NCBI GenBank assembly: GCA_028382965.1
Contig: JAOEUK010000005.1
Location: 1 to 64,000 of the forward strand
From: Candidatus Puniceispirillum sp.
GTDB taxonomy: Bacteria; Pseudomonadota; Alphaproteobacteria; Puniceispirillales; Puniceispirillaceae
Direction of reading: 5' to 3'
DNA length: 64,000 nucleotides
Below the pieces are notes generated by a model. The model searched no databases, was not told where the DNA came from, and saw only the letters and a list, made by a program, of their open reading frames with translations. Positions within the stretch are counted from its first letter, which is position 1. Each line of letters begins with the position of its first letter. Position numbers and translations under genes: made by a program. Below, one piece after another: positions 1 to 64,000 of this stretch.

Positions 1-87
1 CGCTTAACTTTTCAGTCTTAAAAAAATACTGTGAAAAGGCAGTGGGTAATTTGCAAATCTATATTAGCTGAGAAACCATCAAAACCC

Positions 88-639
88 TTATGGGTTTCCA
101 GATATTATCTTTGCCTTGGAAATAATGTTGTGTGGCGACAAGATCTCAGCACCTAAACTAATTGATTTTGATATGGTGTCTAAACCAGCTTGTCTGCTGA
201 GGTCAACATTCATCAAAGTAGTAGTAATTTTTTTTGCCTCGTGGTCTGAATTCATTTCCTTGATACGAAATGTGATGTTTTCGGTTTCATCAGGCATCTC
301 AAATATTTTATTAGTATCAGCGAAGCGGCTGCTTAAAATAGTATCCATAAAGATAGTGGTGTCTGCAGCGATCATTGCCCTAAAACGCTTTGTTGGACAA
401 ACAAAGTCCAGAACAATAAAATCTTCTGACGCATTTTTAGCTAGATTATTCATGCGCTCAGCTTGTCTTAAACGGCCTTCATTTGAAAAATCCCAATCGT
501 TAAACCTCTTCCGGATTTCGTCTGCGTTTAAGTGAAGAGCCTTTAGCCTTTCTGATACCTTTTTAGAAAGGGTGGTTTTGCCAGAACCGGGCAAACCAAA
601 GATAAGGATTTTTTTCTTTTTCATTTCTAAGCTCTTCAT
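88..639 (-). CDS. APS-kinase-like P-loop nucleotide kinase
   Basis: The protein has 183 residues and opens with a Walker A loop, GLPGSGKTT at residues 15-23. This is followed by NADEIRK and then a DWDFSNEGRLRQAERM segment, which corresponds to the substrate-binding region of adenylylsulfate kinases (CysC). These enzymes phosphorylate adenosine phosphosulfate with ATP. The C-terminal half is poorly conserved, so a kinase acting on another small molecule is possible. A second Met at residue 6 (621 on the minus strand) is an equally good start. It lies downstream of a sulfatase on the same strand but is separated from it by about 500 bases, so co-transcription is doubtful. The family call is good; the exact substrate is inference. 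Confidence 0.7.
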   Translation of the reverse strand: MKSLEMKKKKILIFGLPGSGKTTLSKKVSERLKALHLNADEIRKRFNDWDFSNEGRLRQAERMNNLAKNASEDFIVLDFVCPTKRFRAMIAADTTIFMDTILSSRFADTNKIFEMPDETENITFRIKEMNSDHEAKKITTTLMNVDLSRQAGLDTISKSISLGAEILSPHNIISKAKIISGNP

Positions 640-1134
640 AAACTTTTGACGAATACGCCAAACAATTCAAGCAACTGTTATGCCAAAAAAGAGGCTTCAG
701 ATTTTTAGCTAAAAAAATGTAAAACTCCTTAGACTGTGGATCTTTGACATCACTTCACCCTCCCCACAGTTGTTTAGGATCATTATCAATCGGCCTTAAA
801 GATATAAAACATTTATCATTGCACTAAATGAAGAGCACGAGTTCTGGAGTTAAGCTAAAATATCACTGTTAAACTTGTGGGGACCGTAATTTATCAAATC
901 CTTTCCTGAGGCCCGTGGTACCAGCCCCTAATAAAGTGAATCTGTAAAAGAAAACTGCTTTAGAAACCCTGAATATTAAGCAGAGTGAAATGCGAGGTAA
1001 ATTTAGAAGCGACTTCTACGATTTGCCACCGTCAATAGCTCAAATCGATTTGAAACAGATTGTCTTTCAGCCGTCTCAGCAGTACAGTTTCTTAGTAACT
1101 ACTTTATGTTGATTACGCTTAGTTTTTCCAACCC
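640..1134. other. intergenic region, no recognised gene
   Basis: About 495 bases between the end of the first sulfatase and the start of the APS-kinase-like gene. I find no RNA gene here. There is a perfect 14-base palindrome at 1040-1053. A 40-codon plus-strand reading frame at 990-1112 has a protein-like composition but no recognisable family and only a weak ribosome binding site, so I do not call it a gene. It could be the remnant of an older gene. Confidence 0.5.
1040..1053. repeat. 14-bp perfect palindrome TCAAATCGATTTGA
   Basis: The sequence is its own reverse complement over 14 bases with no spacer. It sits about 80 bases past the stop codon of the first sulfatase and 400 bases upstream of the APS-kinase-like gene. 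It could be a binding site for a dimeric regulator, but no second copy was recognised in the neighbouring regulatory regions, so it may equally be chance. Confidence 0.35.
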
Positions 1135-2643
1135 CTATTGATTTTCTGATGAGAAACCAAAACGCAAAAAAGACTCTGGAGGTGCATCCATTTTTTTCAT
1201 ATTATCAACAATATAACGCTTCATTCTTGATCCTATTTCATAATCAGATATAGGTGTTGATTGTGAAGGGTCAGATATTAAATCATATATGGCTGACTGA
1301 GCATCCATAAACGTCATTCCTTGCACTTCCAAAGGATCACCGTCTACGCTAGTTTTAGGGTTCAGACGAAGTAATGGAGCTCCTTTGGTAAAGGAAAATG
1401 ATGGATAAAGAGTAGCTCCAAGTAGCTCTTTAATAGAAAACCGTGAGGTCATACGCGTAGGCATTAAAGTATACTCATAAAGACTTTCATCGGCTTCTTT
1501 GACTGGATAATGAAAATAACTATGTTTTCCATCAGTAACATTCACAGCCGCACCGAAATAGCCAAAAATTAAGCTATCACGTAAGACTTGATCTCCAGCC
1601 AGAATTGGCAACAGAGATTTTCCTGTTACATCATAAGGCACTGGAATATTAGACATCTCCAAAAGTGTTGGCATCAGGTCAGCGGTCTGAGTAAGAGCTG
1701 TACGCCTTGTACCCCCATGAGCGCTGAAATCTGGGTGATATATCATCAAAGGAATATGTGCAATTTCATCATAAACAGGCATTCTATTTTTTGCCCACCA
1801 GTCATGTTCTCCAAGTAAGAATCCATGATCAGTAGTCAAAACCAATGCAGTATCTGACCAGATTTCATTCTCATCAAAAAAATCTAACAAGCTACCAAAA
1901 TATTCATCTGTCATAGTTACGAGTGCAGAATAATTCGCACGCAACTCTGCAATCTCTTCCGGTGTTTCTGTCACTCTGTCATAAATTGGCCAATCAAGAA
2001 TAGGCCCATCATAAGACGTTTTATAGAGATCCCTAAATCGTGCTGGCGCGTGAAATGGTTCATGAGGATCAAAACACTCAAGCTGTAAAAACCAATTATC
2101 AACTCCATGGTTTTTAGTTAAAAATTCATTAGCAAGTTTAAACAACTTTGGTGAACAGTAGTCTTCTTCATTTTTGATATGCTGCCTGTTAATCATATAA
2201 TTCATGCGGTGATGCTGCAGCGGATGATAATCTGCTTTCAATGCTTCTAAATCAGGAGCCACATCAGCTTTCCATCTATCAATAGCCTGACCTCTGACCA
2301 AGTCCCAGGATGAGTAGCGCTGATGATAAGTTGCTCCCCCGTCGGCAAAATAATGATGATGATCAGTAATTAAATGAGAGTAAGTGCCATTTTGCTTCAT
2401 TAATTCAGGAAATGAATCATCAAATGGTTCAAGCGGCCCCCAACTCCGATGCAAAAAATGACTTCGCCCTGTGTGCAAGTCCCGACGTGCCGGCATACAC
2501 GGCAGGCTACCCACATAATGATTATCAAAAGTTATTGCACGCTGTTGAAACCTTGTAAAATTAGGAGTGTGGACTGCTTTTGAGCCGTAAGGCGCTATCG
2601 CATTACGGTTTAGGGAGTCTAAAAGTACAAAAACGATTTTCAC
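1135..2643 (-). CDS. sulfatase (formylglycine, Cys type)
   Basis: 502 residues of the alkaline-phosphatase/sulfatase superfamily, which hydrolyse sulfate esters. The N-terminus MKIVFVLLDS supplies the first metal-binding Asp (D9). The signature C49-M-P-A-R53 followed by RDLHTGR matches the C-x-P-x-R site whose Cys is converted to formylglycine. A late TTDHGFLLGEHD segment gives the second set of metal ligands. The start is GTG with AAAGG about 10 bases upstream. No signal peptide is visible, so it probably acts in the cytoplasm. It is a close paralogue of the sulfatase at 10028, with the same CMPARRDLHTGR signature and the same overall layout. It is divergent from the phosphoesterase-arylsulfatase pair that begins at 3075. 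The natural substrate is unknown. Confidence 0.9.
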   Translation of the reverse strand: MKIVFVLLDSLNRNAIAPYGSKAVHTPNFTRFQQRAITFDNHYVGSLPCMPARRDLHTGRSHFLHRSWGPLEPFDDSFPELMKQNGTYSHLITDHHHYFADGGATYHQRYSSWDLVRGQAIDRWKADVAPDLEALKADYHPLQHHRMNYMINRQHIKNEEDYCSPKLFKLANEFLTKNHGVDNWFLQLECFDPHEPFHAPARFRDLYKTSYDGPILDWPIYDRVTETPEEIAELRANYSALVTMTDEYFGSLLDFFDENEIWSDTALVLTTDHGFLLGEHDWWAKNRMPVYDEIAHIPLMIYHPDFSAHGGTRRTALTQTADLMPTLLEMSNIPVPYDVTGKSLLPILAGDQVLRDSLIFGYFGAAVNVTDGKHSYFHYPVKEADESLYEYTLMPTRMTSRFSIKELLGATLYPSFSFTKGAPLLRLNPKTSVDGDPLEVQGMTFMDAQSAIYDLISDPSQSTPISDYEIGSRMKRYIVDNMKKMDAPPESFLRFGFSSENQ

Positions 2644-3074
2644 TCGACATCAACCTTTGATCAAAATTATTCAGAATTACATAATATACAGTTTTACCTG
2701 ATCAAACAAAAAAATGGATCCAGAATTTAATAATTTCCATTATTTCAATAGCAGAATTCCTAAAAATTGTTACAATTTTTTAGCAAATAATTAGGACGAA
2801 TGGAGATGGTTATTGTCAATATAAATATACTTTAAAAACAAAGAGCATGGTTATTATTTTGATAGAGTCTTTCATTTGTGATTTATGAAAATTTTAGTAT
2901 TAGTTTGCTTCATCAGTGTTCAATAAGGCACGCTATTGGTTAAACTTAATAAATTAATTTTTGAGAACCTTAATCATGAGGTTCTAATTTTGATTTTTCA
3001 TATTGAGCGTCTGTGTAATTTCAGTGACTGCCAGATGCCTCAGGGAAAGTGCTAATCCAACAAAGGCCCACAAT
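2644..3074. promoter_or_regulatory. divergent intergenic region of the sulfatase genes
   Basis: About 430 AT-rich bases between a sulfatase on the minus strand and the phosphoesterase on the plus strand, so it must hold both promoters. I see no RNA gene or additional reading frame. The notable element is the 19-base inverted repeat at 2762-2780. An upstream in-frame extension of the phosphoesterase frame starting at 3003 looks untranslated, because the homologous part begins at 3075. Confidence 0.5.
2762..2780. promoter_or_regulatory. inverted repeat, candidate operator
   Basis: Nine-base arms AAAAATTGT and ACAATTTTT separated by one T form a perfect inverted repeat in the middle of the divergent promoter region. 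The left half, AAAAATTGTTA, recurs at 9946-9956 in front of the second paralogous sulfatase, followed there by a degenerate right half. Spacing and symmetry suit a dimeric repressor. The strong A/T bias makes chance symmetry possible. Confidence 0.4.
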
Positions 3075-4853
3075 ATGATTGAAAAAAAAATACTTTTCCG
3101 TTTTGCAGTATTTAGTGACGCACATGTCACACCAGTGGACAACGTTTCTAACTCTCCATTTCCCGTCAATCGATTGTCAAACCAAAGGTATGAGCATGCT
3201 GTTAAATGTATAAACCAATTAGACCCTGAGCTTATTTTGAATCTTGGGGACATGGTGCACCCACTTCCAGGATCTAAAGAATACCATTTGGCTGCAGAGC
3301 GATACCATCAGATTTCTAGTGAATTTATTCAAACACCCATATGCATTCCCGGGAATCATGATGTTGGAGACAAACCATCAGAGTGGATGCCAGCAGAAGC
3401 TATTTCAGAACGTTCAATCAAAAAATATCATGATAATTTTGGTGAAGATTATAGATCATTCACATACAAAGGATGGACCTTTATACTCCTTAATGGAGAG
3501 CTATTGAACGCTCCTCTCAGTAAAGCAAATCAGCAAAAGATCTGGTTTGAAAATGAACTCTTAAAAGCAGATAATAAAAAAATATTTATTGCAATTCACT
3601 ACCCACCTTTTCTCTATGATCCAGAAGAATTTGATCATTACGATAACATTTCAGAACCAGATAGGTCTTGGTTTCTTGAGCTGATAGAAAAATATCAAGT
3701 TGCAGCAGTGTTTTCAGGACATGTTCACAATTTTTGGTTGAACACATATAAAACAACAGATCTTTTTATTATTCCATCCGTTTCTTTTGTGCGCCAGGAC
3801 TACTCAGAAATGTATTCTTCTAAACCCCCATTTGAAGGTGGTCGAGAAGACGTCAATAAGCTTGGATTTTTAACATTTGATGTTTTTGAAGATGACTATA
3901 TCTGGAGGTTTCACAGAACGTTTGGGCGCAGTGTGTCTGATGCAGGGCAAAACCACTTATTAAAATCTTTTCACCCTCAAGAAAGAAAAAACCCTGCTTT
4001 TGGAGTGGATTTAAGGCTGCCATGGCAAGAGCATCGGCAGATACCGCCAAGTGGAGCTCTGGACGAATTTTACAGGAAGGATGTGAGAAATGATTACCCC
4101 CTGCTGGCACTTTGTGAACTAGGTATCAATGAATTACGTATGCCACTTAATGATATTTATGACTCGAAAGTCTTAAACCGATTAATTGCCCTGAAAAAAG
4201 TTGGGTTTACATATACGTTCTACTCATTCGGCATTCCTCATGCAAAGATAATAGACTTAATAAAACAATATCCTGAATTATTTGATAAAATTGAGATTAT
4301 ATGGCCAGGGAATGACAGTAAAAAAATTGTCAATGAATACATCGAATTCCGTCAACAAACTAAGGTCAAAATACTCGTTTCACCTCTTTGGAAAAACTTT
4401 GGGGAAACAGATAAAAATGGTAGGCACTTTCATGTAATTAAGCACGGCTTTAATCCATCAAAACTTGAAACATTTGAAGATTTTTTTCCAAAAAATTGGG
4501 TAAGTGCTGGTTTAACAAATTTTATTGATGGTATCGTTTTAAAACAAAATCTTATTTTTGAAAATGAAGTTAGCATTGCTACCATCGAAACCTGGAGGGA
4601 ACGACACAGTTTTTTATTGCACGTTCTCTCAAGTAGTTCGCCCCATAACCCTTCAGAGAACATAGATAATCAAACAGTGATTGCAGAATCTATTGAAAAC
4701 CTTTGGTTAAAAGCCAAAGCTGTTTCAGAAGGTGTTGTTTTTTTTACAGATGCATTTGTAGAAATTGATCGTGGCTATTTTCGAAAAGCTGGCTTGATTG
4801 ATAGACTTGGAAATCCAATGCTTGCTTGGCACAAAATCATGACCAGTAAATAG
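3075..4853 (+). CDS. metallophosphoesterase with C-terminal barrel-like extension
   Basis: 592 residues from the ATG at 3075, which has AAAGG eight bases upstream; an upstream in-frame ATG at 3003 adds 24 residues without homology. Residues 8-225 carry the calcineurin-like phosphoesterase metal motifs in order: D15-A-H17, G-D59, G-N94-H95-D, H175 and G-H216-V-H218. The family hydrolyses phosphate mono- or diesters with two metal ions. The remaining 300 or so residues (about 290-592) have alternating beta and helix segments of TIM-barrel type, with WPGNDS near residue 413 and a terminal LAWHKIM. I cannot assign that half to a named family. The gene ends 28 bases before an arylsulfatase on the same strand, so the two are probably co-transcribed and act on a shared substrate pathway. 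No signal peptide is seen. Confidence 0.8.
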   Translation: MIEKKILFRFAVFSDAHVTPVDNVSNSPFPVNRLSNQRYEHAVKCINQLDPELILNLGDMVHPLPGSKEYHLAAERYHQISSEFIQTPICIPGNHDVGDKPSEWMPAEAISERSIKKYHDNFGEDYRSFTYKGWTFILLNGELLNAPLSKANQQKIWFENELLKADNKKIFIAIHYPPFLYDPEEFDHYDNISEPDRSWFLELIEKYQVAAVFSGHVHNFWLNTYKTTDLFIIPSVSFVRQDYSEMYSSKPPFEGGREDVNKLGFLTFDVFEDDYIWRFHRTFGRSVSDAGQNHLLKSFHPQERKNPAFGVDLRLPWQEHRQIPPSGALDEFYRKDVRNDYPLLALCELGINELRMPLNDIYDSKVLNRLIALKKVGFTYTFYSFGIPHAKIIDLIKQYPELFDKIEIIWPGNDSKKIVNEYIEFRQQTKVKILVSPLWKNFGETDKNGRHFHVIKHGFNPSKLETFEDFFPKNWVSAGLTNFIDGIVLKQNLIFENEVSIATIETWRERHSFLLHVLSSSSPHNPSENIDNQTVIAESIENLWLKAKAVSEGVVFFTDAFVEIDRGYFRKAGLIDRLGNPMLAWHKIMTSK

Positions 4854-4881
4854 TTAAGACAAACATCTTAGGAAATCAAAT

Positions 4882-6492
4882 ATGAGCACAGTAAACGAGA
4901 AGCCAAACATTATTTTAATACTAGCTGATGATATGGGCTTTTCAGATTTAGGAATCACGGGATCCGAAATTCAAACTCCCTGTTTGGACATGATGGCACG
5001 TAGCGGCCTTCTTCTTACATCGATGTATAATTGTGCAAGGTGTTGTCCGACACGGGCATCACTTCTAACAGGACTTTACCCTCACAAAGCAGGTATTGGC
5101 CATATGACTCCTGACCTTGGACTTGAGGCCTATCAAGGCTACCTGAAGAGCCATGCTCTAACCATTGCTGAGATTTTAAAGATTTCCGGCTACCAAACCT
5201 TAATGTCTGGAAAATGGCATGTAGGCGGAAATTATGTTGCCCGTGACGCTGACGACTGGACTCCAGGAGATAGTAGCCACCCAACTCCCAGGCAAAGGGG
5301 TTTTGAAAGGTTTTTTGGAATTGTTGATGGGTCCGCTAATCATTTCTCACCCCATCACCTTATGGAAGATGACAAACGGATAGAGGTGGAACCAGGTTTT
5401 TATTTCACTGACACAATAACAAACAAAGCAATTCAGATGATAAAGGAAACTGATGAGAACAAGCCCTTTTTTCTCTACCTGGGGCACACAGCTCCCCATT
5501 GGCCACTTCAAGCACCTGAAGAAACCATATCTAAATATGAGAACTCATATTCCCGCGGCTGGGACTATATTCGTGGAGCAAGACACGAACAAATGAACTC
5601 ACATGGTATATTAAGACAAAACTGGAAACTATCACCTAGGGACGAATCTGCTCCAGCTTGGACAGATATCAAGCATACTGAATGGGAAGCCATGAAAATG
5701 GCTGTTTATGCTGCACAAATTGATCGTATGGATCAATCTATTGGTCGCTTGATCAGCTCTCTTAAGCAGCAGGAAAAGTTTGACAACACCTTGATTCTTT
5801 TTCTATCTGACAATGGTGGTTGTGCAGAATTTCTTGCTGAAGACGGTTTTTTACAGAGGTTTCCAGAGACAACGGCAGATGGTAAAAAAGTCACCTTAGG
5901 GAATATAGTTGGGGTAAGGCCCGGACCGTCCAACACGTTCATGAGCTATGACCTACCATGGTCTAATGTTTCAAATTCTCCGTTTCGGCTCCATAAACAT
6001 TGGGTTCATGAAGGAGGCATATCAACACCTATGATTGTCCACTGGCCAGCAAAAATTAGGAAATCAAACATTGTACACGAACCGGTTCACGTTGTTGATA
6101 TTTTACCAACAATTCTAGAGGTCTCGGGCGTCTCGTATCCGAATGAAAATAAGGAACGCAGTACTATGAAATTGGACGGCGAGTCTATTCTCCCACTAAT
6201 TTATGGGAAAGATTGGCAACGACAACAGCCAATTTTTTGGGAACACGAGGGTAACAGTGCCATTCGTCTTGATAATATGAAGTTGGTACGCCAACATGGC
6301 CAACCTTGGGAGCTCTATGATATGGATGATGATCGAACGGAGCAAAAAGATTTGATTGGAACCAACAGTCCAGTTGAAGACATGCTCAAACATGAATATA
6401 CGGGCTGGGAGGAAGCATGCGGCGTCGAAGACTGGTCTATCATCGAAGAGCGGTTTTTAAAGGCATACAAGCTAAAGTCTCTACACGGTTGA
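4882..6492 (+). CDS. arylsulfatase family protein
   Basis: 536 residues, typical length for arylsulfatase A-like enzymes. The N-terminus IILILADDMGFSDLG gives the metal-binding Asp pair. C54-C-P-T-R58 followed by ASLLTG is the formylglycine site, with Cys 54 the modified residue. GKWHVGG, a conserved SDNGG stretch and HEGGISTPMIVHWP complete the classical arylsulfatase set. It shows little similarity to the two CMPAR sulfatases nearby and probably takes a different ester. No signal peptide is apparent. It follows the phosphoesterase by 28 bases and converges on the TRAP permease gene. Confidence 0.92.
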   Translation: MSTVNEKPNIILILADDMGFSDLGITGSEIQTPCLDMMARSGLLLTSMYNCARCCPTRASLLTGLYPHKAGIGHMTPDLGLEAYQGYLKSHALTIAEILKISGYQTLMSGKWHVGGNYVARDADDWTPGDSSHPTPRQRGFERFFGIVDGSANHFSPHHLMEDDKRIEVEPGFYFTDTITNKAIQMIKETDENKPFFLYLGHTAPHWPLQAPEETISKYENSYSRGWDYIRGARHEQMNSHGILRQNWKLSPRDESAPAWTDIKHTEWEAMKMAVYAAQIDRMDQSIGRLISSLKQQEKFDNTLILFLSDNGGCAEFLAEDGFLQRFPETTADGKKVTLGNIVGVRPGPSNTFMSYDLPWSNVSNSPFRLHKHWVHEGGISTPMIVHWPAKIRKSNIVHEPVHVVDILPTILEVSGVSYPNENKERSTMKLDGESILPLIYGKDWQRQQPIFWEHEGNSAIRLDNMKLVRQHGQPWELYDMDDDRTEQKDLIGTNSPVEDMLKHEYTGWEEACGVEDWSIIEERFLKAYKLKSLHG

Positions 6493-6502
6493 GTGCAAAG
6501 AT

Positions 6503-7810
6503 TTAATTGATAAAAGCCAGTGATAAGGCCGGAATATAAGCTAAGGCTATAGCAACGCAGAGCATAGAAAAAACAAAAGGGAACGCGTGTTTGGCAACGT
6601 CCATAATTGACTCACCAGTGACACCGGATATCACAAACAAATTAAGGCCTATAGGCGGAGTGATAAACCCTATTCCAAGCGCGGTCACCATAACGATACA
6701 AAAATGTATATCATGCATTCCAATTTCTTGAGCTAAAGGAAACAATACGGGACCCATTAATACAATATTAGGTACTGCTTCCATTACGCATCCAGCAATT
6801 ATAAAGAATAAAAGCATTATTAAAATAATAAGACTGTAGTTATCCGTCATAGCAAGAACGTTTTCGATTATCCATTGTGGAATGTTTAGAGCGCCCAAAG
6901 CCTCTGCTAACGGAAGTGACAAAGCTACCGTTGGCAGAATAACACCATTAACCTTTGCAGAGCTTATCAACATTTTGGGCAAATCTGACAGATTAATTGT
7001 TTTGAGAGCAAAACCAAAAGTAAGCGTTGTCACAACGGCAACAGAAGCTGCTTCAGTGGGCGTGAATATTCCAGAATAAATTCCACCAAGAATTATAAAC
7101 GGAATGGTTAAAGCATATTTACCGTCCCAAATTGCATCCAACCAATTAGATATGGAAAACGATTGCCCTGCATTCTCATAGTTTCGTCGCCGATTTATAA
7201 AAGCATTTGTTAACATAATAGAAATTAAGATAAGCGTGCCAGGAACAACCGCAGCAACAAAGAGTGTAGAAGTGGAAACCCCGAGCACAAGGCCTATTAC
7301 AATGTAAGCTATGGAGGGTGGTATAAGTATTCCCGTGCAAGCTCCAGAAGCCACTAAAGCGGCAGCATAAGCCCTTGGATATCCAGACTGAACAAGTCGA
7401 TCAATAGTCATCCTTCCAACCGACGCACAACCGGCGGCATCAGAACCTGATATACAGGAAAAAAAACCACACCCAAGAACTGTAGAAGTTCCAAACCCTG
7501 ACCGGAAGCCACCCGCTGTTGCCTCTGCGACTGAAAGAAGTTTGGCAGAAAGTCCTGTTCTAACGAGCGCATCTCCCGTTAAAATAAATAAAGGAACCGC
7601 AAGTAACGCAAACGCATCCATCCCTTCGAATAACGTTTCACCGAGTAACCCAAGAGGTAAAGTCCCAGTGAAAAAGAGGAGCGCTGAAACACCAATCCCC
7701 ATGGACACCCACATCGGGATACCAAGCCCCATCAAGACAATAATACCAATTAATGGCAGTGCTATTCCCCAAGTCCAGTCTACAGAAGCCTCTATGGTTT
7801 GGTACATCAT
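6503..7810 (-). CDS. dctM: TRAP transporter large permease (DctM)
   Basis: The large membrane subunit of a tripartite ATP-independent periplasmic transporter, with about a dozen hydrophobic segments. LIPPSIAYIVIG, TPTEAA and FITPPIGLNLFVISG are conserved in the DctM family. I place the start at the second of two possible initiators: ATG at 7810 with AGAGG about eight bases upstream, giving 435 residues and a 13-base gap to dctQ. The longer reading from 7864 would overlap dctQ. It imports the solute delivered by the DctP protein using a sodium or proton gradient. Its place among sulfatases suggests a sulfated or desulfated organic anion. Confidence 0.93.
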   Translation of the reverse strand: MMYQTIEASVDWTWGIALPLIGIIVLMGLGIPMWVSMGIGVSALLFFTGTLPLGLLGETLFEGMDAFALLAVPLFILTGDALVRTGLSAKLLSVAEATAGGFRSGFGTSTVLGCGFFSCISGSDAAGCASVGRMTIDRLVQSGYPRAYAAALVASGACTGILIPPSIAYIVIGLVLGVSTSTLFVAAVVPGTLILISIMLTNAFINRRRNYENAGQSFSISNWLDAIWDGKYALTIPFIILGGIYSGIFTPTEAASVAVVTTLTFGFALKTINLSDLPKMLISSAKVNGVILPTVALSLPLAEALGALNIPQWIIENVLAMTDNYSLIILIMLLFFIIAGCVMEAVPNIVLMGPVLFPLAQEIGMHDIHFCIVMVTALGIGFITPPIGLNLFVISGVTGESIMDVAKHAFPFVFSMLCVAIALAYIPALSLAFIN

Positions 7811-7823
7811 TATGCAGAAACCT

Positions 7824-8342
7824 CTATGAAAACATTTTTTGGCCAGTAAATACTGGCCTTCCATTACGAATATCAGAAATATCTAAGAATATTCTCTGAA
7901 CAACTCTAACCATTAAGCACGTCAGACCAAATGGAACGGCAAAAGTAAACCAAGCTTGACTTACACGAAGTCCGCTAGTCAAAGTATCAAATTTAATAGT
8001 TTCCCAAACCCCAATACTTGAATAATAAAGAGCAACACATGCAAAAATAAGGGTTGTTAGTTCTGTAAAAATGTACAGACGCGCTTTGTTTTTCTCAGAC
8101 AAAAATTTGAAAATAATGTCAATGCGGATGTGCGAACGATCTTTGATCGCAGCTGACGCCCCGATCCAAACTAAGTAAATAAATGCATACCTAGCAGTTT
8201 CCTCACCCCAAATTGAGGAATAACTGAAAACAAATCTCCGAATAACCTCGATAAAAACTATTGCCACAACATGCGAATAAAACGCAAATAACAGCCAGCG
8301 TTCAAAATTATCATCTAATAATTTAATTAATCGAAACAACAT
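7824..8342 (-). CDS. dctQ: TRAP transporter small permease (DctQ)
   Basis: 172 residues with four hydrophobic segments. The family motif region is FSYSSIWGEETARYAFIYLVWIGAS at about residues 38-62, in which the WxEExARYxxxWxxxxG pattern is clear. This subunit scaffolds DctM and contacts the binding protein. It lies between dctP and dctM in one operon. The 90-base gap to dctP contains a strong hairpin that probably lowers expression of both permease genes relative to dctP. Confidence 0.92.
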   Translation of the reverse strand: MLFRLIKLLDDNFERWLLFAFYSHVVAIVFIEVIRRFVFSYSSIWGEETARYAFIYLVWIGASAAIKDRSHIRIDIIFKFLSEKNKARLYIFTELTTLIFACVALYYSSIGVWETIKFDTLTSGLRVSQAWFTFAVPFGLTCLMVRVVQRIFLDISDIRNGRPVFTGQKMFS

Positions 8343-8370
8343 TATAAACGTGCCAGTATGATTTTAAAGC

Positions 8371-8405
8371 GCCACCATTCTTAAAATTTTTTTGAGAATG
8401 GTGGC
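8371..8405 (-). terminator. intercistronic hairpin between dctP and dctQ
   Basis: Perfect 11-bp stem: GCCACCATTCT at 8371-8381 pairs with AGAATGGTGGC at 8395-8405 around a 13-base loop. Read on the minus strand it lies 28 bases after the dctP stop and before dctQ. There is no long U-tract directly after it, so partial termination or 3'-end stabilisation of a dctP-only transcript is likelier than full termination. This arrangement suits the higher demand for the binding protein. Confidence 0.75.
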
Positions 8406-8432
8406 TGACTTATTTTACTAAAATACAGATTT

Positions 8433-9593
8433 CTATATGGAGTCTATTAAGTACCGAGGATTTATTGTGTTTGCAGCCTCTCTAAGTTTCTCAAACACAT
8501 CTAAAGAGCCAGCAAACTTTTTCTTAAATTCATCATACTCAGGTCGCTGATGTCCAGCTTTTTCAATGACTTCAGCAAGTGCATCCGCACTCATTTTATG
8601 GAATTTCACTCCACTTTTCATCATATCAGCCTTGGCGTAAGATTCTGCTGCCGGCATTTTGGCATAAGCTTGCCTGGCTGTGACATCTGAAGCATAATCA
8701 AGCCCTTCCCTGACGTCTGAAGGCAAGCTATTATACCATTCTAGATTACAGCTATAAACCTGCCCTCCGTGAACGCTATTTGCTAATGTAATATGACCTA
8801 ATACGTCATGAAACTTTGCATTCCACAAAGCTGTGATAGTTACGTCACAAGCGTCAGCTACTCCTTGTTTCATTGCTGAAGCAGTCTCACCCCATGCAAC
8901 AGGAGTTGGGCTAGCCCCTAGTAGCCTGACAAATTGCTGCAACATTGGAGATCCAGGAACCCGGAACTTGACCCCCTGCAAATCAGCAGCTTTTAAAATT
9001 GGCTCGCCGCCCCGACGAACTGAAAACGTTCTTGCTCCATTAGAAGGATACCAAAGAACTTTGAATCCAGCCTTTGCCATTTTAGGGTCAACGGTTTTTT
9101 TCCATGTGTCTGAGGTTACTAAGCTAACATAACTTTGATTATCCGCACTCCAATAAGGAATATTAATTAAATCAACTGGAGGACAAAATGGCGCTAAATT
9201 CGAAATGGAGTGCTGACCACACTGTATAATACCTTTTTGAACCTTGTTAGCCAGTTTTTTGCCTACCCCAAACTTTCGGCTATGGCCTAAGTTTACATAT
9301 ATTGCACCATTAGTCATGTTTTGGATATTTTCCTTAAAATCCAATTGCATTGCTGCCATTCCTCGACTTGATCCTAATGTTGATTGCGTACCAATTATCA
9401 TTTCAAATTTTGCAGCAGATTTTCTTTCTTTTTCTTCTTGCGCTGTAACTGCCATTGCTTCTTCAGATAATAGTGTTCCTGCACCTGCAGCCACTATTGC
9501 GGTGGTAAAACCATATTTTGTTGTAGCGGTTAAAAAATTTCTTCTACCAACCGACTCTATATTGTCATCATTATCCATTTTGTAATTTCCCAT
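8433..9593 (-). CDS. dctP: TRAP solute-binding protein, Tat-exported (DctP family)
   Basis: 386 residues. The N-terminus carries a twin-arginine signal, GRRNFLTATTKYGF at about residues 17-30, then a hydrophobic stretch ending in EEAMA, so export is probably folded and through the Tat system. The mature part has the DctP family features: FRVPGSPMLQQF around residue 211, GASPTPVAWGE and a C-terminal region rich in Tyr and Lys. GGGAG-type ribosome binding sequence GGGAG lies eight bases before the ATG. It captures the solute in the periplasm and hands it to DctQM. Family members with this layout often bind carboxylates, but the ligand cannot be read from the sequence. Confidence 0.92.
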   Translation of the reverse strand: MGNYKMDNDDNIESVGRRNFLTATTKYGFTTAIVAAGAGTLLSEEAMAVTAQEEKERKSAAKFEMIIGTQSTLGSSRGMAAMQLDFKENIQNMTNGAIYVNLGHSRKFGVGKKLANKVQKGIIQCGQHSISNLAPFCPPVDLINIPYWSADNQSYVSLVTSDTWKKTVDPKMAKAGFKVLWYPSNGARTFSVRRGGEPILKAADLQGVKFRVPGSPMLQQFVRLLGASPTPVAWGETASAMKQGVADACDVTITALWNAKFHDVLGHITLANSVHGGQVYSCNLEWYNSLPSDVREGLDYASDVTARQAYAKMPAAESYAKADMMKSGVKFHKMSADALAEVIEKAGHQRPEYDEFKKKFAGSLDVFEKLREAANTINPRYLIDSI

Positions 9594-9619
9594 GAGTTTT
9601 CTCCCTATATATTTTATTC

Positions 9620-9859
9620 TTAATCTTTAACTTTTATATTTTCTTTGGTAAGCACACAAATCGTAAATAAAATTATCACTAGAGAAAATAGCAAAAATTC
9701 TGCTCCACCATTAATTGGCGCAACAATGCTTATACCATTTAGATGTAAATATTTTCCGATTGCTATATTACTAAAAAAGACCAGTAAAACTAGCAGTGCC
9801 AATTGGCCAGAGACTTTTGAAAGTAAAGAAAAGAATTTGACGTTTTCGATTACAACCAC
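9620..9859 (-). CDS. small membrane protein upstream of dctP
   Basis: A 79-residue frame starting with GTG and ending 26 bases before dctP on the same strand. It has two hydrophobic segments, around residues 18-36 and 53-70, separated by a short polar part with KYLHLNG. I do not recognise a family. Its position suggests it could be the first gene of the TRAP operon, but the ribosome binding site is weak and composition alone could give a chance hydrophobic frame. Confidence 0.35.
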   Translation of the reverse strand: MVVIENVKFFSLLSKVSGQLALLVLLVFFSNIAIGKYLHLNGISIVAPINGGAEFLLFSLVIILFTICVLTKENIKVKD

Positions 9860-10027
9860 CCAAAAAAAAAGCTTTGATAAGTGTTTTCTGGAATACCCAG
9901 AAGAACATACGAAAATCTAAGCTAATTTTTATACAGACAGTCAACAAAAAATTGTTAAAATATTTTTATATGGTACCTAAAGTCCCAAAAATTAACTAAG
10001 CCCAACAATCTGGAGAGGTTTTACAAC
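9860..10027. promoter_or_regulatory. divergent promoter region, TRAP operon and second sulfatase
   Basis: A short AT-rich gap between genes transcribed away from each other. The sequence from 9945 to 9966 contains AAAAATTGTTA followed by a T-rich stretch. It shares the first 11 bases with the 19-base inverted repeat at 2762 in front of the paralogous sulfatase. AGAGG near 10015 is the ribosome binding site of the sulfatase at 10028. Confidence 0.4.
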
Positions 10028-11566
10028 ATGAAAATGGTTTTTGTTTTATTTGACTCCTTAGTAAGGAATGCCCTGGGTTGTTATGGTGGCCATCACATTG
10101 ATACTCCAAGTTTTGACCGCTTTGCTGAACGCTCGATTACTTTTGAAAACCATTATGTAGGGAGCCTGCCTTGTATGCCTGCTAGACGAGATCTTCACAC
10201 GGGCCGACTAAATTTTCTTCATCGCAGCTGGGGCCCACTAGAGCCTTTTGACAATTCATTTTCAGAGCTTCTAAGATCTGCTGGGACTTATACTCACTTA
10301 ATTACAGATCATTACCATTACTTTGAAGACGGAGGCGCGACATTTCACAATCGTTACTCATCTTGGGACTTTGTTAGAGGGCAAGAGTGGGATAAATGGA
10401 AAGCGATGGTACAACCGCCTCTGGAACGATTTAGAAAAGAATATCATTCGATACAGCATCCCTTGAAGGGCGACCAGGATTATTCTGATGGTCGCATTCA
10501 ATCGATGATAAACAGAGATTATATGAAGGAAGAGCAAGATTACTGTTGTCCAAGAGCCTTTCAATCAGCTTTTAATTTTCTTGATACAAACCGCGAAGTT
10601 GATAACTGGTTTTTGCATTTAGAGTGCTTTGACCCTCACGAGCCCTTTTCTGCACCACCAAGGTTCAAAGAGCGTTACAAAACAAGCTATGAAGGACCAA
10701 TCTTTGATTGGCCACGTTACAAAAAAACAGAAGAGTCACTGCTTTTAACCAAGGAAATGAAAGCTAATTATGCTGCATTAGTAAGTATGTGTGACGAGTA
10801 CTTTGGAAAACTTTTAGACTATTTTGACAAACATGACCTTTGGAAGGATACCGCACTTATTCTCTCAACTGACCATGGATTCATGCTTGAAGAGCATGAT
10901 TGGTGGGGAAAAAACAGAATGCCATTTTTTAACGAAATAGCAAATATTCCACTTATTTTACACCATCCAGATATTGATGAAAATGCAAAAAAAAGGATAA
11001 CAGAATTAACTCAAACAACTGATATAATGCCCACTATTTTAGATTCTTTTAACATAACAACACCAAATTTTGTGGAAGGGAAATCTTTATTAGACCTGGT
11101 TAACAACAATCAAAAAATTCGAGACGCAGCGATGTATGGAATGTTTGGAGCAGGCACCAATATTACTGATGGAAGATACACCTATTTTAGGTATCCTGAA
11201 GATATGACAAAGGAAGATTTATTTGACTACACCCTGATGCCAATGCGCCAAAAATCATTTTATGAGAAGGATGTTTTGTCAGAGGCAACATTAATTAATG
11301 ATTTTAAATTTACACAAGGTATCCCGTTACTGAAAATTCCAGCTCGACGAAACCAGAAAGGACAACCTGTTGGCCATTTTGGTCAAGGTGGGGGATATGA
11401 GGACACAACCACCGTTTTATATGACTTAAAAACAGATCCTAATCAGGATAAACCTTTCAACGATATTGCAATAGAAAAAGATTTAATGAAGCTATTGAAA
11501 AGATTAATGATTATTAATGAAGCGCCTCCTGAGGCATTTCTTCGACTGGGTCTAAATAACTCATAG
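10028..11566 (+). CDS. sulfatase (formylglycine, Cys type), paralogue
   Basis: 512 residues, colinear with the sulfatase that ends at 1135. The starts are near identical in pattern, the formylglycine site C49-M-P-A-R53 is followed by RDLHTGR, and HRSWGPLEPFD and LECFDPHEPF are shared. The metal-ligand segment STDHGFMLEEHDWWGKNRMP is also shared. AGAGG sits upstream of the ATG at 10028. The next sulfatase starts 24 bases after its stop, so the two are likely co-transcribed. No signal peptide is visible, so it probably works in the cytoplasm after uptake of the substrate. The duplicated genes may have diverged in ester specificity. Confidence 0.92.
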   Translation: MKMVFVLFDSLVRNALGCYGGHHIDTPSFDRFAERSITFENHYVGSLPCMPARRDLHTGRLNFLHRSWGPLEPFDNSFSELLRSAGTYTHLITDHYHYFEDGGATFHNRYSSWDFVRGQEWDKWKAMVQPPLERFRKEYHSIQHPLKGDQDYSDGRIQSMINRDYMKEEQDYCCPRAFQSAFNFLDTNREVDNWFLHLECFDPHEPFSAPPRFKERYKTSYEGPIFDWPRYKKTEESLLLTKEMKANYAALVSMCDEYFGKLLDYFDKHDLWKDTALILSTDHGFMLEEHDWWGKNRMPFFNEIANIPLILHHPDIDENAKKRITELTQTTDIMPTILDSFNITTPNFVEGKSLLDLVNNNQKIRDAAMYGMFGAGTNITDGRYTYFRYPEDMTKEDLFDYTLMPMRQKSFYEKDVLSEATLINDFKFTQGIPLLKIPARRNQKGQPVGHFGQGGGYEDTTTVLYDLKTDPNQDKPFNDIAIEKDLMKLLKRLMIINEAPPEAFLRLGLNNS

Positions 11567-11590
11567 AACAACATTGATTAAGGCTAAAAA

Positions 11591-13117
11591 ATGCGTCCAA
11601 ATTTTCTTTTTATTATGGCAGACCAATTAGCTGCACCTGCTCTTTCTATTTACGGTGATAAAATAGTCAAAGCTCCTGCAATTGATGCGCTGGGTGCAGA
11701 GGGCGTTGTTTTTGAAAACACATATTGCAACCTCCCAATGTGTGGCCCATCGCGAGCCTCACTGCACGCAGGGCGAATGCCATTCTCGATTGGAATGCAT
11801 GACAACGCCTCAGAATTTATGGCTTCAATACCTACATTTGCGCATTATTTGCGGGGACTTGACTACAATGTTGAACTTTCGGGAAAAATGCATTTTGTAG
11901 GTGCTGACCAACTACACGGCTATAACAAACGCCACACAACAGAAATCTACCCTGCAAATTTTGCTTGGACTGTCGATTGGAGCAAAGGCTGTAAATACAG
12001 GCCAACTGGCTTAACAATGGCGCCAGTGATTGAAAGTGGCCCCTGCATTCGCACTTTGCAAATGGATTATGATGATGAGGTAGCCTATCACGGTTTACAA
12101 GCGATATATGATTTAGCCCGCCGACAAAATAAGGATCCTTGGATGCTTACAGTGTCATTTACTCACCCTCATTCACCATTCGTGATTTCCGATGAGTTTT
12201 GGGATATCTATGATCACTCAAAGATTCCCTTACCTACGGTTCCCCCAATGGAGCTAAAGCAAATGGACCACCTCAGTAGAAACCTACATTACTGTCAAGG
12301 TCGAGATGAATGCTCCCTCACAAATGAGCATCGCCGCAATGCCAAGCACGCTTATTACGGAATGATATCCTATATTGATAGCAAGATCGCCGGTTTACGC
12401 CATGCTCTTGAGCGTTCAGGTATGGCGGATGACACCATCATCATTTTAACTGCTGACCACGGTGAAATGATGGGGGAACGGGGGATGTGGTACAAACAAC
12501 ACTTTTTTGAATGGGCATCGAAAGTCCCATTAGTGATGCATGCTCCCAAACGCTGGAGTGCCCGAAGAGTTCAAAAAAACGCCTCATTGCTAGACATAAT
12601 GCCAACTCTTTTAGACTTAGCAAATGGCGCCCAATTTACTGATTATGCAAGTCCAATAGATGGGCAGTCACTTGTACCCGCATTATATGGCAAACAAGAT
12701 GAACTGAACGATATTGTCTTTGCGGAGTTTGCTGCTGATGGTTCAACTGGCCCTAGTCGCATGGTAAAGCGTGGTAGCTTCAAATTTATGGATATAGAGG
12801 GCGTTGATTATCTTTTATTTGATCTGTCAACGGATCCAAATGAGCTTAATAATCTCATTGATAACCCGGAATATGCTGCTGAAGCCTCTTCGCTGCGTGC
12901 TATTTGTGAAAGTGTTTGGGATAGGCAAACCATGTATAACACGATCACCAGTGAACAAAAAAAGAGACTTAAGATACATAAAATAACCGGTGGTGAGCCA
13001 TCATACGTAAACGTTGTTCGCACTGATGATGCCTCACGTTACATTCGAAATGCAGGAGCCGCAGAAACGAAAGCGCGTGCGAGGTTGCCATATGTGCCTC
13101 CTCACAATAAAGAATAA
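11591..13117 (+). CDS. sulfatase, choline-sulfatase-like
   Basis: 508 residues. MRPNFLFIMADQL gives the first metal ligand region, and C51-G-P-S-R55 followed by ASLHAGR is the formylglycine site. The segment SGKMHFVGADQLHGYNKR at about residues 97-114, then the YPANFAWTVDW pattern, is what I know from choline sulfatases (BetC), which release choline from choline-O-sulfate. TADHGEMMGERGMWYKQHFFEW is also of that subfamily. AAGG lies seven bases before the ATG. Next door is a GMC oxidoreductase of the family that contains choline dehydrogenase, which fits but does not prove choline-O-sulfate use. A related sulfate ester remains possible. Confidence 0.88.
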   Translation: MRPNFLFIMADQLAAPALSIYGDKIVKAPAIDALGAEGVVFENTYCNLPMCGPSRASLHAGRMPFSIGMHDNASEFMASIPTFAHYLRGLDYNVELSGKMHFVGADQLHGYNKRHTTEIYPANFAWTVDWSKGCKYRPTGLTMAPVIESGPCIRTLQMDYDDEVAYHGLQAIYDLARRQNKDPWMLTVSFTHPHSPFVISDEFWDIYDHSKIPLPTVPPMELKQMDHLSRNLHYCQGRDECSLTNEHRRNAKHAYYGMISYIDSKIAGLRHALERSGMADDTIIILTADHGEMMGERGMWYKQHFFEWASKVPLVMHAPKRWSARRVQKNASLLDIMPTLLDLANGAQFTDYASPIDGQSLVPALYGKQDELNDIVFAEFAADGSTGPSRMVKRGSFKFMDIEGVDYLLFDLSTDPNELNNLIDNPEYAAEASSLRAICESVWDRQTMYNTITSEQKKRLKIHKITGGEPSYVNVVRTDDASRYIRNAGAAETKARARLPYVPPHNKE

Positions 13118-13140
13118 TAGAAAACACAATAATTAGTCAT

Positions 13141-14748
13141 CTATTTCCTAGAAATGATCATATCTGCTGCTTTTTCTGCAATCATATAAGTCGGTGCATT
13201 GGTGTTTGCTGATGTTATTGTTGGCATAATCGAGGCGTCTACGATACGTAGCCGTTCAACACCACGAACGCACAATTGGGGATCAACCACTGCATCTTTA
13301 TCAATCCCCATACGACAGGTACCGACACAGTGGTAAACAGTGCCACCACCTTTACACGCCGCGTTCAAAATTCCTTCATCAGTCTGGACATTTGATCCAG
13401 GCACCATTTCTTCATCCCAAAGTTTATTGAAACTTTTTTCTTGATAAATTTTTCTGAGCATTTTCACACCCGCAACCAAAGTTTTTTGATCCAACTCATG
13501 TGAAAGATAATTAGGCACAATCATAGGATCAGCTAATGGGTCAGACGATGTTATGTCAATACGGCCTCGTGATTCAGGGTGACATTGCCACACTGCGGCG
13601 GTGAACCCAGAATATCCATGGAGAGGTTCGCCTGGTTTGTCTACTGATAAAGGCATCACATTAAATTGGATGTCAGGGTAATTTGTAGGCGCGTGCTCTG
13701 TGTGTGCTGCCCCGCCAACTTGCCCAGCGCCAACCGTAAGCGATCCACGGCCTCTAAAAAGCCAATCCATACCCATTTTTGTTAATTCAATCGGGTTACG
13801 AATGGCATTGTTAAGGGAGCCTTTGTCGCGCATACGGACAATCGTTCGCATCTGATAATGGTCCTGCAGATTTCCACCAACAGATGGTCTATCAATGATA
13901 ACGTCAAGTCCCAATTTACTTAATAACTTGCCAGGACCAATGCCCGACAATTGAAGTAATTGTGGCGATTGTATCGCTCCAGCACACACAATAGTCTCAA
14001 CACTGGCTTTTATATCATCTTTTTTACCTTCACGGAGAATTCGCACACCGACAGCAACTCTATTTTTAATCAGGATTTTTTCCACCACTGTATTAGTTAA
14101 AACAGTCACGTTTTTTCGCGCCAAAGCTGGCTTGAGAAATGCACTTGATGCGCTGCTACGCCATCGTTTTCCTATTGAAAGTTGATAACCACCAACTCCA
14201 GAAGTTGTTTCACCATTAAAATCATTGTTTCTGGCCAGGCCAAGCTCAGATGCTGCGCTAAGCCATGCAGCGCAATATGGATGGCTATTACGAAGCTCAG
14301 AGACTTGCAATTCTCCAAAACTGCCATGATATTGCGACTTCGGCCCCGAAAAATTTTCTAATTTTCTAAAATAGGGCAATACATCATCATAAGACCATCC
14401 GTTATTTCCAAGTTTTTCCCAGTTATCAAAGTTTTCTCTTTGGCCCCTAATAAAAATCAGTCCATTTATACTGCTGGAACCGCCAATAACACGCCCTCTG
14501 GGCCAATCAATTGATCGTCCAGCAGTGCCTGCACCTGGTTCCGTTGCAAAATGACGAGACACCCTTGGATTATTGATTGACCTGAAATATCCAACTGGGA
14601 GCTTCAACCAAAAATTGTCGTCCCAATCCCCTGCTTCTAAAATGAGAATTTCATTTTTAGAGCTTGCGGACAAACGATTGGCGAGCAAGCATCCGGCAGA
14701 GCCTGCACCAATTATAATATGTGTAAAAGAGGCTAGAGAAAGGTCCAT
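13141..14748 (-). CDS. GMC family FAD oxidoreductase (choline/alcohol dehydrogenase type)
   Basis: 535 residues, usual length for the family. The FAD-binding GAGSAGCLLANRLS lies at residues 15-28, and LEAG follows. WPRGRVIGGSSSINGLIFIRG is GMC signature 1, GAIQSPQLLQLSGIGP is signature 2, and the C-terminal YHCVGTCRMG with the final NTNAPTYMIAEKAADMI holds the active-site His and Asn region. The family oxidises primary alcohols, including choline, to aldehydes. It converges with the choline-sulfatase-like gene, the two stops being only 24 bases apart, and diverges from an enolase-superfamily gene. It probably oxidises an alcohol freed by one of the sulfatases. I do not assign betA because similarity to alkanol dehydrogenases is equally good. 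Confidence 0.88.
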   Translation of the reverse strand: MDLSLASFTHIIIGAGSAGCLLANRLSASSKNEILILEAGDWDDNFWLKLPVGYFRSINNPRVSRHFATEPGAGTAGRSIDWPRGRVIGGSSSINGLIFIRGQRENFDNWEKLGNNGWSYDDVLPYFRKLENFSGPKSQYHGSFGELQVSELRNSHPYCAAWLSAASELGLARNNDFNGETTSGVGGYQLSIGKRWRSSASSAFLKPALARKNVTVLTNTVVEKILIKNRVAVGVRILREGKKDDIKASVETIVCAGAIQSPQLLQLSGIGPGKLLSKLGLDVIIDRPSVGGNLQDHYQMRTIVRMRDKGSLNNAIRNPIELTKMGMDWLFRGRGSLTVGAGQVGGAAHTEHAPTNYPDIQFNVMPLSVDKPGEPLHGYSGFTAAVWQCHPESRGRIDITSSDPLADPMIVPNYLSHELDQKTLVAGVKMLRKIYQEKSFNKLWDEEMVPGSNVQTDEGILNAACKGGGTVYHCVGTCRMGIDKDAVVDPQLCVRGVERLRIVDASIMPTITSANTNAPTYMIAEKAADMIISRK

Positions 14749-14940
14749 ATCACAAAGAATTTTATATCCATCAATACCAAGAACAAGATTCTTTTATGCG
14801 TTACATATTTTTTTTGCAAGAATTGGTTATAAGTACATCTGAGTAGGCCTCATAAACTTAACAATAATTATACATTAATAAAACCACACGTGATTTCAGA
14901 TTGTTCACCGACTAACTTTAAATTCAAGCGGAGTTATAAA

Positions 14941-16065
14941 TTGATTAACATTTCCACTATTGACGTTTTTGTTTACCGGTACCCACTAGAAACTCCAGTT
15001 CAAACATCCTTCGGAACAATGTTAAGCAGGCCAATGGTGATCGTCAAAATCACTGATGTTGATGGGATTATAGGATGGGGTGAAATTTGGTGTAATTTTC
15101 CAAATGTAGGTGCAGAACACCGCGCAAGATTAATAGATCAGTTATTTGCACCACTTATACTATCGAAAAACTTTAAAAATGCTGAACACGCTTTTGATTA
15201 TATGACAGAAAAAACATGGATTCTTGGTTTGCAAACTGGTGAAAAAGGTCCTTTAGCACAGTGCATAGCTGGCCTAGAGATTGCACTGTGCGATATAGAG
15301 GGCAAACAAAAAAACCTGCCCATTTGGAAGCTGTTTGGGGGAACCAATGATTCGGTTTCAACCTACGCGAGTGGCATTAATCCAAATAATCCAGAAGTTT
15401 TAGTTAGCGAATCAATTGCGCTAGGATACGATTCTTTTAAGTTAAAAATTGGTTTTAACAATGATCTTGATCTCAGAAATCTCTTAGCAGTGCGTCAAAT
15501 AATCGGTCTTAACGGCACCCTCCTTGCTGATGCCAATCAAGCTTGGAGTATAAACGAAATTAGTAAAAAATTGAATATGCTAGAACCTTTTAATCTCAAA
15601 TGGCTTGAAGAGCCAATTGCTGCTGACCGGCCACTGTCAGAGTGGAAAATAGTGAAAAAAAATGCCACTATGGCTATAGCAGCAGGCGAAAACATTCAAG
15701 GACAAAGCAGTTTTGATGAAATCATAAAAAATAATGTTTTGGATGTAATCCAACCCGATCTAGCAAAATGGGGCGGTTTGAGCAAAACTATACCATTAGC
15801 GCGACAGATAATTGGATCAGGAAAACTTTACTGTCCACATTATCTTGGCGGTGGTATTGGGCTGGTCGCATCCGCACATGCACTAGCTGCTGTTGGTGGC
15901 AACGGCATGTTGGAAGTTGACATCAACCCTAATCCTTTGCGGTCAGAAATGGTTGGGGATATGTTTGCGAGCACGCCTGCGAAAGCAACACTGGGCATGA
16001 ACGCTGGGCTAGGGTACGAGCCTAACTTAGCTGCTATAAAAAATTATCAGGTGATATATCACTAA
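14941..16065 (+). CDS. mandelate racemase/muconate lactonising enzyme family protein
   Basis: 374 residues from a TTG at 14941, which has GGAG seven bases upstream and places the N-terminus MINISTIDVFVYRYP as in the family. A GTG at 14890 would add 17 residues without homology. It belongs to the mandelate racemase subgroup of the enolase superfamily. The general base K-x-K is at K167/K169 (FKLKIGF), and metal ligands sit in DANQAW, WLEEP and AAGEN. An Asp-His pair comes from QPDLAKWGG and CPHYLGGGIG. Members abstract a proton alpha to a carboxylate, commonly in sugar-acid dehydration or racemisation. It stands at the edge of the sulfatase island, so a carboxylate from the desulfated substrate is a reasonable but unproven target. 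Confidence 0.88.
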   Translation: MINISTIDVFVYRYPLETPVQTSFGTMLSRPMVIVKITDVDGIIGWGEIWCNFPNVGAEHRARLIDQLFAPLILSKNFKNAEHAFDYMTEKTWILGLQTGEKGPLAQCIAGLEIALCDIEGKQKNLPIWKLFGGTNDSVSTYASGINPNNPEVLVSESIALGYDSFKLKIGFNNDLDLRNLLAVRQIIGLNGTLLADANQAWSINEISKKLNMLEPFNLKWLEEPIAADRPLSEWKIVKKNATMAIAAGENIQGQSSFDEIIKNNVLDVIQPDLAKWGGLSKTIPLARQIIGSGKLYCPHYLGGGIGLVASAHALAAVGGNGMLEVDINPNPLRSEMVGDMFASTPAKATLGMNAGLGYEPNLAAIKNYQVIYH

Positions 16066-16454
16066 ACATTAACAAAAACAGCATCAGTAACCCAATAGAT
16101 CATGTGGGTTAAAATGAAGGCAAAGTCTAGATTTTTTATGAAAATAGCTCACGATCAATGACTTTGATTTATGTAAGACAGACCATCTCTACACCGCACT
16201 CGCCACCAAAATATTTTGAATAGAAAATATATAATTATCAATACTAAAAAATATATTTTTGTAAATTTTTTTTCTAGAATGCACCCTTCCCTTGCATTCC
16301 ATATAATCATCCTTCACGCTTAATAGGTAGTTTTCTAATACGCTTACTAAACATGTTCTTTTAGGTTTACGTATAACTGCTGATGCTACTGATTCTTCTC
16401 GGATGTTAGAGTTTATTAAGTTGATTAAAAGACAAACGTTTAATGGAGAAATAA
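16066..16454. other. intergenic region, no recognised gene
   Basis: Very AT-rich sequence after the enolase-family gene. A weak stem pairs AACCCA with TGGGTT around 16089-16109 but has no U-tract on the plus strand, so I do not call it a terminator. Nothing else is recognised until the small reading frame at 16455. Confidence 0.45.
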
Positions 16455-16550
16455 ATGAGAGTGGATTTAATCATTAAATTTTTATTAGCGGCAATAGTCA
16501 TTTTCTGTATCTCAAAAATTATGATTGAGACAATGCCATTTTGGTCATAA
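16455..16550 (+). CDS. candidate 31-residue single-span membrane peptide
   Basis: ATG with GGAG six bases upstream (16445-16448) opens a 31-codon frame. A charged N-terminus, MRVDLIIK, is followed by a hydrophobic run to about residue 22, then a short polar tail ending in TMPFWS. The ribosome binding site and the single-span layout argue for translation. The very short length means it could be chance. It precedes the MORN/J-domain gene by 84 bases on the same strand. Confidence 0.4.
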   Translation: MRVDLIIKFLLAAIVIFCISKIMIETMPFWS

Positions 16551-16634
16551 GACTCCGGCCTTTAAAACAATTAGAAGAATATCTAAAAATGACAGTTTTT
16601 TCAATGAATAAGCCTCTTAAGTATTGCTGACACT

Positions 16635-17498
16635 ATGAAAACGTTCATTGCTGTATGCTCATTTGCAATAGTGCTGTCTTTTGGATTTAGTTCGGATACT
16701 GTTTTTGCGTCGGATTTTTCGCTGTGTCCTTCAACAGGCAATAAAAATGATTGTTTTGCCGTTTTTACTTATACAAACGGCGACATCTATATTGGTGAGT
16801 TCAAAAATAACAAGAGGCACGGCCAGGGCACGTTTACATCTGATGATGGGACACAATATGTTGGTAAATGGGGTAACAATAAATTTAATGGGCAAGGAAT
16901 GGAGACCTACCCTAATGGTGACAAATATATTGGTGAGTTCAAAAACAATAATAGGCATGGCCAAGGCACGCTCACATTTTCCAATGGCAATGAACCACTT
17001 GTAGGCTTTTGGAACGATAACGAATTACAAGCTGTAAAACACCAAAAACAAAACCCAATCAAAACAACAAAAACTAAAGACAAGCTCGATAGCACCTCAA
17101 ATATAGAACACGGATTTTCTATCTTGTACTTTCTTTTTGTTTTAGGGGGTCTTTTCTTGCTTTGGTTAGGCTATGAGTGGAGTTCACAAGGCATAAAAGA
17201 ATATAAGAAAACAAACCATAAAAAAAATAGAAACAGGAAGTCCACGCAAAGGAAAAAAAATGCGAAAGTTGCACTAAACTTGGAAATTTTTTTAACTGAT
17301 TTAGCCTTCTTTAAAATCAACAAGAATTATTCATTTGAAGAGCTAAAGATTGTTAGAAATTCAAAACTCAAAGAAAACCATCCCGATAAAGTTGCCCAAA
17401 TGAGCAGCGAGATAAAGAATGTAGCTGAACAACAAACCGAGAAAATAAATGATGTTTTTGAAAGACTCCGGGAGCGCCTCTCATCAAGGCAAAATTAG
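16635..17498 (+). CDS. MORN-repeat protein with transmembrane segment and J-domain
   Basis: 287 residues with an unusual architecture. Residues 1-25 are a signal peptide ending TVFA. Residues 44-128 hold three full MORN repeats and a partial fourth, for example YIGEFKNNKRHGQGTF and YVGKWGNNKFNGQGM. Residues 161-181 form a membrane span. A Lys/Arg-rich linker (186-211) is consistent with a cytoplasmic side. The C-terminus (about 219-285) is J-domain-like, with an HPD at 249-251 in KENHPDKV followed by a helix INDVFERLRERL as in DnaJ/DjlA proteins. The likely topology puts the MORN repeats outside and the J-domain inside, where it could recruit DnaK. No partner gene is adjacent. MORN repeats alone do not show what is bound. 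Confidence 0.8.
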   Translation: MKTFIAVCSFAIVLSFGFSSDTVFASDFSLCPSTGNKNDCFAVFTYTNGDIYIGEFKNNKRHGQGTFTSDDGTQYVGKWGNNKFNGQGMETYPNGDKYIGEFKNNNRHGQGTLTFSNGNEPLVGFWNDNELQAVKHQKQNPIKTTKTKDKLDSTSNIEHGFSILYFLFVLGGLFLLWLGYEWSSQGIKEYKKTNHKKNRNRKSTQRKKNAKVALNLEIFLTDLAFFKINKNYSFEELKIVRNSKLKENHPDKVAQMSSEIKNVAEQQTEKINDVFERLRERLSSRQN

Positions 17499-17773
17499 AT
17501 TAATAATTAGACAAAGCCATTAAAAATATTCTGGATGTGTATAAACTAGTGATACATTCATGCCGTATTGTAAATTTCGTTTTCATAAAATTTTATGACA
17601 AAACGTATAATATTTTTTAACTTCACTTCAGAACTTAATTTTTACTTGAACAACAGCAAAACTTTACTTCATGAACTTTTATCTTCGTTTCTAAATCAAA
17701 TGTTATTCATGGCTTGGCTAAACTAATTTTTAGCGAGGTCCACTTGACTCTGACTTGATCAATAAGGTGCCAT

Positions 17774-18637
17774 GTGCATATATCAACCCGTCAAAAAGGA
17801 CTTTTAATTACCGCATTTGGTGTATTGTGCATCGTACCAGATTCATTGTTTGTGAGAGTTATATCCGCTGACCCACTTGTTAACGCATTTTGGCGAAGTC
17901 TTGTGTCAGGGCTGTTAATTGCTTTTTGGTTAATAATTTATGACCGGAAAAAAAGTTTTGAAACCATAGATAAAATGGGTGTCAAAGGTTGGATCTATTG
18001 CGCAATTATTGCGTCGACGTCGCCAGCATTCGTTTTGGCAGTAAACAATACCAGCGTGGCAAATGTTGTGTTTATCTTTGCTGCAATGCCTATTTTTACT
18101 GCAGCATTTAGCTGGTTCTACCTAAATGAAAGAATATCTTTTCGAACAGGGCTTACAATGATCGCAGTGATGGGCGGATTATCAATAATTGCTTATGGGT
18201 CGAAAACCCATCAACAGGCTCACTGGATTGGAGACACTTTTGCGCTTTATATTGCCCTAAGTTATGGCTTGGCATTTACCATTCTCAGAAAAATGAAAAA
18301 TATGTCGATGGTTCCAGTTGTTCCTATTGCATTCATTGGATCAGCTATTTTGCTTGGTTTTTTTATCAATCCACTTGAAGCATTTGTAGAAAATAGATGG
18401 TTTTACCTATGTCATGGTATATTTATCGCTCTTGGAACTTCTTTAATGACCTTGGGTCCCCGTTATATAAGTGCGCCAGAGGTTTCTTTGCTAATCCTAC
18501 TAGAATCTGTTCTTGCACCTGTTCTTGTGTGGTTTGCATTGGACGAAAATCCTGGAAATTGGGCTTTAATTGGCGGCGCTGTCGTTATTGGAGCTCTTAC
18601 AATTTCTAATATAGTTGCATTCAAAAAAGATAAGTGA
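17774..18637 (+). CDS. EamA/DMT family transporter
   Basis: 287 residues with ten hydrophobic segments in two EamA halves, the layout of drug/metabolite transporters. LGTSLMTLGPRYISAPEVSLLILLESVLAPVLVW near the C-terminus is typical of the second repeat. The start is GTG at 17774 with AAGG six bases upstream. Such proteins export small metabolites or amino acids, and the substrate is not readable. It stands alone on the plus strand, upstream of the CoA-transferase gene, separated by 109 bases. Its sequence differs clearly from the other four EamA genes of the window. Confidence 0.88.
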   Translation: MHISTRQKGLLITAFGVLCIVPDSLFVRVISADPLVNAFWRSLVSGLLIAFWLIIYDRKKSFETIDKMGVKGWIYCAIIASTSPAFVLAVNNTSVANVVFIFAAMPIFTAAFSWFYLNERISFRTGLTMIAVMGGLSIIAYGSKTHQQAHWIGDTFALYIALSYGLAFTILRKMKNMSMVPVVPIAFIGSAILLGFFINPLEAFVENRWFYLCHGIFIALGTSLMTLGPRYISAPEVSLLILLESVLAPVLVWFALDENPGNWALIGGAVVIGALTISNIVAFKKDK

Positions 18638-18746
18638 AAACATTTGACGAGTATTTATTTACTCCAAAAATGAAAAACGATATTGTTCTGAATATGTCAA
18701 AATGTCGATGTAAATAAAATAATTTAAAGAAGAATGATTATAAAAG

Positions 18747-19985
18747 ATGGCCTCAAAAAAAACTTACTCCAACTGGAAAAAAATAGATTTTGAAAGTGAA
18801 AACCTTGGTCCACTGAAAGGCGTGCGTGTTTTAGACCTGTCGCGCCTTGTAGCTGGCAACATGACTTCACTTCAACTTGCTGACTTCGGCGCAGAAGTTA
18901 TAAAAGTCGAACCACTGCCAGATGGAGACCCACTCAGAGCCTGGAAACAGGGTGAAGAGTCAACGTTCTGGAAAGTATACGCACGGAATAAAAAAAGTGT
19001 GGGCCTTGATTTCAGATCTCCAGAATTTTTAGAGATTATTACGCGTTTGATCAAGATTAGTGACGTGATGATTGAAAGTTTTCGACCAGGAACATTAGAA
19101 AAAATGGAACTTAGCTTAAATCAATTATTAGAAATAAATCCGGGCTTAATTGTGTTGCGAATATCAGGGTTTGGCCAAACTGGCCCCTACAGTTCTCGGC
19201 CTGGGTTTGGAACATTGGTTGAATCGATGTCAGGTTTTGCACACCGAAATGGTGAAGCTGGTGGTGGGCCTCTACTCCCACCATTGGCACTGGCAGATAT
19301 GATATCCGGCCTTTATGGCTCAAATGCCATATTGATGGCACTGCGGTCTAGAGACACGACTGGTGCCGGTCAAATGATAGATCTATCCTTACTTGATTCA
19401 ATCATTTCAGTCCTTGGACCAGAAGCACTCGACTATAAACTCACCGGCAAACCAAAAAGTAGGATTGGCAACCAATCCAATTTATCAATTCCACGAAACG
19501 TTTACCAAACATGTGATCACCATTTCCTCTCAATTTCAGCTTCAATTCCACAAATGGCTGCACGCTTATTTGAAACAATTGGTCGATCGGATATGAATAG
19601 AGATGAGAGGTATAACACTAATGAAGCGAGGCTTAATAACCGTAATGCTGTAGATAGTGTTGTGGCGGATTGGATTTCAAAACGCAACAGAGACGAGGTC
19701 ATGAGCACCTTTATCGAAGCTGGAGTTACTATTGCACCACTTTATTCAATTGCTGATATCGCTCAAGACCAGCACTTTATTGATCGTGAAATTTATTCTG
19801 AAATACCTGATTCTGATTTGGGCACTATACCTGTCCACAAGGCAGTACCAACCTTGTCCGATACTCCGGCAAGTTTTCGTTCAGAAGCCCCTTTTTTAGG
19901 AGAACATAGCCACGAATTACTATCTTTGGTAGGCTTCGATAAAGCACAGATAAAAAAGCTAAAAGATCAAAAGAAGATCAAGTAA
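18747..19985 (+). CDS. family III CoA-transferase (CaiB/BaiF type)
   Basis: 412 residues. GVRVLDLSRLVAGNMTSLQLADFGAEVIKVEP is the N-terminal signature of the family. Then come SFRPGTLEKM and SGFGQTGPYSSRPGFG, and the catalytic aspartate lies at D184 in PLALADMISG. These enzymes move CoA between organic acids through an aspartyl-CoA intermediate. The gene is followed seven to 25 bases later, depending on the start, by a citrate-lyase-beta-like lyase. Together they could activate a hydroxy-diacid such as malate or citramalate and cleave the resulting thioester. This pairing is known from citramalate and itaconate breakdown, but the substrate here is inference. Confidence 0.88.
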   Translation: MASKKTYSNWKKIDFESENLGPLKGVRVLDLSRLVAGNMTSLQLADFGAEVIKVEPLPDGDPLRAWKQGEESTFWKVYARNKKSVGLDFRSPEFLEIITRLIKISDVMIESFRPGTLEKMELSLNQLLEINPGLIVLRISGFGQTGPYSSRPGFGTLVESMSGFAHRNGEAGGGPLLPPLALADMISGLYGSNAILMALRSRDTTGAGQMIDLSLLDSIISVLGPEALDYKLTGKPKSRIGNQSNLSIPRNVYQTCDHHFLSISASIPQMAARLFETIGRSDMNRDERYNTNEARLNNRNAVDSVVADWISKRNRDEVMSTFIEAGVTIAPLYSIADIAQDQHFIDREIYSEIPDSDLGTIPVHKAVPTLSDTPASFRSEAPFLGEHSHELLSLVGFDKAQIKKLKDQKKIK

Positions 19986-20010
19986 TAAGGTATTGAAAAG
20001 AAGTCATTTT

Positions 20011-20916
20011 ATGAAAAAAGAAACACAGAGTCAAGTTTGGCGATCCTTATTATATATGCCTGCTGATAACAGTGGCTTCCTAAAAAAAGCGCAAAGCCGC
20101 GGTGCAGACGCTATTATTCTTGACCTTGAGGATAGTGTTGCACCCCTTAATAAGGAAAACGCACGAAAACTTTGTAGTAATGCCATAACTGATCTTGCAA
20201 GCGGACCAGCTGACATTCTTGTTAGAATAAATGCTCCCCTACGACATGCAATTAGAGACCTAGAGGCCGTAATAAAACAGGGTTTAAAAGCACTATTTAT
20301 CCCTAAAGTTGAGAGCGCGGGGCTGCTTCGCGCAATTGATGACGTGGTTACAACGCTTGAGTTAGAAAATCAGCTTATAGTTGGCTCAATCAAGTTTGTA
20401 CCAATGATTGAAACTCCAAATGCACTCTTTTCAGCTAAGGATATTGCCAAAGCAACGAAACGCAATGTTGGATTAATTCTAGGAGGTGAAGATTTTGCTT
20501 TTGCAGCCAATTTGAAACCAAGTGCAGAGACGCTTACCCCCCCAAAATTACAAGTAGCTCTCGCCGCAAAGGCTGCAGGTTTGATGCCTATTGGGATACT
20601 AGATACCGTGGCAGACTTTTCAGATCCAAACACTATGCGTGATACTGCGATACGCTCTGCAGAGTTCGGTTTTGAGGGAGCAACATGTATTCACCCTTCG
20701 ATGGTTAACGCTCTTAATTATGGCTTCAGCCCCAAGGAAGAAGATCTTAGAGACGCTCACAACGTCGTAGAACTTATGGAATCTACATGGAAAGACAACA
20801 AAGGTGCAGCTCAAATTAATGGTAAGATGATCGATATGCCTGTCTATGAACGAGCAAAAGCACTTTTAGCCCGTGCCAAGTTGATTTCACAAAAATTGAA
20901 AAATAATAATGCCTAA
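20011..20916 (+). CDS. HpcH/HpaI-type CoA-ester lyase (citrate lyase beta-like)
   Basis: 301 residues from the ATG at 20011; an in-frame TTG at 19993 is possible but lies only two bases from its AAGG. SLLYMPADN at the start, LDLEDSVAP around residue 37, RINAP, PMIETPNAL and GGEDFAF form the conserved active-site series of the CitE/malyl-CoA lyase family, with acidic Mg2+ ligands. EFGFEGATCIHPSMV is the family's C-terminal region. Members split (S)-malyl-CoA, citramalyl-CoA or related thioesters into acetyl-CoA and a 2-oxoacid. Coupling to the CoA-transferase just upstream supports use on a CoA-activated hydroxyacid. Confidence 0.87.
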   Translation: MKKETQSQVWRSLLYMPADNSGFLKKAQSRGADAIILDLEDSVAPLNKENARKLCSNAITDLASGPADILVRINAPLRHAIRDLEAVIKQGLKALFIPKVESAGLLRAIDDVVTTLELENQLIVGSIKFVPMIETPNALFSAKDIAKATKRNVGLILGGEDFAFAANLKPSAETLTPPKLQVALAAKAAGLMPIGILDTVADFSDPNTMRDTAIRSAEFGFEGATCIHPSMVNALNYGFSPKEEDLRDAHNVVELMESTWKDNKGAAQINGKMIDMPVYERAKALLARAKLISQKLKNNNA

Positions 20917-21005
20917 AATTTGTATCTAAACTTGAAATTCATTTTTAATGATTATGATTTTTAAACCAGGAAGGTGGTCAGCAACTAAAACTCATAAGTA
21001 GACAA

Positions 21006-21605
21006 CTACCTTAACCCATCTTCACCAACCACATCAGTCTCTTTCAAGCCACCAAGGCGTGCATTTAAACGTCCCCTTGATGCCCCTGCAAAAATTACAC
21101 AGATTTCATCTGGCCTTGGCGCATCATTTAACGACACTGTGACCGTATCGTAGTGAGACCTAACATATAGAGCATCTTTATTGGCTAACGGCACATCAAT
21201 ATTCACTCCTGGCCCTCCCAACTTTCCTGTTGAAGGTATCCAGGCCTTACCTCCACCAATAGCTTTTCGAACTGGATCTGCGAATGCTGTCGTTAAACAC
21301 GCGTTGCCATGTTCGTATTCTCCACTTACCCCAATTATACAAGATTTTCCATAACTTGTTATAGGGTATCCGTTAGACGCCCTCACTAAACGTGCGCCAA
21401 AGGCTTCACCTAACTCATTTGACGGATTGGTCAAAAGTGACAAATCCTCGGAAAATTTATTTGCATAAGGATTTTTGATCACAACCCCAACAATAAACTT
21501 CGCAAGGGGTGCACCATCAGTTATCTCACCTATTTCGTTCGTGACTGTCTCTTCAAAAAACTCAAACCACTTTCGAATTTTGTAACCACTTACGCCCGTT
21601 TTCAT
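21006..21605 (-). CDS. AA_synth (DUF1185) family protein
   Basis: 199 residues matching what I know as the DUF1185 / 'amino acid synthesis' family (Pfam AA_synth), from the pattern IRKW near the start, the stretch KFSEDLSLLTNPSNELGE and GKSCIIGVSGEYEHGNACLT. The family name is historical and no enzymatic activity is firmly established. It starts two bases after the stop of the amidohydrolase, with its GGGAG lying within that gene's end, so the two are translationally coupled. This suggests a joint role in degrading a cyclic amide or a similar compound. Confidence 0.75.
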   Translation of the reverse strand: MKTGVSGYKIRKWFEFFEETVTNEIGEITDGAPLAKFIVGVVIKNPYANKFSEDLSLLTNPSNELGEAFGARLVRASNGYPITSYGKSCIIGVSGEYEHGNACLTTAFADPVRKAIGGGKAWIPSTGKLGGPGVNIDVPLANKDALYVRSHYDTVTVSLNDAPRPDEICVIFAGASRGRLNARLGGLKETDVVGEDGLR

Positions 21606-21607
21606 GA

Positions 21608-22801
21608 CTACTCCCTACCCGTAAAAAAATTTTTCACTTCTGACCTTGTCACACTTATATTTCGTATGGTCGGCGGAGTGTTGTTACTTCGACCAACAAA
21701 TCTAGGAATACCAGCTGTTATTACAGCACCAATTGCACATGGATCACCATTTTTTAACGCACCAAGTGCATCAGATTTAGTTCCCCCTAAAGGGGCATCA
21801 ATAAGTACTAAATCTGCATCACATCCAGAGCGTAGAAAACCACTATTTAGACCGTAAGAGGTTGCAACATTGCCCGTTGCAGCCGCAATTAGTGATGCGA
21901 CATCAAAGTCTGCTAAAGAGGCAATTTGACTGATGGTATAAATAAGACCTAAAGGCATTATGCCACTGCCTGTTGGAGTGTCAGTAGCAATCAAAAATCG
22001 ATGAAATGCGTCATGTTTTTTTGCCATCTCAGCACAAAGAATGGTTGTCCTTAAATTACCCGCGGTACATACCTGCATCGCTATTTTAGTATCACGGGCT
22101 ACCAGCTCAAAATATTCATCAGCCATTGAGACAGGTCCACCATTGATATGAAATGACACATCTGGATCTATCCTAATTAGGTCTTCGCCAGTAATTGGGA
22201 AAGATCCAGGTATTGAGGCGCCACCCGTATGAAGTGTTGTTAACAAACCGGCTTTCTTGGCCATTGCAACCATGGGAATATACTCTTGAGCTGATAACAC
22301 AGCACCAAAACCAGCTTTAGCTAGCCAAACGCCTTTATCACGAACTTCTTGATAATCCTCCTCAGAAAGGCCTGGCTCCATGATTACAGAACCAGCGTGC
22401 ACCCTCATTCCACCAGGACGATATTTTTCAAAGCATTTATTCGCCGCAATCGCTAGTGCCTTCACACCATCAGGGTCTGAAGGCCGTCCAGGAACATGCA
22501 CTTCTGAGGCTGATATGCTTGTTGTCACCCCTCCATGTAAATAACTTTGAAGGTAGCCGACAGTGTTTTGGCGAGGGGTAAAATCACCAAATGTTATATG
22601 TACGTGTGAGTCAATAAGTCCGGGTATGGCAATCGTACCACAAGCGTCAATTACGAGATCACTTGTTCTAATATCTGCATCTGATATTTTTCCAACCTTT
22701 GTAAGAGTTTCGCCTTCAATAAGAATAGCGTCTCCATCAATCATTGGTTTCTGCCAGTCACCGGATACAATCTTGTCTAAATTAATAATTGAAGTTTTCA
22801 A
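21608..22801 (-). CDS. amidohydrolase, enamidase-like
   Basis: 397 residues from a TTG with GGAG six bases upstream. The amidohydrolase metal motif H-x-H occurs in GLIDSHVHITFGD. Further ligands fall in HTGGASIPGS and HINGGP and in the ATDTPTGSGIMPLG segment, where the Asp is the base. HTGGxSIPGS is the pattern I associate with enamidases, which hydrolyse unsaturated cyclic amides such as the tetrahydronicotinate derivative in nicotinate fermentation. Closely related imidazolonepropionase-like enzymes cannot be excluded. The gene is coupled to the DUF1185 gene behind it. Confidence 0.8.
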   Translation of the reverse strand: MKTSIINLDKIVSGDWQKPMIDGDAILIEGETLTKVGKISDADIRTSDLVIDACGTIAIPGLIDSHVHITFGDFTPRQNTVGYLQSYLHGGVTTSISASEVHVPGRPSDPDGVKALAIAANKCFEKYRPGGMRVHAGSVIMEPGLSEEDYQEVRDKGVWLAKAGFGAVLSAQEYIPMVAMAKKAGLLTTLHTGGASIPGSFPITGEDLIRIDPDVSFHINGGPVSMADEYFELVARDTKIAMQVCTAGNLRTTILCAEMAKKHDAFHRFLIATDTPTGSGIMPLGLIYTISQIASLADFDVASLIAAATGNVATSYGLNSGFLRSGCDADLVLIDAPLGGTKSDALGALKNGDPCAIGAVITAGIPRFVGRSNNTPPTIRNISVTRSEVKNFFTGRE

Positions 22802-22992
22802 TCTCTACTCCATAACGTTTTGGTACCTTAGGGATAAGATTTTTGGCCGTATTACTTTTGAAATTTAGGGACATTTTAATTATCCTTCAGATAGTATCCC
22901 TCTTATAGCTTATCAAACATTTGCAAACACCCTTCTGCCAAGAAATAGAAATGTTTAAATTCCAAACTTCAATAAATATCCATTTAAACCGT

Positions 22993-23778
22993 TTAACTTA
23001 GCCTGCCAAAAAATGTCATACGAGCGGCCTCAGACAAGATCACGTTAGGTTTATTATTATAAGCAAGAACAACAAGAATACGTGTGACAGCACCAGCTGT
23101 GGGTGTAACTCGGTGAATTGAGTTTTTTCCCCGAAACAACACTAACGTACCTGGTTCAATTTTAACCTCTTCAACTTTTGTTTTTCCATCAAGTACACCT
23201 TTTACACCATCAAAGTTCATTTCGCCTGCGTCTGCATCACGAAGGTCACGAACATACTCAAAAGCACCTCCCTCTAGTGGCTTTTGCAATAGAAGTGTAA
23301 TTGCAAAGCTTGAATTATCAAAATGCCAACCAAGTTCCTGATTATTTGCGGCATAATGTACGTTGATTCCAGACAATTTATCACCACACTCAAATAAAGC
23401 GGACTCACCTACAACCATAGAAATAAATGATTTAAACTTATTCGAGCGGTAGAGTACGTGAAGTTTAGAATTCGGAGGCAACTGGTCTGTTGTTATGCAG
23501 CCTTTTGAAGAGGAAACCTGCCGATTAAAAACATGTTCTTTTCCAAAGCTCTTATTATTAGGTGTCAAGTAAACATTATGCGTTGACGAAGTAAAATAAG
23601 CTTTAGCTCTTTGCTTTTCAGCTTCTGACACAAGATCTTGAACTACTGTGGGTGAAAAAAAATTCTTCAAGGCAACAACACCATCTTTTTCTAAATCAGC
23701 CACACACTGCTGAATGTACCTCACATCCATAATTGGACAGCTCTCAAAATCAACAATACCTTTCAGGCACTCCGACAT
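22993..23778 (-). CDS. 2-oxoglutarate/Fe(II)-dependent oxygenase family protein
   Basis: 261 residues with the iron-binding facial triad H152-x-D154 (WHFDNSSF) and H222 (NSIHRVTP), and R233 in TRILVVLAY for the 2-oxoglutarate carboxylate. Such enzymes couple decarboxylation of 2-oxoglutarate to hydroxylation of a substrate. Related halogenases have Gly in place of the Asp, so the presence of D154 favours hydroxylation. The N-terminal LEKDGVVALKNFFSP is the usual entry strand. GGAGG four bases before the ATG fixes the start. It is a single gene, and the substrate is unknown. Confidence 0.85.
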   Translation of the reverse strand: MSECLKGIVDFESCPIMDVRYIQQCVADLEKDGVVALKNFFSPTVVQDLVSEAEKQRAKAYFTSSTHNVYLTPNNKSFGKEHVFNRQVSSSKGCITTDQLPPNSKLHVLYRSNKFKSFISMVVGESALFECGDKLSGINVHYAANNQELGWHFDNSSFAITLLLQKPLEGGAFEYVRDLRDADAGEMNFDGVKGVLDGKTKVEEVKIEPGTLVLFRGKNSIHRVTPTAGAVTRILVVLAYNNKPNVILSEAARMTFFGRLS

Positions 23779-23859
23779 TTCACCTCCATCAACTAATTAA
23801 TATTTTAAAAAGAGCTCACAAATTAAAAAATAAAATATTCTTTATGTCCCTGCTTTACC

Positions 23860-24789
23860 TTAATTTTTTTTTGACTCACCCCGCCATAAAATAAAAAGTC
23901 CAGACAGCACAATCATTGCAGATCCCAGTGCTATTGGAAAAGTCAGTTCCTCCTCAAACAAAAGAACTCCAAGAGTAATGCCAAAAAGCAAACGGGTATA
24001 TCTAAAAGGTGTGACAGCAGAAACTTCTCCTGTTCGCATCGCCATCATCAAAGCTGCATAGGCAGAAACTCCAATTAACATAGCTGCTATTAGGTTCGCA
24101 AAAGTTTTAATATCTGGCCAGATAAAAACTGAATTATTCCAGAGTGATAAAATTATTCCTGCAATCGCAACTGATAGAAAGCCGTGCATACCAAGTGTCA
24201 TTAAATTAAGAGATTTTGGCGCTGCTCTGCTTGCCAAATCTCGCCCTGCAAAACCAAACATTCCCAAAACTGCTAAAAGTGACAATATTGAAAAATCATT
24301 TGAACCTGGTCTAATGATTATAACAACACCAAGAAAGCCAAATAGAATAGCCGTCCACCTAAGTATCCCAACCTTCTCTTTAAATACCAGCACTGCTCCA
24401 GCAACAACCACTATTGGGGTTGCTTGAAGAATCACAGTGGCAGAGGAAAGGGGTGTTAGCACAATAGCAAGAGTGTAGAAAATTCGACCAGCTATCTCTA
24501 AAAAAACTCTCAGATGCATAGGAATCGAGTAAATTTCTGACGGGAACAATGGCAATTTTTTATATTTAATAAGGCAAATAAATACGGTTGATCCAAAAAG
24601 TCCAAAAAATAGTAAAATTTGGCTTACAGGGAGCATTGCAGCAATTGTTTTTAAAAATGCGTCTTCAAGAGCAAAAGCCGCCATTGCAAAAACCATTGCA
24701 ATGCTGCCAAGTAAGTTTTGGTGTCCCATATCTCCTAATTGTTTTCCTCTACATAATTTTTTAAATATAGGAAAAAAATTATTGAACAA
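23860..24789 (-). CDS. EamA/DMT family transporter
   Basis: 309 residues from the first possible start. A shorter version from the Met at 24729 (289 residues) begins MGHQNLLGSIAMVFAMAAFALEDAF, which fits the family better, although its AGGAG is only two bases away. Ten hydrophobic segments form two EamA repeats. ILRWTAILFGFLGVVIIIRPG is the mid-protein signature shared with the EamA proteins at 37679 and 43167. The protein probably exports a small metabolite. It lies divergent to another EamA gene at 24981, and the two may serve different solutes. Confidence 0.87.
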   Translation of the reverse strand: MFNNFFPIFKKLCRGKQLGDMGHQNLLGSIAMVFAMAAFALEDAFLKTIAAMLPVSQILLFFGLFGSTVFICLIKYKKLPLFPSEIYSIPMHLRVFLEIAGRIFYTLAIVLTPLSSATVILQATPIVVVAGAVLVFKEKVGILRWTAILFGFLGVVIIIRPGSNDFSILSLLAVLGMFGFAGRDLASRAAPKSLNLMTLGMHGFLSVAIAGIILSLWNNSVFIWPDIKTFANLIAAMLIGVSAYAALMMAMRTGEVSAVTPFRYTRLLFGITLGVLLFEEELTFPIALGSAMIVLSGLFILWRGESKKN

Positions 24790-24980
24790 TAAATTTGATT
24801 GCTTCTATAATTTTTTAATTTTTAACACGTTTTGGTTTGACGAATATTAATAAATTAAATTAATTATTTAAATGCTTATAAAAACACACGCGCAAAGCAG
24901 ACACTCCTTTTAAACACTATGTAATAACAACTTATGCCCAATAGCTTATGGGATATTGTGAAACTTGGATCGGATAATTG

Positions 24981-25883
24981 ATGAATATCGCTCAAACACG
25001 TGTTCTTGGCGTGACAACTGCGCTATCCGCTATATTGATATGGGCTATTTTTTTGTTAAACACGCGGTTTGCGGTGAACGGCAACTTCTCCGTTGAAGAA
25101 GTTATGGTGCTTCGTTTAGTAACAGCTAGCATAATAACTTTGCCTATCATGATTAAATTAGGTGTCATGCTTCGGGGGCAAAGTGTAGCAGGAACAATAA
25201 TGATAGCTCTTGGCCCCAGCGCTATCTCTCCCTATTTCATTTCATCAGGACTTTTTTATGCCTCGGCATCGGATTCAGGGGCGCTTGCCCCAGGTACACT
25301 TCCTTTTTGGGCTGCTTTGTTTTCCTATTTAATGATTGGTGAAAAACCAAGTCGGTCGCGAGCGTTAGGGTTGTTAATAATTTTTACAGGAGCACTTTTA
25401 GTTGGGTTATGGCAAATTCTAGACGGCTCTGAATCAGGTTCGTGGAAGGGGCACTTACTTTTTCTTTTAGGATCATGTCTTTGGGCTATCTACTCAATCT
25501 ATTTTAAGCAGAGTGGCCTTGGTCCAGCTCAAGGACTTGTAATCGGCTTATTTTGGGGCACATTATGCTTGGTTCCGATGCTGTTTTTAACAGGAAAAGT
25601 CAACTTTAATAATGTTAGCGCACAAGAAATAATATTAGTAGGACTTCTGCAAGGTGTACTAATAGCAGTCCTTGCAATGTTATTATATTCGGTTTCGATT
25701 CGCTGTTTAGGTGCAGCCCAAACGGCATCTTTTGGCGCTTTAACACCAATTCTAGCTATGGTTGGCGGCATGCTTTTCCTTGGTGAAACAATTACAATCG
25801 GCAGCGCCTCAGGTGTTTTTTTGGTTGCGCTGGGGGTTTTGCTTGCATCGGGCAGCTTTGAAAAGAAAAAAGAGATCGTTTAA
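24981..25883 (+). CDS. EamA/DMT family transporter
   Basis: 300 residues from the ATG at 24981 (a TTG codon directly precedes it). Ten hydrophobic segments are present. VEEVMVLRLVTASIITLPIM and ALGLLIIFTGALLVGLWQIL in the first repeat, and SFGALTPILAMVGGMLFLGETITIGSASGVFLVALGVLLA in the second, follow the DMT pattern. It is divergent from the EamA gene at 23860 with about 190 bases between them. The direction and substrate of transport are not visible. Confidence 0.88.
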   Translation: MNIAQTRVLGVTTALSAILIWAIFLLNTRFAVNGNFSVEEVMVLRLVTASIITLPIMIKLGVMLRGQSVAGTIMIALGPSAISPYFISSGLFYASASDSGALAPGTLPFWAALFSYLMIGEKPSRSRALGLLIIFTGALLVGLWQILDGSESGSWKGHLLFLLGSCLWAIYSIYFKQSGLGPAQGLVIGLFWGTLCLVPMLFLTGKVNFNNVSAQEIILVGLLQGVLIAVLAMLLYSVSIRCLGAAQTASFGALTPILAMVGGMLFLGETITIGSASGVFLVALGVLLASGSFEKKKEIV

Positions 25884-26316
25884 TTCTAATTACCAGAATT
25901 ATTATAATTTTTGAAAACCATATCCAACAAATTTGGTAAAATTTTAGGTATAAGTTTCTCTAACTTTTGCTAGGGGATGTTTTTTATGGCACAAAATCTT
26001 TATATGATTATTTTTGGAAAAAAACAGTAGAGGCTAGTTTTGATTTTACTGAGCTATATTGATATTCTTTCGGCATGGAAAAGTAATGATTTTGCAGTGA
26101 AGCAAAACCTGTGGCATCATAAGTTTTCTGATAACAAGATCAGTGGATCAAGGACTTCTGCTGAACAATTTATTCCATCTGACGTTTAATTGAGCAAAAT
26201 TTCTCCATCTAATTAGATTTTGCAAACATTTGCTGAAAGACCGCTTGAATTAGATAATTAGGTTTGTGAAAGCTCCACTTGATATTTAAGGGCAAGATAA
26301 AAGGTTATTTACTGAA
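25884..26316. other. intergenic region, no recognised gene
   Basis: About 430 bases. A weak stem TAATTCT/AGAATTA at 25881-25901, followed by a T-rich stretch, may end the EamA transcript. The rest has no recognised reading frame, RNA or repeat. AAAAGG near 26300 lies upstream of the next gene. Confidence 0.4.
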
Positions 26317-27006
26317 ATGAACACATCAGAATCTTTATTAATTGTTGGCGCTGGTCCGGGGCTGAGCGCTTCTCTGGGCCGTCTTTTTAAAAGTGAAGGT
26401 ATGAAAATTGCTCTTGCGGCAAGAAATATAAAAAAATTGGAACCTTTGGCGAGTGACATAGACGCACTTTGTATTGAATGTGACGCCGCTAACCCTGATC
26501 ATGTTAGAAAAATGTTTGAGCAAATAGACAATAAAATTGGTTCTCCTTCTATTGTAATATACAACCCCTCAGCTCGAATTAGAGGCAGCATTGAAACCCT
26601 CGACCCCACTGACATTAAAACTGCATTAGACACTACATGTTACGGGGCTTTTTTGGTCGCTCAGCAAGCTGCTATTAGAATGCTAGAGCTTGGATCAGGA
26701 AGCATATTTTTTACAGGAGCATCAGCAGGACTTAAAGGTTTTGCTAATTCTTCAGTTTTTGCTATGGGCAAATTTGGTCTGAGGGGTTTGGCACAATCTC
26801 TTGCCCGAGAGTTACACCCAAAAAATATACATATCGGTCATTTTGTAATTGATGGGGGAATTAAGTCAGCACAAAGGCCGGATAGTGGAAACCAATCCCT
26901 TCTGTGCCCAGATGAGATTGCTAAAGCATATCTAAATTTTCATAAACAAGAGAGAAGCTCCTGGGCTTGGGAAATAGAATTAAGGCCTTGGATTGAGAGT
27001 TTCTAG
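26317..27006 (+). CDS. short-chain dehydrogenase/reductase, Tyr-to-Phe variant
   Basis: 229 residues. The cofactor loop GAGPGLSASLG is at 11-21. The NNAG motif is replaced by YNPSA (82-86). Ser 137 in TGASAG corresponds to the catalytic Ser. The YxxxK motif reads F148-A-M-G-K152, so the catalytic Tyr is a Phe while the Lys remains. I know a subgroup of short SDR proteins with FAMxKF and an HVVIDG-like stretch (here GHFVIDGGIK), so this may be a subfamily trait and not decay. Classical hydride transfer to a carbonyl is doubtful. It is a single gene between two intergenic gaps. Confidence 0.82.
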   Translation: MNTSESLLIVGAGPGLSASLGRLFKSEGMKIALAARNIKKLEPLASDIDALCIECDAANPDHVRKMFEQIDNKIGSPSIVIYNPSARIRGSIETLDPTDIKTALDTTCYGAFLVAQQAAIRMLELGSGSIFFTGASAGLKGFANSSVFAMGKFGLRGLAQSLARELHPKNIHIGHFVIDGGIKSAQRPDSGNQSLLCPDEIAKAYLNFHKQERSSWAWEIELRPWIESF

Positions 27007-27111
27007 TTTACTATTGATATTATAGTATATTTTTTAAATAAATTTTCACTATGGCTAATTTTAACAGTATAATAAAATTTTAATCACTAATTTCAATTTA
27101 ATGGCACCACA

Positions 27112-28134
27112 TTGATTCCTTCACTAATAGAAACGCTTAAAACGACACCACGCCACATAATCGTGACTGAACCGACACCATTAGTTCGCTTGAACCGATT
27201 ATCTGATCACTTAAAAGTTGATTTGTGGATTAAACGTGATGACGTCGCAGGACCAAGTTTTGGCGGCAATAAATCACGTCAACTTGAATATTATTTTGGC
27301 GCTGCATTAGCAGCAAAAGCTGACACAGTGCTTATAACCGGCGCCGTGCAATCAAATTTTGTTCGTTTAGCTGCAGCTATAGCTGCCCAGTTAGGGATCG
27401 AGGCTGTTCTTCAACTGGAACACCGGGTAGATACCGTAAGTGAGTTTTACAAGACCTCTGGAAATGTCCTCTTAAGCCAAATGCTTGGCGCGAAGATCAT
27501 CTATTATCCGTTAGGAGAAGATGAAAGTGGCGCTGATGAAGCACTTTATGATGAGGCCCGTAAACTTAAAAAACAGGGAAAACGTCCATACGTTATTCCG
27601 CTTGGTATGAATAAGCCCCCACTAGGAGCTTTGGGATATGTTAACTGTGCGATTGAAATCACTGAGCAAGTTGGTAAAAATAAATTTGATGAAGTTGTTA
27701 TAGGCTCTGGCAGTGGCGCCAGTCATATTGGAATGACTGCAGGGATTAAACACTTTAGCCCAAATACTAAAGTTATTGGGTCATGTGTAAGACGAGAAAA
27801 GACTCTGCAAAAAAAACGCTTGGAGGCTTTAACGCCTCTTTTCAACACGATGATTGGTACAAATGTTCTTGAACCAAGCGACCTTTATCTATGGGATGGT
27901 GCCCTTGCACCTGGTTATGGCGAGATGGGGCAGCATGCTGCGCAAGCAATGAAAACGTTAGCTCGTTTTGAAGGACAAATTGTTGATCCTGTATACACTG
28001 CCAAGGTTTTTGCATGTATCACAGAACGATGCAGAGCAGGTATAATAGTGCAAGGCCAAAAAGTGTTATTCATTCACTCAGGTGGACTGGGCGCACTATT
28101 CGCGTATCAAAACGAGATAGCTAAAATAATTTAA
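27112..28134 (+). CDS. PLP-dependent D-cysteine desulfhydrase / ACC deaminase family enzyme
   Basis: 340 residues, started at a TTG because an upstream ATG at 27101 runs into a stop and the homologous part begins near here. TPLVRLNRLS, then LWIKRDDVAGPSFGGNKSRQLEYYFG (about 40-65) contains the PLP lysine in GGNKSR. AVQSNFVRLAAA, GSGSGASHIGMTAG and HSGGLGALFAYQ complete the fold type II pattern. Relatives include D-cysteine desulfhydrase and L-cysteate sulfo-lyase, and the residues that separate them cannot be judged reliably here. In a marine heterotroph with other sulfur genes, cysteate degradation is an attractive alternative. Confidence is high for family and low for substrate. Confidence 0.85.
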   Translation: MIPSLIETLKTTPRHIIVTEPTPLVRLNRLSDHLKVDLWIKRDDVAGPSFGGNKSRQLEYYFGAALAAKADTVLITGAVQSNFVRLAAAIAAQLGIEAVLQLEHRVDTVSEFYKTSGNVLLSQMLGAKIIYYPLGEDESGADEALYDEARKLKKQGKRPYVIPLGMNKPPLGALGYVNCAIEITEQVGKNKFDEVVIGSGSGASHIGMTAGIKHFSPNTKVIGSCVRREKTLQKKRLEALTPLFNTMIGTNVLEPSDLYLWDGALAPGYGEMGQHAAQAMKTLARFEGQIVDPVYTAKVFACITERCRAGIIVQGQKVLFIHSGGLGALFAYQNEIAKII

Positions 28135-28160
28135 AAACCTTACAATGAGAGACTTTTTTA

Positions 28161-28565
28161 ATGACCAAGAAACTAATCATTTTATCCCTTATTACTCTAT
28201 TTTCTAAAACTGCATGGGCGGGACAATGCACTGAACGAAAAGGGCGTGAGGATTATCCCCGCAACGAGGAAGCTGGCTTAATTTGCAAAAATTTGAAATC
28301 AGATAAAATATTCTACATATTTTCAAAAAACAGAGACTGTGCCTTTGAACTCTATTATCGTAATGGGCGTGTCCTAGCTCAGTCATATGTTGTCACGCGG
28401 TATATCGAGAAACTAAATTTCTCTGGTTTACGCCTTGACCGTAAATCACTGAGCTTAACAAACGGGTCTAAAAATTATGCAACTTGCCAAGTATCAAAAG
28501 CTAAAATGATTATTAATGAATACAATGATAATGTATTTTCATTTCTTGAAAAGAACATGTTTTGA
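28161..28565 (+). CDS. secreted small protein of unknown function
   Basis: 134 residues with a clear signal peptide, MTKKLIILSLITLFSKTAWA, cut before GQC. The mature part has four cysteines and a basic, Tyr-rich composition. I recognise no family. A purine-rich GAGAG precedes the ATG. It lies 26 bases behind the PLP enzyme and may be co-transcribed. A periplasmic location is likely. Confidence 0.6.
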   Translation: MTKKLIILSLITLFSKTAWAGQCTERKGREDYPRNEEAGLICKNLKSDKIFYIFSKNRDCAFELYYRNGRVLAQSYVVTRYIEKLNFSGLRLDRKSLSLTNGSKNYATCQVSKAKMIINEYNDNVFSFLEKNMF

Positions 28566-28620
28566 CATATTTATTTATCTAACTGTTTAATTTTAATCAC
28601 TCTAGCTGGAAGTTACATCT

Positions 28621-29043
28621 ATGATCTTAATCACAACCGCATTTCATATTGCAATCATCGGATTTATGATATTCTTCTCAGCCGTGGTTGCACCATCAGT
28701 TTTTAAAACTCTATCACAGAATGCTGCAGGAACTTTTCTACGCGTTCTATTCCCTCGAATGTTTGTTTATGGATTGGCATTATCACTCGCCGCTTCAGCT
28801 GTTGCAGCCTTTGACGGAGATAAAATCAACGCTTTGTTATCAATTGCCATTTCAACTGGCTTTGCTCTAAATGCATTTATTGTGACACCAATCATTAATA
28901 AGCAACGTGATTCCATGTTAGATGGGGATCAAGTCGCTAGCAGAAAATTCAAACAGTTTCATTTTGTTTCAGTTGCTATCTTCATTACACAACTAATCAC
29001 GAGTATTTATATTATATCGATAAACCTAATGATGATATCCTAA
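28621..29043 (+). CDS. DUF4149-like membrane protein
   Basis: 140 residues with four hydrophobic segments. The pattern FFSAVVAPSVFKTL near residue 18, FPRMFVYG, then a C-terminal span after the polar FKQFHFVSV fits the DUF4149/TMEM205-like family of small membrane proteins. Function is unknown. GGAAG lies eight bases ahead of the ATG. It may share a transcript with the secreted protein gene upstream. Confidence 0.65.
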   Translation: MILITTAFHIAIIGFMIFFSAVVAPSVFKTLSQNAAGTFLRVLFPRMFVYGLALSLAASAVAAFDGDKINALLSIAISTGFALNAFIVTPIINKQRDSMLDGDQVASRKFKQFHFVSVAIFITQLITSIYIISINLMMIS

Positions 29044-29183
29044 AACTGCGTTCGTTTATCAACTGTTAGTCTAACCCTTAAGATAATCGTGATTATGCTA
29101 CCAACAGCCTGTTCTTTGCAGCCCTATGCAATAAACCACAAGCAGAAAATGTAAAACAGGATCTACTTAACGGTGGTAAAAGA

Positions 29184-29942
29184 CTATTTGGCATCACGAA
29201 TAAAGACCAATTCACTAGAACTTGATTTGTTAGCTTCGTAGCCATACCCACCACTAGTAAAACTTTTTAAATCTTCACTTTTTAAAAGTCTATTCTGCAT
29301 GATGAATCTTGCCATGGCCCCACGTGCTTTTTTTGCGTAGAAACTGACAATTTTTGCTGTTCCATTTTTATTTTCCATAAAAACTGGGGTTACAACTGGC
29401 ACACTCAAAATACCCAGATCAACTGCACCAAAATATTCCTTGGACGCGCAATTAATTAAAACTTTTGATTTTGTTGCCTCCGCTTGATCATTCAAAGCTT
29501 CAGATAGCTTTGAACCCCAATATTGATAAAGAGATTTACCACGCGCAGTTTCTAATCTAGTGCCCATTTCTAAACGATACGGCTCAATCTCATCAAGAGG
29601 GCGTAATAAACCGTACAAGCCTGATAAAATGCGCAGGTGATTTTGCGCCCAAGCCATTTCTTCTGGCTCAAATGTTGCTGCTTCCAACCCTTGATAGGTA
29701 TCTCCCGCAAAAGCAAGAGCTGCCGGCTTTTTATCCTGCAACCCGAACTGGGCGAAACGATCGGCATTCAACTGTGCTAAATTAATGCTAAGCCCCATAA
29801 TTGACTTGATTTCATCAAGGTTGAAGCGCTGCATAACACCAGCTAGTTCATCTGCATCTTGCTCAAACAACGGACGCGTTGGCACAACATTATCCACTGG
29901 ATGCATATCTAATTTTTTGGCAGGCGAAACAACTACCAACAT
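29184..29942 (-). CDS. yaaA: YaaA/UPF0246 family peroxide stress protein
   Basis: 252 residues, standard length. MLVVVSPAKKLD at the N-terminus, FAGDTYQGLEA, LSGLYGLLRPLDEIEPYRLEMGTRL and INCASKEYF are hallmark stretches of the family. In Escherichia coli the protein lowers free intracellular iron during hydrogen peroxide stress and binds DNA. AGGAG seven bases before the ATG fixes the start. Monocistronic. Confidence 0.95.
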   Translation of the reverse strand: MLVVVSPAKKLDMHPVDNVVPTRPLFEQDADELAGVMQRFNLDEIKSIMGLSINLAQLNADRFAQFGLQDKKPAALAFAGDTYQGLEAATFEPEEMAWAQNHLRILSGLYGLLRPLDEIEPYRLEMGTRLETARGKSLYQYWGSKLSEALNDQAEATKSKVLINCASKEYFGAVDLGILSVPVVTPVFMENKNGTAKIVSFYAKKARGAMARFIMQNRLLKSEDLKSFTSGGYGYEANKSSSSELVFIRDAK

Positions 29943-30077
29943 ACTCTATCTCCTGTGATCAATGGATCAGTTAAGGCCTCAAGCCCAGAGCTCCTATTTA
30001 TTTATCTATCAATTAACAACATTGAAAAATTAAAAAGGAATTTCTAGCGATCGTTCTAATATATATACATCAATCAG

Positions 30078-31280
30078 TCAGTGTTTTGAAGGATTGTCGG
30101 TGTTCTTATGTAACCCTTTTAGGCTGTTTTGAGATAACGCAAGCGTTTTGATGATATCTGGAATGTTTTTTTTAAAATTAAAATAGCCCTTTGTTGCAAA
30201 CTGCCAACAAAACAAATCTTCATGCTGCCATAAAAAATGCATTTGAATATCAATGGTATGGCTAAGCCTATTCAAAAAATCAGCATTCTCGCCAATGAAT
30301 GGATAGTAAACATCACAGCCAGATAATGGTCTTAATTTTTTTTCAGCTTGACTGGATTCTAAAATTTCACAATGTGAATTTTTTTGAACCGCCGCCTTCA
30401 AAAGATTTTGCTTAAACTGATAAACAGAATGGCTAACATTTGTCTGACGGCACTCAACACCAAGATCAATTATATAGACTTTTCTATACTGTTTTATTTC
30501 ATTTCTATTGAGAACGTCAAGGTTTGAGTCCATAACAAGTAATATGTCAAATTTTTTCTTTGATACTAATTCATAATCAATGGGCCTGACTTGATGAATA
30601 CTGTCGTCTAGCAATGGCAAAGCGCTCTCATTGAATTTGTCTTTGCCAAATTTTCCATTTGTAAATTCATGGATATTTTCAGACCTAGCAAAGTAACATT
30701 TGCCTTTTGTATGAATGCCTGCAACCCAGCGCCAACCAAGCGTATTTGACGCCGCATCACCATCAAAAAGATGTTCAAGAAAAAACAAAGCACCAGCTTG
30801 CCACGGAAGACCGAGGGTAAAAATCCAAATACTTGCAAACCACATTCTTGTATGGTTATGCAGATAATTGGTTTCGCGAAGCTCACTGACCCAAAAGTCA
30901 AAACACTCTATGCCAGTTTTGCCTCCAATCGCAGTGAGGTATTTTTCGTCTTTCTTATAGCTTTTATCAAACTTAATAAATTCATCCCAAACAGTTGGCC
31001 GATGTTCAAGCCAACCCTTCCAATAAATGCGCCAAAACACCTCCTGTATAAACTTTTCCGCTTTTTCATAAGAAGTGATTTTAAGTGTTGCTCTAACAAC
31101 ATGGTATTCATTAAAAACACGATGTGAGATATATTTAGAAAGGCCTGATGTGTTGTAGCGTCTATCTGGTCCAAAGTCGAAATTTCTTAACCGTGAGTAT
31201 TGATTAAGATTTTGGGACAAAAATACTTCCAAATCTCTGTTTGCAATAGAAAAAATATCAGTTTTATTTTCACCAATCAT
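30078..31280 (-). CDS. photolyase/cryptochrome-like FAD protein with rearranged domains
   Basis: 400 residues. Residues 40-210 match the FAD-binding helical domain of DNA photolyases: YNTSGLSKYISHR, a long helical part with WRIYWKGW, then HNHTRMWFASIWIFTLGLPWQ with LFDGDAASNTLGWRWVAG, which line the flavin pocket and substrate side. The N-terminal alpha/beta antenna domain that normally comes first is missing. Instead an alpha/beta-looking stretch follows at about 243-345 (FDILLVMDSNLDVLN, KVYIIDLGVE). The order thus appears inverted or the second domain is unrelated. It may repair UV-damaged DNA, sense blue light, or do neither. It is a single gene starting near 31280. Confidence 0.75.
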   Translation of the reverse strand: MIGENKTDIFSIANRDLEVFLSQNLNQYSRLRNFDFGPDRRYNTSGLSKYISHRVFNEYHVVRATLKITSYEKAEKFIQEVFWRIYWKGWLEHRPTVWDEFIKFDKSYKKDEKYLTAIGGKTGIECFDFWVSELRETNYLHNHTRMWFASIWIFTLGLPWQAGALFFLEHLFDGDAASNTLGWRWVAGIHTKGKCYFARSENIHEFTNGKFGKDKFNESALPLLDDSIHQVRPIDYELVSKKKFDILLVMDSNLDVLNRNEIKQYRKVYIIDLGVECRQTNVSHSVYQFKQNLLKAAVQKNSHCEILESSQAEKKLRPLSGCDVYYPFIGENADFLNRLSHTIDIQMHFLWQHEDLFCWQFATKGYFNFKKNIPDIIKTLALSQNSLKGLHKNTDNPSKH

Positions 31281-31329
31281 TCTTAATACTCACATGTTCC
31301 ATAACACAAACCCTGTTAATGATGTTCTT

Positions 31330-32301
31330 TCAATCTTCGATGTCGCCAGATCTAGTCAGAATACTCTCAACGAGTTGCTGGACCCGAAATGCCTCATCAA
31401 TTGTTGCGAGCAGGTTTGCTTCTCCTTTCATATGAAGTGACAGATTATCGAGCTGAGTTTTAAGGCTCACAGCACGTGGATCTTTCGGCGCTTCTCTTAA
31501 TGAAACGAAGTTTTCACCTTCGCTAATTGCATCCTTGTGAAAATCTGACACGCGGCGGCTACTTCTAGTACCTTTTATAGTGAACTCTTGTCTCTCAGGC
31601 TGAACGCCTCCAACAGTAGCCAAAATGGTAACAGGCTGCCCTTCCCCTGACTTCAATCGCGCTAGTACTGCCGTCTCGCACAAAGAAGGGTCTGTGGGAA
31701 AAGTAGCATTTGCGAAAACAAGCTTCAAAGGTCCAAGAACGCGCTCAGTAAAAAACAAAAAGTGTGAAATAACCTCTCTTGTCATTCCACCTTCAGCACG
31801 AAACCTGAGCCAATCAGCATCTTTTTGCCATTGCCGCGGCCAATTGGGATAAGTCACGATAATATCAACCCCAATTAATGTACCCATTTCTCCAGATTTT
31901 TTTGCATTTATAAGATCAGCTAAGGCTGCACCAGATGCTTGGGTAAAGTTCACAGCGATAGGCACATTATATCTTTTTAAACGATTAAGCAGTATTTCAC
32001 TATCTTTTATACAAATGCCAAACGGCTTTTCTAAGAACAAAGCTTTGCCGGATGAAACTGCCTCAATAGCATAGGTTTCACGGACAGCTGGCGGGCAAGC
32101 GAGATAAACTAGATCTGCTAGTTCTATAGCCTCGGTAGCAGTGCTCATTATTTTTGACTTTAGATCAAGCTTGCCAGCTTCTTGACAGGCTAATGGATCA
32201 GGATCCCATAAATAATCAGGTTCAAAATTATCATGCAACCGCATATGCATTAGCATCCGACGTCCCATAATACCCAGTCCAATAATTGCTACCTTGGCCA
32301 C
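31330..32301 (-). CDS. Gfo/Idh/MocA family oxidoreductase
   Basis: 323 residues from a GTG at 32301 with AAAGGGA nearby; an ATG at 32331 adds ten residues before the Rossmann start. VAIIGLGIMGRRML is the dinucleotide loop. YLACPPAVRETYAIEAVSSGKALFLEKPFGI contains the EKP motif whose Lys aids catalysis. VREVISHF-like EVISHFLFF follows. The family oxidises or reduces sugars and polyols with NAD(P). The substrate is unknown. It sits behind the divergent small genes at 32419 and 32659. Confidence 0.85.
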   Translation of the reverse strand: MAKVAIIGLGIMGRRMLMHMRLHDNFEPDYLWDPDPLACQEAGKLDLKSKIMSTATEAIELADLVYLACPPAVRETYAIEAVSSGKALFLEKPFGICIKDSEILLNRLKRYNVPIAVNFTQASGAALADLINAKKSGEMGTLIGVDIIVTYPNWPRQWQKDADWLRFRAEGGMTREVISHFLFFTERVLGPLKLVFANATFPTDPSLCETAVLARLKSGEGQPVTILATVGGVQPERQEFTIKGTRSSRRVSDFHKDAISEGENFVSLREAPKDPRAVSLKTQLDNLSLHMKGEANLLATIDEAFRVQQLVESILTRSGDIED

Positions 32302-32418
32302 AATAATTATCCCTTTATTTTTAACGATCAAAATTTACTAGTGATTTCAGTCTTATGATACGCTCAACGGCTTTTCCGTAACTCTTTTTTATAACAAAAT
32401 TCACAGGATCATAGAGAG

Positions 32419-32613
32419 ATGAAATCTTATGGAAAACTTATAGGCTTTGGACCTTTTAAACAGAAATGCCTTGCTAAAATTTCTCTAAGAATCTCATTTT
32501 TCTTTGTTGCGCTTTTTGTTGTACTTTTATTTTTAAATTGGATAGAAGACGCTACACTGTCGCAGGCTATCCTCGTGATTTGGTTTCAGAGTTATCTTGT
32601 ATCTCTTAAATAA
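32419..32613 (+). CDS. small membrane protein, unknown
   Basis: 64 residues with a basic N-terminal part (about 1-25) and one hydrophobic span around 28-42, then a short tail. A GAGAG directly precedes the ATG, which is close for a ribosome binding site. I recognise no family. It is 45 bases upstream of the DUF2805-like gene and could be in the same transcript. Confidence 0.4.
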   Translation: MKSYGKLIGFGPFKQKCLAKISLRISFFFVALFVVLLFLNWIEDATLSQAILVIWFQSYLVSLK

Positions 32614-32658
32614 ATTCTAAAATTTACAAACAGCAACACATTTAAATAAGGTTAAAAA

Positions 32659-32862
32659 TTGTCTAAAAATGAGTTCGATATTCATGAAGTTATTGAGATG
32701 GCGCTTAGTGATCATGCCAGTTTTCGTGACATAGAAAAGCTTCACGGACTAAATGCCGACGATGTAAAGCTGCTTATGCGAAAAAACCTTAAGCGTGGGA
32801 GTTACGAGGCTTGGCGACGCCGCGTCCGAAAATTCTCAGACCGGCGCGAACACTATAAATAA
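32659..32862 (+). CDS. TIGR03643/DUF2805-like small protein
   Basis: 67 residues from a TTG with AAGG about eight bases upstream. The pattern IHEVIEMALSDHASFRDIEKLHGL followed by VKLLMRKNLKRGSYEAWRRRV matches the small family I know as TIGR03643 (DUF2805), a compact helical, basic protein with helix-turn-helix character. Function is unknown; binding to nucleic acid is plausible from its charge. Conserved despite small size. Confidence 0.72.
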   Translation: MSKNEFDIHEVIEMALSDHASFRDIEKLHGLNADDVKLLMRKNLKRGSYEAWRRRVRKFSDRREHYK

Positions 32863-32965
32863 GGAATAATTAGGCGCATCAAATCCAATTGAAGAGCTTT
32901 GAAGTGCAACACTAGATTTGAGCATTTGTTCATAAGAATTTACTAACGGCACAACCACTCCCAAT

Positions 32966-33181
32966 TTAATCTAAGCGACCCTCTTTATAAGCAGACCACA
33001 ACTCGTGCAACATTTCTTCAGCTTCTTCGTTTGAAAGAAATTGGGGTTTCTCTTCGAAATTACTAAACACCTGCCCAACAAATTCATCAGCAGATTTTGA
33101 TGTTGGCAAATAAAGCTCCGCCTTATGCAGAAAAATATGTAGATCGGTTGCCCATTTCTTCACCTCTTGATTTATAATCAT
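32966..33181 (-). CDS. small acidic protein, unknown
   Basis: 71 residues with a good ribosome binding site (GGAG seven bases before the ATG). It is predicted helical and acidic, without membrane segment or signal peptide, and ends AYKEGRLD. No family recognised. It lies 59 bases behind the SulP transporter gene on the same strand and probably shares its transcript. Confidence 0.6.
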   Translation of the reverse strand: MIINQEVKKWATDLHIFLHKAELYLPTSKSADEFVGQVFSNFEEKPQFLSNEEAEEMLHELWSAYKEGRLD

Positions 33182-33240
33182 TAATCACTCCCAAAAAAGC
33201 ATTAAACTACTCTGATTATTGCAGCTAACAGATTCAAAAA

Positions 33241-34857
33241 TCAATGGGTAGTATCAAAAATGCCAACTTTGACGCGATAGTCTACAGCAATTCCATAATC
33301 AGGATCATCATCGCTGTCTATTATCAATTGACCAGATTTTGACAGCAACCTGTGACAATCCCGACTAATGTGGCGCAAGATTACAGTCTTACCGGCCACA
33401 TTATATTTTGCTGCAATATCCTCTATTGCCTGAAGAGCCGACTGATCAACAATGCGCGACTCTGAAAAATCAATAATAATTTTCTCTGGGTCATTTTTTA
33501 TATCAAAGAGTTCAAGAAAATTGGCGATTGAGCCAAAGAAAAGTGGACCCTTAATATCATATACCAATGCTCCCGACTCTCGAACTGAAGGGCGGATCGA
33601 CGCATTAATTCCCTTAGCCGCATTCCAAGCATACACCAAAGCAGACATTATTACCCCAACAATGACAGCAATGGCTAGATCTTCAATTACTGTCACAAAT
33701 GTAACTACGATGGTTACCAATGCATCAGCCCTCGGCACAATCAGAAGGCTCTTGAGCGAACTCCAGGCAAATGTTCCAATCACGACCATGAACATCACGC
33801 CGGTTAGAGCAGCAATTGGAATCGATTCAATAATTGGGCCAGTAAATAAGATAAAACATAATAGGAATAGCGCGGCGGTAATACCTGAAACCCGGCTTCG
33901 CCCTCCAGATTTAATGTTAATCATCGATTGCCCAATCATTGCACAACCGCCCATTCCGCCAAAAAATCCAGTTACAAGATTTGCCGCACCCTGAGCAACA
34001 CATTCCTGAGACGCGCCACCACGTTGATTGGTCATTTCACCAACAAGGTTTAGAGTTAATAAGCTCTCAATCAATCCAATTGACGCTAGAATAAAAGCAT
34101 AAGGAAAAATAATTATTAAGGTATCAAACGTAATGGGGACCATCGGAACTGCAAAGCTTGGCAAACCACCTGACAAACTAGCTAAATCGCCTACCCTCTG
34201 AACATCCAATCCAAACCCTAAAACAACGCTTGTAACAACACCAATAGCTACTAACGGCGCAGGCACAAGGCGTGTGAGCCGCGGGGTCAGCCAGATAAGA
34301 ACCATAGTCGCCACAACCAGTCCAAGAGTTAGGATTAGAGCATTTCCAGACAACCAGACTTTATCACCAGTGGCGTCAACGATCTTAAATTGTTCTATTT
34401 GCGCAAGACCAATAACTATTGCCAAACCGTTCACAAAACCTAACATCACTGGATGCGGAACCATTCTAATAAATTTTCCCCATCTCATAGCACCGGCAAA
34501 AAGTTGCAAAATGCCCATCAACACTACGGTTGCAAAAAGATACTGCACGCCATGTTGAGCAACAAGAGCGACCATCACCACTGCCAAAGCACCAGTAGCG
34601 CCAGAAATCATTCCTGGGCGGCCACCAAAAAAAGCAGTGATCAATCCAACTATGAAAGCAGCATATAATCCTACTAGAGGTGCTACCCCTGCTACAAAGG
34701 CGAACGCTATAGCCTCTGGAACCAGAGCCAATGAAACAGTTAGTCCCGACAAAACATCAAGATTTAATTGACGAAAATTCAAAAGTTTAGATGGTTCACT
34801 ATTATCCGTCGTGCCCAAAAGGAAATGAATTACGCGTGAATAAAAACTAAGGCGCAA
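33241..34857 (-). CDS. SulP family anion transporter with STAS domain
   Basis: 538 residues. The first 400 or so form the SulP membrane domain, with LTVSLALVPEAIAFAFVAG at about 36-54, FFGGRPGMISGATGA and VPHPVMLGFVNGLAI. GFFGGMGGCAMIGQSMINIKSGGRSR is the conserved central part. A STAS domain follows from about 430 (IIIDFSESRIVDQSALQAIEDIA). SulP proteins carry sulfate, bicarbonate or dicarboxylates, usually with sodium or protons. The start is TTG at 34857 and rests on the homologous N-terminus. Bicarbonate or sulfate are both possible in this genome. Confidence 0.9.
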   Translation of the reverse strand: MRLSFYSRVIHFLLGTTDNSEPSKLLNFRQLNLDVLSGLTVSLALVPEAIAFAFVAGVAPLVGLYAAFIVGLITAFFGGRPGMISGATGALAVVMVALVAQHGVQYLFATVVLMGILQLFAGAMRWGKFIRMVPHPVMLGFVNGLAIVIGLAQIEQFKIVDATGDKVWLSGNALILTLGLVVATMVLIWLTPRLTRLVPAPLVAIGVVTSVVLGFGLDVQRVGDLASLSGGLPSFAVPMVPITFDTLIIIFPYAFILASIGLIESLLTLNLVGEMTNQRGGASQECVAQGAANLVTGFFGGMGGCAMIGQSMINIKSGGRSRVSGITAALFLLCFILFTGPIIESIPIAALTGVMFMVVIGTFAWSSLKSLLIVPRADALVTIVVTFVTVIEDLAIAVIVGVIMSALVYAWNAAKGINASIRPSVRESGALVYDIKGPLFFGSIANFLELFDIKNDPEKIIIDFSESRIVDQSALQAIEDIAAKYNVAGKTVILRHISRDCHRLLSKSGQLIIDSDDDPDYGIAVDYRVKVGIFDTTH

Positions 34858-34967
34858 AAGAGTCTCACTTTGTTGTCGTGGTATGAGGTTTGTTTTATAC
34901 AGAGTTTAAATCAGAAAGCTACTGGAGATATCTAACAAAAAAGAGATCATTTTTTGATTACTGGAAA

Positions 34968-35360
34968 CTACAGATTCACTGGCTCGCCATGTGGCGTCTG
35001 AACATAGGCCTCTGCCCATTGTTCTTTAAGAGAATTAAGACTTTCAGTGTCACAAATCCCTTTATCCAGCATAAGCTCAATCAAGGTTTGCAGCCAAACC
35101 TGATAATAATCACCACTTCCATTCAATCCATGCTTTATACTATTGTCTAAGAATGCTTCATTAGAATTTGAAATAATTTGATTTTCTTTAAATTCTTAAA
35201 CCTCATTTTTTTTTGTATATTTTAGATTTTTACTCAAGCGTCTTGTCCATTCAGTCCAGCCAAAATGGCCTTTTTCGCTGAGGTGAACAGTCAATGCAAA
35301 TACTTCGGCATGCCATGGAACTTCAAAGACATAACTTGGCTCTGGCTTTTTAACCATCAT
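34968..35360 (-). pseudogene. nitrile hydratase accessory protein, interrupted by one stop
   Basis: Reading on the minus strand from ATG at 35360, which overlaps the end of the beta gene (ATGA), the frame encodes 54 residues including VFEVPWHAEVFALTVHLSEK and FGWTEWTRRL. This is the N-terminal pattern of nitrile hydratase activators/accessory proteins. TAA at 35196-35198 then interrupts. The same frame continues to TAG at 34968 and encodes the rest of the family: GSGDYYQVWLQTLIELML and a TPHGEPVNL end. No shift of frame is needed, so a single nonsense change removed the gene. The protein normally helps cobalt loading and subunit assembly. Confidence 0.85.
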
Positions 35361-36034
35361 AATTTTGGTTCAAGGTAACTCTCCCAGCAATCAACGATGA
35401 CGCTGTCACCCGGTTCTGCACTAATCCACAGATCTTCACTTGAAAATTCAACCGAGTAAAGCGGTTCGGGATTTTCTCCCAAAAAATGCGCATTGCTATT
35501 AGGGAGAACATGATGACCATGATAAAATAATATTACTCCAGTTTTACCAGCAGCATAATGCGGTAGCATTGTATGACCGGGACTTTGCAATAGAGTATCA
35601 GATGGCCTTTTGGTTTGCACTTTCTCCCCAATAAAGAGAGTGGGAGTGCCAGATGAAGGCCGAGAAGCTTTGGCGCCAGTTGCCAGCATACTAGGAACTG
35701 CATTTGCTCGGAGTGTTTTAGGATTTAATGGCTGGCGGATTTTATCATAAACACCGTTTTCAATTTCCTCAAGATCAACAAAACCTCGAGAAACAAATAG
35801 GTTATTGAGAGCCACCAGCCATTTTTCATAATAAGTATAAGACTGGTAATCCTCTTTGGGTAGAGTTTCACGTCTAAAACGCAATGTGTCGATACTCCAT
35901 GCACCCATAGCGCCACTAGCAACCGTTAGGCCAAGAACACGTTTATGCCATGAATATTCAAAAATAGGATCTTTTGGCTTGTCAGGTTTAACAGGGCCTG
36001 CCCGGCTTCCTCCTATATCGTGATACGGCCTCAT
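35357..36034 (-). CDS. nitrile hydratase beta subunit (likely orphaned)
   Basis: 225 residues from ATG at 36034; a Met 17 codons further upstream exists, but the family starts with MxxxHDxGG, here MRPYHDIGG. The C-terminal domain is present: SPGHTMLPHYAAGKTG, then NAHFLGENPEPLYSVEF and WESYLEPKL. The Arg-rich TRxPxYxRG stretch of the family, which contacts the metal site, reads TMLPHYAAG here, as far as I remember the consensus, so key arginines may be lost. The frame is open, but the alpha gene 13 bases upstream and the accessory gene behind it both carry stops, so the product probably has no partner. Nitrile hydratase turns nitriles into amides. Confidence 0.82.
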   Translation of the reverse strand: MRPYHDIGGSRAGPVKPDKPKDPIFEYSWHKRVLGLTVASGAMGAWSIDTLRFRRETLPKEDYQSYTYYEKWLVALNNLFVSRGFVDLEEIENGVYDKIRQPLNPKTLRANAVPSMLATGAKASRPSSGTPTLFIGEKVQTKRPSDTLLQSPGHTMLPHYAAGKTGVILFYHGHHVLPNSNAHFLGENPEPLYSVEFSSEDLWISAEPGDSVIVDCWESYLEPKL

Positions 36035-36047
36035 AGCTGAAACAAAT

Positions 36048-36671
36048 TCATGGCGTTGCAGGCGCTTGCGGCAAGCCAGTACCAATCATACTGTTGCGAC
36101 TGACCCATTTAGCCAGTGCTGTCTCAAAGAGCCCAAAACTGGCTGCAGGGCGCATGGGTAGAACCAGACAACGAATTTCAGCAGTCGAGTCCCAGACACG
36201 AATTTTTTGTTTTCTTGGAATGTTAACACCAAATTCCATTAATACGGATCGTGGTTCGCTAACAGCACGACTGCGATAAGCATCCGATTTTTACCATGCT
36301 GGAGGCACGCCAAGTAATGGCCACGGATAACAACTGCATAAAGTACAAACGACCAGATTGTGACATTCGAGCGTGTTCTCCACTATTACAATATGTTCAC
36401 CTTGTCGTCCCCCAAAACCAAGCTCTGATAGTATACCGTTAGTGTTATTTACAAGCTGCACATTAAAAGCTGGATCTTCCCAAGCTCACGCAACCAACCC
36501 CGCTCCGATGTGTGGGCCAATTTTATGCTCGTAATGATCAATGATAGCATCGACTGCGGCAGGATCAATCAACCCTTTTCTAACAAGTATCGTCTCAAGC
36601 GCTTTTACCCTTAATGCAGGTTCAGGGGGCAGTAGTGTGTGAGCATTTTCGTCGCTGTAATCATGTGGCAT
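36048..36671 (-). pseudogene. cobalt-type nitrile hydratase alpha subunit, two in-frame stops
   Basis: A single minus-strand frame of 208 codons from ATG at 36671 (MPHDYSDENAH) to 36048 covers the whole alpha subunit. It includes DAIIDHYEHKIGPH, ELGFGGRQGEHIVIVENT and the metal site VCTLCSCYPWPLLG. Thr in CTLCSC marks the cobalt type. The frame ends in EFGVNIPRKQKIRVWDST and NSMIGTG. Two nonsense codons interrupt it. TGA at 36486-36488 sits where VARAW needs Arg, and TAA at 36291-36293 sits where AWYK needs Tyr. No indel is needed. Both look like recent single-base changes, so the enzyme cannot be made without stop suppression. Confidence 0.88.
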
Positions 36672-36849
36672 AAAGAATTTTAGCACCAACAATCATCATA
36701 AGTCTAGAAACCAAGGGATAAGTTGAATTTGAATAGCGGTTTGTCCTTGCAAAAACCTGAACAGTTGGATTATCGCCAAAAACTATATTAGTATAAAATA
36801 TAATCAACGGGCGCTCCTGCCAAAACTAAACAATATATGGATAAAACAA

Positions 36850-37647
36850 ATGGAAGCACGGCTCGATGGACGAAATGCCATCATCACAGGAGGAAGCGCA
36901 GGCATAGGCAAAGCTATAGCCAAAAACTTTTTAAGTTCTGGCGCCAACGTTGCCATCATCGCGCGCCGAAGCGACGTACTAGAAGCAGCGAAAGTTGAAA
37001 TTGAGAGCTTAAAATCAATTGAAGGAAGCACTGGCAAAGTTTTTGCCCTATCTGCTGATATACGTCTTGCTGAGGAATGCAAAAATGTGGTCACCAAAGT
37101 TGAAGCAGAATTAGGCCATATTGATGTTCTAGTTAACAATGCCGGCACGTCCCAGCGTGGTGATTTTCTTGAGGTGACCGATGAGATATGGCAAGATGAT
37201 CTTGATCTAAAACTGTTTGCAGCTGTGCGATTGAGCCGTCTGATTATCCCTGGCATGCGATCACGCAAATGGGGCCGGATCATTAATGTTTTGAACCTCG
37301 GGGCAAAAGCTCCAAATGGTGGTGGTGCGCCTACTGCTGTTAGCAGAGCTGCGGGCATGGCTTTGACCAAGGTTCTTGCAAATGAAAATGCTGGCTTCAA
37401 CATTCTTGTAAATGGACTGTTGGTCGGTCGTATAAAAAGCGATCAATGGGAAAGAAGGCACGCAGCTGACACAAGAGGCCTTACACTTGAAGAGTGGTAT
37501 GAAGATGAGGCAAACAAGCTCAATATCGAGCGTTTTGGTACCGCAGAAGAATTTGCTAACATGGCAACTTTTCTGGCTTCGGATTCTGGGTCTTATATTA
37601 ATGGCACAGCAATCAATGTTGACGGAGGCAGTTGCCCCGTCGTTTAA
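36850..37647 (+). CDS. SDR family protein lacking the catalytic Tyr/Lys pair
   Basis: 265 residues with a good Rossmann part: TGGSAGIGKAIA (13-24), NNAGT (96-100) and a C-terminal GTAINVDGGS. The catalytic Ser-Tyr-Lys is altered: N149 replaces the Ser region (NVLNLGAK), and the YxxxK reads T162-A-V-S-R166. The rest of the helix (AAGMALTK) is intact. A subgroup of SDRs annotated as 3-oxoacyl reductase-like shows a similar PTxVSRAAG pattern as I recall it, so this may be lineage-typical. A normal dehydrogenase mechanism is unlikely. It is divergent from the nitrile hydratase locus and converges with the EamA gene at 37679. Confidence 0.82.
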   Translation: MEARLDGRNAIITGGSAGIGKAIAKNFLSSGANVAIIARRSDVLEAAKVEIESLKSIEGSTGKVFALSADIRLAEECKNVVTKVEAELGHIDVLVNNAGTSQRGDFLEVTDEIWQDDLDLKLFAAVRLSRLIIPGMRSRKWGRIINVLNLGAKAPNGGGAPTAVSRAAGMALTKVLANENAGFNILVNGLLVGRIKSDQWERRHAADTRGLTLEEWYEDEANKLNIERFGTAEEFANMATFLASDSGSYINGTAINVDGGSCPVV

Positions 37648-37678
37648 TCCGACCAAGGCAGCCCCCCCCCTACAATAA

Positions 37679-38551
37679 TTAGGACTTTTGGCGCACACGT
37701 TCACGATGAAACGCGTAAATGCCCATTCCAATCACAATCACAGTGCCAAGAGTCGTTGCATGGTCAGGCAAATCGCCAAAAAGTAGAAAGCCAAATAAAA
37801 TAGCCCACACCATGCCTGTATAACGAAACGACGAAACAAAACTAATTTCCCCACTACGCATTGCCATAACCGCAAATAAGTGACCACTTGTGATTGCAAT
37901 AGCCGCCAATACGACGATACCAAACAGCAATCCAGATAACGTGTTCCATCCTGTAGCAGCCGTCATTCCAACCCCAAAAAAAAGAGTAGGAATTGATGAA
38001 ATAAGCGCAACAAATAATGATGGCACAGCAGGATCAAGCTTTCGTGTGATTGCATCACGAAGGGTCACAAACCCAACGGCAACGATAGCCAAAAATGCAT
38101 ATTGATTAAAACCCTCACCGCCTGGCCTAATGATTATCAATACTCCAACAAACCCAATAAGAATTGCACCCCACCGACGCCAACCGACTTGCTCACCAAA
38201 GAAAATTGCGGCAAACATAGTTACTGTAAGTGGAAGAGATTGTAATATAGCGGTAACATTTGCCAATGGCATCTTAGATAGCGCAGTTAAAAAAGCCATT
38301 GTTGCACCCAATTCTGCAAAAGCGCGAATGAGAACAATTTTCCAATTTCGTCGATCAATTCTAACAAAAAGACTTTTGCGAAAGTAGGCTATAATTACAA
38401 GAAGAGGCACTGATATCAATGCACGTACTAAGATACCTTGCTCAACAGAAATAGTCTGAAATAAGTATTTCATTAGTGCATCATTACTAACAAACGATAA
38501 CATGCTTACTACCATAAAAATGGCACCAAATAAATTGTTAGATAATTTCAT
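37679..38551 (-). CDS. EamA/DMT family transporter
   Basis: 290 residues, ten membrane segments. FVSNDALMKYLFQTISVEQGILVRA, then MPLANVTAILQSLPLTVTMFAAIFFGEQVGWRRWGA and IGFVGVLIIIRPGGEGF are nearly the same in position and wording as in the protein at 43167, so the two are paralogues. The family contains RhtA-like and S-adenosylmethionine uptake-like members. Export of a small metabolite is the default guess. It stands alone after the SDR gene. Confidence 0.9.
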   Translation of the reverse strand: MKLSNNLFGAIFMVVSMLSFVSNDALMKYLFQTISVEQGILVRALISVPLLVIIAYFRKSLFVRIDRRNWKIVLIRAFAELGATMAFLTALSKMPLANVTAILQSLPLTVTMFAAIFFGEQVGWRRWGAILIGFVGVLIIIRPGGEGFNQYAFLAIVAVGFVTLRDAITRKLDPAVPSLFVALISSIPTLFFGVGMTAATGWNTLSGLLFGIVVLAAIAITSGHLFAVMAMRSGEISFVSSFRYTGMVWAILFGFLLFGDLPDHATTLGTVIVIGMGIYAFHRERVRQKS

Positions 38552-38856
38552 GAGAAATTTTACCCGAGTTCTCTAGTCGTGCAGAAGTCAATCAAAATGC
38601 CAAGCCAATATATAGAGACAACAGGATTGCTCGTCTGCTTATGCGCCTGAATACCAAAGAAAACAATGATAAAGCTAACACTGAATCAGTCCTACCTTTA
38701 CAAAGACAAGTGAGCATTATTGCATTGACTGCAAATATTCTTTTCCTGAATCTATATGCAAAACAGATTTAATAGCTGTTAAAAGATATGTTTAGGATGG
38801 AACGTTACACGATCACCTGTTCATAATTAAAAAACTTTATAATTTAAGGAAATAAA
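38552..38856. other. intergenic region, no recognised gene
   Basis: About 305 bases between the divergent EamA and pirin genes. They should contain both promoters. AAGGA six bases before the pirin ATG is the only clear signal. No RNA gene or repeat recognised. Confidence 0.4.
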
Positions 38857-39774
38857 ATGTCAGTTCGCCCAGTCAAGCTGTCTAGTCAAGCTCAACCCAC
38901 AATGGAAGGTGCAGGAGTTCATCTGCACCGAATTTTTGGATTTGGAGACACTTCCGCCTTTGATCCTTTTTTGATGATGGATGATTTTCGAAATGATGAC
39001 CCACAACTATACCAAAAGGGATTTCCATGGCACCCACATCGTGGAATTGAGACAATAACTTATGTTTTAAAAGGCACCGTTGATCATGGTGATAGTCTAG
39101 GAAACTCAGGTGAATTAGGAGATGGAGATGTACAATGGATGACAGCTGGTTCGGGAATCATTCATCAGGAAATGCCGAAAGGTGACAAGAACGGCGCAAT
39201 GCACGGATTTCAACTTTGGGCTAACCTACCTTCATCACAAAAAATGACAGCACCGCGCTATCAAGATATCAAAGCACAAGAAATCACAGATTTACTTGAT
39301 GATGACGGTAGCAGAGTTCGTGTTATTGCTGGAAATTACCGAGGATATACGGGACCGGTTGACGGCATCGAAGCTGAACCACAATATCTAGACATCACAC
39401 TTCCACCCCACTGTTTTAAGCGCTTTCCATTTGATACTAGGCGGCAAGGGTTCGCTTATATTTTCGAGGGAGGTGCCAGGTTCAAAGATGCTTCAAATCC
39501 TTTTGGCGTAAAAGTTGAAAAGGAGTTCCAAGGTGAAGAGCTTGAAATTCGTGATTTGTCTGGCAATCGTACCTTGGTTGTTTTCGATCATGGTGATGAA
39601 GTTACTGTTACCTCCGGTAAAGAAGGTGTTAGATTTCTCCTTATATCAGGCACACCGCTCCGAGAGCCCATTGCCTGGCATGGGCCGATAGTGATGAATA
39701 CACAGGCCGAATTACAAACCGCAATGCGTGATTTAAATAATGGTACATTTATCAAGACCAGCGTCTCAGTTTAG
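38857..39774 (+). CDS. pirin family protein
   Basis: 305 residues of the bicupin pirin family. The N-terminal cupin has FPWHPHRGIETITYVLKG with the metal-binding His pair, and WMTAGSGIIHQE supplies the other ligands. FDPFLMMDDF near residue 38 is typical. The C-terminal cupin ends with GTPLREPIAWHGPIVMN. Bacterial pirins include flavonol (quercetin) dioxygenases and proteins that modulate pyruvate dehydrogenase; which applies here cannot be told. AAGGA six bases upstream fixes the start. Monocistronic, followed by a VOC protein 80 bases later. Confidence 0.93.
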   Translation: MSVRPVKLSSQAQPTMEGAGVHLHRIFGFGDTSAFDPFLMMDDFRNDDPQLYQKGFPWHPHRGIETITYVLKGTVDHGDSLGNSGELGDGDVQWMTAGSGIIHQEMPKGDKNGAMHGFQLWANLPSSQKMTAPRYQDIKAQEITDLLDDDGSRVRVIAGNYRGYTGPVDGIEAEPQYLDITLPPHCFKRFPFDTRRQGFAYIFEGGARFKDASNPFGVKVEKEFQGEELEIRDLSGNRTLVVFDHGDEVTVTSGKEGVRFLLISGTPLREPIAWHGPIVMNTQAELQTAMRDLNNGTFIKTSVSV

Positions 39775-39854
39775 TGAGCCAAGAACGACTAATGTTATGT
39801 TTGCATGTTAAGTGTGGTTTCTGAGCCTTGTTAAATTCGTGATCGGACAATAAA

Positions 39855-40436
39855 ATGCGTAAAATTCAATCTCAAGGGTTACACCATATCACATTAATTG
39901 GAGCAGACAGGCAAACTTCAATCGATTTTTGGGAGGGGGTGCTCGGCATGCCCTTTACTTTTGAGCAACCAAATCTCGATAAACAAAATGAGTCTCATCT
40001 TTATTTTGACCCGGGAGATGGAAGACTTATTACAGTCTTTTGTGATGAAAGCCGAACAGCAAAAGTAAGGCGATTAGAACAAGATTCTGGAAATGTCCAT
40101 CATCTTGCATTTTCTTTGTCTCAAGCAAGCTTTTGGCAAGCTACAAAAAGACTTGAAGAGCGTCAAATAAAGCATTCTGGGCCAAAAAATCGCGGTTTTA
40201 TGGACTCAATTTATTTTCGGGACCCGCTTGGCCTTTTGGTTGAATTAGCGTCTTATCGATTTGAGCCTCCAACTGGTGCCACGCATACCGATGTCTTGAG
40301 AATAGCACACATATTACGAATCAAGTCCGGCGCAAGCGCAATAGCGTCATGTCATATTGCAGATGCAATAGAGCAGTTTGTCCACGACAAAACCCAATCG
40401 TTATCAAGCGATCGCGGTCCCAAAAACCCTTACTAG
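39855..40436 (+). CDS. VOC (glyoxalase/dioxygenase) family protein
   Basis: 193 residues. One vicinal-oxygen-chelate module begins at QGLHHITLIGADRQTSIDFWEGVLGMPF, with the first metal His in LHHIT. A second appears at NVHHLAFSLSQ, and the third ligand probably lies in DPLGLLVELASY. The last 50 residues have no clear counterpart. Members include glyoxalases, ring-cleaving dioxygenases and resistance proteins; I cannot choose. It may be transcribed with pirin. Confidence 0.8.
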   Translation: MRKIQSQGLHHITLIGADRQTSIDFWEGVLGMPFTFEQPNLDKQNESHLYFDPGDGRLITVFCDESRTAKVRRLEQDSGNVHHLAFSLSQASFWQATKRLEERQIKHSGPKNRGFMDSIYFRDPLGLLVELASYRFEPPTGATHTDVLRIAHILRIKSGASAIASCHIADAIEQFVHDKTQSLSSDRGPKNPY

Positions 40437-40478
40437 TTAAACCCCGAAGACACAGCAATGAAAACTCTAATCAAGCAG

Positions 40479-41825
40479 TCAGGCTTTGGTTGAAGATTTA
40501 ACCTCAGAATTCTGTTTTTTTTGAAGGTTTTTTGAGAACTGGCGCCCAGTGTACAACACCTCTTTACCCATTTTTGAATGGAGTTCATCAACTGCCGACT
40601 CAAGTCGGTTTCGTTTGTCATCTTCACCACCAGAAAGATCAAACAATCGTACCTCAGAAACTTTACCAATATTATCAACACCTATTCCTAGAAGCCTGTA
40701 AAAATTTGTATTTTTCACTTCTTTCTTTAGAAGGTCTCTCCCAATATCAAATAAATGGTAAGCCCTATCAATACGGCTTGGAACAGTTCGGCTTCGGGTT
40801 ATTGTTCGGTGGTTTGCTCGTTTTAATTTTAAAGTAACTGTGCCACCTGCAATTCCTTTCGCCTTCAAGCGTGCCGACAATTTCAGACATAGCGCCTCCA
40901 ATTCAACTTCAAGAGCATTAAGGTCAGACAAATCTCTGGAAAAGGTTGTTTCATTGGAAACAGACTTTGCTCCTCCCTCAATGACAACAGGTCGACGATC
41001 AACGCCCTTTGCCAAATTCATCACAGCTTCAGTTTGAGAGCCAAGAACAGTTGACAGCGCTTTAACATCCCCTGTTGCCAAATCATTACAGCTGAAAACA
41101 CCAATAGCACTAAGCCTAGAAATAGCAGATTTTCCAATACCATACAAAACTGAAACAGGTTGAGGAGCAAGCCAAGACTCTGCTTCGTCCATGCCAACTA
41201 CAAAAAATCCATCTGGCTTGTCGCGATCTGACGCCATTTTAGCCAACGATTTATTACCACTTAAACCAATTGAAACTGATATGCCAATATTCTGCTTGAT
41301 GTTTAGCTGAAGGCGATGCAAAGCCTCAGCTGGGCTGGCCCGGTGTAATTTCTGCGTTCCAGCAAGATCAAGAAAGGCTTCATCAATCGAAAGTGGTTGT
41401 ACAAGTGGTGTTAATGAAAACATCATATTCCGAATTTGCTCCCCAATCGCCACGTAATGTGACATACGCGGCTTAATCACAACTGCCTCAGGACATTTTT
41501 TTAGAGCCTGCCATGCTGGCATTGCTGAACGCACACCAAATTTGCGGGCGATATAACAAGCGGCAGCAACAACGCCACGATCACCGCCCCCGACAATTAC
41601 TGGTTTATTTGCAATTTCCGGATTATCACGCTTTTCGATTGAAGCATAAAACGCATCACAATCAATATGCGCAATGTTCAGAGAGAATAGCTCAGGATGC
41701 ACGCGTATATTAGAAGAACTGCAAGCTAAACAAAATTCAGGAGGTTGTTCACCTCCAAAATGCCCGGCTTTGCCACAGTTACGACATAGAATTGGATAAG
41801 CTGCCGTCTTCATAAATTCAGCCAT
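40479..41825 (-). CDS. dinB: DNA polymerase IV with N-terminal zinc-ribbon
   Basis: 448 residues, longer than the about 350 of standard DinB. Before the polymerase there is a four-cysteine element, C14-x2-C17 and C32-x2-C35, which looks like a zinc ribbon. The Y-family catalytic part follows with HIDCDAFYASIEKRDNP (first metal site), IARKFGVRSAMP, and LSIDEAFLDL (second metal site). LYGIGKSAISRLSAIGV is the helix-hairpin-helix. The last 100 residues hold the little finger domain and end in a Lys-rich tail. This error-prone polymerase bypasses lesions and is commonly induced by SOS; no LexA box was recognised. A start at the second Met (residue 5) is equally possible. Confidence 0.93.
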   Translation of the reverse strand: MAEFMKTAAYPILCRNCGKAGHFGGEQPPEFCLACSSSNIRVHPELFSLNIAHIDCDAFYASIEKRDNPEIANKPVIVGGGDRGVVAAACYIARKFGVRSAMPAWQALKKCPEAVVIKPRMSHYVAIGEQIRNMMFSLTPLVQPLSIDEAFLDLAGTQKLHRASPAEALHRLQLNIKQNIGISVSIGLSGNKSLAKMASDRDKPDGFFVVGMDEAESWLAPQPVSVLYGIGKSAISRLSAIGVFSCNDLATGDVKALSTVLGSQTEAVMNLAKGVDRRPVVIEGGAKSVSNETTFSRDLSDLNALEVELEALCLKLSARLKAKGIAGGTVTLKLKRANHRTITRSRTVPSRIDRAYHLFDIGRDLLKKEVKNTNFYRLLGIGVDNIGKVSEVRLFDLSGGEDDKRNRLESAVDELHSKMGKEVLYTGRQFSKNLQKKQNSEVKSSTKA

Positions 41826-41895
41826 ATTTTAGCAGTCTCCGTTTAATATGCTACTTCTAATATATGTTTTGCGGAACCTAACCTTTCTATCCGTG

Positions 41896-42966
41896 CTAGC
41901 TAAAGGTTACTGCCCTTCCATATTGATTTGGCACTGATGATGAGCTTCGCAACGCTTTTGCAGCACGCCATGTCCAGTGCGGATCTCGAAGAAACTCGCG
42001 TGCCAGTGCTACCATATCTGCCTGACCCGTCCGAAGAATTGTTTCAGCCTGAAAAGGATCGGTAATCATACCAACCGCAATCACTGGCATTGTAACTTGA
42101 TCGCGAACTCTCTTAGCCAGATCTGTCTGATAGCCATAACCGATATCAATCTTCTGAGCCAATGAGTTGCCACCGCTGGACACATGAATAGATGCACACC
42201 CTGCCGCATCAAGGGCCTTGGCGAATTCAATAGTTTGATCAATGTCCCAACCACCATCAACCCAATCAGTCGCAGACACTCGTACAAGGATTGGCATGTC
42301 AGATGGAACCACTGCCTTAACTGCATCAAAGATTTCCAATGGATACCGCAATCGGTTTTCAAGGGCACCACCATATTGGTCTGTTCGCTTATTACTGATT
42401 GGTGACAAAAATTGATGTAACAAATAACCATGAGCGCCATGAAGCTCGATAGCGTCAATCCCCATTCTGACAGCACGCTTTGCCGCCTGAATAAAATTCT
42501 GTTTGACACGATCCAGTCCAGCTGAATCAAGTGCTTCAGGTGTGTGCCATCCTTCGGTAAAAGGGATTGAAGAAGGTCCATAAGTTTGCCAAGCATTTTT
42601 TGAGAGAGCGTTACCCCCTTCCCATGGCCTTTCAGTTGAAGCTTTACGACCTGCATGACCTAACTGAATACCGATTTTGCTATCACCAACAGACTTACAA
42701 AAATCAATGACGCGTTTCATTGCAGACTCGTTTTCGTCTGAATATAGCCCGCAACATCCGTGTGTAATTCGCCCCAATGCCTCGACCCCAGTTGCTTCAA
42801 TGATAATTAGACCAGCACCAGTCATGGCAAACTGGCCTAGGTGCGCCAAATGCCAGTCATTCATTGTTCCTTCATTAGCTGAATATTGGCACATAGGCGC
42901 CACAACGACACGATTAGTGAGGGCTAGCCCAGATAGTTCAATTGGAGAAAATAACCTACTCGACAT
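41896..42966 (-). CDS. NADH:flavin oxidoreductase, Old Yellow Enzyme family
   Basis: 356 residues, length and pattern of YqjM/xenobiotic-reductase-type enzymes. LFSPIELSGLALTNRVVVAPMCQYSA has the Cys near FMN, and ELHGAHGYLLHQFLSPISNKRTDQYGG contains the His pair that binds the substrate oxygen. AREFLRDPHWTWRAAKAL closes the FMN phosphate site. These enzymes reduce the double bond of unsaturated aldehydes, ketones or nitro compounds with NAD(P)H. AGGAG nine bases before the ATG fixes the start. Confidence 0.93.
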   Translation of the reverse strand: MSSRLFSPIELSGLALTNRVVVAPMCQYSANEGTMNDWHLAHLGQFAMTGAGLIIIEATGVEALGRITHGCCGLYSDENESAMKRVIDFCKSVGDSKIGIQLGHAGRKASTERPWEGGNALSKNAWQTYGPSSIPFTEGWHTPEALDSAGLDRVKQNFIQAAKRAVRMGIDAIELHGAHGYLLHQFLSPISNKRTDQYGGALENRLRYPLEIFDAVKAVVPSDMPILVRVSATDWVDGGWDIDQTIEFAKALDAAGCASIHVSSGGNSLAQKIDIGYGYQTDLAKRVRDQVTMPVIAVGMITDPFQAETILRTGQADMVALAREFLRDPHWTWRAAKALRSSSSVPNQYGRAVTFS

Positions 42967-43166
42967 TAATTCTGCTCCTTAAAACAAAAAACTTTTAAAA
43001 GATTACAACTCAACAAGCGAGACCTAATTACTTGGGAAGCTTTTACTTTATAAACCTATTTTTAACGCTTTTTAACACCTTATATTACTAAGATCACAGT
43101 GTTTTAATATTAAAACTTCCGATATCAAATAATTGAGAAAATTTTAATTGCTTTGGATATGAAAAT

Positions 43167-44039
43167 TTAGATATCGACGCGGCGTAATTGCTCTCGATAG
43201 ACAGCGTAAAGCCCTGTTAAAACAACGATTAGAGTTCCAATTGCAGTAAATGTATCGGGCCATTCACCAAATATCAACAAGCCAAGAATAATTGCCCAAA
43301 CCATACCAACATATCGATAGGGTGCAACAAAGCTAAGATCACCATAGCGCATTGTCATAACCTGGAAAAAATAGCCTGCTGCAATTGTCAAGCCACAGAA
43401 TGAGAGTATTAGCCAGTTAAAAGGTGTCACGGCCTGCCATGGCAAGTCCAATATCATTGCACCACTAAACATAGAAACTGCCGTGGCAGAGAATAAAGCA
43501 GCAAGTAAAGCTGGAACACGATTTGGTAAATAGCGTGTCACCAAGTCATTTATGGTTGCAAATGCCACCGCGCCAACAGCCAAGGTAGTGTGGATGTCAA
43601 AACCATCTGTTCCAGGGCGAATAATCAACAAGACTCCACAAAACCCAATGACAACAGCGCTCCAACGTCGCCATCCAACGCTCTCGCCTAGAAAGAGCGC
43701 AGCAAAAACAATAAGGGATAACGGAACCGCTTGCATTATTGCTGAGACATTCGCTATAGGCATATGCGAGAGCGCTGTTAGAAAACAAGTCGCCATCCCA
43801 ATTTGTGCAGCAGCACGGACGCAAAGTAATACAAAATCTATAATGGTGAAGCGAACCAAGAGGCATTTACGGTACCAAGCCAGAAAGGCAATTATTGGTA
43901 AAGCAATGGAACCACGTAAAAACATAGCTTGAAAGACTTCCATATCCGCGAACAAAATTTTCATAAGGGCATCATTGGTGACAAAAGCTACCCGCGCAAT
44001 TGACATCATAAATGCACCTTTGGCATTAGCAGAAAGCAT
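43167..44039 (-). CDS. EamA/DMT family transporter
   Basis: 290 residues from the ATG at 44039, with GAGGA six bases upstream; a TTG four codons earlier is possible. Ten hydrophobic segments are present. FVTNDALMKILFADMEVFQAMFLRG, MPIANVSAIMQAVPLSLIVFAALFLGESVGWRRWSA and IGFCGVLLIIRPGTDGF align with the EamA protein at 37679 over nearly the whole length, marking a duplication. Same default function: export or uptake of a small metabolite. It lies just behind speE on the same strand, 69 bases away, so it may be the third gene of the speD-speE transcript. That raises the idea that it handles polyamine-related compounds, which is inference. Confidence 0.9.
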   Translation of the reverse strand: MLSANAKGAFMMSIARVAFVTNDALMKILFADMEVFQAMFLRGSIALPIIAFLAWYRKCLLVRFTIIDFVLLCVRAAAQIGMATCFLTALSHMPIANVSAIMQAVPLSLIVFAALFLGESVGWRRWSAVVIGFCGVLLIIRPGTDGFDIHTTLAVGAVAFATINDLVTRYLPNRVPALLAALFSATAVSMFSGAMILDLPWQAVTPFNWLILSFCGLTIAAGYFFQVMTMRYGDLSFVAPYRYVGMVWAIILGLLIFGEWPDTFTAIGTLIVVLTGLYAVYREQLRRVDI

Positions 44040-44107
44040 AAAAATCCTCAATGACAGGGCACGCTAACATTTTAAGTCATCCTTACCATACAGAAACGGC
44101 AAAGAAT

Positions 44108-44956
44108 TTAGGGCAAAAGCTTTTCAATATATCGCGGTAGGCTGAAAGCAGCTTTGTGTATAGAAGGCGTGTAATAACGAAGGTCTATACCAGTGGCAGC
44201 AAGGCGATCTGCTAACACCTCAATTGAAACATCACGAGCAGAAGATGAGAGACTGCCCCAGCCAAATGCCATTGGCCCACCGGCATAGGTTGGAATAGTG
44301 GCGATGTAGCAACCCCAGTCAGTAAATAGCTGCTGAAATGCCCGCATCGTACCCTTTAATTCATCCGGTTGCATGAAGGGAACGCCATTTTGAGTCACAA
44401 GAACCCCGTCAGGATTAAGAAGGCTCTTTGCAGAACCATAAAAACTTTTACTAAACAGCACTTCGCCAGGCCCCACAGGATCCGTTGAGTCTATGATGAT
44501 AACATCATATTTACTGTCAGCTTTTCCTACAAAGTCGGCTCCATCAGCAATCACTAAATTGAGGCGCGGATCATCGAACGCACCATTAGACAAACTTGGT
44601 AAATAGGTTTTAGAAAAGGAAATAACCCTTTCATCAATTTCAACCATTGTGACGCTCTCAACCAGCTTATGTCGCAAAACCTCGCGTGCCATGCCGCCAT
44701 CACCACCACCAATGATCAAGACATGGCGAGCACAACTATGCGCTAATATGGGCACATGCGTCAGCATTTCATGGTAAATATATTCATCACCCTCAGTAGT
44801 TTGCACCACACCATCAAGGGTTAGGACACGCCCAAAGCGCCTGTTTTCAAACACCTGAATATGTTGCAATTTGCTTTTGTTATCATAAAGAATATTGTCA
44901 ATGCTCAGCGACTGCGCATAATCTTCATGCAACACTTCGATAAAGCGTTCCCTCAT
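44108..44956 (-). CDS. speE: spermidine synthase (polyamine aminopropyltransferase)
   Basis: 282 residues, normal length. LQHIQVFENRRFGRVLTLDGVVQTTEGDEYIYHEMLTH binds the polyamine, and VLIIGGGDGGMAREVLRH is the decarboxylated-SAM site. VEIDERVISFSK and IIIDSTDPVGPG supply further contacts, the Asp in IDSTDP being catalytic. It transfers aminopropyl from decarboxylated SAM to putrescine. Its ATG overlaps the speD stop (ATGA), so both are translated together. Confidence 0.95.
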   Translation of the reverse strand: MRERFIEVLHEDYAQSLSIDNILYDNKSKLQHIQVFENRRFGRVLTLDGVVQTTEGDEYIYHEMLTHVPILAHSCARHVLIIGGGDGGMAREVLRHKLVESVTMVEIDERVISFSKTYLPSLSNGAFDDPRLNLVIADGADFVGKADSKYDVIIIDSTDPVGPGEVLFSKSFYGSAKSLLNPDGVLVTQNGVPFMQPDELKGTMRAFQQLFTDWGCYIATIPTYAGGPMAFGWGSLSSSARDVSIEVLADRLAATGIDLRYYTPSIHKAAFSLPRYIEKLLP

Positions 44957-45480
44957 AGCATACCTGCTACAACACCATCACCACGAAGGATCTCACGAAC
45001 ACGGACATCTTTTGTTTCAAAAACATCTTCAAGAACTTTAACAGCGTTCCACGGTTGACCATCACCACACATAAACACGTCAAAAGCACCATAACCAATT
45101 TCTGGCCAAGTATGCACAGAGATATGACTTTCTGCCAGAACTGCAACACCAGAAACACCCTGCGGGCTAAACTTATGAGTATGAATATGTAATAGTGTTG
45201 CATTGCAAACATCTACACAACGCCGAAAGGCTGTTTGGATAAGCTGTTCATCATCAAGCCCGCTGCCATTGAGAACTTCAATAATCAAATGAGTTCCTGC
45301 AAAGATTTTACCATCTCGACGAACAAAATGATCATCGCGCGCATTATCGCTGACTAATGCAAGCCCCCCTTGCAGTTGTTGGGATTCTTGATGAACGACT
45401 AGGTTGTCGCTGTTGAAATCTTCCACTTGGGTGCCCGTTGCCAGACCTATCCCCAGTTGGAAAAGGCTGGCGTTATCCAT
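44953..45480 (-). CDS. speD: S-adenosylmethionine decarboxylase proenzyme, prokaryotic
   Basis: 175 residues from the ATG at 45480, which has AAGGGG six bases upstream; an earlier ATG at 45528 adds 16 residues without homology. The self-cleavage site is in LAESHISVHTWPE, between E117 and S118, the Ser becoming the pyruvoyl group. About 60 residues precede the conserved AGTHLIIEV start, longer than the usual class. It supplies decarboxylated SAM to SpeE, with which it overlaps by four bases. It diverges from queF. Confidence 0.94.
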   Translation of the reverse strand: MDNASLFQLGIGLATGTQVEDFNSDNLVVHQESQQLQGGLALVSDNARDDHFVRRDGKIFAGTHLIIEVLNGSGLDDEQLIQTAFRRCVDVCNATLLHIHTHKFSPQGVSGVAVLAESHISVHTWPEIGYGAFDVFMCGDGQPWNAVKVLEDVFETKDVRVREILRGDGVVAGML

Positions 45481-45800
45481 GACGCACCCCTTTTTAAACC
45501 AGTAGATGAACCAGCAATGCCTTAGCACCCCCCATGAAAAAGATCACAAGATGGGATCGGTCATCGCAACGAACGCTGGATAACTGTCTTGTGCAGTAAT
45601 GACAAGCAATAAATTGGATATTTCAAATATTAATCCAAAAGCTACCTTTTATAGCATCTTTTTACGTTCCAGAACTATTAACCAAAATAGGCTTGACCGC
45701 GATGGTTGGTTTTGGCTAACCCTATGGCAGAGGTTAAGCGGGCGCAGTTTCCTTGCACTAAAATCTGAAAACATGACGACAAGACAATTAAGAGGATAAA
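45481..45800. promoter_or_regulatory. divergent region speD / queF
   Basis: About 320 bases with the speD ribosome binding site at one end and AGAGGA before queF at the other. I looked for a preQ1 riboswitch in front of queF and did not find its consensus. A 66-codon plus-strand frame at 45599-45799 is probably chance. Nothing else recognised. Confidence 0.45.
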
Positions 45801-46250
45801 ATGGAAAACCTGAAAGCGCTTGGCAAAGAATACAAACAACCTAACAGTCCGGAAGAAGCCGAACTGGAACGCGTACCAAACCCCCATCCTGACTGTAATT
45901 TTGTTGCACGTTTAACCCAGCCTGAATTTACCTCACTTTGCCCAGTAACCGCTCAACCCGATTTTGCTCACTTAATGATCGATTACATCCCTGATAAGTG
46001 GCTTGTCGAGTCAAAGTCGCTAAAACTCTATCTTGGTAGCTATCGAAATCATCAAGCTTTTCATGAATCTTGCACTGTAGATATAGCAAAAGAGCTGATA
46101 AATCTTTTGTCGCCAAGATGGCTACGTATAGGTGGATATTGGTATCCACGCGGTGGCATTCCAATTGACATCTTCTGGCAGCACGGCAGCATTCCAGAAG
46201 GCACATGGGTGCCAGATCAGGGTGTTGCTAGCTATCGCGGTCGCGGTTAG
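45801..46250 (+). CDS. queF: NADPH-dependent 7-cyano-7-deazaguanine reductase
   Basis: 149 residues, the short unimodular QueF type. [13 protein letters not shown] holds the nucleophilic Cys 47 and the acid Asp 54. [23 protein letters not shown] holds Glu 89 that orients the substrate. The relative spacing of C47, D54 and E89 equals that in the Bacillus enzyme. It reduces preQ0 to preQ1 on the way to queuosine in tRNA. Its stop shares bases with the stop of the convergent thiX gene (4-base overlap). Confidence 0.96.
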
Positions 46251-46987
46251 GTTTGTTGCCTTTTGACCACATAACTACATAAGCGATCAACTGATCCATG
46301 CAGGAGAAGCGTTAAGAGCGCCAAAACTATCAGTGCGGCAAACATAAGGTCAATTTTTGCCCGCCCGTTGGCTAGCAGCATCAGATAGCCAAGACCCTGA
46401 GAGGCGCCGACCCATTCTCCAATAATAGCCCCAATGGGGGCGTAGACCGCGGCCAGCCGCAATCCTGATGCTAGCGCTGGAATTGCAGATGGAATTCGAA
46501 TATACCGCATGATTTGCCACGACTTTCCCTGCATCACATTTGCCATATCAAGCATGCCTCTTGGTGTCTGCATCAAGCCATCAAAAAAGGCTGATGTGAC
46601 TGGAAAATAAATAATTAGCAATGCCATAATTATTTTTGGCCACAACCCATAGCCAAGCCATAATGTTAGAACAGGCGCTAAAGCAAAAACAGGTAAAGCT
46701 TGGCTTATTACCATCATCGGTCGCACAACGAGGCGTGAGACCGGTGACAGGGCAAGTGAAATGGCTGTTACCACGCCAAGGACTGCTCCAAGGCAAAGCC
46801 CAATCAACACTTCAGCTATTGTCACTGTAGCATGATGACCTATTAATTCCAGATTGCTAAAAAGAGCCGTTGCAACCCGCATTGGTGAAGGCAGTATAAA
46901 GGCTGGCAGGCCAGTCATTACAACAAGCATATGCCACAGCAGCAAGATGACGCCAGTCACTGCGGCGATGCGCAAAACCCGAATCAT
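46247..46987 (-). CDS. thiX: ABC transporter permease for thiamin precursor
   Basis: 246 residues, six hydrophobic segments. The binding-protein-dependent permease loop, with an EAA-type motif, falls at about residues 150-175 ([29 protein letters not shown]). [17 protein letters not shown] is typical of SsuC/TauC/ThiX-like permeases. The gene is last in the thiamin operon, and its start overlaps the ATPase stop by four bases. Together with ThiY and ThiZ it probably imports a pyrimidine precursor (hydroxymethylpyrimidine or formylaminopyrimidine). The name follows the context. Confidence 0.85.
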
Positions 46988-47730
46988 GGCATTTCACGCA
47001 ACAACCTTAACAGCTGTCCCTGACATGCCAGAACATCTGGCGCGTCATATGGCCTAATTACAGAAGATGATGGTGGGTTGATCTGTCTTAATCCAGACGT
47101 GCTCATCACATAAATAACTTCCCCTAGCCGAGCCGCCTCACCCGGATCATGCGTGATAAGACATACTGTTTTTCCAGCAAACAGCCGTGCCGCTAATTCC
47201 TGCATTTCAGCACGAATTCGCGCATCCAATGCAGAAAATGGCTCATCAAGCAAAACAATTGGGCGACTTTCCATTAAGGTGCGTGCTAAGGCTACACGCT
47301 GGCGTTGACCACCTGATAGGGCATTTGGTTTTTTGTGTGAATGGGAAGACAAGCCGACCTGTTCAATCAGGTCTTTGGCCAATGTCGAATCGACAGCGTC
47401 ACCTCGCAACCTACTACCAATAACAATGTTATCAAAGACATCAAGCCAAGGCATCAAATTATCACTTTGTGCCATCAAACTGATCCGCCCAGCAAGTTGC
47501 TGACCATCACTAGCGATGATTTCACCATTATGATCCACATAACTACCAAGCCCAGCCAGAAGACGCAGAATTGTTGTTTTCCCAACCCCTGACTGCCCTA
47601 AGAGACAGGTCCATTGTCCTGCTCCAACAGTCATTTCTACTTGTTGGAAAACAGACATCCCACTGATAGACGCATCGCCAACAAACTGTATTTCAGGGCT
47701 TGGTGGTACTTGCATCATCGGGACATTCAC
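46984..47730 (-). CDS. thiZ: ABC transporter ATPase for thiamin precursor
   Basis: 248 residues. Walker A is GQSGVGKTT at about 44-52, the Q-loop MAQSDNLMPW, the signature ALSGGQRQRVALARTL and Walker B VLLDEPFSALDARIR. The family is that of SsuB/TauB/ThiZ import ATPases. Four-base overlaps with tenA upstream and thiX downstream tie it into the operon. It powers uptake of the pyrimidine precursor captured by ThiY. Confidence 0.87.
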   Translation of the reverse strand: MNVPMMQVPPSPEIQFVGDASISGMSVFQQVEMTVGAGQWTCLLGQSGVGKTTILRLLAGLGSYVDHNGEIIASDGQQLAGRISLMAQSDNLMPWLDVFDNIVIGSRLRGDAVDSTLAKDLIEQVGLSSHSHKKPNALSGGQRQRVALARTLMESRPIVLLDEPFSALDARIRAEMQELAARLFAGKTVCLITHDPGEAARLGEVIYVMSTSGLRQINPPSSSVIRPYDAPDVLACQGQLLRLLREMP

Positions 47731-48401
47731 GCTTCTAGGCCCATTTGCCAGAACCCTACCTCAAGCCGCGTTGCGATATTAAACCGGCGGCATAAGCTAG
47801 GCCAACGAGAGCTTGTTGTTGGCTGATCACCCAACCTCCTTTGCACAGCATTATCAATAAGGCTGCCTACATCAGAACAAACATTCTGATATTCATCACA
47901 ACTATAGGTTTTGATCCATGCATCATAAGGCGACGTCTGATTTGATTGTAGCAGCCGAGCGCCAATTTCACCATAACCAAAAACACATGGTGCCAGCGTA
48001 GCCATCAAGTCAAGGAAGTCTCCCGAATGACCTGCATCTAGTACATAGCGCGTATATGCAAGGTTGGCGGTGTTTTCTTCAGCGGAAAACAGCTTTGATT
48101 CATCAATACCGGCATCAGCACAAATGCGGATATGAAGACTTATTTCATCATTTACCAGCGCATTGACCGTTGCGGCGCATGCACGCATTTCATCAACAGT
48201 ATCAGCCTTAGTAACAGCAAGAGCCCAAGCACGTGAAAAATGGATCAAAAACAGGTAATCTTGAACCAGATAATCCAGAAAGGCTTTTTTCGGCAGGTTG
48301 CCATTTCCCAATTGCGCGACAAAATCATGACAAACATAATCTTGCCAAAGAGGCCCAGCAGCTAACCGCCAGGCCTCAAAACTCTTTCCGTAATCGTTCA
48401 T
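47727..48401 (-). CDS. tenA: TenA family aminopyrimidine hydrolase
   Basis: 224 residues. YLVQDYLFLIHFSRAWALAV, EISLHIRICADAG and LAPCVFGYGEIGARL (catalytic Cys in the APCVFGY part) place it in the TenA_C group with a cysteine nucleophile. The enzyme releases the hydroxymethylpyrimidine base from degraded thiamin or converts aminopyrimidine to hydroxymethylpyrimidine. It lies between ThiY and ThiZ with four-base overlaps, which supports a salvage route for imported pyrimidine. Confidence 0.93.
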   Translation of the reverse strand: MNDYGKSFEAWRLAAGPLWQDYVCHDFVAQLGNGNLPKKAFLDYLVQDYLFLIHFSRAWALAVTKADTVDEMRACAATVNALVNDEISLHIRICADAGIDESKLFSAEENTANLAYTRYVLDAGHSGDFLDLMATLAPCVFGYGEIGARLLQSNQTSPYDAWIKTYSCDEYQNVCSDVGSLIDNAVQRRLGDQPTTSSRWPSLCRRFNIATRLEVGFWQMGLEA

Positions 48402-49336
48402 CGAGCCCCCAGATCGATAGCAAGCTCAGAAACAGGCCGGACCTCTTTCAGCAAACCAGAATCGTTCAAGAATTGTTCAAACCGGCTGTAGCGGCCTTCA
48501 TCAAGCGCTTCAGGACGCAATGCAAAACGCGGCAATGTATCACGCCATGCCCGTTTGTTTAACTCGTCATCCAGTTCCTTAGCAGTTCCTTTGAATATCT
48601 CCCAGCTTTCCTGCGGGTGATTAATGATAAATTGCGTTGCCTGTTCAGTTGCTTGCATGAAGCGCCGAATAACATCCTTGTCCATCCGGTCAGGATTTGC
48701 GACATAAATCAGTTCGTCATATGCCGGCAAGCCTTCCTCTTCCAAATAAAAACAGCGGCCAGGCACACCCTCAATATCCATCTGATTTAACTCAAAATTA
48801 CGAAAAGCACCGATCACCGCATCAACCTGTCCCGACATAAGTGCTGGCGATAGCGACCAATTAACATTAACGAGCTCAATATCAGCCATTGAAAGGCCGT
48901 GCCGCGCTAAAATGGTAGTTAATAAAGCCTCTTCAACGCCAGCAACAGAAAACCCAATCTTTTTACCTTTGAGGTCGGCAATTGATTGAATATTTCCATC
49001 TTTCAGAGTTAAGAGACAATTCAGTGGTGTTGCAACAAGAGTCCCGACACGAATAAGTGGCAAGCCTTCAGCAACTTGAAGATGCAATTGTGGCTGATAT
49101 GAAACCGCCAAATCCGCCTTTCCAGCCGCCACAAGTTTTGGTGGGTCTGCCGGGTCTGCCGGGGCAATCACCTCAACATCAAGGCCTGCTTTTGTAAAAT
49201 AGCCTTTCTCTTGCGCCACGATAATTGGCCCGTGATCCGGGTTAACAAACCAGTCAAGCAACAATATAATTTTGTCTTGCGCTTGTAGTGGTGTGCTTGC
49301 AAATAAAAACAATAATACAACAATATAACGATTCAT
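48398..49336 (-). CDS. thiY: periplasmic pyrimidine-binding protein (NMT1/THI5-like)
   Basis: 312 residues with a signal peptide, MNRYIVVLLFLFASTPLQA, cut before QDK. The mature protein opens with LLLDWFVNPDHGPIIVAQEKGYF, the signature of the NMT1/THI5-like domain of ABC substrate-binding proteins. DLAVSYQPQLHLQVAEG and a central GKKIGFSVAGVEEA follow. It probably binds formylaminopyrimidine or hydroxymethylpyrimidine for ThiXZ. It starts two bases behind the ThiF stop and overlaps tenA by four bases. Confidence 0.9.
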   Translation of the reverse strand: MNRYIVVLLFLFASTPLQAQDKIILLLDWFVNPDHGPIIVAQEKGYFTKAGLDVEVIAPADPADPPKLVAAGKADLAVSYQPQLHLQVAEGLPLIRVGTLVATPLNCLLTLKDGNIQSIADLKGKKIGFSVAGVEEALLTTILARHGLSMADIELVNVNWSLSPALMSGQVDAVIGAFRNFELNQMDIEGVPGRCFYLEEEGLPAYDELIYVANPDRMDKDVIRRFMQATEQATQFIINHPQESWEIFKGTAKELDDELNKRAWRDTLPRFALRPEALDEGRYSRFEQFLNDSGLLKEVRPVSELAIDLGAR

Positions 49337-49337
49337 G

Positions 49338-50321
49338 TTAATCCTCTTTCATAATAAAAAATGGGTCCCCCACTGCAATAAGCAAGATAGGACCCAACCA
49401 AAAATCAGATAGCTTTTCCGCCGCCGCCCAGGCCCGCTGGCCTGATTGACAGCAAAAGATAATTCGTTCTGCCGACGCCAAAGGAAAATCAGCTGTAATT
49501 TCATCAAACCCAGCCCGAACGGCGCTTGGCGTCACCAACGGCCCCTCGGAGGATTCGCGCAGATCAATCACAAAATCACCCTGCTGGATTTGTGACACGC
49601 TGATAAATTGTAGATAACTTTTAGGGTCGATAGCACCGTCAAAGCGGAACCCACCAAAGCGGCTTACAGCAGCATCATATGTCAACAGCTGCCCAAGAGG
49701 TGATGGCTCTGTCCCTGTAATAACAGCGATTGAAAATTGCGCCTGCAGGGCGCCAATTACACCAACAATTGGCCCTAAAACTCCATCCTGTTCACAACTA
49801 CCAAAGCGTTTTGGTAAATCCGGAAATACTGCGCGCAGCCCAGGTGAATCGGCACAAAACCCTCCAACATAACCGGCCATACCAACAACAGATGCGTGGA
49901 CAAATGGCAAACGACGCTGACAGTTATCTGAAAGGGTGTAGCTGACGGCAAAACTGTCAGCACAATCAATAACCAGATCAACATCCGCTATATGTGCTTC
50001 AACATTGTCTGGGGTAAGTTGCTGAGTGATTGGTTTGATTTTGCAATCAGGATTTAATCCAGCCATATGATTGGCAGCCGCCTCAGCCTTCTGAGAGCCA
50101 AGATCATCAACACGAAACAGTGTTTGGCGATGCAGATTGCTTGCAACAACAATATCAGGATCAATGAGCCTAATATGTCCAACCCCAGCTCCAACAAGAT
50201 ACTGAAGTACGGGGCTTGCCAATCCACCAGCACCAACAACAAGGACGCGAGCAGCGGAAATCTTTTTTTGACCAGCCACACCAAATTCAGTAACCGCTAT
50301 TTGCCTTTCATACTTGTTCAT
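49338..50321 (-). CDS. thiF: ThiF-type adenylyltransferase fused to rhodanese domain
   Basis: 327 residues from the ATG at 50321, which overlaps the thiE stop as ATGA; an ATG six codons upstream is less likely. Residues 1-230 are an E1-like adenylyltransferase: YERQIAVTEFGVAGQ, VLVVGAGGLASPVLQYL and LIDPDIVVASNLHRQTLF. DCADSF follows. The C-terminal 90 residues look like a rhodanese: FVIDLRES, then IIFCCQSGQRAWAAAEKL with the persulfide-forming Cys. It adenylates the ThiS C-terminus and may itself relay sulfur, which fits the absence of thiI here. Confidence 0.9.
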   Translation of the reverse strand: MNKYERQIAVTEFGVAGQKKISAARVLVVGAGGLASPVLQYLVGAGVGHIRLIDPDIVVASNLHRQTLFRVDDLGSQKAEAAANHMAGLNPDCKIKPITQQLTPDNVEAHIADVDLVIDCADSFAVSYTLSDNCQRRLPFVHASVVGMAGYVGGFCADSPGLRAVFPDLPKRFGSCEQDGVLGPIVGVIGALQAQFSIAVITGTEPSPLGQLLTYDAAVSRFGGFRFDGAIDPKSYLQFISVSQIQQGDFVIDLRESSEGPLVTPSAVRAGFDEITADFPLASAERIIFCCQSGQRAWAAAEKLSDFWLGPILLIAVGDPFFIMKED

Positions 50322-50914
50322 CTTGTTGCTGCCAGCCATGCCAAAAGCCGGTCTTCAGGATGCTGCCTTAGGGTTATATCAGTAACAACTGACAAAATGT
50401 CAGCGCCTGCAGCAAAAACTCCTGATGCACGCTCGACGCTCATGCCACCAATACCAACGAGTGGCAAATCGCCAATCCGGTCTTTCCATTGCCGCACCCG
50501 GTCAAGCCCTTGCTCAGTCCATCTCATTTTTTTCAGGATTGTTGGATAAACTGGCCCAAGCGCTACATAATCAGGCTGTTTTGCCAATGCACGCTCCAAT
50601 TCCTCTTCATCATGAGTGCTGATACCAACTTTAAGACCAGCTCGACGAATAGCAACCACATCGGCCTCAGCCAGGTCTTCCTGGCCAAGGTGAACCCAGT
50701 CACATTGAAGATTAATAGCCATTTCCCAATAATCATTCACCACCATGACGACACCAGCAGCATCACATAATTGTTTAGACACTTTTAAGGCTGCTTGAGT
50801 TTCCTTTGCAGGCATACCTTTTAGTCGCATTTGCACCAGCTTTACACCAAGTGGGAGCATACGGACTAGCCAGTCAGGGTGATCAAAAATTGGATAAAAA
50901 CGGTCAAGGGTCAT
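50318..50914 (-). CDS. thiE: thiamin-phosphate synthase
   Basis: 198 residues, usual length. [10 protein letters not shown] near the start, [41 protein letters not shown] and [29 protein letters not shown] follow the TIM-barrel of ThiE. It joins hydroxymethylpyrimidine pyrophosphate with thiazole phosphate. Its start overlaps the thiG stop by four bases, and its end overlaps thiF. Confidence 0.95.
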
Positions 50915-51684
50915 TGTAAAAATGCCTTCCCAATCACAGGTGTTGATGGCATTGCCATATCGCGCGGCTCCATCGGATCAGCATCGCGGGCTAGTTTGCC
51001 AGCCTCAATAGCTCTTGAAAAAGCAGTTGCCATAAGAACTGGGTCTCCAGCCTTAGCAACCGCCGTGTTCAACAAGATTGCATCAAACCCCATTTCCATA
51101 GCCTGCGTCGCCTGTGACGGCAGCCCAATCCCAGCGTCAATAACCATTGGGACATCCGGATAGTGTGCTCTTAGGCTGCGCAACCCATAAGGATTCAAAA
51201 GTCCAAGCCCAGTTCCAATCGGAGAGCCCCATGGCATCAGAACTTCACATCCGACATCAAGCAAACGGTCAGCAAGAACAAGGTCTTCTGTTGTATAGGG
51301 AAAAACCTTAAACCCATCACGGCACAGTTTTGCAGCAGCGTCAACCAGCCCGAATGGATCAGGCTGCAAACTATCACTGTGACCAATTACTTCCAATTTT
51401 ATCCAGTCTGTTTCAAATAATTCACGTGCCATTTTTGCAGTTGTGATGGCCTCACTGGCGGAGTAGCAACCGGCTGTGTTTGGGAGAACCAAGACACCAA
51501 GATCACGGACAAGACTCCAGAATCCCTCACCGGCATGCGCCCCAGCAGCCTCTCGACGCACCGAAACGGTAGCAACGGATGCAGCAGATTTACGAAAAGC
51601 TTCAGCAAGGATGGCAGGCGACGGGTACTGCGAAGTACCAAGCATGAAGGCCGAAGGCAAACAAACTCCGTAAAAAGAAGTCAT
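50911..51684 (-). CDS. thiG: thiazole synthase
   Basis: 257 residues from ATG at 51684, one base after the TAG of thiS; the longer reading upstream lies inside thiS in another frame. [10 protein letters not shown]-like [37 protein letters not shown] with the Schiff-base Lys, and [16 protein letters not shown] belong to Thi[20 protein letters not shown] also belongs to it. It condenses deoxyxylulose phosphate, dehydroglycine and ThiS-bound sulfur into the thiazole ring. Confidence 0.96.
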
Positions 51685-51685
51685 A

Positions 51686-51883
51686 CTATCCTCCCTGCCT
51701 CGGGGCGACAATTTCCACTTGATCACCCGCTTCAATTTCAAATTCCTTGCGCTGCTCAACGGCAACAAAACCCCCATTTACAGCTGTTGCCACGCGCATA
51801 TCGCCATACCCAGCCTCGAGCAGAATGGCCCCAAGCTTTTGGGCTGTTACATCTTTGTGTAAACCGTTAATTAAGATTTTCAT
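51686..51883 (-). CDS. thiS: sulfur carrier protein ThiS
   Basis: 65 residues of the ubiquitin-like fold, ending with the essential Gly-Gly (APRQGG). [12 protein letters not shown] at the start and [13 protein letters not shown]-like [12 protein letters not shown] in the centre are typical. The terminal glycine becomes a thiocarboxylate that donates sulfur to thiazole formation. It overlaps thiO by 17 bases. Confidence 0.94.
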
Positions 51884-52889
51884 CCATCACCTCAGGAATT
51901 TTTTTTGAGAATATGTAATCCGCAGACATCCGTGCTAATGATGGAGCCAGCAAGAACCCATGCCGGAAAAGGCCATTGACGTAAAGTGTGTCTCCGCAAC
52001 GTCTAATACGTGGCAAATTATCTGGAAAAGCGGGCCGTGCATCGACCCCTATTTCAAGAATTTCAGCTTCGCCAAAGGCTGGATGAAGCGCATAGGCGGC
52101 ACTTAACAACTCAAGAACTGAACGGACGGAAGCAAAATGTCCGTTTTTTGACTCAATTTGCGTGGCTCCAAGCATAAACACACCATCCCCACGAGGCACT
52201 AAATAAATTGGAATGCGCGGATGCAACAGTCGCACTGGCCTTGAAAGATTTATATCAGTGGAGCGGATAACCAGCATCTCTCCCTTTACACCGCGCAAAT
52301 CCTTCAAAGCATCGGCAGCTGACAAACCACGGCAGTCAATCCGGTTAATAGATTTTTCTGATGAAACATTCCTAGCATTATAAGAAAAATCTAAACCATC
52401 ACCAATTCCAATAGTAATATTGCGGCTTTTCAATTCGTCAACAAGACAACCCAAAGCATCACGTGGCGATAAATGCGCTTCAGATGAAAAAAACAATCCA
52501 CGCTGTGAGCGTCCAGCCAAATCAGGTTCAAGGACTGCCAGTTTATCTGCATCAATCCATTCATGCTGACGGGTACGGCGAGCAAATTTGTCTAGTTCGC
52601 GTCCATCCCGACTAAGCGCCAAAACCAAGGAGCCATTCTGTTTTATGTCGACATTATGACGCTGCCACCAGTTTGCTGCCTCTTGGCCAAGACGCACAAC
52701 TGGCTCTTCTGCGACTTCGCCCTCGCAGAACGGCGCCAACATTCCTCCAGCCCACCAAGAACATCCATGCTCTGCTGGGCGGCCATGACGATCAATGATG
52801 TTCAAGTTTGCTCCGCGTTCGGCTAATTCAGTAGCCAAACAAAGGCCAGCAACACCACTCCCAACAATTGTTATTTGTGGAATGGTCAC
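51867..52889 (-). CDS. thiO: glycine oxidase for thiazole synthesis
   Basis: 340 residues. FAD loop ITIVGSGVAGLCLATELAERG is at the N-terminus, then GCSWWAGGMLAPFCEGE, which is a conserved ThiO stretch. LVPRGDGVFMLGATQIES and a C-terminal NGLFRHGFLLAPSLARM complete the DAO family pattern. It oxidises glycine to iminoacetate (dehydroglycine), used by ThiG in aerobes. It sits three bases behind thiD. Confidence 0.93.
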   Translation of the reverse strand: MTIPQITIVGSGVAGLCLATELAERGANLNIIDRHGRPAEHGCSWWAGGMLAPFCEGEVAEEPVVRLGQEAANWWQRHNVDIKQNGSLVLALSRDGRELDKFARRTRQHEWIDADKLAVLEPDLAGRSQRGLFFSSEAHLSPRDALGCLVDELKSRNITIGIGDGLDFSYNARNVSSEKSINRIDCRGLSAADALKDLRGVKGEMLVIRSTDINLSRPVRLLHPRIPIYLVPRGDGVFMLGATQIESKNGHFASVRSVLELLSAAYALHPAFGEAEILEIGVDARPAFPDNLPRIRRCGDTLYVNGLFRHGFLLAPSLARMSADYIFSKKIPEVMDENLN

Positions 52890-52892
52890 TTG

Positions 52893-53705
52893 TTAACTCC
52901 ACAACTTATAGAAGTGATGAACCGGTCCGTGCCCCTGGCCTATCTCTAAATGGTCAGCAGCCTTAATCGCTTCATGGAGCCAAAGATGCGCCTCACCTGT
53001 CGCTTCATCAAGCGCCAAACCTTTTGCAATTCCAGCAGTAATTGCAGATGAAAACGAGCATCCCGTACCATGAGTATTACCAGTACCAAGCCGCGGAGAT
53101 TCAAATTTAACTATTTTATTGTCAGTTATCAAATAATCACAACATATGGGTCCATCAGCATGTCCACCCTTCAATAACACCGCTTTGGGACCAAGAGCCA
53201 ACAAAGCCTTCCCCTGCTCAACTAACGCAAGACCATGATCTAATGACAGTAAACGTGTTGCCTCAGGAATGTTGGGAGTTAAAAGAGATGCCAGCGGTAA
53301 AAGCTTATCAATAAGACTGGCCACTGCATCATCATGCAATAAAGCATCTCCTGATTTTGCTACCATAACTGGATCAAGAACAATTGGCCCCTCATAATTG
53401 GCAAGTGCGCTCGCTACCACCTCAATCACTTCTGGCGTGCCAAGCATCCCAATTTTGATAGCGTCAATCCGAATGTCATCTAAAACAGCTTTGATTTGCG
53501 CATCAATCATTTCTGGAGATACAGTCTCAACCAAAGTCACCGCAAGTGTATTCTGCGCAGTAATTGCTGTTAAAACACTGGCTCCATAAACCCCGTGGGC
53601 AGAAAAACTTTTTAAATCTGCCTGAATACCCGCTCCACCGCCACTGTCTGAACCAGCAATAGTTAAAGCTGTTGTAACCGGTTTTTTAAAATTATTTTTA
53701 CGCAA
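52893..53705 (-). CDS. thiD: hydroxymethylpyrimidine (phosphate) kinase
   Basis: 270 residues. TIAGSDSGGGAGIQADLKSFSAHGVYGASVLTAITAQNT is the ThiD N-terminus. VLDPVMVAKSGDALL, LLTPNIPEA, VLLKGGH and GTGNTHGTGCSFSSAI, with the catalytic base region, complete the ribokinase-like fold. It phosphorylates hydroxymethylpyrimidine twice. As first gene of the operon it follows the TPP riboswitch by about 57 bases. Free pyrimidine from salvage can enter here. Confidence 0.95.
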   Translation of the reverse strand: MRKNNFKKPVTTALTIAGSDSGGGAGIQADLKSFSAHGVYGASVLTAITAQNTLAVTLVETVSPEMIDAQIKAVLDDIRIDAIKIGMLGTPEVIEVVASALANYEGPIVLDPVMVAKSGDALLHDDAVASLIDKLLPLASLLTPNIPEATRLLSLDHGLALVEQGKALLALGPKAVLLKGGHADGPICCDYLITDNKIVKFESPRLGTGNTHGTGCSFSSAITAGIAKGLALDEATGEAHLWLHEAIKAADHLEIGQGHGPVHHFYKLWS

Positions 53706-53762
53706 AATAACATCCCAAATATTCTGTTTTGGGACAAGAGAATAGCCATTTAGATTTTGGTT

Positions 53763-53866
53763 AATCTCCGTTCCCTACGCCAGTTTTAACTGGATCAGGT
53801 TCTATGGGTTAGCTTTTGCCTCTCAGCCTTAAAATTATCTTTCGAACAAATTAAGGCACCCCAACA
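53763..53866 (-). ncRNA. TPP riboswitch (THI element)
   Basis: Read on the minus strand, the element starts with GTTGGGGTGCC. A stem GCCTTAA/TTAAGGC follows, then CTGAGAGG, ACCCATAGAACCTGATC and a helix CCAGTT/AACTGG leading into GCGTAGGGAACGGAG. These are the strictly conserved blocks of the thiamin pyrophosphate aptamer in the right order. It lies ahead of thiD, so high TPP should shut down the whole ten-gene operon, most likely at translation because no strong terminator hairpin is visible between it and thiD. Confidence 0.95.
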
Positions 53867-54010
53867 GATAAAAATGTTTTAACTGGCCAACGATGTATTT
53901 TCAAGACAAAAATAATGGAAAATTGTCTCTAGCCAATGTATTTTATATCTATCATTTTAAAGGTAACTCCTCTTAGCCTCTTGAAACTAATCAAGTGATA
54001 AGGATAAATC

Positions 54011-54727
54011 ATGATTAAGGCGGTTCTTTTCGATACATTTGGCACAATTGTTGATTGGCGAACATCAATTGCAAACGAAAGTGAAGCACTAGCAAATGCT
54101 CAAGGAGTTTTAAACTTTGATGGAGACAGATTTGCACGTGTCTGGCGTGCAGGTTACCAGCCTGGAATGGCAAAAGTTTCATCGGGTGAGCGACCTTGGG
54201 TTTCGATTGATATCATACACCGCGAACGTCTAGATGATATTTTACCTGAATTCGGCCTGTCTATGTTGGATGAAAGCACGCGGGACCATTTAAACAGTGC
54301 TTGGCATCGCTTATCTCCATGGCCAGATAGTATACCCGGCTTAAAACGTCTCAAGTCAAACTATCTGATTTCGCCCCTCTCAAACGGATCCATTGTGCTC
54401 CTGTCTACCATGGCAAAAAATGCCGGGATTCCATGGGACTTTATTTTTTCTAGTGATATGCATAAGGCTTACAAACGCAATCCAGCTGTATATCAGAATG
54501 CTATTCGACTTTTGGACATGGTTCCCAGTGAAATTATGATGGTGGCCGCTCATAATGATGACCTCGAAGCTGCGCGAAACGAGGGTATGCGTACAGCCTA
54601 CATTAATAGGCCAACTGAATATGGGGTTGATCAAAAAGTTGACTTTGCTGCGACCAGCGATTGGGATATTATTACTGAGACTGTTGAAGGCGTTGCTGAT
54701 GCATTAGATTGTTCAAAAAAACTATGA
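54011..54727 (+). CDS. haloacid dehalogenase type II family hydrolase
   Basis: 238 residues. VLFDTFGTIVDWRTS has the nucleophilic Asp 8. SPLSNGSIVLL is motif II, the Lys of AYKRNPAVYQ motif III, and MMVAAHNDDLEAARNEGM motif IV. This combination, with a helical cap, matches L-2-haloacid dehalogenases, which hydrolyse 2-halocarboxylates with inversion. Related phosphatases share the fold but usually have DxDxT motifs; DTFGT favours the dehalogenase type. AAGGA seven bases before the ATG fixes the start. Confidence 0.87.
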   Translation: MIKAVLFDTFGTIVDWRTSIANESEALANAQGVLNFDGDRFARVWRAGYQPGMAKVSSGERPWVSIDIIHRERLDDILPEFGLSMLDESTRDHLNSAWHRLSPWPDSIPGLKRLKSNYLISPLSNGSIVLLSTMAKNAGIPWDFIFSSDMHKAYKRNPAVYQNAIRLLDMVPSEIMMVAAHNDDLEAARNEGMRTAYINRPTEYGVDQKVDFAATSDWDIITETVEGVADALDCSKKL

Positions 54728-54745
54728 TTCTGAGGAAAAAATTAT

Positions 54746-55047
54746 ATGAGCTTACCAAAAATAGCATACCTTCTTGTTAACACAAAACCAGTGGCCCATT
54801 AGCATATGAGACTTATAAAGTTGCTGCAAAGCCACTCATAGAAAAATTTGTTGGCACCTATTTAACCCGTGGCGGGAAAACGGATATTGTTCAAAACGAG
54901 CTTTGGGGCCCAACACGAATTGTTCTAATTCAGTTTCCACCAAAAGACTCAATCTACAATTTTCTGGATAGCCCCGAATACGCGCCAGTTAAAGATGTAA
55001 GGTTGGTAAATTCAAAGGCTACCACGTTGGTCCTAGAAGGTATTTAA
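54746..55047 (+). pseudogene. DUF1330 family gene broken by a frameshift
   Basis: From the ATG at 54746 the frame gives MSLPKIAYLLVNTKPVAH and then TAG. A second frame, offset by one base, overlaps at that point. It gives AYETYKVAAKPLIEKFVGTY, then LTRGGKTDIVQNELWGPTR, LIQFPPKDS and FLDSPEYAPVKDVRL. That series is the DUF1330 pattern (AYxxY, RGG, FP, SPEY). A one-base indel near 54796 explains it. The family is a small dimeric barrel protein of unclear role. It is 18 bases behind the dehalogenase gene. A sequencing error is the main alternative. Confidence 0.75.
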
Positions 55048-55430
55048 AGTGTCTTAGATTGCTTCATATTATTTTGAGCAATTTGGCAATGATCAAGTCT
55101 CGTAAAACGATAATCAGCAAATCGGTTATAAACCGCGATAGCAATATGGCGAACAAATGGCAAACCGACAATTACCGCCAATATTTTCCAATAGCGGAGT
55201 TGTTCCCAAATAACCAGAAATGCCACTGCGCCTTTATGAAACTGACCTTTACAGTCGCGCACGTGAAGATGACGCAATGCATCAGCTTGTGTGATATCAT
55301 ACGCTGCTAATGGATGTGGGTCAGTTGCAATGTCCATCCAAGAAAAAATGCCAGTGGGCGCAATTCTTTGATAATATGATATTTCTTTGCTACAGAGCCC
55401 ACATTTTCCATCAAAAAATACTTCAATCAT
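55044..55430 (-). CDS. DCC family thiol-disulfide oxidoreductase-like protein
   Basis: 128 residues from the ATG at 55430; a longer reading to 55562 adds 44 residues without homology. The N-terminal VFFDGKCGLCSKEISYY contains the DGxCxxC signature of the DUF393/DCC family (Asp-Cys-x-x-Cys). LRHLHVRDCKGQFHKGAVAFLVIWEQL and a hydrophobic middle follow the same family. Its biochemical role is not established. Its stop overlaps the end of the convergent DUF1330 remnant. Confidence 0.8.
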   Translation of the reverse strand: MIEVFFDGKCGLCSKEISYYQRIAPTGIFSWMDIATDPHPLAAYDITQADALRHLHVRDCKGQFHKGAVAFLVIWEQLRYWKILAVIVGLPFVRHIAIAVYNRFADYRFTRLDHCQIAQNNMKQSKTL

Positions 55431-55654
55431 AACGTTATTATCCTTGGATAATCGACAATGGTATTCCTCTATCAAATGGGAATGATTGCACCGTCTCACA
55501 AGCCCTTGATGGGCACCGCTGCCAAAAAAAATAAGATCAACAAAATCCATTAAAATGATCAATTCCTAACATACTATGCACTTTTAATTTGCGCTGAACC
55601 ATCAATATTATTAACTTTTAATTACAACAAAATTATATATTTAAGGTCTACATA

Positions 55655-56881
55655 ATGCGACTCAGTGACGAAGAAAAAGCCATGCTTGCCGGTGAATATG
55701 GAAAGGCTAAGCAATGGGCCATTGATCACCAATTAAAAGTGGGTGGTTTTTTTGACGCGAACGATATGGTCACTGTTAGCCAAGCCCACATGATGGCTGA
55801 CCCAGAATCAGTTGGTGACGCTGGCGTTGATTTCATGGAGTCGATTGTAAATGACGGTGGTCGTGTTGCCATTCCAACGATTACTGACCCACGCGGTGTC
55901 GACTTGAACCATTATCGTCCACTTGGGCAAACCGAAGCTATGGCAAACATTGAACGTCGGTTCATTGCAGCGTGCGAAGAGCTTGGCATTATGATGACTA
56001 ATACTTGTGTAAATTATCAAACCATAATGCCACCGTTGCTTGGTGACCACGTTGCTTATGGCGACACAGGAGTCGTTATTTATTGCAATAGTGTTTGTGG
56101 TGCCCGTTCAAATTTTGAAGGAGGTCCATCTGCATTAGCAGCTGGGCTAACTGGAAGAACTCCACGGTATGGCCTTCACCTTGACAAGAACCGCAATGCT
56201 ACAAAGCGGTTTCAAGTCTTCTCACAACCGTCCGAACTAACGGATTGGGGAGTTCTTGGTGCAGCGATTGGTAAGATGTCTGGATCCTATTGGGAAGTTC
56301 CAGTCATTGAAGGCATTGCAAAAGTTCCAACATCGGATGAAATCAAGCATTTTGGTGCAGCAATGGCAAGCTATGGCTCAACACCACTTTTTCATATAAT
56401 TGGCATCACCCCTGAAGCACCAAACCTCGCCGCAGTTGGCGGTACAGGTCTGCCTATCACCAAGGTCACAGATGAAGACCTTAGAGCATTACGGAGTAAT
56501 TTTGGTGATAAGGGTGAAATTCCTGACGTAGTTGTGTTTGCTGCACCACAATTGTCGATTGTAGAAATTGAACAATTAGTTAGGCTTATTGATGGGCAAA
56601 CCCTGAAAGTGCCTATGATTGTCTGCACGGCTCCACAAACATTTGGTGATGCAAGACGTATGGGTTTCATAAATAAGATTGAAAGTGCGGGGGGCACTGT
56701 CCTTGAGGGAACTTGTTTTTACAATCAATATGCACGCGAAATTGGTGAGGCTAATGGATGGGTGCGCTTGCTGAGCAACTCTACCAAAATAGTTAACATA
56801 CTTGGAGGCTACGGTTACAAACCTGCGCTCGCAAGTATGCAAGATTGTGTGACAGCCGCTATTCATGGAAAAATCGTCTGA
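55655..56881 (+). CDS. aconitase X large subunit
   Basis: 408 residues matching the catalytic part of aconitase X: LSDEEKAMLAGEYG at the start, NTCVNYQTIMPPLLGDHVAYGDTGVVIYCNSVCGARSNFEGG in the middle, and RTPRYGLHLD. SGSYWEVPVIEG-like MSGSYWEVPVIEG and GTCFYNQY are further conserved stretches. The Cys and Asn residues of these blocks bind the iron-sulfur cluster and substrate. Bacterial two-subunit members are cis-3-hydroxy-L-proline dehydratases, which is the likely role; the archaeal branch instead uses mevalonate 5-phosphate. The small subunit gene starts one base before this stop ends. AAGG eight bases before the ATG. Confidence 0.9.
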   Translation: MRLSDEEKAMLAGEYGKAKQWAIDHQLKVGGFFDANDMVTVSQAHMMADPESVGDAGVDFMESIVNDGGRVAIPTITDPRGVDLNHYRPLGQTEAMANIERRFIAACEELGIMMTNTCVNYQTIMPPLLGDHVAYGDTGVVIYCNSVCGARSNFEGGPSALAAGLTGRTPRYGLHLDKNRNATKRFQVFSQPSELTDWGVLGAAIGKMSGSYWEVPVIEGIAKVPTSDEIKHFGAAMASYGSTPLFHIIGITPEAPNLAAVGGTGLPITKVTDEDLRALRSNFGDKGEIPDVVVFAAPQLSIVEIEQLVRLIDGQTLKVPMIVCTAPQTFGDARRMGFINKIESAGGTVLEGTCFYNQYAREIGEANGWVRLLSNSTKIVNILGGYGYKPALASMQDCVTAAIHGKIV

Positions 56882-57288
56882 TGAAAATATTTAAATGTCA
56901 CAAGGGTATTGGCCCAAAAGTGCAAGGTGAGGCATTAGTAGCAGATGATAATTTTTCAGCTCGCTATGATCTTGATCGAATAAAAGGTGTTTTTTCGCGC
57001 CCCCAGCATAAGCTGTCTGGTAAGTCATATGATCAAAAAATTCTTGTTTTAAATACTGCTAAAGGTGGGGTGGCAACAGCTTGGATGCTGCATGAAATGT
57101 CGGTGCGTGGCATCTCACCCAAAGGCATTTTATTTAATGAAGCAAATACAATTCTCGTGCAAGGAGCTGCGCTAGCAAATCTAACAATGTGTGACCGATT
57201 TGAGGACGGTGATGTTACCCAGCTGATTAAATCTGGTGAGATTATTGAAATTGACCCCGATTTAGGTGAGGTCAGAATTTTGGATTAA
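56881..57288 (+). CDS. aconitase X small (swivelling) subunit
   Basis: 135 residues from the ATG at 56881, overlapping the large-subunit stop by one base (TGATG); an earlier start inside the large gene is unlikely. FKCHKGIGPKVQGEALVADDNFSARYDLD and LNTAKGGVATAWMLHEM, then EANTILVQGAALAN are the DUF126/swivel-domain pattern. The domain closes over the active site of the large subunit. Tight overlap supports a fixed stoichiometry. Confidence 0.9.
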   Translation: MKIFKCHKGIGPKVQGEALVADDNFSARYDLDRIKGVFSRPQHKLSGKSYDQKILVLNTAKGGVATAWMLHEMSVRGISPKGILFNEANTILVQGAALANLTMCDRFEDGDVTQLIKSGEIIEIDPDLGEVRILD

Positions 57289-57291
57289 ACC

Positions 57292-57308
57292 TTGAGATAA
57301 AATCTCAA
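57292..57308. terminator. small hairpin between convergent genes
   Basis: TTGAGAT at 57292-57298 and ATCTCAA at 57302-57308 form a seven-base stem with a three-base loop, between the aconitase X small subunit and a convergent small gene. It would work for either strand, but only short A/T runs follow, so it may be a weak bidirectional terminator. Confidence 0.45.
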
Positions 57309-57317
57309 ATAAAGATC

Positions 57318-57584
57318 TTATAAGGGGCCCAATGCAAACTCAGCAGACGTTACAGGCTCGTCAGACTTTTGTTCCCCCATATCCCACATAGCCTTGTCAA
57401 AATCATGACAATAATTTTCATTCAGCTGTGTCGCAATTTTCATTACCTCTGGTGATACCTGCGCAGCAATTTGGCTCAGCATTACCTGCAAAGCCTCATC
57501 ACGATTTAGCCCTGTTCCAACAAGAACGCGGATAGTTGCCTCAATTACATCAACTATAATATCTGAACTTAACTTTTCTTCCAT
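57318..57584 (-). CDS. small cytoplasmic protein, unknown
   Basis: 88 residues with GGGAG six bases before the ATG. It is predicted all-helical, without membrane span or signal peptide: DIIVDVIEATIRVLVGTGLNRDEAL, then a Cys-His pair in NENYCHDFDKAMWDMG. No family recognised. It is probably real because of its ribosome binding site and composition. It lies downstream of the OlsF-like gene on the same strand with 104 bases between. Confidence 0.6.
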   Translation of the reverse strand: MEEKLSSDIIVDVIEATIRVLVGTGLNRDEALQVMLSQIAAQVSPEVMKIATQLNENYCHDFDKAMWDMGEQKSDEPVTSAEFALGPL

Positions 57585-57688
57585 GTCGCGCTCCCTTTCG
57601 ATTCATAACTAGAATCAAGTAGAAGCAAAATTCATGCCAAAGTTTTATTGCAGCTCAATAAGTTAACTTTTTCTTAAGCACTAACCCG

Positions 57689-59419
57689 CTATTGATCTTT
57701 GATATAGCGCGCGCGCTTTTTTGGCTTTAGGTGCTTGATATCAACCATGACCAAGCCATCAACACAGTAATTGAACCTCGAATCAATGCTAAAACCACAA
57801 AACCTTAGCCCGTCACTATTACATACTTCAGAATATTGTTTGAATAAGGTTGGAATTTTTAACCCTAAAAAACCTAGCTGTTTGCGCAGCCATTCATACT
57901 CCACTGCCCGGTCAAGACCAGGAATATTTTCTTGCAAATCAGCCTTGGCAATAGGGTCGGTAACATAAGGGACGACTGGAATAGCTAGGCACTCCAGATC
58001 AGGAAAATGGGTTGAATAGAAATGAATTATCATATCGTGAGCAGATTTTGGCAAGCCTCCAGATAACGTCACCGGACCAAACAAATACCGAACAGACTGA
58101 TGCGATGCTAAATAGGCACCAATTCCTTGCCAAAGATAATCAAGACTGCGCATACCCCAATATTGTGGTTGAATAAAACTTCGTCCAAGTTCCAGCCCTT
58201 GCTGGAAATAAGGTTGCATAGCTGGTTGATAATGGAACAGTGAACTTGAATAAAGCGTCTCTTTGCTTTTGTCCTGCCATCGCCAAATTTCACCAATTCG
58301 ATAAGCGCCAGCGATTTCCAAAGTATCATCATCCCATAATATTAAATGACGATAATAAAAATCATATCGATCAATATCTTTGCTAAGCCCAGTTCCCTCG
58401 CCGATTGACCGAAAAGTAAATTCACGTAAACGACCAATTTCATCCATTACAGATGAGTTTTTACCATAGCCAAGAAGAAGAATATGTTTGTTGTCGGCCG
58501 TTGTGCCTAATCTTTTAGCAGCTTTAAGCTCTCTGAGAATAGCCTTCCTGTTTACAGGGTGAATAATACTCTTTGGGGCAGTAAAAATAGGAGATTTACC
58601 AAGGCCAATCCGTCTCAAATGACGGCTAATCATTTGTGCCTTTTCACGCCGTCCCATTTTTAAGGCCTCTATGTCTTTGCTCGCAATAGGCTGACCGATT
58701 GTCAAATTTATCTGTCCGCTAAATCTGATCATTTCACGTGGTAGCATTAACATTGATAATGTTCGATTGAGCCGCGCTATAAAATAAAAAAGTACGGAAT
58801 TTCGCGCATTGATATAAATTGGTAGAATTGGCGATGCAGTTTTTTCGGCAATCCGCAAAAATCCAGACAGCCATTTACCATCACGGATTCCTTTTAGTCC
58901 AGCTCGTGATACCTCACCAGAAGGAAAAATGATAATCAGTTTTTCATCATACAATGCATCAAAAATCTTCTCAAAATCAGATTTCTTTGTATCATTTCCA
59001 AACACATCAACTGGTAAAAGAATGCCATTTAATGAATTGATACTAAACAATAATTTGTTAACAACAATAAGAACATCACGGCGCACCTTACCGACAAGGC
59101 GAAGTAACGCCAGTCCATCCAGCCCCCCAAGGGGATGATTGGCCACAAGCATAACTCTGCCAGAAACAGGAATATTTGTAATATCATCATGGCAAACACT
59201 GTAATTAATGTTTAATTCATCAAAAACCTGATCAATAAAATCGAATTCATTCAGGTATTCATTATCCTGTAGGAACCGGTTCAAACGATCTTCATTTACC
59301 AGTGCTCGCAAACCCCAGATCAACAAACGGCCAACCAGAGCAGGACAGCGCTGGAATGACGGCACTTGCTGATGTAAGACAGCCTCTACATCAATTATCT
59401 TTTTGTTGATAAACGCCAT
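57689..59419 (-). CDS. olsF: OlsF-like bifunctional acyltransferase (ornithine lipid synthesis)
   Basis: 576 residues in two halves. The first (about 60-290) is a PlsC/OlsA-type O-acyltransferase with VANHPLGGLDGLALL (His 95, Asp 101; spacing one longer than the usual HX4D) and FPSGEVSRAG. The second (about 300-540) resembles OlsB N-acyltransferases of the GNAT type: LREFTFRSIGEGTGLSKDIDRYDFYYRHLILWDDD, IAGAYRIG and LELGRSFIQPQYWG. Fused OlsF proteins make ornithine lipids in one polypeptide, the N-acyl reaction in the C-terminal half. These lipids replace phospholipids under phosphate limitation in marine bacteria. The length fits OlsF. Confidence 0.85.
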   Translation of the reverse strand: MAFINKKIIDVEAVLHQQVPSFQRCPALVGRLLIWGLRALVNEDRLNRFLQDNEYLNEFDFIDQVFDELNINYSVCHDDITNIPVSGRVMLVANHPLGGLDGLALLRLVGKVRRDVLIVVNKLLFSINSLNGILLPVDVFGNDTKKSDFEKIFDALYDEKLIIIFPSGEVSRAGLKGIRDGKWLSGFLRIAEKTASPILPIYINARNSVLFYFIARLNRTLSMLMLPREMIRFSGQINLTIGQPIASKDIEALKMGRREKAQMISRHLRRIGLGKSPIFTAPKSIIHPVNRKAILRELKAAKRLGTTADNKHILLLGYGKNSSVMDEIGRLREFTFRSIGEGTGLSKDIDRYDFYYRHLILWDDDTLEIAGAYRIGEIWRWQDKSKETLYSSSLFHYQPAMQPYFQQGLELGRSFIQPQYWGMRSLDYLWQGIGAYLASHQSVRYLFGPVTLSGGLPKSAHDMIIHFYSTHFPDLECLAIPVVPYVTDPIAKADLQENIPGLDRAVEYEWLRKQLGFLGLKIPTLFKQYSEVCNSDGLRFCGFSIDSRFNYCVDGLVMVDIKHLKPKKRARYIKDQ

Positions 59420-59576
59420 GCTAATATAAAGGCCTCACGGAGTTTTTTTCTTGGTGCCGCAAGTATATAAAATCTTATAAAAACAAATAGTCTATTTAAA
59501 CTCTAAAACATATGGATCTTGTATTACAACATCACATCACATAAATCCAACCAATTAAATCAAGGGTACTGAATCT

Positions 59577-60242
59577 CTAAGGCACCTCAGGAAAGCATAT
59601 TTCCTTCGCCCCTTCATACCATGGCAAGTATTTTTGCATAACCTTATTAAACCGTGTTGAGTGAAGAAAAGAATTAAGCCAAAACTTAAGATGCAGCCAT
59701 GACTGAGCATCAAACCAATCAGGGTCAGCAATACGGAACTGGCGGACAAACGGAAGGCAAGCATAATCCATGATTCCCAGATTTGAGCCGGACAAAGCCC
59801 CGGTTTGCTTTAACATCTCATTCAATGTTATTAGAAATTTTTTACCATCGTTGCGGTGAAATCTTGCCAAAGACGCATCATAACGGCTCGCATATTTATA
59901 GCGATCTAAATTATTCTTGAACGATCCATCAAGTTTGTTCAAAAACAATTCAACCCTATCTGGCTGTCTTCGCCAGGTATCCAGCCAGCCCTCAGGATCA
60001 TTCTTGTCAAGCGCCCAAAACATGATATCCCGGCTTTCATCAATTATTCTGCCATCACGAAGATCTAACATGGGCACCTTTCCTTTTGGCGACATTGCAA
60101 GAAAAGTAGTCGGCTTTTTCTGCAACAATATTTCACGTAATTGCACTATTTGTCCACTCGCAGCGATTGCAAGACGAGCTCGAATCGCAAAAGGACACCG
60201 TCGAAAACTCCACAATATAGGTGCCTTTGTTATGCCAGACAT
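59577..60242 (-). CDS. glutathione S-transferase family protein
   Basis: 221 residues. The thioredoxin-like N-terminus has LWSFRRCPFAIRARLAI, a CPFA motif as in beta/omega-type GSTs, then MSPKGKVPMLDLRDGRIIDESRDIMFWAL with the cis-Pro and Glu-Ser glutathione-binding residues. The helical second half contains LGIMDYACLPFVRQF. It may conjugate or reduce via glutathione; the substrate is unknown. It lies four bases behind the HugZ-like gene on the same strand, so the two are coupled. Confidence 0.9.
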   Translation of the reverse strand: MSGITKAPILWSFRRCPFAIRARLAIAASGQIVQLREILLQKKPTTFLAMSPKGKVPMLDLRDGRIIDESRDIMFWALDKNDPEGWLDTWRRQPDRVELFLNKLDGSFKNNLDRYKYASRYDASLARFHRNDGKKFLITLNEMLKQTGALSGSNLGIMDYACLPFVRQFRIADPDWFDAQSWLHLKFWLNSFLHSTRFNKVMQKYLPWYEGAKEICFPEVP

Positions 60243-60246
60243 TTAA

Positions 60247-60765
60247 TCAAGCTTTACTGATGTGAGCAGTAATATCAAAATTTGAACCAGAAACAGTAAA
60301 GGCCTTAGCAAAACCCAAAACCAGAACTCCATTAAGTGGCTTTAGCTGGAGCATATGAAAATCTGTAAAGCCTCGTATCAAATCCATTGTTGGACCGTGT
60401 GCCAATGCGAATTCGTCACAAAGACCATGAAACGTTGTTTCATTTCGGGCAACCTCAACAACTTCAGCGTTAAACTTTAAACGATTTCGAGCCCAAATAT
60501 TCTGACTTTTACTCTCATCAGCGCACAACATACATGTTGCCACACCTTGCTTTATAAGATCGCGCACATGCTGTGAGAGATGACTCGTAAAAACGTAAAG
60601 GCCATCATTACGGCGAATAAATGGAGATACCCCCATTTCAGGCATTGCGTTTTCGCTATTGACCGCCAAATGAAGAGTACGCTGTTGGAAAAGTTTATCT
60701 CGCTCAGCTTCAACTCTGTGCTGTTGCATACCAGATGATTGCTCAAAATCAGTATTTTTTTTCAT
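60247..60765 (-). CDS. HugZ/PNPOx-like flavin- or heme-binding protein
   Basis: 172 residues from ATG at 60765, with GGAG about nine bases upstream; an ATG 20 codons earlier also exists. The split-barrel fold is suggested by RTLHLAVNSENAMPEMGVSPFIRRNDGLYVFTSHLSQHVRDL, in which the PEMGVSPF region binds the flavin phosphate in relatives. The C-terminal LQLKPLNGVLVLGFAKAFTVSG recalls the HugZ heme-utilisation family, which binds or degrades heme. It could equally be a general pyridoxamine-oxidase-like protein. The next gene is GST four bases later. Confidence 0.72.
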   Translation of the reverse strand: MKKNTDFEQSSGMQQHRVEAERDKLFQQRTLHLAVNSENAMPEMGVSPFIRRNDGLYVFTSHLSQHVRDLIKQGVATCMLCADESKSQNIWARNRLKFNAEVVEVARNETTFHGLCDEFALAHGPTMDLIRGFTDFHMLQLKPLNGVLVLGFAKAFTVSGSNFDITAHISKA

Positions 60766-60943
60766 CCCCCTAGACTCCAAAAATTTAGTGAAAACTAATA
60801 ATCGTATAAACCCAAGCGTAATCAAAATGATTTACAATGTTAGCAAAATATTTAGATCAAGGAAGAATCTTACTGTGCAAATTCTCTTATTTATATCACA
60901 ATGTATTATTCACAAAGGCTAACAGCCAACAGGAAATGTTCCA

Positions 60944-61573
60944 ATGACACAAGTTGTTGATGTTGAAATCTATGCTGATATCATTTGCCCTTGGTGTTAT
61001 ATTGGTAAAAAAAGGCTTGATGCAGCTTTTGCTGAGCGGCCACAAATTGTTCCTCGCTATATTTGGCGATGTTTTTTACTAAATCCGTCAATGCCTCCTG
61101 AAGGAATGAACCGACGAGACTACATAACGGGCAAATTTGGAAACACCGCAAATGAGGTCTATAGCAGAATTGCAGCAGCTGGCCAAGAAAGCGGCATCAA
61201 GTTCAACTTTGATCAAATCAAACGAACCCCGGACAGTCGCAAAACGCATCGTTATTTACTTGCAGCCGCTGACATTGGCAAAGATTTAAGTGACGCATTT
61301 TTCAAAGCCTATTTTATAGATGGCCGCGATCTTGGCGATGAGCAAGAATTGGAAAAAATTGCACGTGAGCACGATGTGGACGTTTCCACTACCATCCTTG
61401 GGAGTTTAGAGCTAGACCGTCAAATCAAAAATGACATAGAAATGTCACGCCAAATGCGTGTTGACGGTGTTCCGTACATAATCTTTGCTGGCAAATATGC
61501 AATTGCTGGAGCGCATATGCCAGAACACATTATTCCAGTAATCGATGGTAGTGTTTCCAAATCAGTGGGCTAA
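60944..61573 (+). CDS. DsbA family oxidoreductase (FrnE/2-hydroxychromene isomerase type)
   Basis: 209 residues. VEIYADIICPWCYIGKKRLDAAF shows the CPWC redox site of the FrnE-like DsbA subfamily. LNPSMPPEGMNRRDYITGKFG, TPDSRKTHRYLLAA and a C-terminal VDGVPYIIFAGKYAIAGAHMPE with the cis-Pro loop follow. No signal peptide, so it is cytoplasmic and probably acts on thiols or glutathione adducts. AGGAAA eight bases before the ATG. It converges on mfd, with nine bases between. Confidence 0.9.
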   Translation: MTQVVDVEIYADIICPWCYIGKKRLDAAFAERPQIVPRYIWRCFLLNPSMPPEGMNRRDYITGKFGNTANEVYSRIAAAGQESGIKFNFDQIKRTPDSRKTHRYLLAAADIGKDLSDAFFKAYFIDGRDLGDEQELEKIAREHDVDVSTTILGSLELDRQIKNDIEMSRQMRVDGVPYIIFAGKYAIAGAHMPEHIIPVIDGSVSKSVG

Positions 61574-61582
61574 ACAAAGTTT

Positions 61583-64000
61583 TCATAGCAAGGCAACAAG
61601 CTCTTGTAAAACTGATTTGCAGGCATCTGGTTGCATTTCTGGCTTAGGTATCGGCTTTGCAACAACAAGGCGATGATCAGTACGCAAGTGAACCCGACCA
61701 GCCTGGCCTGAGATCCAGCCAATTAACTGTTCAGGGCGTGCAAAGTACTGGTCGCGGAATGAAAGTGACAGACCTTTGGGCCCTGCATCAATTTTTTCAA
61801 CATTGGCAAGGCGACATAGCTGTTTTAATTCGATGACCGATAACAGGTTTCGAACCGGATCAGGCATTGTTCCAAACCTGTCAACAAGCTCCGCAATCAG
61901 TACATCTGTGGCTTGTGTATCAACTAGATCAGCAATCCGACGATAAAGCGATAGCCGCACAGTCAAATCAGGCACGTAGGATTCTGGAAGGCGAATTTCC
62001 AGTCCTAGATTAATTTGTGGCGTCCATGCAGGCCGCCTATTAACATCAGGGTCATCACCCCGCCCGGATTTTGCATCACCAACTGCTTGGCGCAGCATTT
62101 CTTGATAAAGTTCAACCCCAACCTCACGCACATGGCCCGATTGCTCGTCTCCCAAGAGATTGCCGGCCCCTCGAATGTCCATGTCATAAGATGCAAGAGT
62201 AAAGCCAGCCCCCAACGTATCGAGGGTCTGCATCACTTCTAAACGCTTGCGTGCCTGCGGACTCAGCAGGCGCTGTGGATCTGAGGTAAGATAGGCATAG
62301 GCGCGCTGGCGCCCACGGCCAACGCGTCCCCGCAGCTGATAAAGCTGTGACAAGCCAAACATGTCAGCACGGTGAATGATCAATGTATTGGCAGATGGAA
62401 TATCAATACCCGATTCAATAATATTTGTTGATAATAAAATATCTGCTTCGCCATCAGCAAACCGCGTCATAACTTGATCCAACGCATTTGGAGCCATGCG
62501 ACCGTGCGCCGAGAGGACTCTTGCTTCCGGCGCTAGCTTGGTCAACCGGTCAAAAACGCGTTGCATATCATCGATACGCGGACATACAACAAAGACCTGC
62601 CCACCTCGGAACATTTCCCGTTGTATTGCCTCACGAAGCACAACCCCATCCCATGGCCCAACAAAGGTGCGCACTGCCAACCGGTCGACAGGCGGAGTTG
62701 CAATAAGTGACATTTCCCGAACTCCAGATAATGCCATTTGCAAAGTTCGTGGTATCGGGGTCGCCGATAAAGTAAGGACATGAATATCACCGCGAAGCTC
62801 TTTTAATCGCTCTTTCTGACCAACACCAAAATGCTGTTCTTCATCGATAATTAATAAACCAAGATGGTTGAACTGAATTGACTTTGCTAGAAGAGCATGG
62901 GTGCCAATGACAATTTGAATTTCACCAGTGGTGATATCTTCACGGATTTTCTTGGCATCAGAGGTTGGCGTCATTCGCGACAAGACGCCAATCTTGATCG
63001 GGAAGCCAGTAAACCGTTCAGTGAAGACCTTTCCATGCTGGCGTGCAAGTAAGGTGGTCGGTGCGACCAGAGCCACTTGAAAGCCAGCCATCGCGGTAAT
63101 AAAGGCTCCCCGCAGTGCAACCTCAGTCTTACCAAACCCCACATCACCGCAAATCAATCGATCGCTGGCTTTACCAGATGCAAGATCTGTTACCATATCA
63201 TTGATGGCATTCAATTGATCTTCCGTTTCAGTAAACATAAATCGCGCACAAAATTCTTCAAAGCTGCCATCTTCTGCAAGAAGCGGTTCAGCCCTTGTCT
63301 GATAACGCGTAGCAGCAATTTTAATCAATTGTTCAGCCATAATGCGAATACGGCCCTTGATTCGAGCAACACGCGCCTGCCATGCCACACCTCCAAGCCG
63401 GTCAAGCTGGGCTTCGCCGCCAGTGCTGCCAAAGCGTGAAAGCAATTCAATATTTTCAACGGGCAAATACAGTTTGTCTCCACCAGCGTAGACAAGATGC
63501 AGGCAGTCATGGTCTCCACCGGCACTGTTTATAATGTTTAGCCCTTCATAGCGGCCAATTCCATGTTCTGCATGAACCACCAAATCACCGGTTTCAAGCG
63601 CGCTTACTTCGCGCAGAAAATCATCACCTTTAGCCCGTTTGGATTGTGGGCGTGCCAAACGTTGGCCAAAAATATCTGGTTCGGACACCACCACCAGATA
63701 ATTGGTCTGAAATCCAGTTTCAAGCGGCCATTGCATTACATAAAAGCCGCCAGCTTTCAGCGCATCAAGGCTGTTTACTGTCTTTAAGGTCACTGCCCCA
63801 AGATATGGCTTTAGCAGATCAACCAGCCGGCTCTCGGCACCCGGCGAACTACACGCCACCAAAATGGGTCGCTTCGCAGCTTTTGCTTCTTCAATAACAA
63901 AAGCCGCTAACTCAGGAACAGCACTACGGGCTTTGGCTTCGGTTTTAACAAACCGGATTGCGACACGCCCACCTGCATCCTGTATTAACGGATCGCTTAG
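61583..64000 (-). CDS. mfd: transcription-repair coupling factor, partial
   Basis: At least 806 residues. The gene continues past the right edge of the window, and the frame stays open from 63862 to 64000 (reading LSDPLIQDAGGRVAIRF), so the N-terminal UvrB-like part is missing here. The RNA polymerase-binding (CarD-like) domain starts at LETGDLVVHAEHGIGRYEGL. The RecG-like helicase follows with RLICGDVGFGKTEVALRGAF (Walker A) and LLIIDEEQHFGVGQKERLK (Walker B). VLTLSATPIPRTLQMALSG and LSTNIIESGIDIPSANTLIIHRAD are further helicase motifs. It frees stalled RNA polymerase and recruits UvrA to the damage. Confidence 0.96.
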   Translation of the reverse strand, partial: LSDPLIQDAGGRVAIRFVKTEAKARSAVPELAAFVIEEAKAAKRPILVACSSPGAESRLVDLLKPYLGAVTLKTVNSLDALKAGGFYVMQWPLETGFQTNYLVVVSEPDIFGQRLARPQSKRAKGDDFLREVSALETGDLVVHAEHGIGRYEGLNIINSAGGDHDCLHLVYAGGDKLYLPVENIELLSRFGSTGGEAQLDRLGGVAWQARVARIKGRIRIMAEQLIKIAATRYQTRAEPLLAEDGSFEEFCARFMFTETEDQLNAINDMVTDLASGKASDRLICGDVGFGKTEVALRGAFITAMAGFQVALVAPTTLLARQHGKVFTERFTGFPIKIGVLSRMTPTSDAKKIREDITTGEIQIVIGTHALLAKSIQFNHLGLLIIDEEQHFGVGQKERLKELRGDIHVLTLSATPIPRTLQMALSGVREMSLIATPPVDRLAVRTFVGPWDGVVLREAIQREMFRGGQVFVVCPRIDDMQRVFDRLTKLAPEARVLSAHGRMAPNALDQVMTRFADGEADILLSTNIIESGIDIPSANTLIIHRADMFGLSQLYQLRGRVGRGRQRAYAYLTSDPQRLLSPQARKRLEVMQTLDTLGAGFTLASYDMDIRGAGNLLGDEQSGHVREVGVELYQEMLRQAVGDAKSGRGDDPDVNRRPAWTPQINLGLEIRLPESYVPDLTVRLSLYRRIADLVDTQATDVLIAELVDRFGTMPDPVRNLLSVIELKQLCRLANVEKIDAGPKGLSLSFRDQYFARPEQLIGWISGQAGRVHLRTDHRLVVAKPIPKPEMQPDACKSVLQELVALL

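Follow-up and report, generated by a model that had tools for sequence, protein, structure and literature searches.

A cobalt-type nitrile hydratase operon (alpha, beta and activator genes), vertically inherited in a SAR116-related lineage, appears to have lost its function recently, a reading to which we would give a probability of about 0.86. The operon lies in a stretch of 64,000 nucleotides from Candidatus Puniceispirillum sp. (the window), part of contig C35 in an assembly of 2.38 Mb in 39 contigs that is rated 99.63% complete. Two in-frame stop codons interrupt the alpha gene and one interrupts the accessory (activator) gene, while the beta gene is open. The features discussed here are listed in Table 1.

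Table 1. Nitrile hydratase operon of the window, its adjoining genes and the changes found in it
Feature	Position in window	Strand	Basis or remark
SulP-family transporter gene, intact	33241..34857	-	beside accessory gene, likewise in six relatives
Accessory gene (activator, P14K-like), broken by one TAA	34968..35357	-	TIGR03889
A-rich variable linker of accessory gene, contains TAA	35130..35222	-	alignment
TAA in accessory gene	35196..35198	-	translation, alignment
Nitrile hydratase beta gene, open, 225 codons	35357..36034	-	TIGR03888
Nitrile hydratase alpha gene, broken, two in-frame stops	36048..36671	-	NHase_alpha and TIGR01323 profiles
Missense Y168C, alpha column invariant in 40 homologues	36168..36170	-	alignment
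TAA, alpha codon 127	36291..36293	-	translation, alignment
CTLCSC metal site	alpha codons 109-114	-	downstream of first stop
Missense K70N, alpha column invariant in 40 homologues	36462..36464	-	alignment
TGA, alpha codon 62	36486..36488	-	translation, alignment
SDR gene, intact	36850..37647	+	adjoins alpha, in relatives too

The alpha gene translates in a single frame throughout its 207 codons. With X placed at the stops, its product scored 251 bits against Pfam NHase_alpha, over profile positions 3-183 of 184 (the nine alphas from operons of this type elsewhere in the genus reach 264-273 bits), and 263 bits against the TIGR01323 equivalog, whose cut-off is 249.85. The first-pass annotation had placed the TGA where Arg is expected and the TAA where Tyr is expected, and had proposed a comparison of these sites with relatives, in which both proved to be sense codons in the congeners. 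Codon 62 is CGC, CGT or CGG, all encoding Arg, and codon 127 is TAT, in each of the seven congeners aligned. At the protein level, position 62 is Arg in all nine congeners aligning across the site, and Lys (30/40) or Arg (10/40) in a set of 40 homologues made up of the nine congeners, the 30 best-scoring loci of the order and a second copy from genome G013; position 127 is Tyr in 40/40. The frame is the same after the stops, and the metal site described earlier is indeed kept: Cys109, Cys112, Ser113 and Cys114 are retained in the window alpha and in all 40 homologues. We take the CTLCSC sequence to mark the cobalt type of nitrile hydratase alpha; the top solved-structure matches are Co-type alphas, with 3qxe first.

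The beta gene was confirmed to be free of internal stops and reached 181.3 bits against the TIGR03888 equivalog (cut-off 152.2). A search with it retrieved five named relatives at 67-71% identity: records of the SAR116 cluster or Candidatus Puniceispirillum, and one alphaproteobacterial MAG, which suggest a marine bacterium of SAR116 type as the host. The chance that all three stops would miss beta is 0.23, so its open frame needs no special cause. The accessory protein, with X at its stop, scored 74.5 bits against TIGR03889 (cut-off 46), and its N- and C-terminal parts are both recognisable in the same frame. The TAA reported in this gene is present and the frame is the same on both sides, but the accompanying claim of conservation on both sides is true only farther from the stop. 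The stop falls between conserved blocks, in a linker where the alignment is arbitrary and offers no conserved counterpart; for this reason, the earlier statement that it interrupts conserved sequence was loose. Compared with G003 and G012, the linker has 17 additional alignment columns, the exact place of the extra codons being ambiguous, and a change of length with the frame kept is thus present at the locus. The remaining two frames of the linker contain more stops.

Among the genomes of the order compared, internal stops in alpha are confined to the one under study. Within the genus, an alpha match was found in 10 of 16 genomes (the window's own included), and only the window's has internal stops; a further 31 alpha residues at a contig end of G009 went unreported by the family search. 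Within the order, 87 alpha matches, two of them partial (G080 and G121), are distributed over 82 of 136 genomes, and again the window's is the only one interrupted. Homologues with the same stops, which the earlier description had named, if full-length protein were detected, as evidence against a loss, are absent among the other 86. The window's assembly has one alpha match, and no second nitrile hydratase alpha was found in it at its completeness of 99.63%. Although nitrile hydratase alpha is common in the order (82/136 genomes), the literature found does not link SAR116 to this enzyme: no report joining nitrile hydratase with SAR116 or Puniceispirillum came up, which does not establish that the case is absent from print.

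The surroundings of the operon are shared as well. It is flanked by the SDR and SulP-family genes also in G005, G007, G011, G014, G015 and G001 (in the last, the contig ends inside the SDR gene), and alpha and beta are open in the relatives, so that working orthologues occupy the same place. In G003 and G012 the SDR gene is present, and the next match downstream of the accessory gene is a homologue of window positions 31330-32331. The same neighbours in relatives indicate that the operon was vertically inherited, in place. It is probably dispensable in the genus, because in G010, an assembly with a completeness rating of 100%, the SDR gene has a relative at 72% identity but alpha has no match.

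Several other observations were made at these loci. The alpha of G003 stops a few residues before that of its sister G012, with a stop where G012 has Gln, which is probably harmless C-terminal variation. In G014 (L087, G014:C6:200000-218000) the pirin gene appears as two overlapping matches, the IMS polymerase gene has seven stops in the aligned stretch, and the C-terminus of the accessory gene is altered; these oddities look like indel faults of the G014 assembly, or decay. G013 carries a second, divergent nitrile hydratase alpha (L011, G013:C3:59542-60078), with, as judged by eye, beta-like pieces upstream and an acyltransferase-like gene downstream, an order unlike that of the operon studied here. 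In the window itself (32659-32862 and 32966-33181), a small DUF2805 gene lies between those for the GFO/IDH oxidoreductase and SulP, with a 71-codon minus-strand ORF beside it that has no Pfam match and by eye resembles an ORF in L010. Rfam models run over the window at gathering scores gave one match only, a TPP riboswitch distant from the operon (53755-53873, minus strand), directly upstream of the ORF at 52893-53705 on the same strand.

The stops are accompanied by missense changes. In a leave-one-out comparison of 41 alpha sequences, that of the window departs at three otherwise invariant columns (K70N, Y127stop and Y168C), whereas 38 of the 41 rows show no departure, one departs once and the distant G013 copy departs 28 times. 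These departures support decay rather than prove it, because one other family of the order is over-represented in the set and the window branch is long. When only congeners were compared, the window's departures from invariant columns numbered 10 of 159 in alpha (0.063, the two stops included), 14 of 139 in beta (0.101) and, for the accessory gene, 8 of 54 (0.148), versus 0.037-0.082 in seven neighbour genes. Compared with the neighbours, alpha departures are ordinary, and those of beta and the accessory gene are somewhat high.

The age of the loss was approached with a codon branch model that gave the window's branch a separate omega, on a tree of nine regional genes that included alpha and beta. 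Eight genomes entered the test; three further ones (G001, G009 and G013) were set aside as distant or represented by partial contigs, and the activator, pirin and IMS genes of G014 were excluded as apparently frameshifted. After removal of columns with excessive gaps, 105 of 159 remained in the accessory gene. Omega on the window branch versus the rest of the tree was 0.080 versus 0.092 for alpha (p 0.67), 0.076 versus 0.144 for beta (p 0.08, the tip being lower) and 0.255 versus 0.214 for the accessory gene (p 0.69), so that none of the three shows a significant rise on this branch. These estimates are rough because the neutral change on the window branch is about 0.8-1.9 per site, and the baseline is loose because the tip-to-rest ratio in the seven control neighbour genes spans 0.01 to 1.21. 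Three of the controls are significantly low at the tip, namely the DMT gene, the Oxidored_FMN gene at 41896-42966 and the SulP gene, the last with an implausible tip omega of 0.001.

The tip was then modelled as part constrained and part neutral time, with a joint profile over the three genes and a log-likelihood drop of 1.92. The upper bound on the neutral share of the branch is about 0.08, 0.05 and 0.03 for assumed baseline ratios of 0.5, 0.75 and 1, respectively (values read between grid points), the best fraction being 0.04 at a baseline of 0.5 and zero at 0.75 and 1; the neutral substitutions accumulated would therefore number a few hundredths per site at most. Under this model, purifying selection would have acted along nearly all of the lineage, with a neutral part of at most around 3-8% of the branch. 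From the stops themselves, a neutral nonsense supply of 84.7 per substitution per site over 1674 sites makes three of them correspond to a K of 0.035 (95% 0.007-0.10), which is compatible with the branch-test bound; the present neutrality of the operon is deduced from the stops and not from the rates. The suggestion of a very recent loss made in the first-pass annotation fits all of this: stops occur in one of the 82 alpha-bearing genomes of the order, the branch still bears the signature of purifying selection, and three nonsense changes are what a short neutral time could yield.

It had also been pointed out that the damage consists of nonsense changes only. That part stands, as no frameshift appears in the alignments of the alpha, beta and accessory genes, but the argument attached to it, that decay normally adds indels, was too strong. 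Measured indel to substitution ratios are 106:779 in Teredinibacter turnerae (PMC5833318) and 41:205 and 54:1147 in two Pseudoalteromonas (PMC12053903). At such ratios, measured in marine bacteria, the probability that three events would be three nonsense changes and no frameshift is 0.01-0.24. In Salmonella, a single inactivating mutation accounts for 346 of 378 pseudogenes, and premature stops account for 131 of these 346 (PMC2916853). The missing frameshift is only mildly unusual and would not count as a finding on its own. Like the young pseudogenes of Salmonella described there, the window operon would have been inactivated by point mutation; unlike them, it carries three stops over two genes of one operon.

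The stops could instead be base errors of sequencing or assembly, or reflect a collapsed mixture of strains, with the gene intact in the cell, which we regard as unlikely. False internal stops in public assemblies of low coverage or read quality are documented (PMC11017572), both alpha stops strike otherwise conserved codons, and selection on the window branch looks almost unrelaxed. Such a fault would, however, need to be local. In the same assembly, internal stops are absent from 56/56 ABC ATPase and 5/5 amidase matches and from all SDR matches among those listed (11 of 12), which makes genome-wide miscalling very unlikely, and the seven neighbour genes are open over the full length of their orthologues. 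The faults of G014, in a stretch that is apparently damaged by indels, look like frameshifts. The missense changes at invariant alpha sites also speak for decay, although a local error could produce these too.

A different objection is that full-length enzyme is made by read-through of the stops, which a suppressor tRNA, recoding or a leaky context could allow; this seems very improbable. The intact frame across three stops and the conserved residues downstream of them would agree with it, but a recent loss predicts conservation past the stops equally well, the alpha gene carries two different stop codons, and the order's 86 other alpha matches contain none. A search for suppressor tRNAs, also proposed in the earlier description, which did not favour suppression, bears out that judgement: among all 34 tRNAs found in the assembly with the Rfam tRNA model, ARAGORN recognised no anticodon for UAA, UAG or UGA, and the 64-kb window holds no tRNA. 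Two open genes of the assembly match the prfA model, one above the cut-off (prfA, encoding RF1) and one weaker that is presumed to be prfB, for RF2. The tRNA set and the release factors led us to reject a suppressor tRNA or an altered code, and no signal of structured RNA was obtained near the first stop, the fold around the TGA being ordinary (z -0.31). Translation of the locus via an unrecognised read-through, yielding a full-length or two-piece nitrile hydratase under selection, is hardly credible either. As a separate observation, tRNA-Ile with anticodon GAT is missing among the 34 tRNAs, perhaps lost in an unassembled rRNA operon.

Scarcely any weight can be given to the idea that alpha and the activator are dead while beta, or the C-terminal piece of alpha, is kept for another role: beta is open with an omega of 0.076 on the window branch, but it would escape the stops by chance often enough, it departs from invariant congener columns more often than the seven neighbour genes, and the branch test is unable to separate the time before the loss from the time after. 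The part of alpha past the TAA does lie just above the cut-off of TIGR03793 leader_NHLP (51.8 versus 50.9 bits), but the four intact nitrile hydratase alphas tested all score higher (59-67 bits), so the match is a general property of these proteins and a reading of the alpha C-terminus as an NHLP/RiPP precursor was rejected.

Most probably, then, the loss of nitrile hydratase is real and recent, and represents ordinary gene decay. In the Pseudomonas putida NRRL-18668 type of Co-type nitrile hydratase (P14K activator), cobalt is described as entering activator-bound alpha, with the loaded alpha then being swapped into the enzyme (PMC3511329). The window operon has its three genes in the same order, and shares with the Co-type enzymes the CTLCSC site, 3qxe as best structure match and scores above three equivalog cut-offs (X at the stops); it differs in the two stops of alpha and the one of the activator, and the activator linker is longer than that of the congeners. 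Judged by its alpha, beta and activator genes, the operon would be of cobalt type, and the open frames for a predicted active enzyme are missing. Translation would end at alpha codon 62, before the metal site, so that no metal-binding alpha would be made and the open beta would be left without a partner; the activator would end in its linker, truncated too. The maturation pathway would be cut twice, because alpha ends before the metal site and the activator in its linker. Once function is gone all three genes would drift, and a short neutral period may account for the three stops together with the two missense changes at invariant sites. The amidase matches of the genome are open (5/5), which is neutral as to the loss.

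Nitrile hydration should not be assigned to this genome from profile matches, whose scores stay high through the stops. The case matters little beyond annotation, besides providing a roughly dated example of a bacterium that is starting to lose a catabolic operon, with nonsense changes and so far no frameshift.
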